From: Nereocystis luetkeana
Lineage: Eukaryota > Sar > Phaeophyceae > Laminariales > Laminariaceae
Reading direction: 5' to 3'
NCBI GenBank assembly: GCA_031213475.1
Contig: JARUPZ010000014.1
Coordinates: forward strand, 2,418,001 to 2,482,000
Length of the DNA: 64,000 bases
The position numbers were made by a program, and so were the translations under genes. Below, one piece after another: positions 1 through 64,000 of the stretch (position 1 is its first letter; every line of letters begins with the position of its first letter). The notes beneath the pieces were generated by a model that was not told the DNA's origin, ran no database searches, and saw nothing but the letters and a program-made list of their open reading frames with translations.

Positions 1-740
1 AAGGCAAATAAAAATAAAAAACGATGAAGAGTCATTAGGGACTTTTTTCGTGTGATTTTTTTTATTCGATTTGGAATTTGGGAGTCGATCAGCCTTGATG
101 TAGCATGTTTATGGTGGGTCAACACCCCCGGTGGGCTCTGGGGTGATTCTTAGCCGCTTCGGTGACCACGGTCGAGGCGATAAAATGCGAACCTCGACGA
201 GAGGCCACCGGAGCAATAGCCACGCCACGTCCACGAACCATAGCACATCGTACCCCGGCGGTGGCACCTAAAAAAAAACATGGCGGCCGCAAGCCCAATT
301 TTTCAGCATGATCGATCGGCCAACCATCACGAAAAGCCGAGCAAACGAGGAAAAAGACAGTGGATACGCTCGAGACCTCGAGAGCTACATCACCGTTGCT
401 GTTTCGCACGTGGCGCTTAAGGGCTCCCTCCACCCACCCAATACACCCTGAGAATGATAGCGTATTATCCTGTGCCAACCAAAAAGAAAAAGAGGCTGGC
501 GGCGGCGAGCACGCGAGGACGCAAGCCTGCGCTCTCGTCTGCGTTCGTCGCTGTTTGTCGGCTTGGCGTTGTGTGACGTGATACGTTATTCCAGGGTATT
601 GCGAAATATTTTTAGTTTGACAGTAAATACGCCGTTTCCCGATAGGACACAATCACGTTTTTTTTTCGAAACCAAATTAAAATTCGTTCAAACTGAAAGT
701 TTTATTTCGAAATTACGAAATTTAGAGTTAAGATGGGCCC
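1..740 (-). mobile_element. PIF/Harbinger-like TIR element, inverted copy, cut by window edge
   Basis: The right end reads GTTAAGATGGGCCC followed by TAA. This is the inverted complement of the left end of the element at 1448-2252. The minus strand between about 120 and 480 aligns with the plus strand of that element around 1690-1950. Shared landmarks are a GAAAAAYTGGGYTTGCG stretch, a T-rich run, and a GTGCTA box. The copy is therefore in opposite orientation and its far end lies outside the window. TIRs starting GGGCCC with a 3-bp TWA target duplication fit the PIF/Harbinger superfamily. No transposase (DDE) domain is visible, so I take it as non-autonomous. The 177-codon minus-strand reading frame at 119-652 has no recognisable domain and is probably fortuitous. 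Confidence 0.55.
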
Positions 741-1447
741 TAAGTTCAAGTTGAAATCCACGCAAGCATGCAACAGCAGAACGGTCGATGAGTTGGATGG
801 TGACACACCTGTATAGCGACGTTGCTTCGCGCCCGGCGCGCAGTCGGCGGTCGGCGCGCCTCTCTGTAGCCACACTACAGTCGGCGCGGGCTTGGGCCTA
901 GGGACCAAGAGAAGCGCACTCGGACGCGCACCTCTCCGTGGATACGTACTCGTAGATTACAGCAGCAGCAGCAGTCAGCCAGCCAGCGTGCTTGGAAGCG
1001 ACGCCTCATGGTGTAAAAATACACAATACCAAGATAGGTTGACTTGAGTGCACTCGGCACGTCTCTTCGCCGCCAGACCAGAGATAGTCAGCGTGGGCTC
1101 GGACGCTTGGGTCATCTGCCCCGTGCAGCGCACTCGGAGCGTCTCTTCGCGGCGCCAGATCGCAACAGCAGGAGTTGGTCTCGGCGTTTGCTCGAATATC
1201 TGCACTTTCGATTTTTGCGCGTAAGAAGACTGTTTCGATTTGCGAACTTCACAGCTGAAGAAGCGATCGGGTCGAAATCTGAAGATCAAAATCTGATCCG
1301 CAAAGGAAACATCAGAGGCTCCTTTCGCTGACGTTTATCTGTCGTATTTATCTCTTTAGGCTTGTTTGGGGGAGTTACAGCCTCAGTTTTTTTTATATTC
1401 CTAATCGGCGACATTGATCAGATTGTATCGTTTACGATATTTAGTTA
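741..1447. other. Spacer between the two TIR elements
   Basis: No gene is seen. The stretch contains a short CAG run near 960-975. It also holds two diverged copies of a roughly 75-bp unit (about 1048-1165) built around CTCGGMRCGTCTCTTCGC. Confidence 0.4.
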
Positions 1448-2252
1448 GGGCCCGTCTTAACGAGAAACCTTTTTCATGGTAATCGAATAGGAGAAAAAAG
1501 AAAATGATGTGATTCGAATAGAATTTCGTGAAAAATATGCTTTTGGGTCCTATCGAGGAATAACGTTTTTTTTTTTAGATCGAATAACGCCCAAGGGTCA
1601 ACAAACACCAGAGGGCAACCGACGAAGCGAGCGACGGCCCGCGTCCTCCCCGGGGTGCCGCGGGCTGCGGCCGATTGTTTCTTCCCGCACCGCCGAAGAG
1701 GCTATCGCTCTTGGGATGTCTTGGGTGGCTGGCGCAGCCCCGAAGCCCCGCGCAGGCAGCAGCGACGGGGATACAGCGATCGAACTTCTGAGCGAAGTCG
1801 TGACCTGGTTGGTGCTCGTGTGGTTTGCGAGGCAAAGAAGGATGAAAAACTGGGTTTGCGACGGCCTTGTAATTTTTTAGGCGCCGCGGATGGTCTACTC
1901 TGTGCTAGGGGCCGTCGGACCTCGCGCTGCAGGTGCTCCGGTGGCCCTGTATGTCAGGAATTGTCGATTTCACCTTTAACGCAGTCGATGACACGGCTCA
2001 AGTATGCGTGGCTTGCTTCGGTTTCAGGAACATGCCACGTCGAGTTGGACAAGCTCCCCGATTTGAATAACACGAAGAGCAAAAGAAGTCCCAAAAGACT
2101 TCTTGTCGAATTCGTTTTTTTTTCGTTTTTGTTCCAGTCAAACATCAAAATGCCTGATGGGTGATTCACTTTTCGACCTATCAGATGCAAATCAAATCAA
2201 ACGGAAAAAATATCGGAGTATCATAAAAAACGTTTATCGTTAAGATGGGCCC
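1448..2252 (+). mobile_element. PIF/Harbinger-like non-autonomous TIR element, complete
   Basis: The element is 805 bp. Its left terminus is GGGCCCGTCTTAACG and its right terminus is CGTTAAGATGGGCCC, an inverted repeat with one mismatch. Both ends are flanked by TTA on the plus strand (1445-1447 and 2253-2255), a 3-bp target duplication as expected of PIF/Harbinger. The interior is AT-rich at the ends and GC-rich in the middle. It has open frames (for example 1655-2164) but no domain that I recognise, so it is probably mobilised in trans. It pairs with the inverted, more diverged copy at 1-740. Confidence 0.65.
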
Positions 2253-3200
2253 TTACCAGTCTCTTTCCGCGGTCTCGTGTATAAGTAAGTACATGTTGCT
2301 GTTGTTATAGTACGACTATAGTATCGGTAGTAGTGTTCTATGTACGAGTATGCTTGTTCGGTATTATGAATACGTGTATGTGTACCAGGTACCTTGGTAT
2401 GTATTTATGCGAGTGAATATGCTGCTGTGTGTGCATACATTCTGTTGCTGCTGATGCTGTTCGTTATTGTGCATCTGCCACCTGCCACCCGAGGCGGTAT
2501 ATACCGTCAATAAATACAGGGACGATATTATTGGTGCTTCGCCGTGAGCGAGCCTCGGCTTTTGATGCGTAGACGTAATTTTGATCCTTTTTTGCTATAC
2601 CTCGCAACGCCATCCGAGGTGTTCTCCATGCAGCAGTACATACCGCCAAAAAACAAACAAACGAATGCACGCACTTTGCTGTACACCCCTTGGCAGTACA
2701 GTTGCTGTTGTGCGACTCGGTTCACCTATGATTTTACCTCTCTTCGTCACTACGGGCTTGCGCGAAGCCGCAGGCGGGCGTCAGCCCGCCGCGGCGAGGC
2801 CCCACTTGTAAATAAATACGTGTGATATGATATCCACTTTTCAGTTTGTTTCATTTCTCATATTCCTCCTCATTTGATATTCATTATTGTCGCTCCGTTC
2901 TCATTCTCGCCTCAGACTCTGGATCGCACTTGGCTAAACACTACCTGGTACGCTACAACAGCCAGCAGCATACATTTTAAGCTCTCACCGACGTCTCTTC
3001 TACACACTGCTTTGCACTTGAATCTCAACAGAACTCATCAGCAGTCAGACCTTGCAGTATACGTAGACAGTCTGAAAATGTGCAGCCTGGCCTCTCTGAT
3101 CGGATGCAGCTCAGCTGAACATCACATCTTATTTTGTATCAAAGTCACAGCAGCACTCGCGAAAGGGCACACAACAGTGCACAGATCCATGCCCATCCCA
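2253..3200. other. Intergenic, no gene seen
   Basis: I see no exon with a domain or good splice context. It contains two copies of the dispersed 9-mer TACCAGGTA/TACCTGGTA (2383 and 2942). It also has diverged TGCTGTTG and GTATG simple stretches around 2290-2470. Confidence 0.4.
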
Positions 3201-3224
3201 CCATACGTCGTATACTTGGAGTAC

Positions 3225-3765
3225 ACTTCGTGGGTGTCATGAGAGTATGCTTCGGATGCTTTAGTGCTGCGAGTACTCACAGTACAGTAAATGAGAGTAC
3301 TATTAATAACATCCAAAGCACTGCCAATAATCGCAGTATACCCCCAGTCCCAACTTGCTGCTACGTATTCTACACACTCTATGTCCATATAGACCACGTG
3401 GAATCTACTCCACTTCACTCCACCCCACCCCACTTCAGCAAGCTGTCTCCACAGTATTGCCATTACTCTGATTATCCTCCCAAATTACTGCGAGTACTGG
3501 GAGTACCCGCAGTATCGAACCTCGAAATACTCGGAGTTAGGCTAGGCAGTATCCGCAGTACTGCTGTACGCACATATCCAAACTATTGCCAGTACTGGCA
3601 GTATGGATAGCCAGTATTGAACAACGATGTAACTGCCAGTACACACAGCATAAACTGTATTGAAGCCTGTCAAATAATGTCAGTATACTCGCAGCATGGA
3701 TGGGCAGTATCGAATAGTGCAATACTGCCAGTACTCGCAGTATGACCACTGCCGAACCTGAAATG
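3225..3765. repeat. Degenerate tandem repeat rich in CAGTA / AGTACT
   Basis: Units of about 25-45 bp recur, built from GCAGTA, CCAGTACTCGCAGTA and AGTATCGAA. Examples lie near 3490-3610 and 3680-3745. The units are too diverged for a clean period. The frames open here are products of the repeat. Confidence 0.5.
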
Positions 3766-3778
3766 CTATCAATAATAA

Positions 3779-5422
3779 GACCTATGCCAATGGGAAAGCG
3801 AGGTATCAATAAAAAGTTTGAATTTCAAAGATACCCTCCAAAAAAATTAGAACACGCTTCCTATGGGCAAGTTTAGAAGAAAAAAAAAAGTCCCTACCTA
3901 TGCCAATGGTACAGCGAAGTTTCAATAAAAAGTTTGAATTTCAAAGATACCCGCCAATTTTTTTCAAAACACGCTTCCTATGGGCCACGTCAAAGAAAAA
4001 AAAAGTTCCTAACTTGTGGAAAAGCCCGAAAAAAGCAAATCTGAGGCCGATGTTGGGCCAACATCGGCTTGAGAAAAACTCAGGCCGATCTTTGGTTCGA
4101 AGCGGCGAGATTACGAGTCCGCGACAGATATCGATCAACAAAACCAACGATTGCGTCATGGATTCTGAACGGAGTGCGCTCGTTAGGGGCTCCGACCCAC
4201 CCTAGGGTCACCGTCTTCACACCATGGCCGGTGTCATGTGGCGGGAGCTGACCAGGCGTATGATAAGAAAACATCTGGCCGCTGGTTTGCACAAAACAGA
4301 AGACAAAACTTCTCCATCCGTCTCGAATGGCAAAAAATAGTTTTTTTTAAGGTTTGGGTCCTCCCAATACCGTAGGACGCCGCCGGCAAGCTCTCGCCCC
4401 CTAGACGATGGATCCACCTGATATCTTCGAGGCCGTCATCTATATCCGTTGGCCTTGCCAGATACCGAGCGGGTTGGCCGTGGGCTGAGTCTATGTCGAG
4501 ATCGAGCGTCGATCGTCGCACGAGCTGGTTTCGATCACCGTGTTGACAATTTGAAACCAGAAAAACACAAACTGCGCCGCCTGCAGCCGTTGGGGGAAAA
4601 AAAATACAAAATCAAACATTTTTCTTTTTTTTCCCCACATCGACGGTACGTGAAAGTTTTCGGCTGTTTTTGAAAGCAACATACTCGAAAAAAACTTTTG
4701 AACTTCGCGTTTCCATTGGCATAGGTCTAACTTTTGGAAAAGCCCGAAAAAAGCAAATCTGGGGCCGATGTTGGCCAACATCGGCTTGAGAAAAACTCAG
4801 ACCGATCTTTGGTTCGAAGCGATGAGATTCCGAGTCCTCGACAGATATCGATCAACAAAACCAACGATTGCGTCATAAATTCTGAACGGAGTGCGCTCGT
4901 TAGGGGCTCCGACCCACCCTAGGGTCACCGTCTTCACACCATGGCCGGTGTCATGTGGCGGGAGCTGACCAGGCGTATGATAAGAAACATTTGGCCGCTG
5001 GTTTGCACAAAACAGAAGACAAAACTTCTCCATCCGTCTCGAATGGCAAAAAACAGTCCCAATACCGTAGGACCCCGCCGGCAAGCTCTCGCCCCCTAGA
5101 CGATGGATCCACCTGATATCTTCGAGGCCGTCATCTATATTCGTTGGCCTTGCCAGATACCGAGCGGGTTGGCCGTGGGCTGAGTCTATGTCGAGATCGA
5201 GCGTCGATCGTCGCACGAGCTGGTTTCGATCACCGTGTTGACAATTTGCAAACAGAAAAAACAAATTGCGCCGCCTGCAGCCGTTGGGGGAAAAAAAATA
5301 CGAAATCAAACATTTTTCTCTTTTTTCCCGAGAGCGGCGGTACGAGGAAATTTTCGGCTGTTCTTTGAAAGCAATGTATTTGACAAAAACTTTTGAACTT
5401 CGCGTTTCCATTGGCATAGGTC
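3779..5422. mobile_element. Tandemly fused TIR element (two full units plus an extra left end)
   Basis: The terminal motif ACCTATGCCAATGG occurs at 3780 and 3896. Its inverted complement CCATTGGCATAGGT occurs at about 4712-4725 and 5408-5421. Between them two interior units (about 4008-4727 and 4728-5422) are direct repeats offset by about 720 bp and largely alike. They share a GGAAAAGCCCG start and a CTAGGGTCACCG block. The arrangement is left end, left end, interior, right end, interior, right end, which looks like a tandem insertion or unequal exchange. The minus strand has a 206-codon frame in the second unit (4797-5417) and a shorter relative in the first. I do not recognise its product and no DDE motif is evident. 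Confidence 0.55.
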
Positions 5423-6630
5423 TATAATACCTCCAGATTTGTCCGCCTAAAATCCGTCACTGATCATCTGGGCAGCAGCAGCAGTTTCTTTACAAGAGTA
5501 TTGAAAATCAGAACCAAAAGCCGGCACGTTTACAATACTATAACCGTACAGAATTCACAGCAGTACACTGTGAAGAACCCCGAGGGTCTAGAAGTAAGGC
5601 TGGGCGGACAGAATCGAAGACGATCCGCAAAGGTGGAAAATAGAAGCGAGGCAGAGACCAGCTTTTCGTAATCTCGTGCTATGCCGCTATATATATACTC
5701 GTAGATGATACGAGTACGAGTACGAGTGCAAGCGCAAGAAACTAAAGCTCGTCGGCCGCATTGTTATGATGTGTACTCGGTACTGCTACTCTTGTATTTT
5801 AGACCGCAATCTAAAGCCGGCATCCCCGGTGGTGGCTTGGTACGAGTAGGCGGTCCGCGTGCTTATCAAGATCAATTTCGTGGGTTCGAGTCTCACCGAG
5901 TGCATGCTCGTAAGGACTTTTTCTTGCATAAAAAAATGATTAGCGGAAAGCGTGAGAACGTGAGTTAGCTACATTCGATGAAAAATCGACGAGCAGTGGG
6001 AATGCTGAACCCTATGCGCGACAAAAAATAAAGGCACGTACCGGGGGGGAGAAGGGACGATACCTGTGACCACGGCTTGTCCAGAAGATCGCTGAGGGTA
6101 AAACCTCCTACGAGTTTGGCTGGAAAGTAAAAGTGACATAAAAAAAAAAAAACTACGACTAAGCGGAGCTTTCGAGATGTTTCGCGAAATCGGACTGTCA
6201 ATCTCCAGCAACTAAGAGTAGTACCGAACCTTCTGCCCAGGATCTACCACACAGAGCGACGTTAGACGCGGCCGCGCGCAGTGGTCTCGGGTCCGCCTCC
6301 GACAGCGCGCGGTGGAGAAGGCACGGCGGAGGCCGGGAGGTGTGACCTGCCACGAGGGCGGCCGAGAAAGCGAGGGCGAGTCGCCGAGCTGGATTTGTGT
6401 CCGGGGGCCAAAACTCCAGTACAAAGCTGGAGGTTTCCACTGCGCGCTTAGGCTCTCTCTAGAAGGGCTGAGGTTGCTCGTGGTCGATAATATATATACA
6501 AGGGCTTCGCCTGGGTGGATTGGAAAATATACCCAAGTGCCGGCTTGTGATTACTTCAGGAAGGTAATATGAAAACGACATTCGCAACTACGAACAGGAT
6601 CATGTCACTACCAAGTGGTATAGGAAGAAG
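5423..6630. other. Intergenic, no gene seen
   Basis: No supported exon. The TACGAGTA motif clusters here (5697-5720, 5840). A weak tRNA-like T-arm at 5880-5903 is discussed under rejected items. Confidence 0.35.
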
Positions 6631-6639
6631 CCGATAACT

Positions 6640-7065
6640 TACTTTAGTGCCTTCAGCGGTATTAGGCGTTTTTGGTGATGGAGACCGCAATAAATCAACG
6701 TACAGTAGTCATCAATTGGTTTTATGCGGAGATGGTTTATCAACATCCCGCCCGCAAAAGCAGTGTGTTGTTAACAGAAAACGCCTACAGCGTTATAAGG
6801 CGTCATTGGTCGGGGAGACAAGAAAAAGAGGTATAAACTAAACGGATTTTAGAAGTAGTGTTTGGCTAACTTCAGCGTCAGCGTCATTGATTGGTGGTGG
6901 AGACCGAATAAACGTGAAATTATAAAAATGGCGGGGTTTGGGTTTTGCATGACTATCCCAAAAGCCGTCTTTAAACGAATTAATCTTTAAACAAATTAAG
7001 AGCAAATACATATTTTGGTAATTCGGGGATGGTTCATCATTCATCACCAGCACCCCCCGTATAAA
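6640..7065. repeat. Diverged direct duplication, units about 230 bp
   Basis: Blocks TTGGTGATGGAGACCGCAAT and TTGGTGGTGGAGACCGAATA recur (about 6670 and 6890). In each unit these are followed, some 60-130 bp later, by CGGRGATGGTT next to TCATCA-like sequence (about 6725 and 7025). The degree of decay suggests an old duplication. No coding content is recognised. Confidence 0.4.
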
Positions 7066-7589
7066 CGTGGAGGATTGAAAGAAGGAAATCTGGGGTTTGT
7101 GGAGAGGTACTGAATCGTAGGCTGGATTGAAAATAGGATGGGGAAGAGGGTGCCCATGAAAGTGCAGTTAGTTGAATAAGGAAGAGAGGCTGGGAAGGGT
7201 TTGAGAGAGAAAGGAAGCAGCAGAACATCTACAGTAGTACGGCACTCTACTCGTGGGTGTGTGCGAGCAGGGGTTTGGGACTGAGTGGGAAGTTGGCGAG
7301 TTCAGGGTTTGAGAGAGATCATTGATCATATTCACGGCATATAAAGCCCAGGCAATCTTGCACAGGGCAGGGCTAGTCAGGGCTGCCAATCGTACGTGGC
7401 CTTGATGAACCTTGTCGCCCGATGGTGCGCCACTCTGAACTCGGAGAGGAAGACTTGCGCTTGGCAGGGGAGTTCTGGAACAGGGCTGACATGGCCGATG
7501 TCGAGGACTGCTGATGCGGTCTGGCGAGGAAGTGAGCCTGTGAGGGTGACATCAGATGTTGAGATCCGCATGTAGAAGGAGGGTTATTC

Positions 7590-7860
7590 CTAACCCTTTA
7601 TTATACGGGACTGTCAACGCGTACGAACTGTGTATTAAAATCTTCCTATCAAATTGATCCTTGGATCCTCGAGTACGAACATGCGACAGTCGACTGTCAA
7701 CGTAGGAAACCTACAACAAATTGACCAGTGGATCTTAGATCTCGATCACGAACACGGGACGGTCGACTGCACGCGTAAACAACAAAATTCAATTTGACCC
7801 TTGGATATGTTGAACTATTAATACGGTCAAATTAGCCCTTGGATCGTTGAGATCGTACGC
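7590..7860. repeat. Minisatellite, 3-4 diverged units of about 85 bp
   Basis: Units carry CCYTGGATC, a GATCxxGAACAYGxGAC block and GTCGACTG. Copies start near 7640, 7715, 7795 and 7830. They are diverged from one another. Confidence 0.45.
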
Positions 7861-7884
7861 GTACTACTACTGTCTTGTGATAAG

Positions 7885-8150
7885 ATCAAACACCCTGTTT
7901 GGTTCCAGATCTATAACGATAATCTTCTTGACTCTTCTTGCTCAATCACGTGTGTCCGGATGCAGCTCCAAACAAAGTACCCCCCGAACAAACCGACCGT
8001 TAAACCTGTTTTTTTTTTTGCGGTCGCTTGATCCTGAATACACGACTGATCACATACCCGGTTTGGCTCCAGATCTTCAAAAATCTTCTGGACGCTTCTT
8101 GCTCACTCACGCGTCCAGATGCAGCCCCCCAAAACATACGTGCAAAAAAA
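7885..8150. repeat. Diverged tandem duplication, about 160-bp units
   Basis: CCCTGTTTGGTTCCAGATCT...CTTCTTGCTCAATCACG...GATGCAGCTCCAAAC (from about 7890) is repeated as CCCGGTTTGGCTCCAGATCT...CTTCTTGCTCACTCACG...GATGCAGCCCCCCAAAAC (from about 8055). Confidence 0.5.
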
Positions 8151-8431
8151 GTAGAGCCTCAGCTCCTAGCAGTGGAGGTATCTATAATATCTTACGACGA
8201 ACTGCATGCCGGGGTATAGTACAACAGCAGTACTCATACTACGATCTCATTGAACGAGTCGAATCTGAAAAAGTACTCATGCTGTGATCATGCAGCAGTA
8301 GTACAACAGCAGTACTCATACTACGATCCATTGAACGAGTCGAATCTATAAAAGTACTGATACCACGATCTAATTGAACCGAGTCGAGTCGAAAGCAACA
8401 GGAGAGAGAGAGAAAAATAATTCATGCCGGT

Positions 8432-8622
8432 CATGTCTCTCCGTCTCCGCCAGACCGAAGGATTTTTTCTTAGTAGATCGTCCGTGTCTCCGATTACTCA
8501 GCAAGATCCGGTCATCGTCGGCGCTGAGCTCGGCATGTCTCTCTGTCTCCGCCAGAACCAATACTTTTTTCATAGTAGATCGTCCGTGTCTCCAAATTCT
8601 CAGCAAGATCCGGTAACTTCGT
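8432..8622. repeat. Tandem duplication, 102-bp unit
   Basis: CATGTCTCTCCGTCTCCGCC begins at 8432 and its copy begins at 8534. Each is followed by TAGTAGATCGTCCGTGTCTCC and CTCAGCAAGATCCGGT. The two units are still similar, so the duplication is fairly recent compared with its neighbours. Confidence 0.6.
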
Positions 8623-9003
8623 GGTCGCTGCGCTCGGCGGTGGAGCGCGATGTCGAGATTGCGCGCACGGGAGAACACGCGCCGGAGGCCGGCGAGCACG
8701 CCCCTCGAAAAGAGCGGTTGAAAAAGCACGCTCAAACCCCCTTTCTGCGGTCTCCCGACTATCAAGATATTTTTCGACTCTTCCAGCGAATGCTTCGCTC
8801 TCAGCGGTCGCGAATGATTTTGTATATATCTATATATCTTTATCGATACTGCTTGCTTGTACGAGTACACAGAGTTACTGCTGTAAGTTGGTTAGCCGCA
8901 GTATTGAAATTCGTGATGTCAACATGCCAACGCCATCAAGACCATCACCGCCGCAGTCGTGCGCTGTTCGCCTGTTCGGCTGCTCGGTTATCGGCTGTAA
9001 TAG

Positions 9004-12000
9004 TCGGAGTCCCTTCATAGGGAAGCATACAACGCCGTGTTTCGAGAGTTTGGTGTGGACTACAACTGGAGCCCAGAGTACTACGACGGACTCCAGAACA
9101 AGGTGCGGCGTTTATTTTGAATTGTTTGTTCACACGCGGACACATTACGATCTACAGATAGATCATCTACAGTAGATCCTATACCTGCAGTTGTGACATG
9201 CTATGCAGGAGCTGTTAAGTATAAGCCCAGCCCAGGAACCATGTCCTAGATCATGCAAGTTTTTATACAGCCCCCACCCGGCAACATGAGCTATATCATA
9301 CAGATCATACAGATCGTCTTCCCTGAACGATCTAGATCATGTAGTGAGGAGCGGTCATCTGTCCGATTTGTGTTTTTGCTATTTTTTCCGGTTCTCGGAG
9401 TGTTTGTTGTTACTAGTTTTTTAAATTGTATCGGAAGTCCGGTGTGTCGGATATCATATCGAAAGAATGTAGCGTGTTCGACTTCCGATAAAAATTATTT
9501 TTCCTGATGGGGGAGGGGAAGTCCCTCTACTGCCCCCCCCCCCAAGCTGTCGAGAGTCGAGTGTCCTAGGTGAATTATGCAACGTTGGGTATGATATTAG
9601 AAGAATACATGAAACAGTGCCCCTCTGCAGTATCGTGCCCTGTATTTCCGTATATATATCCTGCATACCAGGTACATGGTAGCGTTTACCATATAATATA
9701 GTGTCGGCATCGGAGTTTTTGGCAATCCGATCCGATCCGATAAATATCGGGTTGTGTGAATACCGGATATCGTTTTGTTAGCCCCTATCGGATCGGGATC
9801 GGTGTTCGCTCCAATATCCCACACTATCAATAGTTGTTGTCATCTGTGTACTGGCATGGTACTGCTGCTGCGCTTGTGTGGTGTGTGGTCTCTTGTGAAA
9901 CACGGCGGAAACACGCATGCAGCGCAAGTACTTAGCACTGCAGCAGTATGCATGATACGAGTACGATAATATGTGAGGGTTCCAGAATACCCATTCAAAT
10001 ACGTGTGTACGAAGTATACGTACTGCTGCATCGCCTCGCGCACCCCCCTGGCAGTACCTGGTCTCCGTTGTAGGTAGGTGGCGATGATATTAATACATTA
10101 ATACCTGTACGCGAAAGGTGCTCGTGGGTATCGGTATGGATGGAGGATCGGGTCATGCTGTCATGCTTTGACTACCCGTACTCGTATTACACGAACGGGG
10201 GCGAGCGTGAACACTCCTCTGGCGTGTCTGGTTAGCCATGTGCAGAGTATGATACGGTGGCACGAAGGCACCCGTGTACCGGCGTATGTTGCCCAATGTG
10301 AACATGGACGCGAATGTTTCACACATCGGACATAGATCGAACAGATCAGATAGAATAGATAGCTCAGATAGATCAGACAGATCAGACAGATCAGATAGTT
10401 CAGATCAGATCCTCGTTGCATTATTTACCGTGGATCGTTACTATAGGGGCAGGGGCAGATAGATCCCTGATTTATGACCTGCACAATGTAGATATATTCG
10501 TAGTAGGTCATGTTTGCCGGGGGGGATCTATCTATATGACACGGCTCTTCTTGTGCACATGTTCTCCGTATGGGATCTGCATGGTAACTGCAGCTCTAGC
10601 GCAACATATCATATCCGCAGCTTTAGGATCTAGAAGATCTAGATGATCTATCTATAGATGATCTATCTGTAGGTGATCTAGCTGTAGGTGATCTGTCCGA
10701 CGTGTCCATTGTGTGGAATGTTCCGACGACGATCCAGGTGGGAGGAGGCAAGCCTAAGATGAGGTACTACTTCGGAGAGAACGGCTGGCCAAAGTCGAAG
10801 CTAGGAGGACCTCCGGCGACGGACGACGAGAAGGCTCTGCTCATCGACTCCTTGCAGGTCAGGAGCGAGGACCGACAATAGATGCTACAATTCTTGATTC
10901 TCCTGGGGGTTTCCCCCCTGTTTTTGTTTGTTTGTTTGTTTGCTGGTTTTCCTGAGGGGGGGTTTCCTGGAAGAGATCTAAGCGTTCCTGTTTTTCCCCT
11001 CTGTTAAATTTCTGATTTGGGAGTATGCCTCTTTTTGCTCTTTTTGCTATTTTTGTTTCATGAAAAGGAAGAAACTCAGGGGAAAAGTTATTCGATAGTA
11101 CCGGTCATAAATCATCAATTTTTTACTGGCAATTTTAGGAGACGATAATATTACTTAATCAAAAGTATGTTTCCCATTGCCTACTTATAGTAGCTGTTGG
11201 TACTTATAGAGACCGTCACGAATCTGTTGTTCCGGTAATACATTTGGATAAACATCTCCCTATATACCTCGTACTCGTACGAATTATATTTATATCTTGT
11301 TCGAGCAACAATCTGTTGTGGTCGCTTTTTAGGTTATTCATTTTCCAGCAACAATATGATATGGCCAACTCTCCGAATGTTTTGTTCCGGGAATATTCCA
11401 CCGTCCACCGCAGTCGCTGTTCCAAAATACTTCTGCTTCTGCAATATTATACCGGTGTGTATGTCGGGGCAGTCCATAGTACAATACGTAGATGTTTATA
11501 TTGTCGTAAGAATAGTACAATACTCGTATTAATATGTTTATGTTGTCGTGACAATAGATGTTTCTACTGGCGTAACAATGGACGTTGTAATGACATAATA
11601 AAAGGAGTAGATGCTATTAGACGACCCCCCCAATCTACTGCCATGGCTACAGGCAGCAGCAGTCTACTACATTAGATATATATATATAATATATATATAC
11701 GATATATATTGTCCAGCGCGTGGGAAGTCATTCTTCCACTGTGTTAGTCGGCACGCTTCCTACCTCTCGGCTAAATACGTGTTGATGGTTACATTGTAAA
11801 CTCCTTCAGGACTGCACCCACATTATTTTTGTAACAAACTACTTAAAAATGTAGTAGTGTTTCTTTGTTGATCCTCCGGCGCGGTATGAAAAAAAACAAC
11901 TAAAAAAGCCAAAGCCCAACACGCTTTTACATCCACATATGAAATACTTGCCTTTTGTCAATTCAACTGCTACAACTGTAAAAGAGCTTCGTCGGCGTCG

Positions 12001-15000
12001 ACGTTCTTTTTACACGGACATTGACAAAATCAGCTGGGTTTTTCGCGGATCATGACCCGACCCGGGTCGGGTCACGTGGTCTTCAAAATGTCACGGGTCG
12101 GGTCGGGTCAGGAAGTGTTCAAACTCTCACGGGTCGGGTCGGGTCGAGTCAAGAGGTTTTCAAATCTCGTGGGTCGGGTCAGGTTGGGTCAAAAGTTTTT
12201 CAAATCTTACGGGTCGGGTCGGGTCGGGTCAAGAGGTGATGAAAGCTCACGGGTCGGGTGAGGTCATGACCCGCGAGAAGCGGGTCACTCGCGGGTCGGG
12301 CCAGCATGACCCGCAAGTTGTTTTTTACTGACCCGCGGGTCGGACCCGCGCATTCGGCTCGCGGATCCGACACTTGAATCACTTCCCGCTCTCTTACCCA
12401 AAGGCTTCTCTCGTACCAATACTCAAGAATACTCCTTTGGTATCATATTCAAACATTGAAACACCGCCAAATTCATATACGCATGCCCGCATCCATTCAT
12501 ACCCACTACAGCCAGGTCAGATATCGTTGCGGGGCACTAAAATGAACATTAAATTGTTTTTGAAGTGCCGACCAACGGGCCAGATCCGCGGGTCGAACCT
12601 TCGGGTCAAGATAAACGATCTCGCGGGTCAAGGTGACCCGACCCGCATGAAACCCGTGTCTCACGGGTCAATCGGAAGGTGGCGGGTCGGGTCGGGTCGG
12701 GTCAGGAGGTTTTGAAATCTCACGGGTCCGGTCGGGTGGGGTCAGGAGATTTTCAAATCTCACGGGTCGGGTCGGGTCGGGTCAAGAGGCAATCAAAATC
12801 TCGCGGGTCGGGTCGGGTCAAGTCAACATTCATCAAAAATTTCGCGGGTCGGGTCGGGTTAGTTGACCCGACCCGACCCCTGACCCGCGAGACGCCCTGA
12901 AAATCACAACCATCCCACCTCCTTTCCCCCCCCCCTCCAATTTAATATGCCGTGTGTTTTGTGGGGACATCAGGACCGAAAGACAAACATTTACAAGGAG
13001 TTTGTCGCTGACGGCACAGCGATGCTACGGCCAGGAATACAGCGATTAATCGACGAGACAAGGGCCATCCCGGTGAGCTGTTTGGAAGCAAGGTACCGCC
13101 GCCGCCGTCGCCGAGGTGTAGGTATCCATTATATGGTGCGAGTAGGGGTGGGTGGTATAAATCGAGGCTTCTGATGGCTGGTAATAGTCGAGACGGGACG
13201 GGACAGCACTGTTTTTACATGTTTGGCCGGGAAGAGATTAAAGACGAGAGGGCAAAATGATGAAAACTATAATTGGCTGGACAGGACGGGACGGTGGGTG
13301 TGAAATCGCGCGACGGGACGGGACGGTACAGTACATATACTGTATTTTTCATGACGGGAAGGGACGGTAAATAATATTGTTTACGACGGGACAGGACGGT
13401 ATATCTTTTTTGACTCGACGGGACGGGATGGTACACACAATTTTTCACGACTAGACAGGACGGTACCTTTTTTTTTCGACGGGACGAGACGGTACATATA
13501 TGCCAAACAGGCGAGGTCTTCTGAGAGACCTTCCAACCCCGGCCCCAAGAGCGTTTGACGTGCCAGCTCAAGCTGTTCTGCTGGCTGTGCTTGCTCTGTG
13601 GTACTGGTCGTTGGCTGTTCTTGTGGCTGTGCTGCATGGTGTGCTCTGGAGCAGATAGGGGGTTGCGGTTGAGGTGGTAGGTGGTTGGTGGTAGTGGTGG
13701 TGGTGGTGGTGGTGGTGGTGATGCTTGGTTGACCCTGACCGTGTCGAGCACTGCGGTGGTGATGGTGGTTGTGGTGGTACTTGGCATTTGGTGTGGGCCG
13801 CGCGTGTATGCGATGTGCAAGGTAGATGCCCGGTTGGTTGGGTGTTGGCGTGAGTTAAGGTGCTCTTTCGTAGTATTTCGAAATTTTATATTTACGTATT
13901 CCATTTGCTGTATAACAATGTGTGGCTCTTATTCCAATTATATCTATCATCCACATAATATGTCCTAAGTACGTAATAATTTCTACTGTACGTACAGTAT
14001 TTAACAATATCTCTTTTCGTGATAGTTCTATACTATTAATATTAGTCGTATTCATGTGATGATTAAATTGGTGCGTACAGTAGTTTGAATTTAATATTTA
14101 TATATTGCATTTGAAATGTTATTTTCTTGTCACTGGATACTTTCAAATCCCCTGGTCAACTAGTATTTCCAGATGGCCGTCCGTCACGGCCGTCTCCTGA
14201 CACATTCGAAGGCAAGAATAAGTATTACTGTAGTATTGACGGTGTCTTGACGGGAAGAAGTGATGGTATTGGCGGGACAGGACGGTAAGGGCAGGTTTTG
14301 ACGGCGGGACGGGACGGTACGGGCAGGTTTTGACCGCGGGACGGGACGGTAACGACAGATATTCTCGACGGGACGAGACGGCAAATTGCAACGGGAGAAC
14401 TCCTCTCGGGGGGGCGGGACGGTACGAGTCAATGGTAGGTGATATTGACGGCGGAACGGAACGGGACGCGACCACAGCAGTACCAATTTGGCGACGATTT
14501 TACCGCCCCGTCGTCACCGTCAATACAGTCCCGTTAATATCCCTTCAAAAGCTTTGAAATCACGAATAACTTGAGCTACAAAAGTGCGATTTTGTGTTAG
14601 GAGACGATATACACAATACCGGAGGGGTTGGTACGCGTGCACATCTCGCGTGCTGCATACATGTTTGCATGGTTCGATATTGACCCTTTACAACAGCGAC
14701 TTTTCTCCAACTCTAATTCAGGTAGTTTGACCCCAAACGTGGCTGCGGTCGTAGCAGACAGCTACTTGAGATGTTGTCCGGCTATACTTGCAAGTAGTTT
14801 GGCTCCAAAACTCAAAACGTTAGTGCAGTTTCTAGCGTTATCCGAGTCTAATTCGAAGTAAGTTGGCCCCAAAGCGTGAGTGCAGTCGTAACGTTGTCCG
14901 ACTGTAATTCGAAGCATTTTTGCCTCAGGATGTGGGTGCAGTTGAAACGTTTAGCCGATTCTAATTTAGCGACGTTTGACCCCAACGCGCGGGTGCAGTT

Positions 15001-18000
15001 GCTACGCTAGTCGATCAGAGTCTGAAGCTGTTTATCGACGAAACGTGTGTGCGACTGTAGATTGTAAAGCCGTCCGAGTCTAGAGTGATTCCAAGCTGTC
15101 CTTCCCCAAAACGTGTATGCAGTTGTAACGCCTGTATACTTCCAGGGTTTTGCGAGTCTGATTTCAAGTAGTTTGGCCCCGAAACGTGCGAATCGTATAC
15201 TCCGGCTCGAAAGATGTGTGTGTGCAGCTGAAGCAGCTACCTGAAGATTCATTCAACTCTGCTGTAGGTCCGAGTGCAGTTGTAACTATCGGCTTCGTTC
15301 TAAAGGCTATCCATCTTTAAATCCGAGTATTTTTGTTTGGTATACCAACTAGGGTGCGAGTGTAAAGGCGCACGACATGCCTGTTTTCGGCAACGACTGT
15401 ATTGACTAGTGCTGTGGGTGCCCGGATGCTGTATTCGTATCAATGTCTTATATACACGCAGATTGAAAATACGAGTTTCACAAACAAATCGATCTCACAG
15501 CTGAGGTGTCTTTTTTTGCTTTCATTTTATGTTAATGTGGGAATGTAGCGGTTACGCCTGATCACTCACACCTGCCTGCCCGGTACTCGCTGTTGTTTCG
15601 GCGCTCAACTGCCGTTTTATTATTCCCAGGGTGGGAAAATGGCGATATGCTCTGCGTCGACGAAGGATGCTTGCCTCTTTGTGCTGGACAACTTGCTCGG
15701 AAAAGATAACCTTGATAAGTTCGACCTCATCCTAGCCGGCGACGACGTCCCTCAGAGAAAGCCTGACCCTATGATATACCACCTCGCAAGCGAGAAGCTG
15801 GGCGTACCGCCGGAGAGGTAAAGAAGGACAGTCACTCACTCCCTCGCTCGCTTTTTTCACTTACCCACTCACTGCCTGATTGCTTGATGCCCGTGGTCAA
15901 TAGGCCATTTTCAGTACGGGGGGGGCGAAGGTGGTGGGGGGGGGGGGGGGTGTACTCGATAGGAGATATGTACTCGATCTCATGCATGGCCGTAGTCGTA
16001 TGACCATTGACTCTCGCGTCCCTACAATGCCGGGACGGAGCATGTGGGTCTTCACCGACCAGGCAGATATTGCTCGCACCAAGCGCGAAGCGCCGTGAGA
16101 TGTCTGGCGAGTCGCATGAAGGGTGAGCTGCATCATACTAAGAATCGCTTGTGAGGCGGACTTGCGTATGGATGACAGCTTCAATGAGTTGATTTAATTT
16201 CCGGTGTAGGCATCTCCAGAGACAGCAATGGGAGTACTATGTAACTGCCTTTTGGGTGCCTTACCATAAACACTACCTGGTACGTGATACGATCATTCCC
16301 ACTTGTCCGGAGTAAAGGTTGTTCACCTCGCACAAACGATCTAACTCGACAACCAGCTGTGGCCGACTGCCAAAAACAAAACAAAACGAAAAAAACGTAC
16401 CGTGGTTGTCTAGCTCAAGTAGTGAGCGGCATGTTTTACTCTGTCGTTGCCAACCGACGCCAACCCAACCTATATATGCTAGGGGGGAAGGGTACTCTTT
16501 TGTTGCTTGCCTTAGTCATTTGACCATTGACCACGCATCCCTTTGAGACGGAGCACCGCCCCTACTCCTAATAGAGACACCTCCAACATTTGAGCGCTCA
16601 TTACGTTGTTTCCATATATTACATAGACGCATTATGCTAATACTACCCCCTTCCTGTTTCGCCGCCTGTGGAGGGGGAAACAACAAGTCCTGGGAGGAAA
16701 CCGTGTGTAGCGTATCAAATGTCATTTCTTCATACGTTTTGCCCCCCGTAGGGCGTTTTTCGTTTTTTTCCACCGCCTTACTGATGGTAGTCTACGTACC
16801 ATGTACCATGTGCATGTTCATACTCTTAGCGGAGCTGCAATGGCTTCACTCCCCGCTGCCGGTTGATCGGTGCGTTAAGTCCTGTCATCGACGCTAGTGT
16901 TCCGTTTCAGCTCTTGCTAGTAATACATCATTGACGTGCTCGCGCAAATTCCGGATGTATCACATTAACGTTGCTTTTGCGGGCGCATGGCAATCGAAGG
17001 CAGCCGCATCGGATCTCAACAAGTGTCCAACTACAGCAGATCCTACTCTATTTTTTTTTTTTGAAAATCCCCCGAACGGAGTTGGAACGATAAACGGTCA
17101 AGGCTACCCTACACGTGTTAGGTATGCCGTTCTCCTGACGCGAGGAGGGTTTCGTGATTAACGTGATATATTTGTTCCGCATGCCGCGTTTTCGTGGTTT
17201 TGCAGGTGCATGGTGATCGAAGACAGTCTCATCGGCCTTAAGGCGGCGCTAGGAGCGAACATGAACTGCGTCATCACGTACACAGAATCCACCAAGAACC
17301 AGGTGTGCTCGATACTATCAGCCCTTTTTTGAGACACGAAAAAAAACAAGTCTAGAATAGTGAAGCGTCCATGTGTGTTGTGAGCGCGCGGCATTAGTAC
17401 GAGTAGGACCGCCCCGTGTTTTACGACGACCTCTTGCATATATAGCATATATTCTCCGAATTAATCGTGGCCCAACCAAGCAGTGGGCGATGCTGCGATC
17501 GTCATTTGGTGTGGTGGTGTCATTGTCTCTTCTGCGCCCGAAAAGTGTGAGTATTTGATACTTCGTACCGGTGAATGCCTGGTATTTGTTCTAGAGTTTC
17601 AATTATTTCCGGGGCTGCTGAAATTCAGAGCGAGAGATAAGGGTGCGTATTCACGTACCTGGTACATTATAATCCACGGTTGGGTTGGTCTGCGCGTTGC
17701 AGATGTGGGTTACTCCCCCCCCCTCCGTTCCGGTATTGTAGGGATGCGAGGATCTATGATCATCCGACTACGGCCATGCATGACATGAGTACACCCCGCC
17801 CCCCCCGGCCGTGCTCCATCCCGATGTTGTAGGGATGCGACGGTCTATGGTCATACGACTACGGCCATACGGCCATGCATGACAGTGACAATTGGTACAG
17901 CCCCCCCCCCCCCCCTCCCGCGAAGGACGACGTGCTTGGCCTGATCTCAAACCAACGCGCACAGCTTGTGCCCTCGGTGCATTCGCGAGTTACCCCTTTA

Positions 18001-18667
18001 GGCCCTCCCGCCGTGAAGGGCGACGTGCTTAGCTAGGTTTGATGGTCTCAAACCAACGCAGACTGTTGATGGCTTGATGGCCACCTCACTGCTCTCAACC
18101 AACGCACACTACTGATGGCCGTCTGCCTGGTGCCAAACCAACGCACAGAAAGTAGTGCTCCTTATGGCCGTCTGCCCTTTGCAACCCTGTGAGATAGACC
18201 TGCAATTTGGCTGGCTAAATAAATCGCCGGCTACAGTAGTTGCTGTTATTAACAGTTGGCTATTCCTAAGTACCAGAGGTGCTTCCAAATGATTGGTCAC
18301 GTGGGGAGGAGACATGGCCTCCTCTTAATAGTGTAATATTATACCACGTATCGCAATTACAGTAGTTGCGTGCTGTAGCTTGCGGAGCTCTGCGAATTTT
18401 TATCCGACTGACGCGTTTATATTGTAAGCTCGGCAGACGTTTTTATTTAATAAACTAAATCAAGTTACGTACGTAGTTGGCTTACATTCGCTACCCAACT
18501 ACGAACAGCTAGCCGTGAGATTCAGCCAACCCGCACCCCTGCTGATCGGATGCTGCTTTCTGCCGCAGAACTTTGCTGGATCTGCCAAGGTATACCCGGA
18601 TTTGGGGGAAGAAGGTGGCGTCGAAGTCCGCGCTGACGAGCTGTTGGCGTTCATGGGCCCACGATAG
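9004..18667 (+). CDS. HAD-superfamily hydrolase, At4g39970-like (six exons seen, 5' end missing)
   Basis: Predicted haloacid dehalogenase-like phosphatase of the CbbY / plastid type; the substrate is unknown. Exons with GT-AG borders: 9004-9102, 10738-10857, 12974-13072, 15630-15817, 17206-17302 and 18569-18667 (stop TAG). Phases join without conflict to give about 233 residues. Motifs: LHREAYNAVFREFGVDY and a cap segment VGGGKPKMRYYFGENGWP (exons 1-2). HAD motif II is AICSASTK (exon 4). The motif III lysine lies in LAGDDVPQRKPDP (exon 4). Motif IV is VIEDSLIG (exon 5). The C-terminus contains AKVYPDLGEE (exon 6). I recall the same string order in Arabidopsis At4g39970, hence the assignment. 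The catalytic DxD exon must lie upstream of 9004, perhaps outside the window; I could not find it. Plastid location is inferred from the relative only. Introns are 1.3-2.6 kb and filled with repeats. Confidence 0.85.
10320..10412. repeat. GATC-AGA microsatellite-like array in gene 1 intron
   Basis: Repeats of GATCAGACA / GATAGATCA / AGATCAGATA lie in the intron 9103-10737. A second array of about 18-bp units (TAGATGATCTATCTGTAGGTG type) occupies about 10627-10695, just before the exon at 10738. Similar GATC-rich patches occur at 35270-35345 and 43545-43830. Confidence 0.6.
10858..12973. repeat. Gene 1 intron with GGGTCGGGTC minisatellite
   Basis: The intron holds two arrays (about 12049-12370 and 12575-12895) of units about 35-45 bp long. 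Units are of the form CACGGGTCGGGTCGGGTCA followed by AGAGGTTTTCAAATCT. The array ends are self-complementary (GGGTC against GACCC near 12275-12310 and 12860-12895). A related array is at about 60440-60605. Elsewhere the intron has TA-rich (11675-11712) and GTTT (10925-10943) simple repeats. Confidence 0.6.
13185..14540. repeat. GACGGGACGGGAC minisatellite arrays (two) in gene 1 intron
   Basis: Arrays at about 13187-13500 and 14245-14540 consist of GACGGGACGGGACGGTA-like units separated by 10-30 bp of T-rich sequence. A GGT run sits at about 13690-13725. The open frames with Arg/Pro/Ser-rich products here reflect the repeat, not genes. Confidence 0.6.
14690..15300. repeat. Minisatellite of about 75-bp units in gene 1 intron
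   Basis: About eight diverged units contain TCTAATTCGAAGTAGTTTGG, then CCCCAAAACGTG, GTGCAGTTGTAACG and CCGAG. A related single unit lies at about 57000-57075 downstream of gene 2, so the family is dispersed. Confidence 0.55.
15917..16110 (+). repeat. Poly-G-anchored dispersed repeat, copy 1
   Basis: A G-run is followed by TGTACTCG, then CATGCATGGCCGTAGTCGTA, TGACCATTGACTCTCGCGTC and GGACGGAGCA. Ends are not defined. Other copies are at 16470-16560, 17700-17915, 23745-23945 and about 62150-62230. Confidence 0.5.
16470..16560 (+). repeat. Poly-G-anchored dispersed repeat, decayed copy
   Basis: It starts with a short G-run and GGTACTC. It then keeps GTCATTTGACCATTGACC, CGCATCCCTTTGAGA and CGGAGCA. 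Confidence 0.4.
17700..17915 (-). repeat. Poly-G-anchored dispersed repeat, two inverted copies
   Basis: On the minus strand two adjacent copies read from a G-run through CATGCATGGCCGTAGTCG and CATCCCTACAA (about 17785-17700 and 17915-17795). They lie in the last intron of gene 1. Confidence 0.5.
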
Positions 18668-18968
18668 ATGCTCGCCGCCAACGCACCATGGGTGGATGGC
18701 GCCGCAGGCTTCCTTTGCGGCGTCGCTTAGAGAGTGAAAGCTCAAGCTAACCCCTTTGGAAGCGCACCCACGCTTGCTTCTGGGGACAGACTACTTGGAA
18801 GTAGTGTGGGAACGTTTTTGCAGCTTGCTTGTGCTTGGCATTTGTGCTTGGCATGCGCTAAAAGTTTTTACAAGGGATATACGAGAAGAAATAGAGGCGC
18901 TTCCAAATTGGTCGCGTGGGGAGGAGACATGGCCTTCTAGTGTAACATTTTAATATTGTAATAGTTCG
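18285..18968. repeat. Diverged direct repeat flanking the last exon of gene 1
   Basis: GGTGCTTCCAAATGATTGG...CGTGGGGAGGAGACATGGCC (18279-18330) recurs as GGCGCTTCCAAATTGGTCG...CGTGGGGAGGAGACATGGCC (18896-18932). Both are followed by TAGTGTAAYATT. The last exon lies between the copies. Confidence 0.5.
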
Positions 18969-20499
18969 TAGTCGGCTAAAATGGACATGTGAACTTTCAT
19001 CGTCGTTTTATTTCTGTTTCTGAGGAGGAACCCGACATACTGGAGACTCTTGAAGTCAGCCTGGCTGAGGACCAAAAGAGGACCAAAATGTACTCACTGT
19101 ACGAGTTACTTGTTGTGGCCGCCGCCGAGGGACTCCCTGCCGGGCTTTTTCGCTTTTTTTCCGTGGGGTATCCTGCTGTACCTACGAAAGTCAGCGATCC
19201 GGCCATGTTGACTGTAGGGTCAGCTCAGCTACACAGTACTCAAAATTTTGTGTGCGGCTATTGTGGTGAAAACGATGACGCTTGCGAGCGCTTGGGCCAC
19301 TGTTTACATCATTCGCACTATGCCTGCTATTCGTACCATCCGCACCATTACCACTGTAGTTCATAGTAGTGATAGTGGTAGCAATGCGAGATCCGAAGGC
19401 CAGAATTACGTGCAACTTTGTTCCTGCCGAAGTTGCACTGACAGCAGTTCCGGATTAATTTGGGCATACTTTCGGGGAAGGAAGTCATAACCATACAAAT
19501 GTGTCGGTCAATCGTTACAAACGGTATTCATTCCTATGTATTCATTCATACCTATGTTCTTGGAATTCCCTCATCAATTTCGAAAAATTCCGCGTTACGT
19601 ACGGGCACCGAAAGATGAAGAATTTTCGGGGTATCATCGTACAGTATAGATTTGTATACAAAACCATGGCAGTCTGAAAAAAGCTAAAATTCCGTGTATC
19701 TCATGGTACACACGACGTACTCACTCGTTAACTCCCTATTTACGTACACCCCGGGTCGACCACCACCATTAGATGTTTGCGTGGTTGCCTATTGCCTGTA
19801 TAAGGCCACTTTCAAGTTGCAAGGCGGAGAAATGACGAACAAGTGTCGTGCGGGGGAAAAGCGGGTGCAAAAACATTATTTCTCCAGATTTTTTTTTGGG
19901 GGGGGGCTATCCCCCTTTCTGAAAGTGGTCAAAAGCCTAAACGTTTCAATTGCATTCCGATCATGTACAGCGGATACTGCTGTACTTGGGACATTTCGCT
20001 CCAATAATAGTACAAAACGAATACCCTAGCCTCTTTTATGCATGCCCAATCCGTACTACGAGTAGTAACGACACACCGGATACCACTGCTCTCACCAAAT
20101 CCCATATCATATTTCTCTGCGCTCGCAGGCGCTTGATTGCGCCTGTCGCGAGATTTACTCGCAACACACACGCACCCCCTTCCTTGTTTGCGTACTATCC
20201 AGGCTCCGCGTTGTCTTTCACGAGTATTTGTGTGCTCAGTGCTCAGGTAGAAGTGTTTTAGTTGTATCACCTGGGTATCAGGGTATCTACTTTGGAAATA
20301 CCTGGGTACATACCGCATGTCACGCAAGGCAACACACCCCCTCGGGGCGCATATCTAAGGTGATCTTCTCGACAACGGGCAAGGTGCAAACGCAGAGCGA
20401 TGCGCAGAGAGATGCGCAGAGCGATGCGTCTGTGTACCGAAAGAAATCGTCGAGATTTTTCCGAAGCCACTATTTTCGTTATTTGTGTCCTTGGTCCTT
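18969..20499. other. Intergenic, no supported gene
   Basis: The open frame at 18989-19366 (125 codons) has no domain that I recognise, no splice support and decays into repeat-like sequence. The rest is low-complexity and AT-rich. Confidence 0.3.
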
Positions 20500-20592
20500 G
20501 ACCTTTTTAGGGTCGCAGTCCCGTGTTGAGGTCAAGGTACTTGAAATTTGAGTGGTGTCTCCTCAAAACGGGACTGCGGTCCTATAAAGGCC
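20500..20592. mobile_element. piggyBac-like MITE, decayed copy
   Basis: Inverted ends around GGTCGCAGTCCCG and CGGGACTGCGGTCC enclose a centre with ACTTGAAATTTGAGTGG. This matches the intact member at 51559-51647. The TTAA flanks are no longer evident. Confidence 0.5.
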
Positions 20593-21775
20593 AAGGCAGG
20601 GTTCTACTCGGACATTAGTCTAAGGGAGTGTGCTATCTTGAGTATAGTATACGGTACCCAAGTATGACAAAAAATATCCAAGTACCTCAGAGAATACCCT
20701 ACCAAACACACTCTTAAAAACATGTATTTTGTATGTTCCAACTAGGACTCCGTTGAAGGTCTGAGACGCGTGGGTCTAGGCTCTTGCCTCGCCCTGAACC
20801 CCTGTTTCCTACCGGTAATGAATAGGCCTTCCAAGTAAATACGCCATCATTTCCCACATTCCTAATCCCGGGCCTTTGCAGACCTTCCGGGGCAATTTTA
20901 TTACACTACGCAGCCCATCCTGATGAGCCGCATGAGCAGAAATTGGAAGATTCAGGGGAGCACCTGAATCGGAGATGCGACTCCCTCAAAACTCACTCTC
21001 ACACTTCTACCTTCAAGGCTACGAAGCCTCGTGAAGGAAGATCAACAGGAGAGAAGAAACGGACGCCTGCCGGTAAGGGGGTCGAAAAACGTCATACACC
21101 GAACGTATAACGCCTCATCCTCAGCGGGGAGAGAGGGGGGGCGAAAATTCAGCCTTGAAAACACAATAGCACAAGCTACCGCCGCATCCCCACCTAGGGG
21201 GGGGGGGGGGGGGGACGATAATAATTTCTGAAAGCGGGAGAACACAAGCTACCGTTACATCTCCAGCAAGCGCGCGGGGGGGGTGTACTCATTAAGGGGG
21301 GGGCTAAAAGGTGTAAAATAAAACAGGGGCGGCAGTCCTGTACCTCCTTATGAGCAGCCAATTCACCCCGATTACCCCCAGCGATGAGCAGAGGGGGATC
21401 GGCCGGGCAAAAAAAGAAAATAATGTGTGCGACTATAGGCAAAGAAAGGGCAAAAACACTGAGGTTGGACACGAGGCGGTCAAAACGCTGCCCGCAAAAC
21501 CTGGAGTGGTCTCACAAAAAGCACCGGTACAAGGCGAGAACACTACGAAGTACGCAAGGGAAATCATTGCGCGAATCGGATTTGACATTGTCCGTGACCC
21601 CTCAGAAACTACGTCGAAGCCGATTCGGACGACGACGTATCACACAAAAACAAAATAGACCCAAAAACCCAGAAAACAACGACAAAACAACCTGGTGCAG
21701 AGGTGGGGCGTGAAAGACTGCTAACCTTGTCCCTCGAGATCCATCTAAAAATACGTTAGGTTGGATCCCCAAAAA
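20593..21775. other. Intergenic, no supported gene
   Basis: Contains two poly-G runs (about 21197-21213 and 21277-21302), the second in a GGGGGTGTACTCATT context like the poly-G-anchored family. No exon is recognised. Confidence 0.3.
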
Positions 21776-21779
21776 CGCG

Positions 21780-23230
21780 CTATATAAGTGCGGTTGTAGA
21801 CACCCAAGAACCCCGAACAGCCCTTGTCGAAATCATTAAACGAACTGGGCGGAGAAGGAGGTCAATCTGTCCCGGGTCGTCCAGCGAATACACTACGGTA
21901 GATACTCCCCACCGGTGGTCGTACGCACACTGGTTTCCCCTAGCCATCACAAACCGTCGTCGCCTTTGTACCCAAAATGGGCTCTGTTGGGCGGCACCGT
22001 ACTGTAGTGCTGTAGCGACGAATTCAGTCCGTACGCGGGACGCAGCCGGATGCCAGAAAACGCCCACCGCTTCGTACCTCGAGAAAGTTTCCGTTGTGCA
22101 GCGCCGACTCGCATCCTGCGTAATAGTGCAGGCGGTTTTCTAGGCGGTGCTGGTCCGGCGTGCCGGTGCAATAGATGAAAAAATTGCTGGCGAAGAGCTG
22201 GAGAGAGCTGGAGGCCCATTTCCCGCTCCCAGGATGGGCGAGAGAGTCCCGTACAATGGACACGTTCTACGACAGAGGTGGCACAATTCCGACAAAGTGC
22301 TTTCTAAATGACGGGGTTTCTTAACCCAAAACCGTCGGAATGCTAATCTTTGTTCGAAAAATTATATTTTTGTATTCTTGGGCGATGGGATTATTCATCG
22401 GGATGCAATTTATTTTTTTCTGAAGTCAGTGTTCGGGTGAGGTATGGAGCTCCTTGAGCGAGGGAGCCTCAGGAACCGTCGCGTGAACCTCTATCGTAGA
22501 ACGCCTCAATGCATCTCGTACATGACCCACAGCGATGACCCTACCCCGATGGCGCCGGATCGATATGATGGCCGGTGATCTTCTCCAGTTCAAGTGTTTG
22601 GAGGGGGGGCTAAACGCCGTCCTGAGTGACGCGATACGGGGGGGTTTCTTAGTCGAGTTGTCGAGCATGTATTGCGTCAGCCCCGCCGGTAAATTATCAG
22701 GCATACCGTCACTGCTGTCGTGGAGGTTTCGCACTAAACTTGCAGCGCACCACGAAGACTCGGCGGCGTGCATCCGCGCCAACCATATCCGAGGACAGCT
22801 CGAAATATAGGAGCACAGCACCAAAAGGAAAGGACCGACCGTCCCGTGTGTAGGCGGGAGAGCGCGGCCCTGCGTATGCACCTTCCGTAAGGATCGATGC
22901 TGGACTCTTGTACGGGCCCGTCCAGTTGAGCGTAAGGCTGGCTTTGAAAACGTTTGCGTCCGTGCCGGCGTTCATTTTACACGCCGTGGTGGATAGTGGT
23001 GGCCGCAGTTTATACACTCATGTGCCCGTGCCTAACTTCGAACGGCGAACAGGGGAACCAGGCGGAAAACTTCGGAAGGGGTGGTGTTTCAGTGAGGTGG
23101 CCCATGCCAGAAACTGATAGAGCATTCTACTCATGTACGATATCGTAGGAGCGTTGCTGACGGTCCGCTGGCAGGTTCCAATAACCGAGCTGATCGCGAA
23201 AGACGCTCTCATGTCCGATGACAACGGCGC
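21780..23230 (-). mobile_element. Ty3/gypsy-like retroelement fossil, 3' part of pol
   Basis: Short minus-strand translations resemble the region downstream of the integrase core in algal gypsy elements. They include LNWTGPYK, DARRRVFVVRCK, NLPAGLTQYMLDN, RMRVGAAQRKLSR and FGYKGDDGL. They appear in the order expected for one element read right to left. No LTRs were recognised at its edges. It is broken, with roughly half a dozen or more breaks in what remains, and looks much older than the element at 24,975-31,253. Family assignment rests on remembered sequence strings and is moderate. Confidence 0.45.
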
Positions 23231-23744
23231 ATTAAAAACTCATGAGAGGGAGATGTGGAAGCCTGCCCATCCATGTGGACCTTGCTGAGAGGTACTCCGG
23301 CGGCGACGCTGGCCGAAATATTGTGAAACCATCTACCAGGTCGTTTTGTTGCTCATTGGCGAGAGCCAGCATTTGCGTCATTGTGTGATTCACACACGCG
23401 CCATACCGTCGTCGTGGTTGCGGTGGTAGGGGCTGGTGGGGATATTTCGCGCGCCAAAAAACTTGAAAAGTGCGTGGGAACGCTTCGAGCAGAGGTAGAG
23501 GCCGCTGTCCGAGAGTAGGCTGCCCACGGGCAACTAAGGCCTAAGGGGTGTACCTATCATCCCTAGAGCGGATGTACCGGTTGATAAGATATTAACGTTG
23601 GCGGTGCCTTCGGCCTTAAGTCGGCAGCAGCAGTGACAGCAGACTTGTCCAGTTGTACACCCGACGACTGAAACGGTCAGTGAAAAGAAAAGACATAGTA
23701 GTGTTAGCAAAACATAGGAGGTGTTACGCCAGGGCGTGAGTGAC

Positions 23745-23945
23745 CGGTGTAGGGGGGGGTGTACTGATCACATCATGTCATTCATGGCCGCAGTTGTATG
23801 ACAATAGACTCTCGCCTCCCTTCAATGCTGGAACGGAGCACGTCGGGTTTTCACCGAGCAGGCAGATATTAGCCGGTAGAGGGGGGGGGGGGGGTGTACT
23901 CATACCATGGATGGCAATAGTCGTATGGGGTTGGGGGATAGTCGA
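23745..23945 (+). repeat. Poly-G-anchored dispersed repeat, two tandem copies
   Basis: Copy one (23745-23878) has GGGGGGGGTGTACT, CATTCATGGCCGCAGTTGTA, ACTCTCGCCTCCCTTCAATG and GGAACGGAGCACG. It continues through CACCGAGCAGGCAGATATT like the copy at 15917. Copy two (23880-23945) starts with a new G-run followed by TGTACTCATACCATGGATGG. Confidence 0.5.
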
Positions 23946-24974
23946 TGAATGCGATAAAGGGCTAATAGTTCAACACGTATGTGGTGAGCCGACGAGCGAA
24001 GGAAGTATGTAAGAATGGTCATAACGGGCGATGAAAGTCAAGGCGAGCAACTGTGCACTCGCCGTGGCAGAGAAGGGGGGTGGCGTACCCTGCTGAGTAT
24101 GTGATCTCGGATCATAGTTACAGAGAAATAAGGCAGTAAGGGCAGATATGTGTAGAGCGACCGGGGCAAGACAAGGAATGTGTGGGGGACGTACGAGTAC
24201 ATGGGGGAAGTCTGAGGGGGTAGACGCATTTTTCATGTAATTAAATATGTATCTGGTATTGGATGAAGTGTACGCGTTGCGAGGAGTTTTGAATGAATGC
24301 CGTGTCCGTCTCTATGCTGTTTGGTGTAGATACTGTACAGTAGTCTACTGAAGGGTGACAGCTGCCGTTTTTTGCTTGTTTCAGAACAAAGTTATCAAGA
24401 AGAAGAAAACCCATGGAACTCTCAAAACAGAGAAGCTGCCCTTTGTCTTTGCATCCTATAGAGCCATTCGGCCGCATGCAGACTCCACCCCCACAAGTCT
24501 GCGTCTGATGTTTTCCGTTGTCACCCTTGTCCCCATCATGCTCCCGCTGCTAATAGCATATTTATCTTCCGTCTAGTCAAACCCGGCAGTTAGAGTTTGA
24601 AGTGGGACTCCCTTTTTTTGCGAGATGACGGCACGGGTGGCCACACCGATCGATACGATCTGCAGAAACAATGTTTACCTTCAGCTGTACGTAGTGGTGT
24701 TTGTATTAAATAGTTGTCAGTGGTAGATACCGCCGTACCCCACGGGGGTGATAAGATGAAACACTCCCTATAGGATGTATGTGAGAGTAGCCGACTTACT
24801 TCCACAACAAAAGGGGGGCGCGGACACAACGGTTTTTCGGCGTTGGGAAGACCTCGTCAAGATCTTTCCATGCACACATAGGCGCGTCGCCCGGTGTTTG
24901 CTCTCGCCCCGTTGTCGAGAAATGCAGTATAAAAATACTAATGCTAATACTACCAGGTATTAAATACTAACAGT
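23946..24974. other. Intergenic, no supported gene
   Basis: No exon recognised. It contains one TACCAGGTA site (24951), 15 bp before the left boundary of the LTR element. Confidence 0.3.
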
Positions 24975-25386
24975 AATAAGGTTCTGTAGTCGTCACCGCC
25001 GGTGGGTCGTGATCCCACTCCTCTCTGCGTGGGCAGAGTGTTCTAACTGGTAAACTACGACGGCTGGAGTGTGTGACAACTCGGAGTGAGACAGCAATCC
25101 GATGACAAGGGAGACGGGAAGGGAGAGCCGAGGGCGAGCACTTGTCGTTGCTGTCGCGGCGCTCGGGTCAAAGGACCATTCAGCGGGGTCTTCCTAAGTC
25201 CCGCTGCGGAGAATCCGCCAGGCAGAATAGCCGCCGTGGAGGATCCGTCGGCGGAACGGGGAGGAGAAGGCTCCGTGGCGAGGTCTAGACGTGACAATCT
25301 CCCGAGTTCCCAAGGAGAGCTTCGAGAACGAGTTTCCCGAAGATGCGAGGGGTTTCGACATATATGAGTAGGCGTGTTGGTTCCGG
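24975..25386 (-). repeat. 3' LTR of the Ty3/gypsy element
   Basis: It matches 30845-31253 from AATAAGGTTCTGTAGTCG to GTAGGCGTGTTGG. The boundaries are where the two copies stop matching. It contains a tRNA-like fold at 24994-25064. Confidence 0.8.
24994..25064 (-). other. tRNA-like structure in the 3' LTR (71 nt)
   Basis: On the minus strand the sequence folds as a tRNA. The acceptor stem is GCCGTCG/CGGCGGT (seven pairs, two G-U). The D arm is GTTT/GAAC with an 8-nt loop. The anticodon arm is CTCTG/CAGAG. The T arm is GTGGG/CCCAC with a 7-nt loop, and G is the discriminator base. The anticodon loop is only 6 nt (CCCACG), so a working tRNA is unlikely. The arm most resembles a shortened tRNA-Gly(CCC). 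There is no CCA and no intron. Confidence 0.6.
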
Positions 25387-27530
25387 TAACATCCGTGGGC
25401 CTCTTCGGCCACCAGAATCTATCTCGAATAGTATCGAACGTTGCTTTAAAAGCTAAGTGACCTCCGGACGCTGGTAGGTCGTGACACGAATTAATGACAA
25501 GTTTTCGAAGGGATTTGGGCACTACCAGCTGATCGCGGAACGTGCTACGCTTCCTTAAGTGACCAGGAAGGTACGACTTGAATAGCAATCCTTCATTTAA
25601 GAAAAAATAGCTCATCGTGTACTTAGATTCTGTAGAAGGGGGTGGGGCCGATGCAGGTGCATGGAGATACTCAAAGTACTGACAAAATTCTTCTTTCTGT
25701 AGGTCGACAAGTTTCGCTGGATCTACAGTAGGGAAGACAGACACTGCGCTCATGAACAATTCACGATCGCTTTCGACAGGTGCTACATCGTGCAAATTAG
25801 ACGCGGATATTTCGTAATCGCGGGGTCCGGGTGGGTAGTAAGGTCCGTCTATCGGTACGTTACGACAAATCGCGGCCAATCTGGGCTCGGATGGGACGGG
25901 TTCCCCGTTGACTTCGCTAAAAGCACGAGACAGCATATCAGGCACAACATTTAATTTGCCTGCGACATGTTTGACAGTGAAATCGAAATTCTGAAGTGCA
26001 ATGGCCCAACGGGTCAGCATGTTAGAGGTGTCCTGCATTTTGTAGAGGTACGTAAGTGCTTGGTGGTCAATACAGCAAGTGAAATGCTTGCCCCACAAGT
26101 ATGGGCGCCAATGAGTAACAGCCCAAACCACAGCACAACACTCTTTCATGGTCGCACTATAATGACGTTGGCTTTTTGAAAAGCGGTGACTGTAATACGC
26201 GATGATATCAAGATCGGAGTCGGAGCTACCTTCGCGTGAGGGTTGAGCAAGAAATGCTCCTACTCCTGCTTCTGATGCATCGGTATGGACAACGAACTCT
26301 CGAGTAAAGTCCGGGTATTTAAGAACTGGCGCAGAAGTTAGAGCGCGCTTAGCACGAGCAAAAGCTTCACGTTGCGCAGGCCCAAAAGCCTTCTTGAAAG
26401 CAGTCTTTTTAACAAAACCCTTACGAGTAAGTTCAACCAGCGGTGCTGTGATTTCAGCATAACCGTCTATAAAACGGCGGACATAATTGAGTGTACCTAA
26501 AAAACCCCGATTAGCTTTGATACACTCAGGCTCAGGCAAGGCGAGAATGGCTTTGATACGGTCGGCACTGATTGAGATGCCTTTTTCCGAAATGACATGG
26601 CCAAGGTACTCGATTTCTTTTTGACCGAACTGAAGTTTACTCGGTTTCAAAGTTAGGCCTGCTGCCTGTAATGCTGAGAACATTTGCTCAAGGGATTTCA
26701 GGTGAGCTTCGAACGTTGAATTAAGACAAATAATATCATCCATGTACGTAAGAATACCTGACTCAGGACCAAGATGGCCGAAAGTGACAGACATCATGTG
26801 TTGAAACAACCAAGGGGCATTACAAACTCCAAAAGGCATGCGTTTAAAACAGAACTTGCCGGTGGGAGTGACGAATGCTGTCCGGTCGATGTGCTCTTCT
26901 GCAACGGGCAGTTGCCAAAACGCGCTGAGGACATCGGCTGTAGAGATGAACTTGACGCCTCCGACTGCATCTAGACAGGAATCCAGGTTCGGAAGGGGCC
27001 AACTCTTGCGGACGATATGACGGTTGAGGGTATGACGATAATCAACACAGAAACGAGGGCTTCCGTTCTTCTTTGCAACGAGAGTACACGGGCTACCCCA
27101 CGGGCTAGGACGCTCTTCGATTATGTCCCATTCTAGCATGTCATGGACGCATTTATCTATGACAGTAGTAGCGCGAGGATTAGCACGGTATGGAGGACGG
27201 TCAACCGGACGGGTGTCAGGTGGCAAGGGAAACGTTGCTTCTGCGTTGGTGCAGCGACCGAGCTCTGACATAGACAAGGCAAAGACAGGACGGTACCGGG
27301 AGCACAAATCAAGGACAGCGGCTTGTTGGTCAGGTAAAAGCTTAGTATCAGTAAATGCTTTGGACAAGGGACCTTGAAGCTCTGATTTGGCTCGAGCGAG
27401 TTCATCGACTGATTCAGGGGTTTTCGCAACAGCGTTAACGTGTAGTTGATCAGGCGTCACTACTGACACAGTGAATAACTGACCAAGACATAAACCAATC
27501 GGGGTGCAACACCATCAGAGGACGGGTTCG
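25387..27530 (-). mobile_element. pol region of the Ty3/gypsy element (fossil)
   Basis: In order along the minus strand: an N-terminal segment; reverse transcriptase with SPWGSPCTLVAKKNG, RFCVDYRHTLN, FCFKRMPFGVCNAP and the YMDD box (TYMDDII); a connection with YLGHVISEKG; RNase H with VVHTDASEAGVGAFLAQ; and an integrase HHCC-type zinc finger with HDLPASGGHLAFKATFD. These parts are typical of Ty3/gypsy polyproteins. The full set of pol parts is not present, so I regard it as a broken copy. Confidence 0.85.
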
Positions 27531-27740
27531 CAAGTTGCACTGCTACTGAACCGTCAGCAGCATACCAAGTAGCGAGGCTGCCTGGCGGATTCTCCGCAGC
27601 GGGACTTAGGAAGACCCCGCTGAATGGTCCTTTGACCCGAGCGCCGCGACAGCAACGACAAGTGCTCGCCCTCGGCTCTCCCTTCCCGTCTCTCCCTTGT
27701 CCTCGGATTGCTGTCTCACTCCGAGTTGTCACACACTCCA

Positions 27741-27811
27741 GCCGTCGTAGTTTACCAGTTAGAACACTCTGCCCACGCAGAGAGGAGTGGGATCACGACC
27801 CACCGGCGGTG
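27741..27811 (+). other. tRNA-like structure in the inverted partial LTR
   Basis: Same 71-nt fold as at 24994-25064, on the opposite strand. The fold is unchanged in all three copies, so it was present in the LTR before duplication. Confidence 0.6.
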
Positions 27812-27839
27812 ACGACTACAGAACCTTATTGGCGTCGGA

Positions 27840-29290
27840 CGGCAGTTGATCATCAACAGCAGTGTCGATTCTGAAGTTGTCTGGAACATGTCAGGAGAAT
27901 CATCCGAGATTGTTGATAGTTCCGCAGCGGAGAAAACACCAACAACACCCGGCGGAGTCCTCGAAGAAAAGAACGGGAGCACGGACCCACCCGCCGCCTT
28001 CAACCCCGGAGCGCTCCAATCGACTCCATCCGGGACCGCCTTGCCCGCATCGTTCACCGGGAACTCGAGAAGATGGAGCGCGGAGAAATCGAGGTGCTGT
28101 CGGAGCAGCACAACTCCATGCTTCAGCAACTGGCAAGTTTGAGTGTATCCAGTAGTCCCGCAGCGTCTGTCACCCTGTCTGAGTCATATAACTCGAACTC
28201 TGTCACCCCTGTCCAAACTGCTTCTACGTACTGGTATGCAGCAGTGCTGTCCGCACCAAAGGCTGTGACCTTCACGCCTAACGATGTCCGTGAATGGTAG
28301 TGCTGACGTCGATGTCGCCGAGGTACTGTCGCAGTTCCGCTTGGTTGTTGGTTTTCGAGCGAAATCCGTCGCGCCGAATGACGATAAATTCGCTGATAAT
28401 CTTGCTTTCGAGCACTTGAGCCTCATCTGTGACGGTCCTTGTCTTACGTTGTACCAACAACTGATGTCTGGTAGGATCGATTGGAGCGCGAACGTTGTCA
28501 ATGCCGAGAGCGTGAACAACCCCGGCTCATTTTCCCCACCGACCACTTGGGAGGAACTCAAACTCGCAATCCTAGACATCCTGATGCCCGCGAACAGCGT
28601 AGAAGAGTGCCATTAAATTGGCAACATTCAAGTCGGATAAAGGCGAGACTGTATCAGCCTCCGCACTGCGTTTCCGCGCACTCATGTCCCGATTCGAGTC
28701 GGCTGTCGAGCGACACGCTAAAGGCCGTACGCCTTGGTCCGCAATCACTGTCACCTTGTGGCAGCACAGCCTGCCTCCCGCTCTGCAATTGTTGCAGAGC
28801 GGTGAAAAACCTGTCACCTCTTTCAAAGAGGCTGTCGAGCGCGCCCGTCGCCACGAAGCTGCACGCCTCACTGGTGCAGCCACTGTGAGCGCAATGTCAT
28901 TTACACCCGTCCCGAACCGTGCTGCTGTCCGCCAGTTACAGCAGTCCTCTCGCCAGCAGCCGCGCCAGCAGGGCCGCCAGCAAGCTGGACGAAACGGACG
29001 ACGGCAGCAACAGTCCAATCAGCAGCGCAAGCCCCGCCCCCATTGCACTTACGACAGGTGCGACAAGCCCGCCGGCCATTGGGAATCCATGTGTCTCCAG
29101 AAGGCACGTGACCTCAGGGAGCGCAACCGACGCTCGTCTGGTGCTTCCAAGCGCGACCGGTCTTCGTCTCCCCGCGGCAATCTCCGTCACCGCTCTCGCC
29201 GCGACCGCGACGACGACGACGAGGACGATCACAGGAGCCAGGCCAGCAGCACCAACGGAGACGGCAACTGACGTGGCCCAGCTGCTGTAG
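27840..29290 (+). mobile_element. gag region, inverted copy (fossil)
   Basis: The translation gives a long Gln/Arg-rich tail after a gag-like alpha-helical section. A zinc-knuckle-like cluster CTYDRCDKPAGHWESMC (spacing C-x4-C-x5-H-x4-C) and an Arg/Ser/Asp-rich C-terminus support nucleocapsid. Several frames are used across the region, so I treat it as a broken gag. Confidence 0.65.
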
Positions 29291-29314
29291 CGCTTGCAGC
29301 AGTCGGGACACACC

Positions 29315-29336
29315 TTGCTACTAATACGGTAGCCAG
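29315..29336. other. Centre of the palindrome
   Basis: A 22-nt spacer itself forms a 5-bp stem GCTAC/GTAGC (29317-29321 and 29329-29333) around the loop TAATACG. The axis of symmetry is therefore at about 29325. Confidence 0.8.
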
Positions 29337-29379
29337 GGTGTGTCCCGACTGCTGCAAGCGCTACAGCAGCTGGGCCACG

Positions 29380-30830
29380 TCAGTTGCCGTCTCCGTTGGT
29401 GCTGCTGGCCTGGCTCCTGTGATCATCCTCGTCGTCGTCGTCGCGGTCGCGGCGAGAGCGGTGACGGAGATTGCCGCGGGGAGACGAAGACCGGTCGCGC
29501 TTGGAAGCACCAGACGAGCGTCGGTTGCGCTCCCTGAGGTCACGTGCCTTCTGGAGACACATGGATTCCCAATGGCCGGCGGGCTTGTCGCACCTGTCGT
29601 AAGTGCAATGGGGGCGGGGCTTGCGCTGCTGATTGGACTGTTGCTGCCGTCGTCCGTTTCGTCCAGCTTGCTGGCGGCCCTGCTGACGTTGCTGGCGCGG
29701 CTGCTGGCGAGAGGACTGCTGTAACTGGCGGACAGCAGCACGGTTCGGGACGGGTGTAAATGACATTGCGCTCACAGTGGCTGCACCAGTGAGGCGTGCA
29801 GCTTCGTGGCGACGGGCGCGCTCGACAGCCTCTTTGAAAGAGGAGACAGGTTTTTCACCGCTCTGCAACAATTGCAGAGCGGGAGGCAGGCTGTGCTGCC
29901 ACAAGGTGACAGTGATTGCGGACCAAGGCGTACGGCCTTTAGCGTGTCGCTCGACAGCCGACTCGAATCGGGACATGAGTGCGCGGAAACGCAGTGCGGA
30001 GGCTGATACAGTCTCGCCTTTATCCGACTTGAATGTTGCCAATTTAATGGCACTCTTCTACGCTGTTCGCGGGCATCAGGATGTCTAGGATTGCGAGTTT
30101 GAGTTCCTCCCAAGTGGTCGGTGGGGAAAATGAGCCGGGGTTGTTCACGCTCTCGGCATTGACAACGTTCGCGCTCCAATCGATCCTACCAGACATCAGT
30201 TGTTGGTACAACGTAAGACAAGGACCTTCACAGATGAGGCTCAAGTGCTCGAAAGCAAGATTATTAGCGAATTTATCGTCATTCGGCGCGACGGATTTCG
30301 CTCGAAAACCAACAACCAAGCGGAACTGCGACAGTACCTCGGCGACATCGACGTCAGCACTACCATTCAAACGCGGAAGGCTACGGACATCGTTAGGCGT
30401 GAAGGTCACAGCCTTTGGTGCGGACAGCACTGCTGCATACCAGTACGTAAAAGCAGTTTGGACAGGGGTGACAAGAGTTCGAGTTATATGACTCAGACAG
30501 GGTGACAGACGCTGCGGGACTACTGGATACACTCAAACTTGCCAGTTGCTGAAGCATGGAGTTGTGCTGCTCCGACAGCACCTCGATTTCTCCGCGCTCC
30601 ATCTTCTCGAGTTCCCGGTGAACGATGCGGGCAAGGCGGTCCCGGATGGAGTCGATTGGAGCGCTCCGGGGTTGAAGGCGGCGGGTGGGTCCGTGCTCCC
30701 ATTCTTTTCTTCGAGGACTCCGCCGGGTGTTGTTGGTGTTTTCTCCGCTGCGGAACTATCAACAATCTCGGATGATTCTCCTGACATGTTCCAGACAACT
30801 TCAGAATCGACACTGCTGTTGATGATCAAC
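29380..30830 (-). mobile_element. gag region in element orientation (fossil)
   Basis: Same gag-like protein signature as the inverted copy, including the zinc-knuckle-like cluster. It lies between the 5' LTR and the palindrome centre, as gag should. It reads in several frames and looks broken. Confidence 0.65.
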
Positions 30831-30844
30831 TGCCGTCCGACGCC

Positions 30845-31253
30845 AATAAGGTTCTGTAGTCGTCACCGCCGGTGGGTCGTGATCCCACTCCTCTCTGCGT
30901 GGGCAGAGTGTTCTAACTGGTAAACTACGACGGCTGGAGTGTGTGACAACTCGGAGTGAGACAGCAATCCGATGACAAGGGAGACGGGAAGGGAGAGCCG
31001 AGGGCGAGTACTTGTCGTTGCTGTCGCGGCGCTCGGGTCAAAGGACCATTCAGCGGGGTCTTCCTAAGTCCCGCTGCGGAGAATCCGCCAGGCAGAATAG
31101 CCGTGGAGGATCCGTCGGCGGAACGGGGAGGAGAAGGCTCCGTGGCGAGGTCTAGACGTGACAATCTCCCGAGTTCCCAAGGAGAGCTTCGAGAACGAGT
31201 TTCCCGAAGATGCGAGGGGTTTTGACATATATGAGTAGGCGTGTTGGTTTCGG
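30845..31253 (-). repeat. 5' LTR of the Ty3/gypsy element
   Basis: Direct-repeat partner of 24975-25386. On the minus strand it is followed by TTGGCGTCGGACGGCAG, where a primer-binding site would lie. I cannot assign that stretch to a particular tRNA. A tRNA-like fold occupies 30864-30934. Confidence 0.8.
30864..30934 (-). other. tRNA-like structure in the 5' LTR
   Basis: Third copy of the 71-nt tRNA-like fold, same orientation as in the 3' LTR. Its D- and T-arm sequences sit at the spacing of RNA polymerase III A and B boxes, but match the box consensus only partly. Confidence 0.6.
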
Positions 31254-32001
31254 GGACATGGTATCCACAGTAATTGTAATATTAATAGTAATCAGTAGCT
31301 CGGAAATCCGTCCGAAGGTGTATGGTATCTTACCACACGTGTTACATGCCAAATCATATGCTGCAACCTACCTGGTACAGCAGTATTTATATGTATTCAT
31401 ATTGATACAAGTACGTACTTACAAGTACTACTACTGCTGGTCGTCTTCGCGTACATGGCGTTTGCGGCTTTGTATATTACTCCGTTTCTTTAGAAAAAGT
31501 GTTGGGGGAGCAAAGACACCAGAGGAGACCGGTCTTCAGCGTTTTTGGACGCGTCAAGGCGTCTTTGTCCTTGATATACTAGTTTTAGTTATGGGGCCGG
31601 TCAGCCAAGGGGTCAAACCGCGGTCCTTGATCATACAAGTCTTGTTACCAAAGGAAGTACAGTCAAAATTGCTGTGAGTTCGACCATTCATTAATCTTTG
31701 CAAATATGGCGTTCAAAAATGACGGTTTCGATTTTCGAAGAACAGAAGTACAGCAGTCCCTTGATTTTTTATTTTGTTCTGAACCGAACGAAGGCCATTA
31801 CAGCTCAAGCCTTCTCTCGCTCGGTCCCTCGGTGCTCTGAGCTTGCCAGCAAGCAGCAGGTATCACGCACGCTCCGAGAGCCTTGGTGGTGGGAGAGTAT
31901 AGCTGTGGCGAGCCCTGGTATATTCATCGTCAAGGCTGAACACTGTTGCTGCTGCTGCTGCTGCTGCTGTACGCGCTGCTGTTACTACAGCTCTGTGGCC
32001 G
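31254..32001. other. Spacer between LTR element and gene 2
   Basis: Includes a CTG/TGC run at about 31945-31970 just upstream of the predicted start. A block near 31578-31636 (GGTCAGCCAAGGGGTCAAAC) is echoed at 60684-60742, a dispersed repeat relic. No clear promoter is identifiable. Confidence 0.35.
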
Positions 32002-32157
32002 ATGCGGATAATTTGTAGATTGATGGTTGGAGTTTCGTCGTTGAGCGCTCGAGGAACAGCGGGAGCTAGAATCCCCGCACGATTCGCCCCACCGAGCGTG
32101 AAAGCCTTCAGCGCCGTCGCGAGCAGCGCGTTTTCCAGCACCATAATTAAGCCGCAG
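32002..32157 (+). CDS. Exon 1 of gene 2: start and probable targeting presequence
   Basis: The ATG at 32002 opens 52 codons rich in Arg, Ser and Ala with almost no acidic residues (MRIICRLMVGVSSLSARG and on). This is a typical mitochondrial or plastid presequence. It ends CCGCAG|GTACGTG. A second in-frame ATG at 32023 is an alternative start. The link to exon 2 is by phase only. The following exon could be as short as 32783-32847. Confidence 0.5.
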
Positions 32158-35100
32158 GTACGTGCGGTGAGACCGTCGATTCACAGAATGGATTAAAGGG
32201 TTGATCCACGCCTATCGTCTGGAACGATGTACCTGGTATATACTCGTACTGCGCTTCGTCGATTTTGCTCCCGGGTGTGTGTATCTTCGTGTTTTGCCTT
32301 GATCGGTATGGAACAAACCCTCTGACTCGGGATCAATCAGCAGCACCAACCGGTAGACGCTCGTCTCTGGATCCTATCTTAGCAGCGAGCAGCGTTCCTG
32401 CCGGGGCGGGTCCACCTCGCTCGCAGTTCGCTAAGTTTTGTTCTCGTTGCTGAACAAATTGAATTGCGAGGAACATTTCGAGCGCGTACATACAACAACT
32501 GTTGTAGCATCTTGAAATCTCTGACTTCGTTCGTTCATGATTTAAACCGACAGCCACCCACGGGTCGTCCCCCTTATCGAGGAGAGACGTAGACTCCTCC
32601 TCGCGCGCATCGCTTACTCTGCAAACACTACTCCTACCGTTGGCGGTCGACAGGAACGGCCTGAAGTGTCGATACCGATATCTACACCGGAGCAGGACAG
32701 CAGGAGCGGCGGCGGTGTAATTTCGATAAGGAGAGGAGATGATGACCATAACGGACACCAAACCTGGAAAGTTCAACAACAGAAGCACGATGGTGATGAT
32801 CCGGGAACAATCTGTGTTGGCCCAGAGCGATCGCGGATGCCTAGCAGGTGAGTCATGAGTGTAGACTGCACACTCAACTACAGCAGGACGTACACGCCGT
32901 GGCCGATCTAATTCAATTTGGCGCGAGGTGTTTGGTGTGCTTTATTTGTCAAAGTGACCCACTTTGAGCAACGAATCGAAGGTTCTGCCTGGAGAAAACA
33001 CGATAGAAGAGCGGCTCGTCGAAGATCCGTAACGCGGCAGGTTGTTTACCTGTTGTACGAGTACCAGCGTCAGGATACTAGGTATAGTTTTGGCTGAGCA
33101 GAGAGAGTATCTAAAGCTACCACTGTTTTTAGGAGGAAGGATACGTACCACACGCAGGAGTACGTACACGGGATAAAAAGATTCTTGGATTGTTTTTTGG
33201 CGGCATATAAAAAAGAAGAAAGCGCACCGACCGGCGAACAGACTGCTGTATGTACCTTGTCGACCCTAGAAAGTTTATTAATAGCAGCAGCAGCAGCAGC
33301 AGAGGCAGCAACATCAGCAGCAGCAGAGGCAGCATCATCAGCAGCAACAGCAGCAGGGCGGGGGTTAATAGCTGGAGTTCGAACGAACAAACACGAATCA
33401 CGATCCAGGCTTCCCTCTGCGCATCTTACCCGCGGGTATGTACGTCTAACGTCTATCCTATACATCTCGTACCGGCACCACGGCATATCTTCCCTTGTAA
33501 TTTTCTGTGAATGCTGGGTGTGGTCGTTAAGTTTTTGGGACCTGGTCGTATGTCGAAAGGGCATGGTGGTGTGGTTTGGCGGTGGTATCATACGAGATCG
33601 TGCGTGGTACGGTAACTGATACCCATGTCATGTGGAGCACGCAGCAATCCTACTACTGACTGCTGTATTTTAATAATACTGCTGCTGTCCTGGACAAGCT
33701 TGCTTCCTGTACTCCCACGCCGGGGGCGCTAATCAGCTCGTATACAGACAGCAGTATATTGCGCTATCCTTTGACTTGAACGGCGGTCGGTCGTCAGCTT
33801 CGATAGATCGAGGCCGGGGACCACAAGGATATCCAAGGTCATACCTGGTACCTGGTACGTGATAAATACCAGGACCTAGGTACGATAAAAAAATCTCGAT
33901 CGAATCAGCTTTTTTAATTAAATTTTGTGAATACGTCTGCTGTGTGAGTTCGACTGGTTGGTATTACAGGGGGTCATAGTTAATAGGACCAAATATTGTT
34001 AGAAAAAATGTTTAAATATGCAGGTTTTTACCTATACCATAGTTAACCCCTTTAGAACCGCAGTCCCGTTTTGGGGACAATCCAGTCTAATTTCAAGTAC
34101 TTTGTCCCCAAATCGGGACTACGGTTCCAAAGGTGGTCCCCCGTAAAATAGTTGATACCTGGTATCAGCTTTGGGCACTTTGAGATTTTGCCCTGTGGTT
34201 GGTTTATAGATTTACTTTTGATGTTGGATGTGTTTTGCCCGACGGTAGTTTTCATTAATCTTGAAGCAGAACAGCTGTACGTAGTAGTACTCGCAGACTT
34301 GGTTGGAAATTTGCGATGACAATGTACCATGTGCCGATACCATCGGTGACATGTGGCCAAATGTCGGAGGGACGGAACGCTGCAGTCCGAGCCTGCACAC
34401 CGACTGCTTTTACGAAGCGTTACTGTGATGTGTGTGCTTTGATATCTCGCCTACTATTGTTGCCGATCGTCAAATTCCAACCTTGCACACGTCGCATAGA
34501 TCACGATCTGCAGCTAGCTGCTATTAATACTACAATAAAAATCTAGGAATAGTGGGTCATCTGGATCCTAAACCTTCAGTCATGATGTGTCGTGCAGGAT
34601 TTGTATACAGCAGTACAGATCCAAGCCAGGACATGCCAGGTAGGTGCTAATGTAGATCATGCAGCTCTTATGCTTCGTTGCGCCTGGCAACATGGTCTAC
34701 AGCAGTACTGCTGTAGTGGTGGTAGATCATACCAGGTAGGTGCATATCTGGCCTGAAAGATCAGCCTCGTTCCGTAGAGATCAGTGATGGGTGCGATGTA
34801 TCCAAGCTTGCCTTTATGTCGTGGGCGATAATGAGATCACACTCTTGATAATACTGTTAATAATACTACTACTACTACTACTTCTACTACTACTACTACT
34901 ACTACTGTAGTTGCAAGAGCAAAGACAACATAAAGTATCGTAGATAAAGCATAGAGGGAAGTAGACATAGAAGGTAGATGCACTTTGTGCATAGGTTTCC
35001 TTTGTTTCCGGGGATTTCTTCTCTTAGGAATGTTTGAGTGATCCACTTTGATAAAGCTCATGCTGCACATTGTCGGATGGCGAGCACAAGAAAAAAAAAA

Positions 35101-38100
35101 TCATACCAGGGTACCATGGTAATAAATAGTAATAAATACGTAATAATAACAAAGAATACGGTTGTCTTCGGCGAACAAAAAAAATAGTTCGCTGTTCCTC
35201 TTTCTGTATGTCTCTGCTTCTTTCCTATCCATGTATCTATGCCTTTACTGCCTACATTACGTGTTGACTGCTTGGTGATCTATCTGGTGATCGATCTGGT
35301 GGTGATCTGTCTGGTGATATTATATCTGATGATCTATCTGGTGACCTATTTGGCATCTGTCTGCTGGTACAACAGCATGTGCATGGTCGATACAGCCTCG
35401 CAGCTGGAGTCGGCCGCACCTGAGCTGTTACCGCTCTGGGTGAGGTACGGTCGACAATTGCCGGAGGAGCTCGCTCGTGATGTCAACTTGGGGGGGGTGA
35501 GTACCCTAAGTTTGAAACGCTAACCCTAACCCCGACCGCTTGAGAAAACTCTTGGAGTGCAGCTGTAATGAGGAGTGTGTGTGCACCACGAGTACAGCAG
35601 TATGTACCATATCAACCATTTTCTCGAAGCTCGACCAAGTCGTAAACCACTACCTACCAGGTACTGCAACCGCATACCAGCACAGAAGTAGATAGGTAGG
35701 TTATGCAGATACAGTATACATGTCGACTATTAATATTATATGGTTGGAGTTATGTACGAGGTATGCGATACCAGATAGATACCTCCTGGTAAGTGCCTAT
35801 GGAATATGGACTCCCATTCGGTTTATTACGCAACATTAGTAGTGGGTGACACCTATAGTATGTATGCAGTTGAGAGGTGACAAACCGAGTGTAAAAAAAA
35901 TACCAGGTAGTACGTACGTATTCTTGATGTATTGGAATTATTCACCTACCAAGATAGATTTTGACCTCGTCTGACAACCTTCCTGGCCTTACTGTCCATA
36001 CGGCTCATGATGCGCTCGTACCGCGCATACTGCACATATTGCTCATACGGTGCATACTGCGCATACACTGTGACACGCAAACCGTTACCGTCCAGACCCT
36101 GGCGCGTGTGAAGCTGTGTGAAGAGCTGGACCACGCGTCGCTCCGCGAAGCATGTCAGAAGGTGTGTGTTGACACTTTTTTTTTGTTTATTTGGTGTGTC
36201 TGTGTGTTGTCTTACGATGCCGAAATAAATGATGAATACGTACAGCATCGGCGGCACTAAGCAGTCTATCTTACAGTACTGTAGGTCATAGATAGGCTGC
36301 TGCGGTTTGTGTCCGAAGAGGAACGTAGAAAGTTGTACGATACACGCGCGGGAATGGCAATACTCGTGGCTGCGTGCTGTTCCTACAGTAAACGGATGGT
36401 ACGATCGCACCTCCTTCTCTTCTTGTGGCTCACTGTACACTGTTTCCATACCGTAAGGATTACACCGCTATTAATTTCTGCTCAAAGGCATCTAAAACTT
36501 GCCACGTCCAGTGCCCGCACCGAGTATTTTCCCTAATATTGCAGAGATGGCACAATCTACCACTATGGACGGAATTATAACGACCACTGGGGTGTTATTA
36601 TGGACCCCAAACGATCCTTGCGTTTCCGTCCGGAGTACTGGTAGTATATTACCTGGTGTGGGGTAACAAACTACAGCACGATACAGAGAAATGCGATAAG
36701 TAGAAAACTTGCCAAATTGGCAAGTTTTGGGATTTTTTTCAAGTATCAAAATCGCGAGCACAAGCAGCAAAAGACTAGAATTTCAATAAATTTGCCAACG
36801 AAGGACTACGGAAATACCCAAGACGATGTTTGACAAAAAAAACTTACCAATTTGACGAGACCTAAATCCCCTAAACTTGCCAGTTTGGCATAAAGAAACT
36901 TGCTAGAAACTAAAAACGACCCTAAAAGGAATTTGGCAAAAGCATCTTAATCTTGTCCACACCCCTACTACGGGGGACCATAGTTAATACCTGGTAGGAC
37001 CTATGGTCTACACAAAAAGCTATATATTAACCTGTTTTCACTCACAATATTTGGTCATATTTACTATGGTCCCCCGTAATAGTATTGCTACTTACTTTGG
37101 CCTGGGATTCCTTCCACTACCTACTGCACCCCCGCCTGATGACTGAACTAGCCCAACAGGTAGTTACATCTAACGAACACTGACCGCCCCCCCTCCTCTC
37201 CCACGCCGCGTTGTGTGTATACCTAACGTATACCTTAGGCGATGTCGGGGCTCCCGGAGGCAGCGGCGATCGCTCTGGAGTCCTTGCTATGTCTCCAGTT
37301 GAAGCTGTCGTACCTTTCCACAAAGACTCCGCGCGCTTTGAAGGAGTACACGCACTCGAGGGTGAGGGGTTGCTGAGACATTGGGTTACAGTATAGCCCC
37401 CTTTTAAGGTTAATATCGCCTACAGGGTTCCTAAGACGCTAGAGTAGCCCCCCATGATTAGTATTGCCCACGGGATTGATGAGACCTTGAGTTCGAGCCC
37501 GTAAGGTTCATGTCGCCTTTCATAAACGTGTGCTCGATCTGCGACCTGGGGGTGATGAAGTGAACGTGAGTGTGATGTACTGTATAGTGTGCGCGTCCGG
37601 CTGGACTGTAAGCTTTGTATTTTACTTCGGTAGCAGTTTATGTCGTGAGTGACCGTGCCAATTCGGATAGGGGACACCATCTGTTGGAATAGTGGGCATC
37701 GTGGCTCTGTCTCTGTGAGAACAAATGCAGAGCCTCGACACGAATCGTTCCAACAGGTTCTAAGCCTCGACACGAGGCCAGGTCGAGGACGAATCGGCTT
37801 CTCACCCTGGTGTGAGGGGACCTCATTCCTTTGCTGAAGTGCATGCTGCACGCTGTCAAAGCAAACAAACGTGATCATAAAGACAGGGTAGCTCTCGTTA
37901 GGAAATCGCGCTGGTTTAATGTGCTACAGGATAGTTGTGTTCGTCGTCAACTGTGTGCGCTGGAGGAAGCCAAAAGACAACACGACAGAAAAATCGATCA
38001 TCCGGCACGGATGTTCGGTTTCAGACTCTCATCTACAGGATCTCCGGCTTCGCCCAGCCTCAAAAGGGACTCATATGTTATATTTCAGGTGGATGTGTGA

Positions 38101-40921
38101 ATTGGCAACTCGCTTAGCCATCAAATTTAGATACAAGACCGATAGACCCAACCAAAACACCTGGCTTGACTGTAAACTCTACCTGCAATTTGTAATTTGT
38201 AATGGTCAGGACGACGGTGGCATAAGCCGACGTGTGGAGGCAGCTCTGCTGGCCCATCTTTCTTCGGAGGAATCATTTCCGTGCAAAGACAAGTCGGCTC
38301 GCGTGCTGCCCATGCTAGCGGACCACCTGAATTTAACTTTGCGGGAGGAGGACCCGAAGACTTGGAGCGCGGTGGAAGCGGTGTTCAGGCGGGCACACCC
38401 TTGGGCGGTGAGTCATGGTGATGTCTTTTTTCTTGTTGGTGCTGGTTGTGTTATTGATGTTGCTGTTTGTGGTGGTGTTGGTGTTAGTGGTGGTGGTGTT
38501 GGTGGTACTGATGGCGGCGTTAGTGGTGGTGGTGGTGGTAGTCGTGGTGGTAGTCGTGGTGGTAGTCGTGGTGGTAGTGGTGGTAGTGGTGGTAGTGATG
38601 GTGTCGTTGTTGGTGATGGTGATGGTGGTGGTGGTGGTGGCGATGATGGTGGTGGTTGAGGTGGCGGTGGCGGTGATGGTGGTGTAAGTCTCATATCCAA
38701 CGGTTTTGACTCGTAATGCCCTAGCCGCGGACGACGCCATAACTGAACACGCGAGCATGGCTGGCGGGAATAATGGCGCTGGTGCCGAGTTCAGGCAGTT
38801 TTTTTTTTGTATGTGCGCTCTAAAGACCTGCTGGCGCGTAGAATTGATCGTTTACGTTGTGTGACAATTGTGTCACACGTGTGGTTAGGCCTGACTTATT
38901 TCAAGGACTCGACCAAAATCACCAGAGCACTCGAACTCCTTGCATCTCCTCCCGCCCTCCCTCCCTCCCTCCCTCACCTCTCCCTCCCTCTCTCCCTCCG
39001 TCCCTCTCTCCCTCCGTCCCTCTTCCCTCCCCCCTCCCTCCCGTTTTGCCTTGTTATTTTTCTTGTTCTGGTTTTGGTTCTTGTTCTTGTTCTTGTTCTT
39101 GGGTCTATATCCCTGGGCGACAGGTCCGAACGGAGTGTCTCTTGGCAGAGGGGTGCGACGATCGCATCACCGTACCCTACCGGGCTGGCAAGACGACGAA
39201 CAAGTACCACTGCTCGCCCGTGCCCACCCCCGAGGTGGTGAGCCGTTCCTCGTGCACCAGCAGCTCTTCCAGCCGGTGAGTGCCCTATGATATAGTGATA
39301 TACCAGGTAGTAGCGTTCCGGGTAGGGAGGCACGCCAGAGAAGGGAGGATCCCTAATTTTATCCGTCGGTTCTCGTTTGTTCTTTATGGCAGAATGGGCT
39401 CCATTCCTCCCAAAATCGTTTTTTCAACACTATAGGCATGTCACAAATGACTTCGTATACGTACTGAAACGGCATTGCAAAGATGCTACACAGTCTACGG
39501 TAGTATTCTTCTGCACTAGCGGTGTACCCGGGATGATCGAAACCCGGGTACTCGGCGAGTACAACAAGGATGGGGAAAACCCGTGACGGGTTCGGGTTTG
39601 ACTTGAAACCCGCGGGTTCTGAGGGTGACCAAAGCCCGGGTACTCGGCGGGTTCGAGCACCCGGGTACCCATGTCCCCTGTTTAGAATGCCTCACAGTAT
39701 ATCTAAAAACCTTTCAAATCGACAGAAAACGGGCGTTCCTGGTCTATGGGCTGCGACAGTAGTAAAAAAGGGGTTTACTGTCATAGCCCATAGTCCCAGG
39801 CGACCTGTCCATGGAGATTTCCCATTTTTGTAATTAATACAGGTGCCTGTCACGTTGATATCTTGGATATCTTCAGGGTTTTACCACAGACGTATACATA
39901 GGCATGCCTTTTTTTTACTCGAGTCATGACACCTGCCCGACATGGAGACCTGGGAATGCCACCTGCTACGGCGCACATCAGGTCAATCTGCCTTTCGCTG
40001 TATACTGAATGTGCTCAGTTCAGGGCCGTACGTGTGGGTATCTGCTTTTCCGCGTGCAACCATAGACTATATATTTTGCAGCACGCTACTACTACTCGTA
40101 CGGCATATCTCTCTATATTTGTACATATTCTCATCATTCTGTGCAGCAGCGCCAAACCGTACCAGGTACTCCGTAGTCTATACAATGAAAAACAACAAAA
40201 AGCTAGACAAGCTGATTGCATTTTTGTTGTTGTTTGTTGTTGCTTCTTGTTAGTTGAGAGGCCTACTGCCCTGAAGCAGGGGGGGCTGACCCGGGATAAA
40301 TCATCCTCACTCTGAGTGCGCGGTCAGCGCGGTGGCGATCCCGACCATAAGTAACAGCTGTTTCATACCATGATACTCTGGCCATGGTTTAGCCGGGTGG
40401 TGGGATGGTCGCAATTCTCCGTCAAAAGCCTAGATGCTTTCGCTTTTGGACGCGTTGAAAGAAAATGCTCTCATGTGCGTACTTCCACAAGTAGTTTCGG
40501 GTTCAACTATTGCGACCGCGCCTGTACCATGCGTTGCTTCGCTTGGTTGACTCTCGATTTTACGTGCTATGAATCATACATCAGGCGAGCGTTCGACAGC
40601 GCCGACTCCACGCGGCGCGAGCTTCTGCAACACTGGGCGCTAAAGCCAGGTGCCTGGCGCGAACGTAAATCGGCCGGCCCGAGGGAGGGGGGGGGAGGGG
40701 AAGAAAAGGGGGAAGGGGAGGGAGAGTACGACAACGGGTCCTTTGCGAGCCGCATGAGCGATACCCGGCGGCGGTTGCTGGGCGTTCTGGGCATGGATGA
40801 CAACACAGCGGAGGTACAAGTATGCTCATGCGTATAATTCGCGCACGCGTATACGTTTCAGTTTCAACCGCAAGCGGATGGCGTCATCTCAATACGTAGC
40901 TCCGCTGATCTCACATGTTGC

Positions 40922-40976
<55 letters not shown>

Positions 40977-43900
40977 AGTACAGTGTAAGCCGTGATGATT
41001 CTTTTGTTCGCAAATGAAGGATACAAACCACTAGGCTACTCAGTCATCGCTGAATAAGTGGCTCGGTGATTTATCCTTCATTAACGAGCGTAAGCCCACG
41101 GGTTGGAAAACACCTAAAAACTATGTCGAGCTCGCTTTTTGGAAGACGTTTATAAGTTTGGATCAAGAAATCGCGCTGAGCGGCGAATGCTACACTAAGT
41201 TATATATATATATATATATATATATATACCAGGTATACATATCTTGCCGACGACGCCAAGTGTAAAGGCACGAAGTTTTAGCTAGGTAGCAGGATACGAG
41301 TAGGCGGTACGGGACGGGCCCGACTCCTACTACTGTGCATGTTGCCTCTGGTTGCTCTCGGTTTCTCACACCTATGTTGGCATTATATTAGCTTGCTTTT
41401 GCTCCGCTCCTATGCTACTGATCTACAGGACAAGTGGTTTTCTCCCAAAGAAACAACAGTAACGCCTCCACAACAATAGATGGGACACGGGGATGCCATG
41501 GCGAAAAGAAGCCTACGCACAGTCAAGGACGCTCAAGGTTGCTGTTACAATACGGCTTCAAGCCTTTGTTTCCTGTTCGCAGACCCCCATTGTGTTAGGC
41601 ATACCGTAGGATAAGGTATTCATTTATCGCCAATATGCTCGAACTTTCGTCTCGCGTTTGTTCGCTTGAATACGCGATAGGTGTTTCTTACGCCGTCGGG
41701 GTCGGATGCGGAGTTTCTGCCGACGGCTCTTGCGTGCGTCAGGGCGCGACGGCTGGGTCACAAGGTATCATGCACAGATAGCGCTAACCCCTTTAGAACC
41801 GGACCCCGTTTTGGGGGGGGCATTTGTTACTGCTTGGAACTACTGTAGTGTCGGATTTGTTTCTCAGCAGTAAACGGGTAAACAGTAGTGAGGAGGGACA
41901 AGCTGATACGCGGCTTGATCAGCCAGGTATTACTGTTCATAGTGAGAAGGGCTGGCGTATCCGACTTGCTTGGTCAGCTGTATCTATGTAATCTATCAGG
42001 TTACCGTGAGATGGGATATGCTGTTACACCACGTACGTAATTAAGTCAGAGGGTTTTCGTGGGAAGGGATGATCTGTTAGATTACCTGGTAAGCCAGATT
42101 GTTAGCGAAAGGTATATAGCCGGTAGGAGTTTAGAGAACAGTTAATTGTTATAGCCTACTTCGAAGTATGATCGTGCTTACTATGATAAGAAAAAACTTT
42201 CGTCAATCATGTGCATAAACTTTAAACGATTGCTGGTAGCCTAGGCTATGTCGCCATGCCAGGTGGGTTTGCAGCAGCGCGCGAACTTTAACCACTAGGC
42301 TGAGGGAATGTCCTGTCAGGCAGCGAGGAGGGGTAGAGCTGTCAGACTACTCGTAGGTCCACCAGATTGTGTCGGCGCAGCCTGTGACCAAGTTTTTAAT
42401 AGTGAGCAAGGCTGACTTGTTAAACCACTTTGGTCAGGCAGCCAGAGTTAAGCGGCTAGACTACAGCAAGTGTTAAGCCTATTGCTCTAGTCAGCAAGAT
42501 AGATGTATTCATAGAGAGCAGCGATGCCCTATTAGACAACTTAGTTCAAACCGTGGCCTGTGTTCCGCGTGGTCTGTGTGCCCTCAGCAATAAATTGTAT
42601 TCCCGTCCCGCTCTATTGAGTCCCTCTCCATCAACTCCTAAAACACAACGAACTACTGTATGTACGCACTCTAAACAGTTGTGACACCCCTTTTGAACAC
42701 AAACGGATGCATACTGTAGTACATAAACTTCTAAGCTTCGGTTGTTTCGCTAAACTTAGTTTTTTTGCTAGCTGAGCTCTTCGCTCTTGGCGGGCTGTTC
42801 GTTAACCCTTCAAGCTTTCTTTTATGCAACGACCGACCGCCGTGTTGTCACTATTTACGAGTACATACTTAAGAGCATCAGCTGTGAGATCGAAGATTTC
42901 GTCGAAACTCATATTTATTCGCAACCTGTGTGTGACACTTCCATCACATAATACTTGTGATACCCTGACTTCAGGAGGGCGATGGACCTGCCGTGACCTC
43001 CATTGTCGTCGCGGCCGGCGAGGTGGGCAGCGGCACGGCGGGAGCCGCGGGGGGGCAACATTTCAGCGAGCTTACTCCGAGGGGAGTCCCCGGCTTCCCC
43101 GAGCACAACGTAAGAGAAAGTGCCAGCTCCATCCGGCGAACTATAATGACGGGGAGGGGGGGGGGGAAGGATACGCTTTTTTTCGTGTCTGCAGGGAGGA
43201 GGGGGGGGAGATACGTACGCATGGTTAGGCGGCTTATTTTCGACTTGAGTTGGTATGATAGGAACCTGAGAGAGTGTAGGTGCCTCCTCTACGAACACCG
43301 TGGGATGGCTCGCAGACGTGGTATAGAGCTAGCTCCCAGTGGTATCAAAATAACCTTGGAAACGTTGTGTACTCCCTCTTGACACACATGAGGTCATTAC
43401 GATAACCTAGGTCCCCTGTGGTCACGGAAGAAAGGCGCAAGGAGCCCACAGGCAGGCCGGCGAACAAGTATGCACCTCAGCATGGCTTGAGGGTGGATTG
43501 TAGATCTCCCCGTGGTATGATAGGAACCTGAGAAACTGTCGGACATCGGACATATCAGATAGATGCTCTGCACATAGATCATGATTTAGATAATCTAGAT
43601 CCTCACCTGCCGTTTTGATATGTTGGACAGCATCTTTGTACTGTGTTAATAGTACAGAGTTCCAGCCCACAAAACTTGTGCTTGATCATGCAGATTACAC
43701 GGCCGCGACCCGTCAAAATGAGCTAGATCATACAGATCAGGAATCTATCTATCTGTCCGAAAAGGTCTAGATCATGTTCTGTGGATGATCTATTTGAGCT
43801 AGCTGATCTGTTCGAGGTGTCAAAACTTCGGTAGGAACCTGATATTTTTGGGTACCTACCCCCTTTGCCGCGACACCGCGGCATGACCGATAGGTGAAAA

Positions 43901-46900
43901 GCTTAGTTTGGGTGGGTAATAGTTAGATGAAAATCTTAGTTTGGGTGAGTAATCGGCTACGCTATTCTTTAGGGAGTAGCCCAGTGCACTAATGCTCTAA
44001 CAATGACTGTTTTTCTAGGTGAAAGGCATGGCTCCGGGGGACGTGGTGGTGACCCAGATCAAGACTCGTTCCAAGAGTGGTGCTTTCCTTCCCTGTGAAA
44101 AAGTCGTCACCAGGTGCGATGTCAATACACATGCTTGCTTACTCCTCTTGAAGATTAAGTAATCAGCCGCTCGCCATTTGATGGTACTGCTTGAAGTGCT
44201 CGCACACGGGCGTGACAGGTTCCACAGAAGACATGCATCCCCACCAATTTGGGCTGGCGTGTCGAAAAGACCGGCCAAGCGGAGCGTAGGACTTCGCTCT
44301 AGAGCGCCCCAAGCCCTACCAGTGCCAATTTATGAAAGAGGAAACCGCGACAATTGTTGCAATGCTTCACCCTAACCAACTCATACTGCAATCTTGCCAT
44401 GACACCGCTTCTGCCCCCCCCTCCCCCTTTCCCTCACTCCCCCCACCCCCCCCGCGCGCCCCCTTCCACCCACCCACCCTCCCTCCCCTGCCCTGCCCCC
44501 CCCCCTGCCCATACCCTTCACCACAAGCACCGTGCACAAGACTATGGCATCCAGTTCGACGAGCGTGGTGGTGGTGCACTTCGTAGCTGGGTCTAAAACG
44601 GGGATATGTTCTCCCTCTATAGACACCTTGACTAAGCTGCAACGCCAGTACGGGGAGCGTCTCTTGGTGAGCGAAGAGAGTCAGCCAGTTGGGTGGGTGC
44701 TGATACCGTGTATGGAACGCCTGCCTGTTGGATGTGTGAGCGTTTGCAATTTAGGGATTGGCTCTAGCCCGACGGATAGAGCTAACGTAGAGCTAACAGA
44801 TAGGTTTAGTGGATGCTTCCAAAGGATACTGATAACGGATAGACCTAACGGAGGATCCTAGCGGATGTACTTTCGCTTCCGGAGTACCGGTGTGTTGTAC
44901 CCACTGCTATCCCACCCAAAAGAGTTCCAGACGAAGATTTCGGGGAGCGATTCACCACATACGCTCTGTGAGGATTCCCATTATTATGTTTTGTCATTCA
45001 GCAATGTATAGTATTACAGCAGTAGAATATACAACGGGGCTGCAGTATTTAATCACCACTTTGGCCCGTAATATAGTCTCCACTTGGACTCTGAAGTGAA
45101 TACTAAACGGGTATTATATTACCAGCTAGTTTTGTTCTTGGAGACGATATGAAGCATGCTCGTCAACGCCGACCAAAAAAAAAAGAAAAAGAGAAGCCAA
45201 GAAAAAGATCACCTACTGTACAGTACGTACATAATGGAGTACATCAAAAATGCACGTAGTCTATTATTTTGTAACTCCATTCCTATTTCCGGGGTAACAT
45301 CGATCTACTCCACTTGTTGCCATGATAAGACAACGGGGCTATATACCCTATCTCCTAACGACAGGTGGTTGTGGACGCGTGTCAGCTGCGCTCGGAGGCC
45401 GAGAACATCCGCAAGTACGCGGCTCTTGGGTTCTTGACGCTCGTCACGGGGTCGAAGTTCTACTGCGGGCCGCCCTTTTGCGGGGCAGTTCTTTTTCCTC
45501 CCGCGGCCCTAGCAGAGCTGGAGGCGGGGCACGACCACCTCCCGCCCGGCTTTCAGGACTACTTCACTCGGCACGAGGTATGTTTTGACATGTCTGGTAC
45601 TCCATACATCGTCTCCTAAAAACGCTATAATTAAGTATTAATAGTTCACATTAATAGTTCGCGTTATTATGTAATACTCGTAGCTCAAGTATGTAATTGA
45701 TTATTGCCAACCCTACTCTCACACCAGAGGTCACTCCTATCATAAGAGTTAATCTCTTATGTTTTTCGTCAGCAGTAAATCCCAGACCACTACAAGTAGG
45801 ACAATATCGGGTAGTGATAGATATCGAAAGTTTCGTTTTATTTCGATACTGGTATACCGTAGCTTCCAACTTTCGATACGATAGACATCACCAATATAGA
45901 CTACCCTGTCCATGAGTGTAAGCACGTTTTGGCTGTCTGTCAATACCCAAACGGTCCTTACATTTCCGGATATCGTAGTGTTTTCCTTATTGTGAAGGCT
46001 CGGGTTCGTTGTGTGCGCATTTTTTTCATCTGAAGCTCAAGGAATACATGGTGGTGTTGGGTATCGAGAATATGCTTTCGGCAGGATACGATATCTCGAC
46101 ATCAGTCCCCAAATTTCGGGATATAGATGCGTTATCTCGATATATTGTACCAGGTATGTATCTTGTGATATCGCTTGATACTGATATATATGATATCACG
46201 ACACTTCGCGATATATCATGCGATATAACTCGCTCGGTACACAAAATGTATGTTTTTGATAGCGATGTATTGCGATATCGAAGCACCTTCTCGATGTTGA
46301 TATCGACATGTTGTCCCGAAAATATCGTACGGTATAGAATTCTACGTACGATACGAATACTGTTTCCACAAGGTGTATATTCACATTCACAAGTGACATC
46401 GAGGTATCCCAAAAATAACTTCGACATTAATTTCGACATATCCCGAAATGTCGCATGATATCTCGAGAATTCTAGATACGATACCAACACTACTGTAATA
46501 CGAACTAGTATTAGTAGTAGTGTGGCTAAATAGTGACCACATCATGCTAAACATTCCGGTAGCATCTGAAGTGATCGACGTTAATAAAATTGTGTGTGTG
46601 TACCTAGAGATCACATCTTCCAACCGTAGCGCTTACTCGCCCCTTCTCTGTCTTCCGATGCCGGTTCAGTTGGACCCCCGCTACCCCAACTTGCGCTCCC
46701 GCCTCGCTGGGTGGGAAAACCGTGGGCTTCTACTGCGGTGGGCGGGTGCCTTGAACAATATGGAGGCCGTGAAGAGCATCCCCAAGGATAGGCTGGACGC
46801 CTTTGTTAGCAGGTAAGAAACGATATGGTACGGTATTACAAGGTTCCCCTTCGGGATGTGGGTGGCGTGAAATCCCGGGGGTGTCGCAAGTTGAAAAGTG

Positions 46901-49900
46901 AGACGCAGGTAACATTTTTCTGGAGTAAAAAAATGTTAGATAGAAATGGTCAATGGTCCACTCTGTATTGCCAGACGCGAAGAGTAGTCGTGTAGTCGTC
47001 GACGCTCTCGCATATCTTGACATGTACCCGGTAGGTCGCAAGTTGAAAAGTGAGACGCAGGTAACATTTTTCTGGAGTAAAATTAATATTAGATTGAAAA
47101 GAGTAATGGTCCCCACTCTGTATTGCCAGACGCGAAGAGTAGTCGTGTAGTCGTTGACGCTCTCGCATATCTCGACATATAGGAGGCAGAAGACAATGCG
47201 TCGTGTATGGTCCAGTCGTATTTAGTATTAAAACAACTGTTAGGGTGTTATAAAACCTGTTGGCGCTGGGAGTATTACGAAAACACGAAATATGGATATG
47301 GCTAGGGAGTGGTGAGTGAATAGGGTGATTAGTGATCAAGGGTTGTTGTACTGTAAGGTGGAGCAATGTTCGTTACTATATAGGACGTCACAGGTGTTTG
47401 CATGAGGCGGTATCGGATATGGATGACAAGCGAATGTTATACGGATTTGGATGTTGTACAATTGGTTGGCGGCTACGATTTCGGTATGTGTTGCGTATGC
47501 GGTCGGATCTAACATGAGCTGAAGGTGGTGTTCAACGCTTCGGTACTGTGTTTTGAGGAAACCCATAAATCTTGATGTACTCTTCGTTTATCCCGGAGGT
47601 AATAACTTGGTGGAATGTGTTTCCGCCGGAACCGGGCACAACGTCATGCATGTGTTCAGACATGTGAGCAAGTAGTTGGTGTCGACCTATGAAATGCAGT
47701 AATGAGTTGTCGAAGACATGACGGGCAATACATTTCAGCAAGCAAGCGCCATCTCCAACTTCGTTGACGATGGACCAATACGCATGACTGTAGACACTAC
47801 TGTTGTTGGATTGGCTTGAGTTGGAGTTGTGGTTGTCGCTACCGTCGTCGTCTGAGTCGTCTCCTTTTGATTTGCTGTTGTTCCTATTAGAGATCTCGCG
47901 CGTCATGTTGATGTCCAAAATTGGGGGAGCATGCCCTGTAGCAACAACGATGAACTCTGAGAAGACGACGTTGTGAACGTAGGGATCCCGTCTATAAGAC
48001 GTTCGGTTTTAACGAGGCATAAGAGGTTGTCCCTACAGGTGGTCCTGCTCAAAGCGATAACAGTTGTCCATGGCAGAACACGTCGCCTCTTAAATCAAGA
48101 CCTACTCTTTTCAAAGTCTGTCCTTGGGACTTATTAATGGTCATTGCATAGCACAACCGCACGGGGAATTGTAATCGGTGGAACGTAATGCCACGGGCGC
48201 CAACTTGAACTTCGAAACATGTGCGCGGTATTTTCACAATAGGAGATTCTTCCGATATGACCTCGACGTCAATCACTCGTTGTGAAATACTTTTGATAAT
48301 TTCCTTCTTTTCCGTTGACGAGACCACTGTCGAAGTTGATGTTTCGAATAAAAAAAAACAAAGCTCCAATCTTGAGGTGCAGATCATGGGGAGGTGTGCC
48401 AGGCACTTGGACACTGTTTAAGTACTCGACTGAAACGACGTCTGACATGTTGTCGTCGTCGGCAGTTATTTCGTCTGTACTTAACAAGTGATGGTTCCGC
48501 CCTGCAATTATGTTGAGGATGAAATCGTTGATGTGGTCGAGTCGATGTTGTCATTGATGGGAGCTAAAATGCCCCGGTCGTTGTAAGTATTGTGGTTGAC
48601 TTCCAAGAGGTCTAGGTATACACTACTGTGGATGAGGGTTTCGAAATCTGTCGTTCCTTCGATAGAACATGCTGTTTCTAAACCGTCTTGGTTAGTGACG
48701 GTATGTTGCAAAGGGATTGCAGGAGTACCATTCGGCAGCAAGACGGGCACTATGTTGCCCTCGCCGACGGCTAGTACTGTTTTCCCGAAAGGGATGTCGT
48801 ATTTGTCCCTCATTGACACCGTGAGACGGAAGCGTCAAACATGTTGCCACAGGCTAGAGGAAAGGAAAGCGCGTTCCACAATTTCAGTTTCAGTACCAAA
48901 CTTGAGGACAGGACCAACTTGTCTCCAGTCTCCGCTGAACAAAATGGTTTTACTGGCGAAAGGCAGATCACACTTGCAAAGGTCTTGGAGTGTTAAGTTG
49001 AGGGCGTCCGGAGCGAACTTGGAGGACATGACGACCTCATCCCATATAATGAGCGATGCACGCCTGAGGACGTCAGCACGGTCAGACTCGGCTTTGACGT
49101 TGCACACACTTCCGTCAACGGCGTCATCACCAAACGGTAACTTAAAAGTGGAATGGGGGGTAAGACCACCAGGCAGTATCAGGGCTGCAATACCCGCGAA
49201 CGCCGCACACAGCACTAGTTTTCCCTGAGAACGTAGGTGAGCTGTGATGGTGCGCTCTGTGAATGTTTTCCCTGTCCCGGCAGGTGCATCTATCATGTAG
49301 AGACCACCTGTGTCCTGAAGAGCATTCATAGTAACAGTGTCAAAAACGTATCATTGTTCGGGTGTCAATTGAGGTAGTAGGGACTGAGCGAGTTCAGCCT
49401 GCTCTGTCCTGTTGAAACCATTGAGGAGGCGGCCAAACTCAGTGTTGTCATGGTGTACGTTTTTGGAAGGCCGAACTGGTTCGTCGAACGCCCATGTTTG
49501 TTGAGCATGAGGTCAATATGCTTGAGAGCGGCGTCGGAACTAGCGGCGTCGGACATCGTCACTGCGAAATCGAGCAAAAGGTACATTTGAAATTATTCCC
49601 ACAATGAAGGCGCGGGAGCGCCGTGTAGTATCAGTGTTGTGAAAAGACGACGTAATTCACGCGGGGTGGCGAATCCCAATGCCTCCTGCATGCAAATGGC
49701 ATTATCGTCAACATCATGAACGAGCCCAAGCTCCCTTGCACACTGTTGGTACGTTTCGTACACGAAGCTGTCGATCGAACTTGATTACACGAAGCTGTCG
49801 CTCGGGCGATGTAACAGTAGTAACCGCAAGAACCAGATATCTCCCTGGTCGGGACTCATGTACTGTATGCGGCTGACATTAGCGGTAGTTTTTCGGTAAA

Positions 49901-52900
49901 CGAAGTTTCCGTACCTGTCTCGCAGGGTGTTGAGGATGGGGATTGTTCTTCCCCATGATAGTTATCGTCGTCGCTGTCATTCGAGATAGCGGTTCGACGA
50001 CGTTTGGAAGTTTTTTCTCTTCTCTCAACGGAGAATTGCTCGAAGTACTGAGGGTAAGTCAAATCGTCGCAGAAGGGAGAAATTGGACGGCCGAAGTATC
50101 TCATGAGCCCAGACACGGCAGCGTCGGCAGCAGCTTGGTGCTTGTCGCGCTCGTCTGCTTCGTCCTGAACAACGGGCTGCTCTCCCTTAAGGTGGACGTA
50201 AAGCAGGTCGACTGAAGGTGTTCGCTCTTGCGTGGTGAATCCGAAAATTTGCCACATGGCCTGTGAACTCGTTATGTATCGGACGCTCCTGTATGCCTCT
50301 ATCTCATATTTACCGGACGAAACTCTAGCACGTATTGTGTCTGCCTAGTTGTAGGCGTACTTGTAAAGGTAGGCGATGACCGCCATGGCTGTAACTAAGT
50401 CGACGCAAATGTGGCAGTCATACTTCATGAACAAATATGGGTTGTAGGGGACGATGTCGCGGTTATCGATGTCGGTGTCGACTGTTTTGTTTTCGCCGTT
50501 TTTGCACCTGATTGTGGCTCTGTCGCCGTTGTTAAAGAGGCTCGTATTCGGCTCTACCCGAGTCATTTGTGTGAAGTGTTGAGGGTAATGCTTCTGGCAG
50601 TATTTCTTGTGTGTTTTTGTTTACTTTCATGCAAGGTGCGGATGGGTTGTGTTTTCCACATTTCTTGTGAACCATGTATTTGAGCACCTTGGCCCGAAGC
50701 TCTCCGTTGGCAATTGAGGCGTCCGGTAGATTTGTCCAAATCCGATCGTCGACCTGACCCCGCTTTTCTGGGCTTGCTCCGTCGTCCTTAACGATGATAT
50801 ATATGCGCATGTACGACGCCTATGGCTTGGTATTCAATGACATACATTATGTATGTACATTTTCCGAAGAGTGTGCTTTTGAGATCAGCGAGGAGGTGCT
50901 TGAGCTTGAATTTTGAAAACGCGGTCAACTAGGTCTGGCCTGTCCATACCGGTCTGACCAGGCAGGAGGTTTGCTAGTACTTCGGGCCAGGTTGGTGATC
51001 CTGTGTAAATGCCACCATTAAGGTTGGGGGACCCATGCGCGCGACAACGGTCATTGCGTCTAGTTGTTTCCTTTTTCTGTGTACATGTGACCCGTGAAAG
51101 CTTGCGGGTAAACGTTTACCTACGGCAGCAGCGGCAGGATCTACAGGATTTGCGTATGGTTATCGGTGCGTTAGCATGAACGATGTTCATCGGTGGGTTT
51201 ACCTGACCTGCCAGATCTATAACATCTGAATCATCTGCAGGGTCTGTAAGGTTTGATAGAAATGCACCTGAATCGGAGATTGATTTATCTGAGTGACTCT
51301 TGATCCATCTGTAAATCTTAACCGGGCGAGATCAGTAAGATTTGCATGAACGGCACATACACGTTTCGTCGGGAAGACGATGTGAAGTGTTGGTCGTGTT
51401 CTACAGTAGTAGTAGGACCCGCTGGCGAAAGGCAACCGGTGAGAGTCAAGGAGTCTTGGTGGATAGTGTCGTGGAATGTAGTGAGTGATTCAGGATGGCG
51501 TGGTGGCGTAGGCCTAACGTAGACTTCACAGCAGGCGTTATCCTCTAAAAGGGTTTAACCCCTTTAGAACCGCAGTCCCATTTTAGGGACGAACTACTTG
51601 AAGTTTGAGTGGTTCGTCCCCAAAACGGGACTGCGGTTCTAAAAGGGTTAAGGTGAGAGCAAGGATGACATTTTTTGCATCATCGGAAATTTCTTGGCGT
51701 ATGTCGCTGGAGGTAGGAATTTTCTTGGTACGAACTTCAAACTACAACAACTGACTGCAGACAGAGTACGTTGTACGTATATTTGAAACCGTACAGAATG
51801 TCATGATTTTTTGGGAGGTCCACGAGACACGAGACCCGCCCCATACAACACCGCACCTTCTCTTCTGCCTTGATGAACGTACTACAGTACATCTCCAACT
51901 GCATCTCCTGGGCCTGCACCTACCACACCAGCGCCTGTTTGGTCATCGGTCTCTGCCTCCCAAGCTTCGTCGCCGTCGACCTGTGCCTCTTTTCCTGCGG
52001 CTTCATCCGCCGTACACCTCGTCGACGGAGACATAGACCCAGCTAGGTCGCTCCCCGACCTGTGCCCCCGGAACGGCTGTGGAGTGCCGCTTTTATGAAA
52101 CAAAACCCTCGGACCGACCGACCCATAGTTGGGTCTATGTCTCCGTCGACGAGGTTTACGGCGGATGAAGCCGCAGGAAAAGAGGCACAGGTCGACGGCG
52201 ACGAAGCTTGGGAGGCAGAGATCGATGACCAAACAGGCGCTGGTGTGGTAGGTGCAGGCCCAGGAGATGCAGCAGGAGATGCAGTAGGCAGCGGCGGAAA
52301 AGGATCGGTGGCGGTGCAAGTGCTAGAAGATGATTTAGCAGGAGGAGGTGGCGATGATGTCGAAGTCGAGTTGTTGATGCGGGAGCTGGCCCGAGTCATT
52401 GGCGTGAAGATGTTTTGTGGATGCTCGATGGGAGACGTGGAGAAGATGGTCGGATTGATGTGTGTGCTTGCATGTGTGCGGCGTGGTGTCCTGGGCATGA
52501 TCGTATTGTATGCAGCTATTTTGAAATGAGCAGTTTCTTAATTTTGTTGCCATGGGCAGTAGAATCATTTTCAACAACGAGGAGGAGTCGTACCTCTGCT
52601 GCAATTGCAGCTATGAAGAAAACAAAATGCGGCTAAAAAAACGAAGCTCCGGGTAGGTTTCCAATCCTATTGCGCCGAAACAAAAATACGTGGCGACGAT
52701 CACTCGATTGCTCGAGTGTGCCGAGCACGAGACACGGCACACACACCGTTCGTGGCTCTGACGAAGGGAAAGGCTCGAAGCGCGGCTGTTGGCCAAGAAG
52801 TGACGGGAGCACGATCACGCAACTCGAGCAGCACTCGCCTGTAGTTTTGTGCTGGTTTGTACTGCTGGACAAGAACAATAATATTTTTGCAGCCAACAAT

Positions 52901-55900
52901 CAACAAAATTATTACGAAGAGCGGGGTAGGTTTCCAACAAATTGCACCGTCAAAGAACACTTGTACAAAGGGCAATGAACACTCGGTCGGCTACTACACG
53001 CAACGTGAGGTACATGCAAACATCCGAAAAGTGATGGATCGCACCGAGATACTGAAATAATGCTGCCAGGTTGTACAGCAGCAGGAGCAACACCCAACAG
53101 CACTCGAGCAGCACTCGTACGTCTGTCGTTGCCGTGCTTGTACTGCTGTACTGCTCGAGCATCACTCAAGCGCACGAGCTTGAGTAGGTTTCCTGGCCTA
53201 TGAAACAATTATAATTGCATCGCAAAAAAACGATCAGTCGACGAGCACGAGATGAAAACGAGCACGACGTGGCTAAACAGTCACGGGCACACGAGCACTA
53301 AGCAGCAGTAGTATTAAAAGGACCCAGCGGCACTTGAGCAACAACACTCCACTCGAGCGGCACTCGTGCGCCTGTTGTTGCTGTAGTTTTACCGTTGTGG
53401 GTAGCACGAGCTCGAGCAGCACTACTGTGTGTTGTTTGTTGCAGTTGCATTTACAGCAAGAAAATAAAAGAGGATAATATTTGCAGCTCAAAACACGAAG
53501 ATCCGGGTAGGTTTCCGAGCCCCGGGGTGGCTTTTCGGAAGTGGGACCCCACCCCCTTAGTTGCTTGCTGGGTTCTGTGACTTTGACCATCTAGAGCATG
53601 GGCCACGGAGCCCGGCCGGAGCCAACATTTGCACGGTACTATCCACACCGGCCCCCTTTGGGCCCTTGCAGCAGGAAGCACGAGAAAAGACCTGCGTCCA
53701 AACGAGAAAAGTGAACTATTCCGGGAAAAACGGCCATTTGGTACAAAGTAATATATGATACGCTGGTATGGTATTATATGGTATGGTATGGTATAGTATC
53801 GTGTGGACGCCTTCGTACGCAGGCAAGGAACGACATGGGCCAAAAAAACAAGTGCTTCGATATATACTTGGTGTTTATGTACGGTACGAGCCGTCTTTTT
53901 AGGTCGGGATTGGGCAGGCCTTCGAGAGCTTGAAATGCTTTTACACCCGTTCCCACTTGTCACTTTTCTCCGATGACACTTGGAGGGTGCTGCTTTGCAT
54001 AGATATCTCTAAAAACATCAATGTTATGCGTTCGAACTGCCGAAATGGCTTCGCGCCCGACAGTACCTGTCTCCTATTAAGCCCTTTGGCACTTCAAGGC
54101 ACGCCTTAAAGGGCAAAAAGTGTTCGAAGTGACGATATATTTCAGCATCGGTCCCGACAAGCTGTCCGGGCTGCTAAGGTACGAGCTGTGTACCGTATTG
54201 ACTATTTAGTAGCAGCAATGCAAGGGTACCTCCGACACACACCGCATGATGGTATTAATAGTCGTTCTGCTACACGCTCTCACTTGGCGGTTGACAACAC
54301 TTACAGCTTTGACTGCATTGACTGCATGTGGCACAGTTTTCGTTTAGTTCGTTTCACCTGAGTCCTTAAGGGTCACCGAAGGGTTTCCTAAGGGTTTCCA
54401 AAGGGGTTAACAGCATGTTTACTTCCCGTGCGTCCGCCGCCAGGTGGATATCGGAGGTGCGCGACAGCGTCCAAGACAAGTGGCCGTACCTCAGCTTGCT
54501 GCCGGAGCAAAGGGGTGGGCAGCCGTGCCGGGCGGTGGGCGGGGTAAACACAGTGGTTCCTCTCGTGGTTCGCGTTCCAAAATATTCTGAAGGGCCCGAT
54601 GGAAACCCCGAGGTGGCTCTGGGATATGACGTGAGTGGAGTGACTTCGATTCTAGTCAACCCTTCCAACAATAGAAAAGTCGGTTTATTGCCCCTCCGCC
54701 AATTAAAAAGCTCGGGTCAGTCCCTCCAGCAATAGAAAAGGCTCCCTCGAGGTTCGCGTTCCGATAACGTCCGAAGGACCCGACCGAAAACCCGAGGTGG
54801 CGCTGCGCTACCACGAGTGCGTAATCTCAGCCCTACACGAGTAGAAAATACCTGTTCGGCCCCTCGTCCAACGGATTACTATTAATAGCGTTGCTTGCTC
54901 GGTTTTCTATGGCCTCTTCTTATTTCCTACTGTACTGTCTATGAAAGACCGAGATTTGAGCAACGCAGTGCCGGAGGGGAAATATAATAGGACTAGAAGG
55001 CTCGCTTCAGCCAGCCCGGTTTAGTCAGGGTCTCCGCCCATGGAAAGGCTAGGTTTGACCTTTTACTGATAGAAGAGCCCGGTTCAGTCAACGTCTTCAC
55101 CGATATAAACGCTCGGCTTAGTAGCCCCTAGGCTCCACCAATAGAAAATACCCCTGTTGAGCGCATCCACCAATAGACCTAGGCTCCACCGATAGAACAC
55201 CCGGGTTCAGCCCCTCCATCAACAGAAAAGCTCCTGATTTATTGCCTCCTTCAGTAGAAAATCCTCGTTCCGCCCAGCAATAGAAAGCTTGGTTTGGCCC
55301 TGCACCAATGAAAGAGCCCAGCTCTGTTCGGCCTCTCCTCCGATAGAAAAGTCCCCGGTTCGGCCCCTCCACCAATAGAAAGGCTCACTTCGGTCCCTTC
55401 TCCAATAGAAAACCCCCCGCTTTAGCCCTCATCCAGCACTAGAAAAAGGTTGGGGGGGGTGGGAGGGGGTGTGGGGGGGCGGGGAGGGGAGGTAGGGAGA
55501 ATGGGGGGTGGAGGGTAGGGGGTGGGGGGCGGGGATAGGGGAGGAGTCATCGAAGAGGCTTGGGAGGTCTGTTTTAGCGCTATGTTACCACTGTGTTGCC
55601 GATGCCAGCCTGATTGATATCGTGAAAAGCCGATGCATCATGACTATGAATAGCGGTGTGAAGTCATACGGACGCTCCTTCTTACCGTACCTACGCACCA
55701 CACACCACACCAGGACCTCCGGCTGTTTCATCGCCTCCTGTCGGAGGACATCAGCAGGCTTCTTCCCCAAGGTAGGTCGTTATTCTCCCATCCCATCCTA
55801 TCCTATCATATCCTATCCTATTCTATCTTATCCGATAAGTCTGGAGTTGTTGTTGTTGTTGCTGTTGTTGCTGTTCATGTTGGTGTTGTTGGCGTTGTCG

Positions 55901-58900
55901 TATTGTTGGTGTTGTTCGTTGTTGTATTGTTTCTGTTACTCCTGTTGCTGTAATTCTTGGTGTTGGTGCTGTCTTTGTTGTTGTTACCGTCACTTTACTT
56001 TTGTTGTTGTTGTTCTCCTGAGTGTCTTTGTTGTTGTTGATCTCACGCTAACTCATTGCCATATTCCAGCCCGCGTTTCCCAAGAGAAGACACAAGGTAC
56101 CGTATCCCCATTTGTGTCCTGTTCGACGATTCGACGATTTCCATCTGACTGACCGCGAAAAACAAGTACACACCAATCGAAAACGTATCGACGGACATGC
56201 AGGACGTGCGACCACCCCTCGTCCAACCCAAGGACCCTTCCTTTACCCTTCCCTCCCACTCCCCAGACTTGGCTGTGGGAGACCGCGCGTCGGCTCGTCT
56301 TCGAGTGCTGTTTGGCCAGCCGGTTAAGCTCGGTGGGGCGAGCTTTGGCGTGGTGCGCATCGCTCTCGGCGCTGACATGCTCATCGACACCTTCTGCAGC
56401 GGTATCCCTCCGACCGCGGCAGCGGGGAGTGGCGGTGGCAACGGCGACGATGCTATTATTGGGCAGAACGGAGCCATAGACCGGCTCCTTGCGCAGGTGA
56501 CCAAATATTTAGCAGGTTTAGCAGGTGGATAAGCCTCGGCAACCTTCGACCATCTCGCCATGCTGTTTCTCCATCAACTGTGACATATAGTGCCTTTTCT
56601 TATTTTCTTCTTTCTGGATGTTAATGGTATGGTATAAGTGACCCATGTCGAAGCTCGTGCTTCGCGGTGTAGGAAGGCAGACACAATAATTTCGGTTTTC
56701 TTTATTGACTGTACTTTTCTTTCGGGGAGTGTTTATGAATGATCAACGTTGAAGCTCATGCTGCACATTATCAGATGGCACATGCAATAACATTGAGACT
56801 AAACGATCGTAGAGCCACACTTCCTTCCTCAAATGTATCCTTTGGTATCATTTAGTCCAAGGGGTACTAGTGCGCAATGACATAATTTATACCGGTATAT
56901 AATATGTAACCCTGTAGCGTGGCACCGTGGTGTGATTGATCAACAATGCCTCTTTAACCGTTTTACTATTTACTCCAAAAACGACTCAACTAAAGGTTTC
57001 AGTAGTTTAGTGCTGTTGTACCGTTTTCCGTCTCCGAGTCCAAGTAGTTTATGCCCCAATTTAGGAGTGTAGTTGCGCGTGTAGAGGAGTTCCCCCTTTC
57101 GGGGCTTGAGAGTTGAAAAGCAGAGACAAAAACGTAACCGATTAGGTACGTACGGAAGCATCGGCTACACGAAGCAGCCCGGGCTGCTGGGGTGTAATGG
57201 GGGATGATAATTTTTGCCCATGACCTACAGCGGAGCGAGAAATTGTGCGATACGCGCGCAAGCTTGGTGGCACGTGTCCTGCTTTGCGCTCACTCTACTA
57301 CACTACTGTAGGTAGTTGAAATACTGAGTGATACCACACATATTTGTAATCTGTTTGGCTAGACTATGCACCTGAGCTCCGAAAGGGTTGACATCGAGAC
57401 TATCGTGTACATCGCTTGTGTTTTCGAGGAATCGTATGCATTGTTTCACCTCCATCGAGGGGTCGTGCTAGTGATAGTTTTTCGCTACCCACGAGTAGCC
57501 AGTAGCCTACCGAGTCGCTGATGGTTAAAATAATCGCCTCTAGCGACCAGACCAAAGCAACACAAGGTAATACGGTAATACAAGCAGCGCGATATGTCAA
57601 ACGCCATTTTAGTACGACTAGTTCACATGTACGACACAACGAAAGTGTCGTTTCGTGTGTTCATTATTTAAAATCTCGGAAGCCCCATCAAGAATATCGA
57701 TGAACGACGACCATGGTTCTTTGGGTTCGTCTTTTGTAATAGGGTCTCCGTGTTTGTTTCTTTTAGTTTTTGAGGTATGACAAGCGTGCTCTTCTCGTGC
57801 ACTCTCTCCCTCCTCTTCTCCTTCTCATCCTGTCATCTTGAACGATAAATCAACACAACTGGCCTTGGAGTGCCCTTTACTTCATCAAGTCTCCAGAGCT
57901 GAAGCTCATGCAACCTTTCGGCTAACCCCGACTGACAGCAGTGCATGCCTCCTGCGGACTGCCTGGCGTAACCCAGCAGCCGCACCACCACACGCCTCAT
58001 GCGGAGATCCCGCCAATAGGTTATGAGCCTCATGCGCCAATCCCGCTAAGAAAATCTTAGGGTAAGTAAAGCTAATGGCGGGGAAGTGGTGCCGAGTTAC
58101 CGTGGGCATCCGTATGCCTCGGAAACCTAACTTATAAGCTGCTACGACGCGCTCTATGCTAATTGTAGTCTCTACTGACAGAATATCATCTAGAGGGACT
58201 GCTCAACAGTATATACAGATATTAGTCGGGGTGAAATAAGTGACAAATAGCTTTTTCAGGAGATTATATATACCTGGCACTATTGCTATCTACTGTAGTA
58301 CCTGGGGGGCTGTTGATACCTAATTCCTGACTTGCTCCTCACTTTTTCGTTTGACTTGTGCCTGTGTATCTCTTTTATTCTCCGCGCGGCTCCGCTTGGT
58401 AGGACCGGCTTGCCGTGAACAAGTGCGCCCTGATGGCTCGTCACTGGCACACGCTCAAGGCCGCCGCAACTGGAACTCCACCAACCCCGCCGGCAGGTAC
58501 GTACGCGCGAGAGAAAAAGTTAACAACGGTCAACCGGTAGGTCCTCTCTTGACAGACAACCGATCAGCATTTTGTTTTCATCCTCAGCATTTTCTCTCCC
58601 AACCTCTACGCACTCCCTCGCTTTGTGTCCGTTGAAAAACACAACGAATGCTCCAGGGTGCGACTCTCACTCTCTCAACTACCGTAAAGAGCATTGGGTT
58701 CGCACAGGCACGCAACCATTTTTCGGCTCTCCTTTTTTTCCAAAACGGGGATGTTTCCAGTACCGAACGAGACGTTTTCTGAACAATCTGGTCCAGAGAC
58801 TTCCGATAATCAAATGTTCGACTCTAGCACCTTCACCGCTGTCGAGAGAAAACGAGAGAGCGCTGAAAGCACGATCGTATCCCTGTGGGAAGTCAACGCT

Positions 58901-59158
58901 CTTTACGGTACACCAGGTATATACCAAGAATGTATAAGAATTAAGGCCAAGAAATTGTGTCTTTAGCGGCCTCCCCTTCATCCCCGCTATTCTCTTTCGC
59001 CGTGTGCATCGTACTCTGCAGCAGCAGCCAGGCCCAAGACCGAGCATTTCATAGAGGTGCTGTCCACCACGATTAAGAGCATGGGCAAGGACGATCTGAT
59101 CCTGTTGGAAAGCCTCGTGACAGCGCGTCAGCAAGAGCTGCATTTGGCACGAGGGTGA
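32002..59158 (+). CDS. Fold-type I PLP-dependent enzyme, class V aminotransferase / cysteine desulfurase-like (20 exons)
   Basis: Exons: 32002-32157, 32696-32847, 35376-35496, 36096-36161, 37239-37361, 38210-38407, 39124-39275, 40585-40813, 41681-41764, 42975-43109, 44019-44113, 44555-44666, 45365-45577, 46670-46812, 54444-54630, 55714-55771, 56070-56096, 56267-56496, 58403-58496 and 59028-59158 (TGA). All borders are GT-AG and all phases agree; the total is 2706 nt, 901 codons plus stop. Residues 405-410 SGSDAE and 441-448 AGEVGSGT match the cofactor-phosphate region. VVVDACQ gives the PLP-ring Asp (about 545). TGSKF gives the Schiff-base Lys (about 572). FGQPVKLGG and RIALGAD mark the C-terminal domain. 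Substrate is unknown. The first five exons are joined on phase and splice sites only; exons 6-20 are firmer. The 39-kb-side and 54-kb-side exons are separated by a 7.6 kb transposon-filled intron. Confidence 0.8.
33280..33350. repeat. CAG/AGC trinucleotide repeat in gene 2 intron
   Basis: An interrupted (AGC)n tract lies in the intron between exons 2 and 3. The Ala-rich and Leu-rich open frames here are products of the repeat. Confidence 0.7.
33966..34145. mobile_element. TA-flanked MITE interrupted by a piggyBac-like MITE
   Basis: The outer element has TIRs CAGGGGGTCATAG and GGTCCCCCG, each bounded by TA. It shares the interior GACCAAATATTGT with the intact 110-bp member at 36969-37078 (opposite orientation). 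From 34043 it is interrupted by the TTAA-CCCCTTTAGAACCGCAG element, after which TGGTCCCCCGTA resumes the outer sequence. Confidence 0.6.
34047..34133. mobile_element. piggyBac-like MITE, nested copy
   Basis: Starts after TTAA (34043-34046) with CCCCTTTAGAACCGCAGTCC. It ends with the inverted match CGGGACTACGGTTCCAAAGG, near 34133. The right-hand TTAA is not preserved. Confidence 0.6.
34858..34912. repeat. CTA/ACT trinucleotide repeat
   Basis: An (ACT)n tract with a few interruptions lies in a gene 2 intron. Confidence 0.8.
36969..37078. mobile_element. TA-flanked MITE, intact (110 bp)
   Basis: Termini TACGGGGGACCATAGT and ACTATGGTCCCCCGTA are a perfect 16-bp inverted repeat. Taking TA as the target duplication leaves CGGGGGACC termini. 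A TA duplication suggests a Tc1/mariner or pogo-type parent, but no autonomous copy is in the window. Confidence 0.6.
38440..38690. repeat. GGT-based microsatellite in gene 2 intron
   Basis: An imperfect (GGT)n / (GGTAGT)n tract begins about 35 bp after the donor of exon 6. All six frames are open across it with Gly-, Val- or Thr-rich products. None is a gene. Confidence 0.8.
38945..39045. repeat. CCCT / CTCCCT pyrimidine tract before exon 7
   Basis: (CCCT)n-rich tract about 80 bp upstream of the acceptor of exon 7. It may also serve as an extended polypyrimidine tract. Confidence 0.7.
40919..40974. repeat. ATT trinucleotide microsatellite
   Basis: About 17 uninterrupted ATT units, in the intron after exon 8. 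A (TA)n run of about 26 nt follows at 41202-41228. Confidence 0.9.
41681..41764 (+). CDS. Exon 9 of gene 2: PLP phosphate-binding motif
   Basis: This 28-codon exon lies between GCGATAG| and |GTATCA. It encodes VFLTPSGSDAEFLPTALA, the family's small-residue loop that follows a beta strand. It is too short to stand out as an open frame. It fills the expected gap between exons 8 and 10 in phase 0. Confidence 0.8.
41788..41830. mobile_element. piggyBac-like MITE, one end only
   Basis: CTAACCCCTTTAGAACCG is the left end of the family. The matching right end is missing, so only a remnant is left. Confidence 0.45.
44405..44520. repeat. C-rich low-complexity tract before exon 12
   Basis: Runs of CCCCC and CCACCC occupy about 115 bp ending shortly before the acceptor of exon 12. 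No coding value. Confidence 0.7.
45365..45577 (+). CDS. Exon 13 of gene 2: catalytic core with PLP lysine
   Basis: 71 codons, phase 0 at both ends. It starts VVVDACQLRSEAENIRKY and carries TGSKFYCGPPFCGAVLFP. The Asp of VVVDACQ would bind the pyridine nitrogen and the Lys of TGSKF would form the internal aldimine. It ends with GFQDYFTRHE before GTATGT. Confidence 0.85.
46040..46480. repeat. Degenerate CGATAT/ATATCG-rich stretch
   Basis: Palindromic hexamers of the GATATC and CGATAT type recur every 15-40 bp without a fixed period, in the intron before exon 14. Confidence 0.45.
46883..47183. repeat. Tandem duplication, 152-bp unit
   Basis: GTCGCAAGTTGAAAAGTGAG begins at 46883 and again at 47035. 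The copies stay close through GACGCGAAGAGTAGTCGTG to CTCTCGCATATC. It lies just after the donor of exon 14. Confidence 0.75.
47532..47918 (-). CDS. OTU-like cysteine protease ORF linked to the Helitron
   Basis: A 128-codon frame starts with a Ser/Asn/Asp-rich linker and then EVGDGACLLKCIARHVF. This resembles the OTU catalytic loop, with Asp two residues before the Cys. RHQLLAHMSEHMHDV follows, as after that loop in OTU proteins. No catalytic His box is evident before the frame ends, so it may be a partial domain. It lies directly downstream of the helicase on the same strand. OTU-like domains are known in some Helitron-group transposons. Confidence 0.5.
   Translation of the reverse strand: MDINMTREISNRNNSKSKGDDSDDDGSDNHNSNSSQSNNSSVYSHAYWSIVNEVGDGACLLKCIARHVFDNSLLHFIGRHQLLAHMSEHMHDVVPGSGGNTFHQVITSGINEEYIKIYGFPQNTVPKR
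47990..51130 (-). mobile_element. Helitron (Rep-helicase), decayed, in intron 14 of gene 2
   Basis: Read right to left. Rep domain: VGKRLPASFHGS and DAMTVVARMGPP (about 51090-51010), then NLLPGQTGMDRPDLVDRVFK, then MYVIEYQ and the HUH motif His-Ala-His at 50803-50811. Linker: IVPYNPYLFMKYDCHICVDL (about 50480-50400). Pre-helicase: DLTYPQYFEQF and LGLVHDVDDN. PIF1-type helicase: Walker A APAGTGKT (near 49265), LIIWDE (near 49050), SGDWRQVGPVL, and C-terminal AMTINKSQGQTL and TLSRTTCRDNL. The frame changes at least twice in Rep and several more times through the helicase, with at least one in-frame stop, so it is a pseudogene copy. Terminal TC and CTRR-hairpin ends were not identified. Confidence 0.85.
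48835..49329 (-). pseudogene. Helitron PIF1-like helicase, longest open piece
   Basis: 165 codons with APAGTGKT (Walker A, ATP binding), LIIWDEV (Walker B) and FSGDWRQVGPVL (motif III type). In a full Helitron this domain unwinds DNA during rolling-circle transfer. The neighbouring helicase motifs lie in other frames (48049-48414 for the C-terminal SQGQTL motif), so the gene is broken. Confidence 0.85.
51559..51647. mobile_element. piggyBac-like MITE, intact (89 bp, TTAA flanks)
   Basis: Flanked by TTAA at 51555-51558 and 51648-51651. Termini CCCCTTTAGAACCGCAGTCC and GGGACTGCGGTTCTAAAAGG are inverted repeats with an extra match further in (TTTTAGGGAC against GTCCCCAAAA). TTAA duplication with termini starting CCC is diagnostic of piggyBac. 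At 89 bp it has no coding capacity. It lies in intron 14 of gene 2. Confidence 0.75.
51899..52272. repeat. Inverted repeat, 143-bp arms, 88-bp spacer
   Basis: Arms 51899-52041 and 52130-52272 are reverse complements with only about three differences. A transcript of either strand would form a long hairpin. Open frames on both strands (for example 52062-52529 on the plus strand and 52043-52498 on the minus) cross it but have no recognisable domain. Confidence 0.8.
52625..53600. repeat. Diverged tandem repeat, units about 250-300 bp
   Basis: GGTAGGTTTCC recurs at about 52650, 52925, 53183 and 53508. Each is followed by a CGAGCACGAG / GCACTCGAGCAGCACTCG block and a GTTGTTGCTGTAGTTTT- or TACTGCTG-like segment. 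It fills the right half of intron 14. Confidence 0.55.
54655..55450. repeat. Minisatellite, 30-45 bp units with CAATAGAAAAG
   Basis: About 15-20 diverged units of the form GGTTCAGCCCCTCCACCAATAGAAAAGCTC lie in the intron between exons 15 and 16. A G-rich tract (about 55447-55545) follows. The consensus here is my own reading of the units. Confidence 0.65.
54746..54838 (+). pseudogene. Decayed second copy of the 3' part of gene 2 exon 15
   Basis: About 90 bp here align with 54562-54654 (offset 184 bp). Shared stretches are CTCGWGGTTCGCGTTCC and CCCGAGGTGGC. The frame still reads VRVPITSEGPDRKPEVALRY against VRVPKYSEGPDGNPEVALGY in the real exon. The donor GACGTGAGT is replaced by GAGTGCG, so it cannot be spliced in the same way. 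It sits inside the CAATAGAAAAG minisatellite. Confidence 0.6.
56533..58402. other. Intron 18 of gene 2, distal part
   Basis: No exon recognised. Diverged repeat relics occur: GAAGCTCATGCTGCACATT at about 56751 (also near 35057 and 37840), one unit of the 14.7-kb minisatellite family (57000-57075), and GTGCGATACGCGCG at about 57246 (related to 36336). The exon 18 frame would run to a TAA at 56532 if the intron were retained. That would give an alternative, shorter C-terminus. Confidence 0.4.
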
Positions 59159-59460
59159 AAAAATGGTCCACCGTAAAACGCTTATTTGGTTCCGCATAGG
59201 GGCGCGATCGTTTCTCAGCGCTCGAATCTTCCACAAGGGGAGGGAGGGTTGCCTTGCCTCCGCCGAGCAGCATTCAAAGTAGGGTGTTTTTTTAGGGAAA
59301 ATTCTGGTGGAGAGCTTTCCGAAAATGTAATGCTCAACTTTGGTCCCCGTTCCGTTTTTCGACAAGGGGGAGGTTGTCAATACCGATCACTAGTATACAT
59401 TTTGGGGGAAATATCTGGTCGAGAGTTTTCTCGAAAACATGTTGTTCAACTTTGGTGTAC
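58785..59460. repeat. Diverged ~100-bp repeat, three direct copies around the last exon of gene 2
   Basis: CTGGTCCAGAGACTTCCGAT, TCTGGTGGAGAGCTTTCCGA and TCTGGTCGAGAGTTTTCTCG (about 58787, 59304 and 59416) are each followed by an ATGTTCRACT- or TTCAACTTTGGT-like block. An inverted relic CGATCGTTTCTCAGCGCTCG at 59204 pairs with AGAGCGCTGAAAGCACGATC at 58856. The last exon, 59028-59158, lies between copies. Confidence 0.45.
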
Positions 59461-62400
59461 CCTCCTCGACGTTGTCGAGAAAACGAGCACCGGAGGAACG
59501 ATTGGCCGCGCCTGGGTGCGAGACTAAAAACACGTGTTTACGGTGTTGGGTGTTGGCGGAACAATCACCGGAAGATCAGACACCGCAATCCGCGTCTCTT
59601 AAAATGTTGGTCAGAACAGAGAGAGAGAGAGAGAGAGAGAGAGGACCTGTCTCTGGATTGCAAACAAACGTAATGTATATAGTGAGTGTTTTCCCTAGTA
59701 ACACCAAGAGTCTCAACACAAAAGCTGTGTTTCATGAGGGTGGCTAAATGGTTGGGCGTTGGCGGAAGAGCACTCAGATCAGTCACAGCAGTGCCGCTTG
59801 TTGTTGTTGTACTTGGTGTCGAATGCAGAGCACGCAGTCTGCGGGTTGCGACACATGTTCGGTTGAAAGTAATATTTTGTTTTCTACGTGCTTCGAATTA
59901 TGTATGTAGCACAGAGCGTCTACAAGGTTCACATTAAGAAGATCCACGTACTGTAGATGTCAGGGGTGTGCGGCTTAATCTCCGTTCCATTCGTACTTTT
60001 AGGCACACGATTCCGACGACTATGTACCCCTATGTGCCGCCGCCTCCTGTATCTATCGCGTACCAAGTGCGAGAAGGTTGGGTTTATTTTTCGGACTCGC
60101 CGATTGTTTCATTTACGCGAGCGCCAGCCAGAAATACTGTAGTAGTTGACGCGCGCAGTGGTTCTAAACCTTTGTGATCAGCGCTGCTGCCGTGTGTGCC
60201 TGGTGTGGGGTACTGGGGTACTCGTGGCCACGATGATTGTCCCTGCAGTTATGCTCGAGCACAACTCGCGGTTGGCAGGTTGCGGTCAGCGCTGTCTGTC
60301 ACCGTGTGCCTGTGCTCGTAGACAACAGAAATATCTGATCACTTTTTCACACGCATTCACGTTGTGGTTTGCGATTTTTTGTGAAGTTCTCTCGTCGTAG
60401 AATGTTTACCTGATATTGGTGCGTACATATATAGCCGCGCGGGTCAGGTCAGGAAGTTTTCAAAACATCACGGCTCTGGCCGGGTCGGGTCGGGTCGGGT
60501 CGGATCGGGTCGGGTCCGGTCGGGAGGTTTCAATCTCTCACGTATCGGGTCGGGCCACTCTTACTCCACCCGACTCGACCAGACCCGATCCGCGAGGTTT
60601 GATCCGACCCATGAACAGCCGTAAATTGAATAATTTTGGGCGCGTCGATGTGTGTTTTGGCCTTAGCCGTATTACACTGTTTTTAGTGTTGGGGGCCCGA
60701 CAGTCAAGGAGTCAAACCGTGATCTCCGATCCTATTCGCAATGAAACGCTCAAGCGAGTATAAATGTATCCCAGGTACGTATCACAGGCGGATTGAAAGT
60801 CGGTACCACGAGGCCGTTCGTCGTTCGTTGACTCAAAAAGATGGCGAGCACGGGCCACGAAAGTCGCCAAACGCCAAGCAGTGCACACAACTCCTTCTTG
60901 TAATGTTGTTTTATATTGAATACCGGTAAATTAAATCCTTAGGGCAGTGGTGCGTGCGTTTGGCGGTGGTGCTGCATCTGAAGAGGGGGCGTTATTATTC
61001 TTTCTCGTCACGTTCGTGTGGGTGGGTGGGGTGTGGGGATGTCTGGGGTGTGGGGATGGGTGGTCCGTGTGTAGTGGCCGTTAATATATTTGTCGAGTAG
61101 GCTCTGCTGATCAAAACACGTTCTTAATAGTTTGTTTTCGTATCATACGAAGTATACAAACAAGTTCCGGAGCGAGCCTAAATAGTCTAGTAGCGGGGTG
61201 TCTTAAGAGGCTTAGTAGTGTTGTAAGGGTTTGCTATTGGGTGGGTATTTGGTTTACCCTTCTTGACAAGTATTTACGTAGCTTAGGGAGTTATTTAATA
61301 CCTTAACACTTGGCGTCGTCGCCCGCACAAGGGGGGGGGGGGGGGGGGTTAGGCTTTATTTACGCTACATGGGTAGACTAGTTGGTTAGCCTGACGCAAG
61401 TATATGTATCAGGGGTTTAAAAATGGCGCCGTCGTCCAAACAGGGGGGGGGATGTTGTACACGGCTTTTACCCTGGGTGGGTCGTTGGTCAACCTTTTCA
61501 CATGTAGCTCAGGAGTCTAAGGCCTTGACAGTAGCCTGCTTCTTTCATTTTTTCGTTTTTGTGGAAAAACAAAAGAAGATAAAAAAAATGAGGAGGAGTG
61601 GGTGGGAGTCTGACACCTCTCGGGACACAGCTATTGTGCTCAAACTATTAAGCGGGAAGTATAACAGTGGAAGCAAGTAGTAGAAGGGGAGCGCCCACTT
61701 ACCACGCGCCTCAAGCACTCACGAGCTATGGTACTGTAACATGTTTGAGCCCAAGCATTGTTGGCTTTCGAGGCTCCCCAGCTAAAGTCCTGCTCAATAA
61801 CGCAATAAGGCATTCCTTATTGTATTCGGAGCGCCACCTACCCATCTCGCTGAGGTGGCTGCGGACGGGTTGACTGCTACAAGCGTCTCAAACGTTCGTG
61901 CCGAGACTGCGAAAGATGAAGCGGTTTGTTGCTTGCGGTTGTCGGTGGGGGCAACAGGGGTAGCGCACAATAAACCATAATACACATTACTACTTACAAT
62001 AATAATGGCAATCGAGGGGGCGTGATAAGACACCGGCTTGAAAAAATCGAGTATACAAACGGCTCCCGGACGTTTGGAACCGGCTTGGTTGGAATGGCTG
62101 GTGTGCGCGTGTTCAGGGAGGGGATGGCTTAGGGGGCGGATAATTATTGCCAGTAACATGGATGGCTGTAATCGTAAGACCATAGAGGGGAGGGGAGGGG
62201 TGGATACATCTACCAGGGGGGCGGGGGGGGTCCTTGCTGCAACCCATTGACCACCAGCGACCACACCACCGCCGTGGGCCGTTGTGACGAGACTGTTATG
62301 AATGTAAGTCATTGTTATTCCATGTGTTGAATAAATCCGGGTTGTGCGTGCACACTTGCTTGCACGGGTGCTTGTTTGTACCATGCACCCCTGGATGTTG

Positions 62401-62540
62401 GTGTGCCCCTTTCATACTCCCGCACGCCTGTGAGTAAGCAGAATAACAAACACACCTTGCGTTATTACTATCAGTACTACAAACACGTGAAAGTAGGAAG
62501 TTTTCTGGGAGGCTTCTTCAAATAATCCGTATAGCCGGGA
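59159..62540. other. Intergenic, no supported gene
   Basis: Holds an (AG)n tract (59622-59643) and a GGGTCGGGTC minisatellite relic (60440-60605). A dispersed block shared with 31.6 kb lies at 60684-60742, and poly-G runs at 61331-61349. A decayed poly-G-family copy is at 62150-62230. Open frames are short and lack domains or splice support. Confidence 0.35.
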
Positions 62541-62551
62541 CGACAGGGGAC

Positions 62552-62638
62552 TGCTTAATGAAACTTGGTGGCTGGAAGACGAAGTCAATGGCCAAGCACT
62601 ACATCAGGGCTACCTCTAGTGGAAAAACGCATGGTTGA
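62552..62638 (+). pseudogene. Tyrosine recombinase C-terminal fragment
   Basis: About 28 codons read MKLGGWKTKSMAKHYIRATS before a stop. The string resembles the region around the final catalytic tyrosine of phage-integrase-type recombinases (GGWKS-x-RYI type), as found in Cryptons and DIRS-like elements. No upstream catalytic Arg/His boxes were found, so only a fragment remains and the host element cannot be named. Confidence 0.35.
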
Positions 62639-62834
62639 AGAGGAAACACCGCCAGAGTCACGCCGACGCCACATAGCGAGCTACCACTGTCGTCTGAAGT
62701 TGAGATATAATTCACAGCGTGTGCGGAAAATAATTGATCCAAAGCTCACCAGGTTTGTGTGAGACGACTCTGCGCCTGACAAGTGGTTAGCTGCAAAGAC
62801 AATCCAACGGCACAATGATGTACGGGCGGGACCA

Positions 62835-63330
62835 CGGGCCGGCGCAGGAGGTCTAATCCAATCCGTCACTGGCATTAAAGTGTCCACGGTAGGGAGACTA
62901 CATTATTATTACTGTAGAAAAAATGCGGATCCCATCGGATGGTCAAAATTTGGCACAGAAAATGGAACCGCGGATTGTATCGAATTGCCTTTTGGGATTA
63001 GTATCGCATAGTGGTCGCCCTTCTTCTTTACGCTCCCTAACATCGTGAGCAGAGTTGGAAACGAAGTTTTTTAGACTATCCCACCCACCCGGCAGCAACA
63101 CGTATTAACAGGTTTCTGTACCCACGGTCACATTTGCGGGTACCAGCTCCGCGCCGAGTTTATGATACGCTTGCTAAGCGTCCACTCGGTACGGGGGGAC
63201 ATACCAGGCGATGACCCCCTCCCGGCGCAGGAGGCCTCATCCAGTCCAATACTTACATCAAATGATCCACGGTAAGGAGGCGGAACACGTTATTAATATC
63301 AAGAGTATACTGGTACTACAAATGTTGGAA
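62835..63330. repeat. Diverged duplication, about 130-bp units 390 bp apart
   Basis: CCGGCGCAGGAGGTCTAATC...TCCACGGTAGGGAG and CCGGCGCAGGAGGCCTCATC...TCCACGGTAAGGAG (about 62838 and 63224) are each followed within 70 bp by a GAAAAAATG-like box. Confidence 0.5.
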
Positions 63331-63414
63331 AAAATGTTGTGATACTGGTACATAATAATACAAGAGGTCAAAAGGAGTGCCTGGTACCTGATGCAATGCA
63401 TCATGGCTTGTGGC

Positions 63415-63565
63415 TGATATGCGGACGCTCGTGGCACTTACGGTTTGTGGATCAACGTTCTCACAGAACGTGTATATCGAATTGTGGGCGCTTCACCCTG
63501 CGTGGCTCAGCGTTCAAATCGAAATGCGGACGCTTCACGCTGCGTCGCTCAGCTTTCAAAGAAAC
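63415..63565. repeat. Tandem repeat, ~60/37-bp units (GCGGACGC...GCTCAGCG)
   Basis: TGCGGACGCTTCACGCTGCG and relatives recur about three times, with GTCGCTCAGCTTTCAAA-like sequence between them. The open frames here follow the repeat. The remaining sequence to 64000 shows nothing recognisable. Confidence 0.45.
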
Positions 63566-64000
63566 GCGCGCATCGTGTATACGTCTCCAGTCTCGCATTG
63601 CGCAACAAGGGGATGGGCCTACCTGTAGGCAGCTGGGCGAAACTTAGTTTTTTGCACGTACTTTTCGCGCACGAGTCAGTCGGCTGTTGATGGGTGCACG
63701 ATACCCACGATTCCGGCGCTTGGCTCAAAAGTGCTTAGAGCGCGCAGGGGACATGGTGTTCCTTACTGTAGGTGAGCGTTAACCAATTAATAGGGCCTCC
63801 TTGACGGAAGGGCCAAACGTGTCCAGTTCAAAAGTAACACTGCATGCACGAAGCCCGTGTCTAAATAAAAGCACTTGTATATGTTCGGATTGGCAATTCC
63901 CAACTCGGAGTCTAACCTTAGCCAACACCGACCACCCCCAACCCGATCGCCACTCGTACACGCATGTACTAAGGTGACATATATGGGGAACGGCACGGCC

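Follow-up and report, generated by a model that had tools for sequence, protein, structure and literature searches.

How does a retrotransposon come to carry its gag region twice, head to head? This question is raised by a locus of Nereocystis luetkeana, for which a stretch of 64,000 nucleotides was analysed (hereafter, the window; assembly GCA_031213475.1, contig JARUPZ010000014.1, positions 2,418,001 to 2,482,000 of the forward strand). On the minus strand of the window, at 24977-31269 (read from 31269 to 24977), lies a Ty3/gypsy-like element flanked by a 4-bp target duplication, and inside it is a palindrome of 3.5 kb. The history that we favour, with a probability of roughly three in four, is that of a single integrated Ty3/gypsy-like element, the cDNA of which was scrambled during reverse transcription, before integration, by a template jump and a snap-back.

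The palindrome at 27578-31095 is genuine. In the self-comparison of the window it was reported as a single inverted match of this region with itself (97.8%), and it consists of two halves of 1759 nt, a length far above chance expectation, with 12 differences outside the centre, 8 of them substitutions and 4 of them indels (of 1, 2, 9, and 14 nt); the near-perfect palindrome of 3.5 kb claimed in the sequence-only reading was thus recovered. In six of the differences the derived state is confined to the right arm, and in three or more to the left arm; the remainder are those at 27690, 27702, and 27974. The right arm runs on into a complete 5' LTR, and the left arm stops 173 nt inside the LTR. 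Another palindrome of the window, located outside the element, was found at 51890-52281 (arms of approximately 196 nt, 86.5% alike).

The element was compared with 20 relatives in the same 465-Mb genome, which were the best matches to the palindrome centre (20 of the 22 located places were fetched), with the coordinates of a straight copy, L018, as the reference. In these coordinates, the element is composed of 722-2672 in sense (31269-29329), 2690-899 in antisense (29339-27578), 3725-5918 in sense, and 9001-9424 in sense. It carries in addition an inverted copy of gag and of a part of the LTR, so that this segment map bears out the earlier claim that these parts are present twice, head to head, and it has lost bases 2691-3724 and 5919-9000 of L018, with the polypurine tract and 16 nt from the start of the 3' LTR lying in the latter block. 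The features, with the observation on which each assignment is based or by which it is marked, are as follows.

24973-24976 (no strand): target site duplication, left copy, GTAA (TTAC in the sense of the element); repeated at 31270-31273
24977-25392 (minus strand): 3' LTR, its U3 short of the initial ~16 nt; alignment to L018 begins at 9001
25389-27581 (minus strand): pol remnant with RT, RNase H, and a truncated integrase zinc-binding domain; L018 3725-5918 at 99.1%
27578-27581 (no strand): junction of pol (antisense on the plus strand) and the LTR piece (sense on the plus strand); junction-spanning genome search
27578-27828 (plus strand): LTR portion of the left arm (from LTR position ~174 to the LTR end); retains TC absent from both full LTRs
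27829-29312 (plus strand): left arm, leader and gag, template of the snap-back; derived 14- and 9-nt deletions
29313-29338 (plus strand): palindrome centre, imperfect hairpin with loop TAATACG; family sequence just 3' of gag, one base altered
29339-30846 (minus strand): right arm, gag and leader, copy made by the snap-back; segment map, arm differences, and fold-back direction
30847-31269 (minus strand): 5' LTR, U3 start complete; L018 alignment and end sequences
31270-31273 (no strand): target site duplication, right copy, GTAA; the same 4 bp as at 24973-24976

The LTRs start with TGTGGATACC and finish with CTTA. The order of RT, RNase H, and integrase of Ty3/gypsy-like elements was found in full in an ORF of the relative L010 (RVT_1, RT_RNaseH, H2C2, rve, and p58_C, in this order), and the window copy holds RT, RNase H, and a part of H2C2: its pol remnant gave Pfam matches to RVT_1, RT_RNaseH, and positions 1-44 of the 59 of Integrase_H2C2, and no Pfam match to rve (integrase core). 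Paired LTRs with a short target duplication, TTAC on both sides, are likewise as in elements of this class, and a 4-bp target duplication was present in all seven relatives with both ends located (11 were tried by end-pattern search). The polypurine tract ACTGGGGGGTGA, which precedes the 3' LTR in relatives, has no exact match in the element, and its position falls in the deleted block 5919-9000 of L018. The window element is a defective copy of a Ty3/gypsy-like family, without the polypurine tract and the integrase core.

Three junctions were defined, namely, J1 (the palindrome centre), J2 (27578-27581), and J3 (25389-25392). The candidates scored were 29 of 29 for the J1 centre, 40 of 153 for J2, and 40 of 115 for J3, the search counts being lower bounds, and among these scored candidates each junction was complete only in the window. 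For J2, 27507-27647 was used as the query, in which bases 1-75 are the pol side and bases 72-141 the LTR side, and it was matched over its full length only in the window among the 40 candidates scored of 153. The two sides of J2 have at most TGC in common, with a mismatch ahead of the TGC, and ATGT is common to both sides of J3. At J1, the centre (29313-29338) reads CCTTGCTAC-TAATACG-GTAGCCAGGG, an imperfect hairpin, in agreement with the small hairpin that had been described there. In relatives, the same place reads CCTTGCTAC-TAATACG-GTAGGCAGGG, exact in 10 of the 18 copies checked. The J1 hairpin as DNA has a free energy of -2.5 kcal/mol. A special stability of this hairpin was not found in a scan of L018, where 464 of 8224 positions (26-nt windows) or 870 of 8224 (40-nt windows) had a 3'-terminal hairpin at least as stable, and the surroundings of J1 folded no better than shuffles (z = -0.24 and 0.06). 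The Rfam scan of the element gave a single sub-threshold match (mir-932), at the palindrome centre.

The direction of the fold-back can be read from this centre. The plus strand remains in the family sense over the whole hairpin (first arm, loop TAATACG, and second arm as far as CAGGG, with one base changed), after which it is complementary to the sequence before it; the minus strand departs from the family sense already at the first hairpin arm, with the loop reversed. In a strand that has snapped back, the family sequence lies 5' of the fold; the growing strand was therefore the plus strand, and since the loop and the second hairpin arm are in the family sense on this strand only, the left arm was the template and the right gag arm the copy. 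The growing strand is antisense in pol, that is, it was minus-strand DNA. A model based on the plus strand, with the complete 5' LTR and gag made before a truncated left arm that was copied from them, was considered and dropped because of the family-sense centre on the plus strand only.

On the basis of the alignment, the two gag arms have a common origin: three substitutions and two insertions, of 2 and 6 nt, occur in both of them and in none of the 20 other aligned rows, some of which are incomplete. The subfamily-diagnostic columns number 47, with 46 lying in 27837-27974, and the arms have the same state in 46 of the 47; they part only at 27974, where C in the left arm matches another subfamily, alone among the opposite diagnostic sites. 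An origin of the gag arms from two different subfamilies was rejected on account of this agreement and of the private changes shared in the rest of gag. In the LTRs, TC at 27690 is kept in the left arm and in all eight other aligned LTRs and is missing from both full LTRs of the element, and at 27702 the left arm has C, otherwise found only in L033 (an apparent solo LTR), where both full LTRs have A. At these two sites, the 5' and 3' LTRs are alike and the LTR piece of the left arm stands apart, as expected if the regular strand transfer came after the fold-back. These differences count against the plus-strand model and are predicted by the minus-strand fold-back, and thus slightly raise the odds of an origin at the cDNA stage.

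The two full LTRs differ by 5 mismatches in 412 sites and one 3-nt gap (98.8% identity), close to the value of about 99% given in the sequence-only reading, and the recent date proposed there is supported. Without the two changes adjoining J3, the LTR divergence is 3/410. The gag arms differ by 6 substitutions in 1484 sites, and Fisher's test of arms against LTRs gave p = 0.07 (with 5/412) or p = 0.42 (with 3/410). As estimated from these substitutions, the palindrome and the LTR pair appear to be of similar ages, and the borderline p of 0.07 leans to arms younger than the LTRs.

Under the favoured history, the nascent minus strand would first have copied the 3' LTR and pol. At J2, it would have jumped inside the LTR onto minus-strand DNA, probably of a second, co-packaged genome, and then have copied LTR, leader, and gag in sense. 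At J1, just past gag, the strand would have folded on itself where the family has a short natural hairpin, and its 3' end would have been extended in antisense, with the strand itself as template, back across gag as far as the primer binding site. Self-copying alone would lead from LTR position 174 into pol, so that the complete 5' LTR needs a strand transfer or another switch; a regular strand transfer at the primer binding site onto strong-stop DNA would yield a complete 5' LTR matching the 3' LTR in type. At J3, a further skip would have taken out the stretch from the last part of pol, across the polypurine tract, into the start of the 3' LTR, either in the same cycle, on strong-stop DNA from the other genome as in the proposal that passages of an HIV-1 study make for asymmetric LTRs (PMC9278108), or by a later deletion. 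The product, with both outer LTR ends, would then have been integrated once. Aberrant reverse transcription by self-priming or by template switching had been offered in the sequence-only reading as two possible routes, and both of them find support here. The second genome is suggested by two neighbouring sites (27690 and 27702), both of which could also be explained by reversion or parallel change. The J1 hairpin is of ordinary stability and the J2 overlap is of three bases at most, which speaks against the scheme, as does the C of the left arm at 27974. A loss of the polypurine tract on the minus strand would mean that plus-strand priming depended on another molecule, as has been proposed for HIV-1; the tract may also have been lost in a later deletion.

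Among the rival explanations, a normal element might have been inserted and then rearranged in place by chromosomal template switching (fork stalling or microhomology-mediated break-induced replication). This would leave the target duplication in place, and the duplication alone does not exclude a rearrangement after insertion; the short overlaps at the junctions also suit such an event, and if it took place soon after insertion it would be inseparable by arm and LTR divergence from the favoured history, with the p of 0.07 leaning its way. However, the copying of the element's own LTR should have transferred the TC deletion found in both LTRs, every breakpoint lies inside the element, and the relative L009 (see below) is an instance of antisense copying from the sequence of another element within the same family, so that we regard a rearrangement in place as unlikely, though with some real chance. 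An assembly or library artefact (a missed adapter or a fold-back chimera) had been named as the main alternative, and long inverted repeats are indeed a known class of such artefacts. The arms, however, carry separate private differences, the 9- and 14-nt deletions among them, and the structure starts and ends within one element with the target duplication outside; an artefact is accordingly very improbable.

Self-integration of the cDNA, which had been mentioned as another route, has the smallest probability of those considered. Autointegration may invert part of a retroelement cDNA, but it would be expected to join an LTR terminus to an internal site, and no junction of the element coincides with an LTR end: J2 lies 173 nt into the LTR, J1 beyond gag, and J3 16 nt into the 3' LTR, and only a later trimming of the LTR end could reconcile them with this route. 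There is likewise scarcely any chance that the palindrome represents a transmitted, non-autonomous lineage making hairpin RNA, as had been suggested. A transcript begun at the 5' LTR would run through gag and on into the inverted copy, and matches to RNA-silencing domains are present in the genome, but the search for the same centre and for the junctions at 27577/27578 and 25389-25392 led, among the candidates scored, to the window only, and the polypurine string is absent. The window copy, which we continue to attribute to a cDNA scrambled before a single integration, is probably a dead end rather than a new lineage.

Of the domain matches in the genome, those to Piwi are five stretches at a single place, those to RdRP are 11 stretches at two places on C10, and RNase III is matched by one stretch. 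Transcribed from its 5' LTR, the element is predicted to yield a long hairpin RNA, the processing of which into small RNAs is at best possible. A transcription start at 27578 was considered and is not claimed. Long inverted repeats are fragile and able to make double-stranded RNA, and births of palindromes are thus a possible source of instability and of silencing triggers. A separate feature of the LTR is a tRNA-like cloverleaf near its end (71 nt, valine-like, with a 6-nt anticodon loop), located at 24994-25064 (minus strand), 27741-27811 (plus strand), and 30864-30934 (minus strand). ARAGORN with relaxed settings detected it in 19 of the 22 distinct LTR versions; by default ARAGORN or Rfam it was not detected. 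Passages of Kojima 2024 (PMC10886601) describe tRNA-like LTRs in short non-coding TRIMs (Helenus) and argue that autonomous partners are unlikely to share them, whereas the cloverleaf LTR here occurs in a coding gypsy-like family, and a coding family with such an LTR merits separate study.

Other inverted segments were found in two of the 20 fetched relatives (L009 and L020). With the window element this makes three of 21 copies, which is no rate, the sample being small and picked by similarity to the centre. L009, which has the LTRs closest to those of the window element among the 20 relatives, contains an inverted duplication near the start of gag (L009:728-1233) with a stuttered TTTTTCCGA repeat at its centre, and this centre was complete once (six of six candidates scored). 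In L020, there is a 205-bp inversion inside gag (L020:2130-2331), the full arrangement of which was seen once among the 40 candidates scored of 75. Another relative, L031, is internally deleted (L031:1029-2414), with an LTR type as in the window element; in it, fragments of gag are fused to sequence from close to the 3' end. The antisense part of L009 spans exactly the internal deletion junction of L031, a different element, and therefore was copied in antisense from another molecule; L009 is thus sequence evidence for intermolecular antisense switching. It is conceivable, though improbable, that the family is unusually prone to antisense copy-back (on itself and on co-packaged deleted relatives), with head-to-head copies that recur and, transcribed from the LTR, serve as natural hairpin RNAs silencing the family.

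In the literature searched, which left subscription papers mostly aside, no description of a gag palindrome in an LTR retrotransposon was recognised. Reverse transcriptases carry out self-primed hairpin second-strand synthesis in cDNA work, and the likeness to J1 is in a 3' end that turns back at a short hairpin and primes synthesis on the strand to which it belongs; the difference is that self-priming is there an effect in vitro, whereas here it would have occurred during retrotransposition and become fixed in a genome. Within the same family and genome, L009 and L020 resemble the window element in having inverted gag segments inside otherwise recognisable elements, and differ in their breakpoints, the segment of L009 coming from an internally deleted relative and that of L020 being a simple inversion. 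The template-switching complex LTR retrotransposons of Triticeae (Sabot and Schulman 2007; PMC1950507) are direct and have target duplications. The likeness to them lies in a composite with a third LTR, similar outer LTRs, and a target duplication, as one product of reverse transcription, and the outer LTRs here are alike (5/412 mismatches) with TTAC on both sides; in contrast to their two complete direct cores sharing an LTR, the extra segment here is inverted, partial, and without pol. For HIV-1, passages of the study cited above (PMC9278108) give genomic inversions in one provirus (1.3%) and an inversion with a deletion in one (1.3%), and they describe an asymmetric-LTR type with an intact 5' LTR and a deletion into the 3' LTR, which is also the arrangement found here (U3 start at 31269, and ~16 nt missing at the pol side). 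The inversions are given in those passages without their structure, whereas here the extra inverted copy forms a hairpin-centred palindrome of 3.5 kb in a gypsy-like retrotransposon. The palindrome of the window is thus real, yet of a known kind; the element is a record of polymerase jumps, the direction of which is legible from the sequence, and it suggests that a retrotransposon may make and integrate a kilobase-scale palindrome within one replication cycle.
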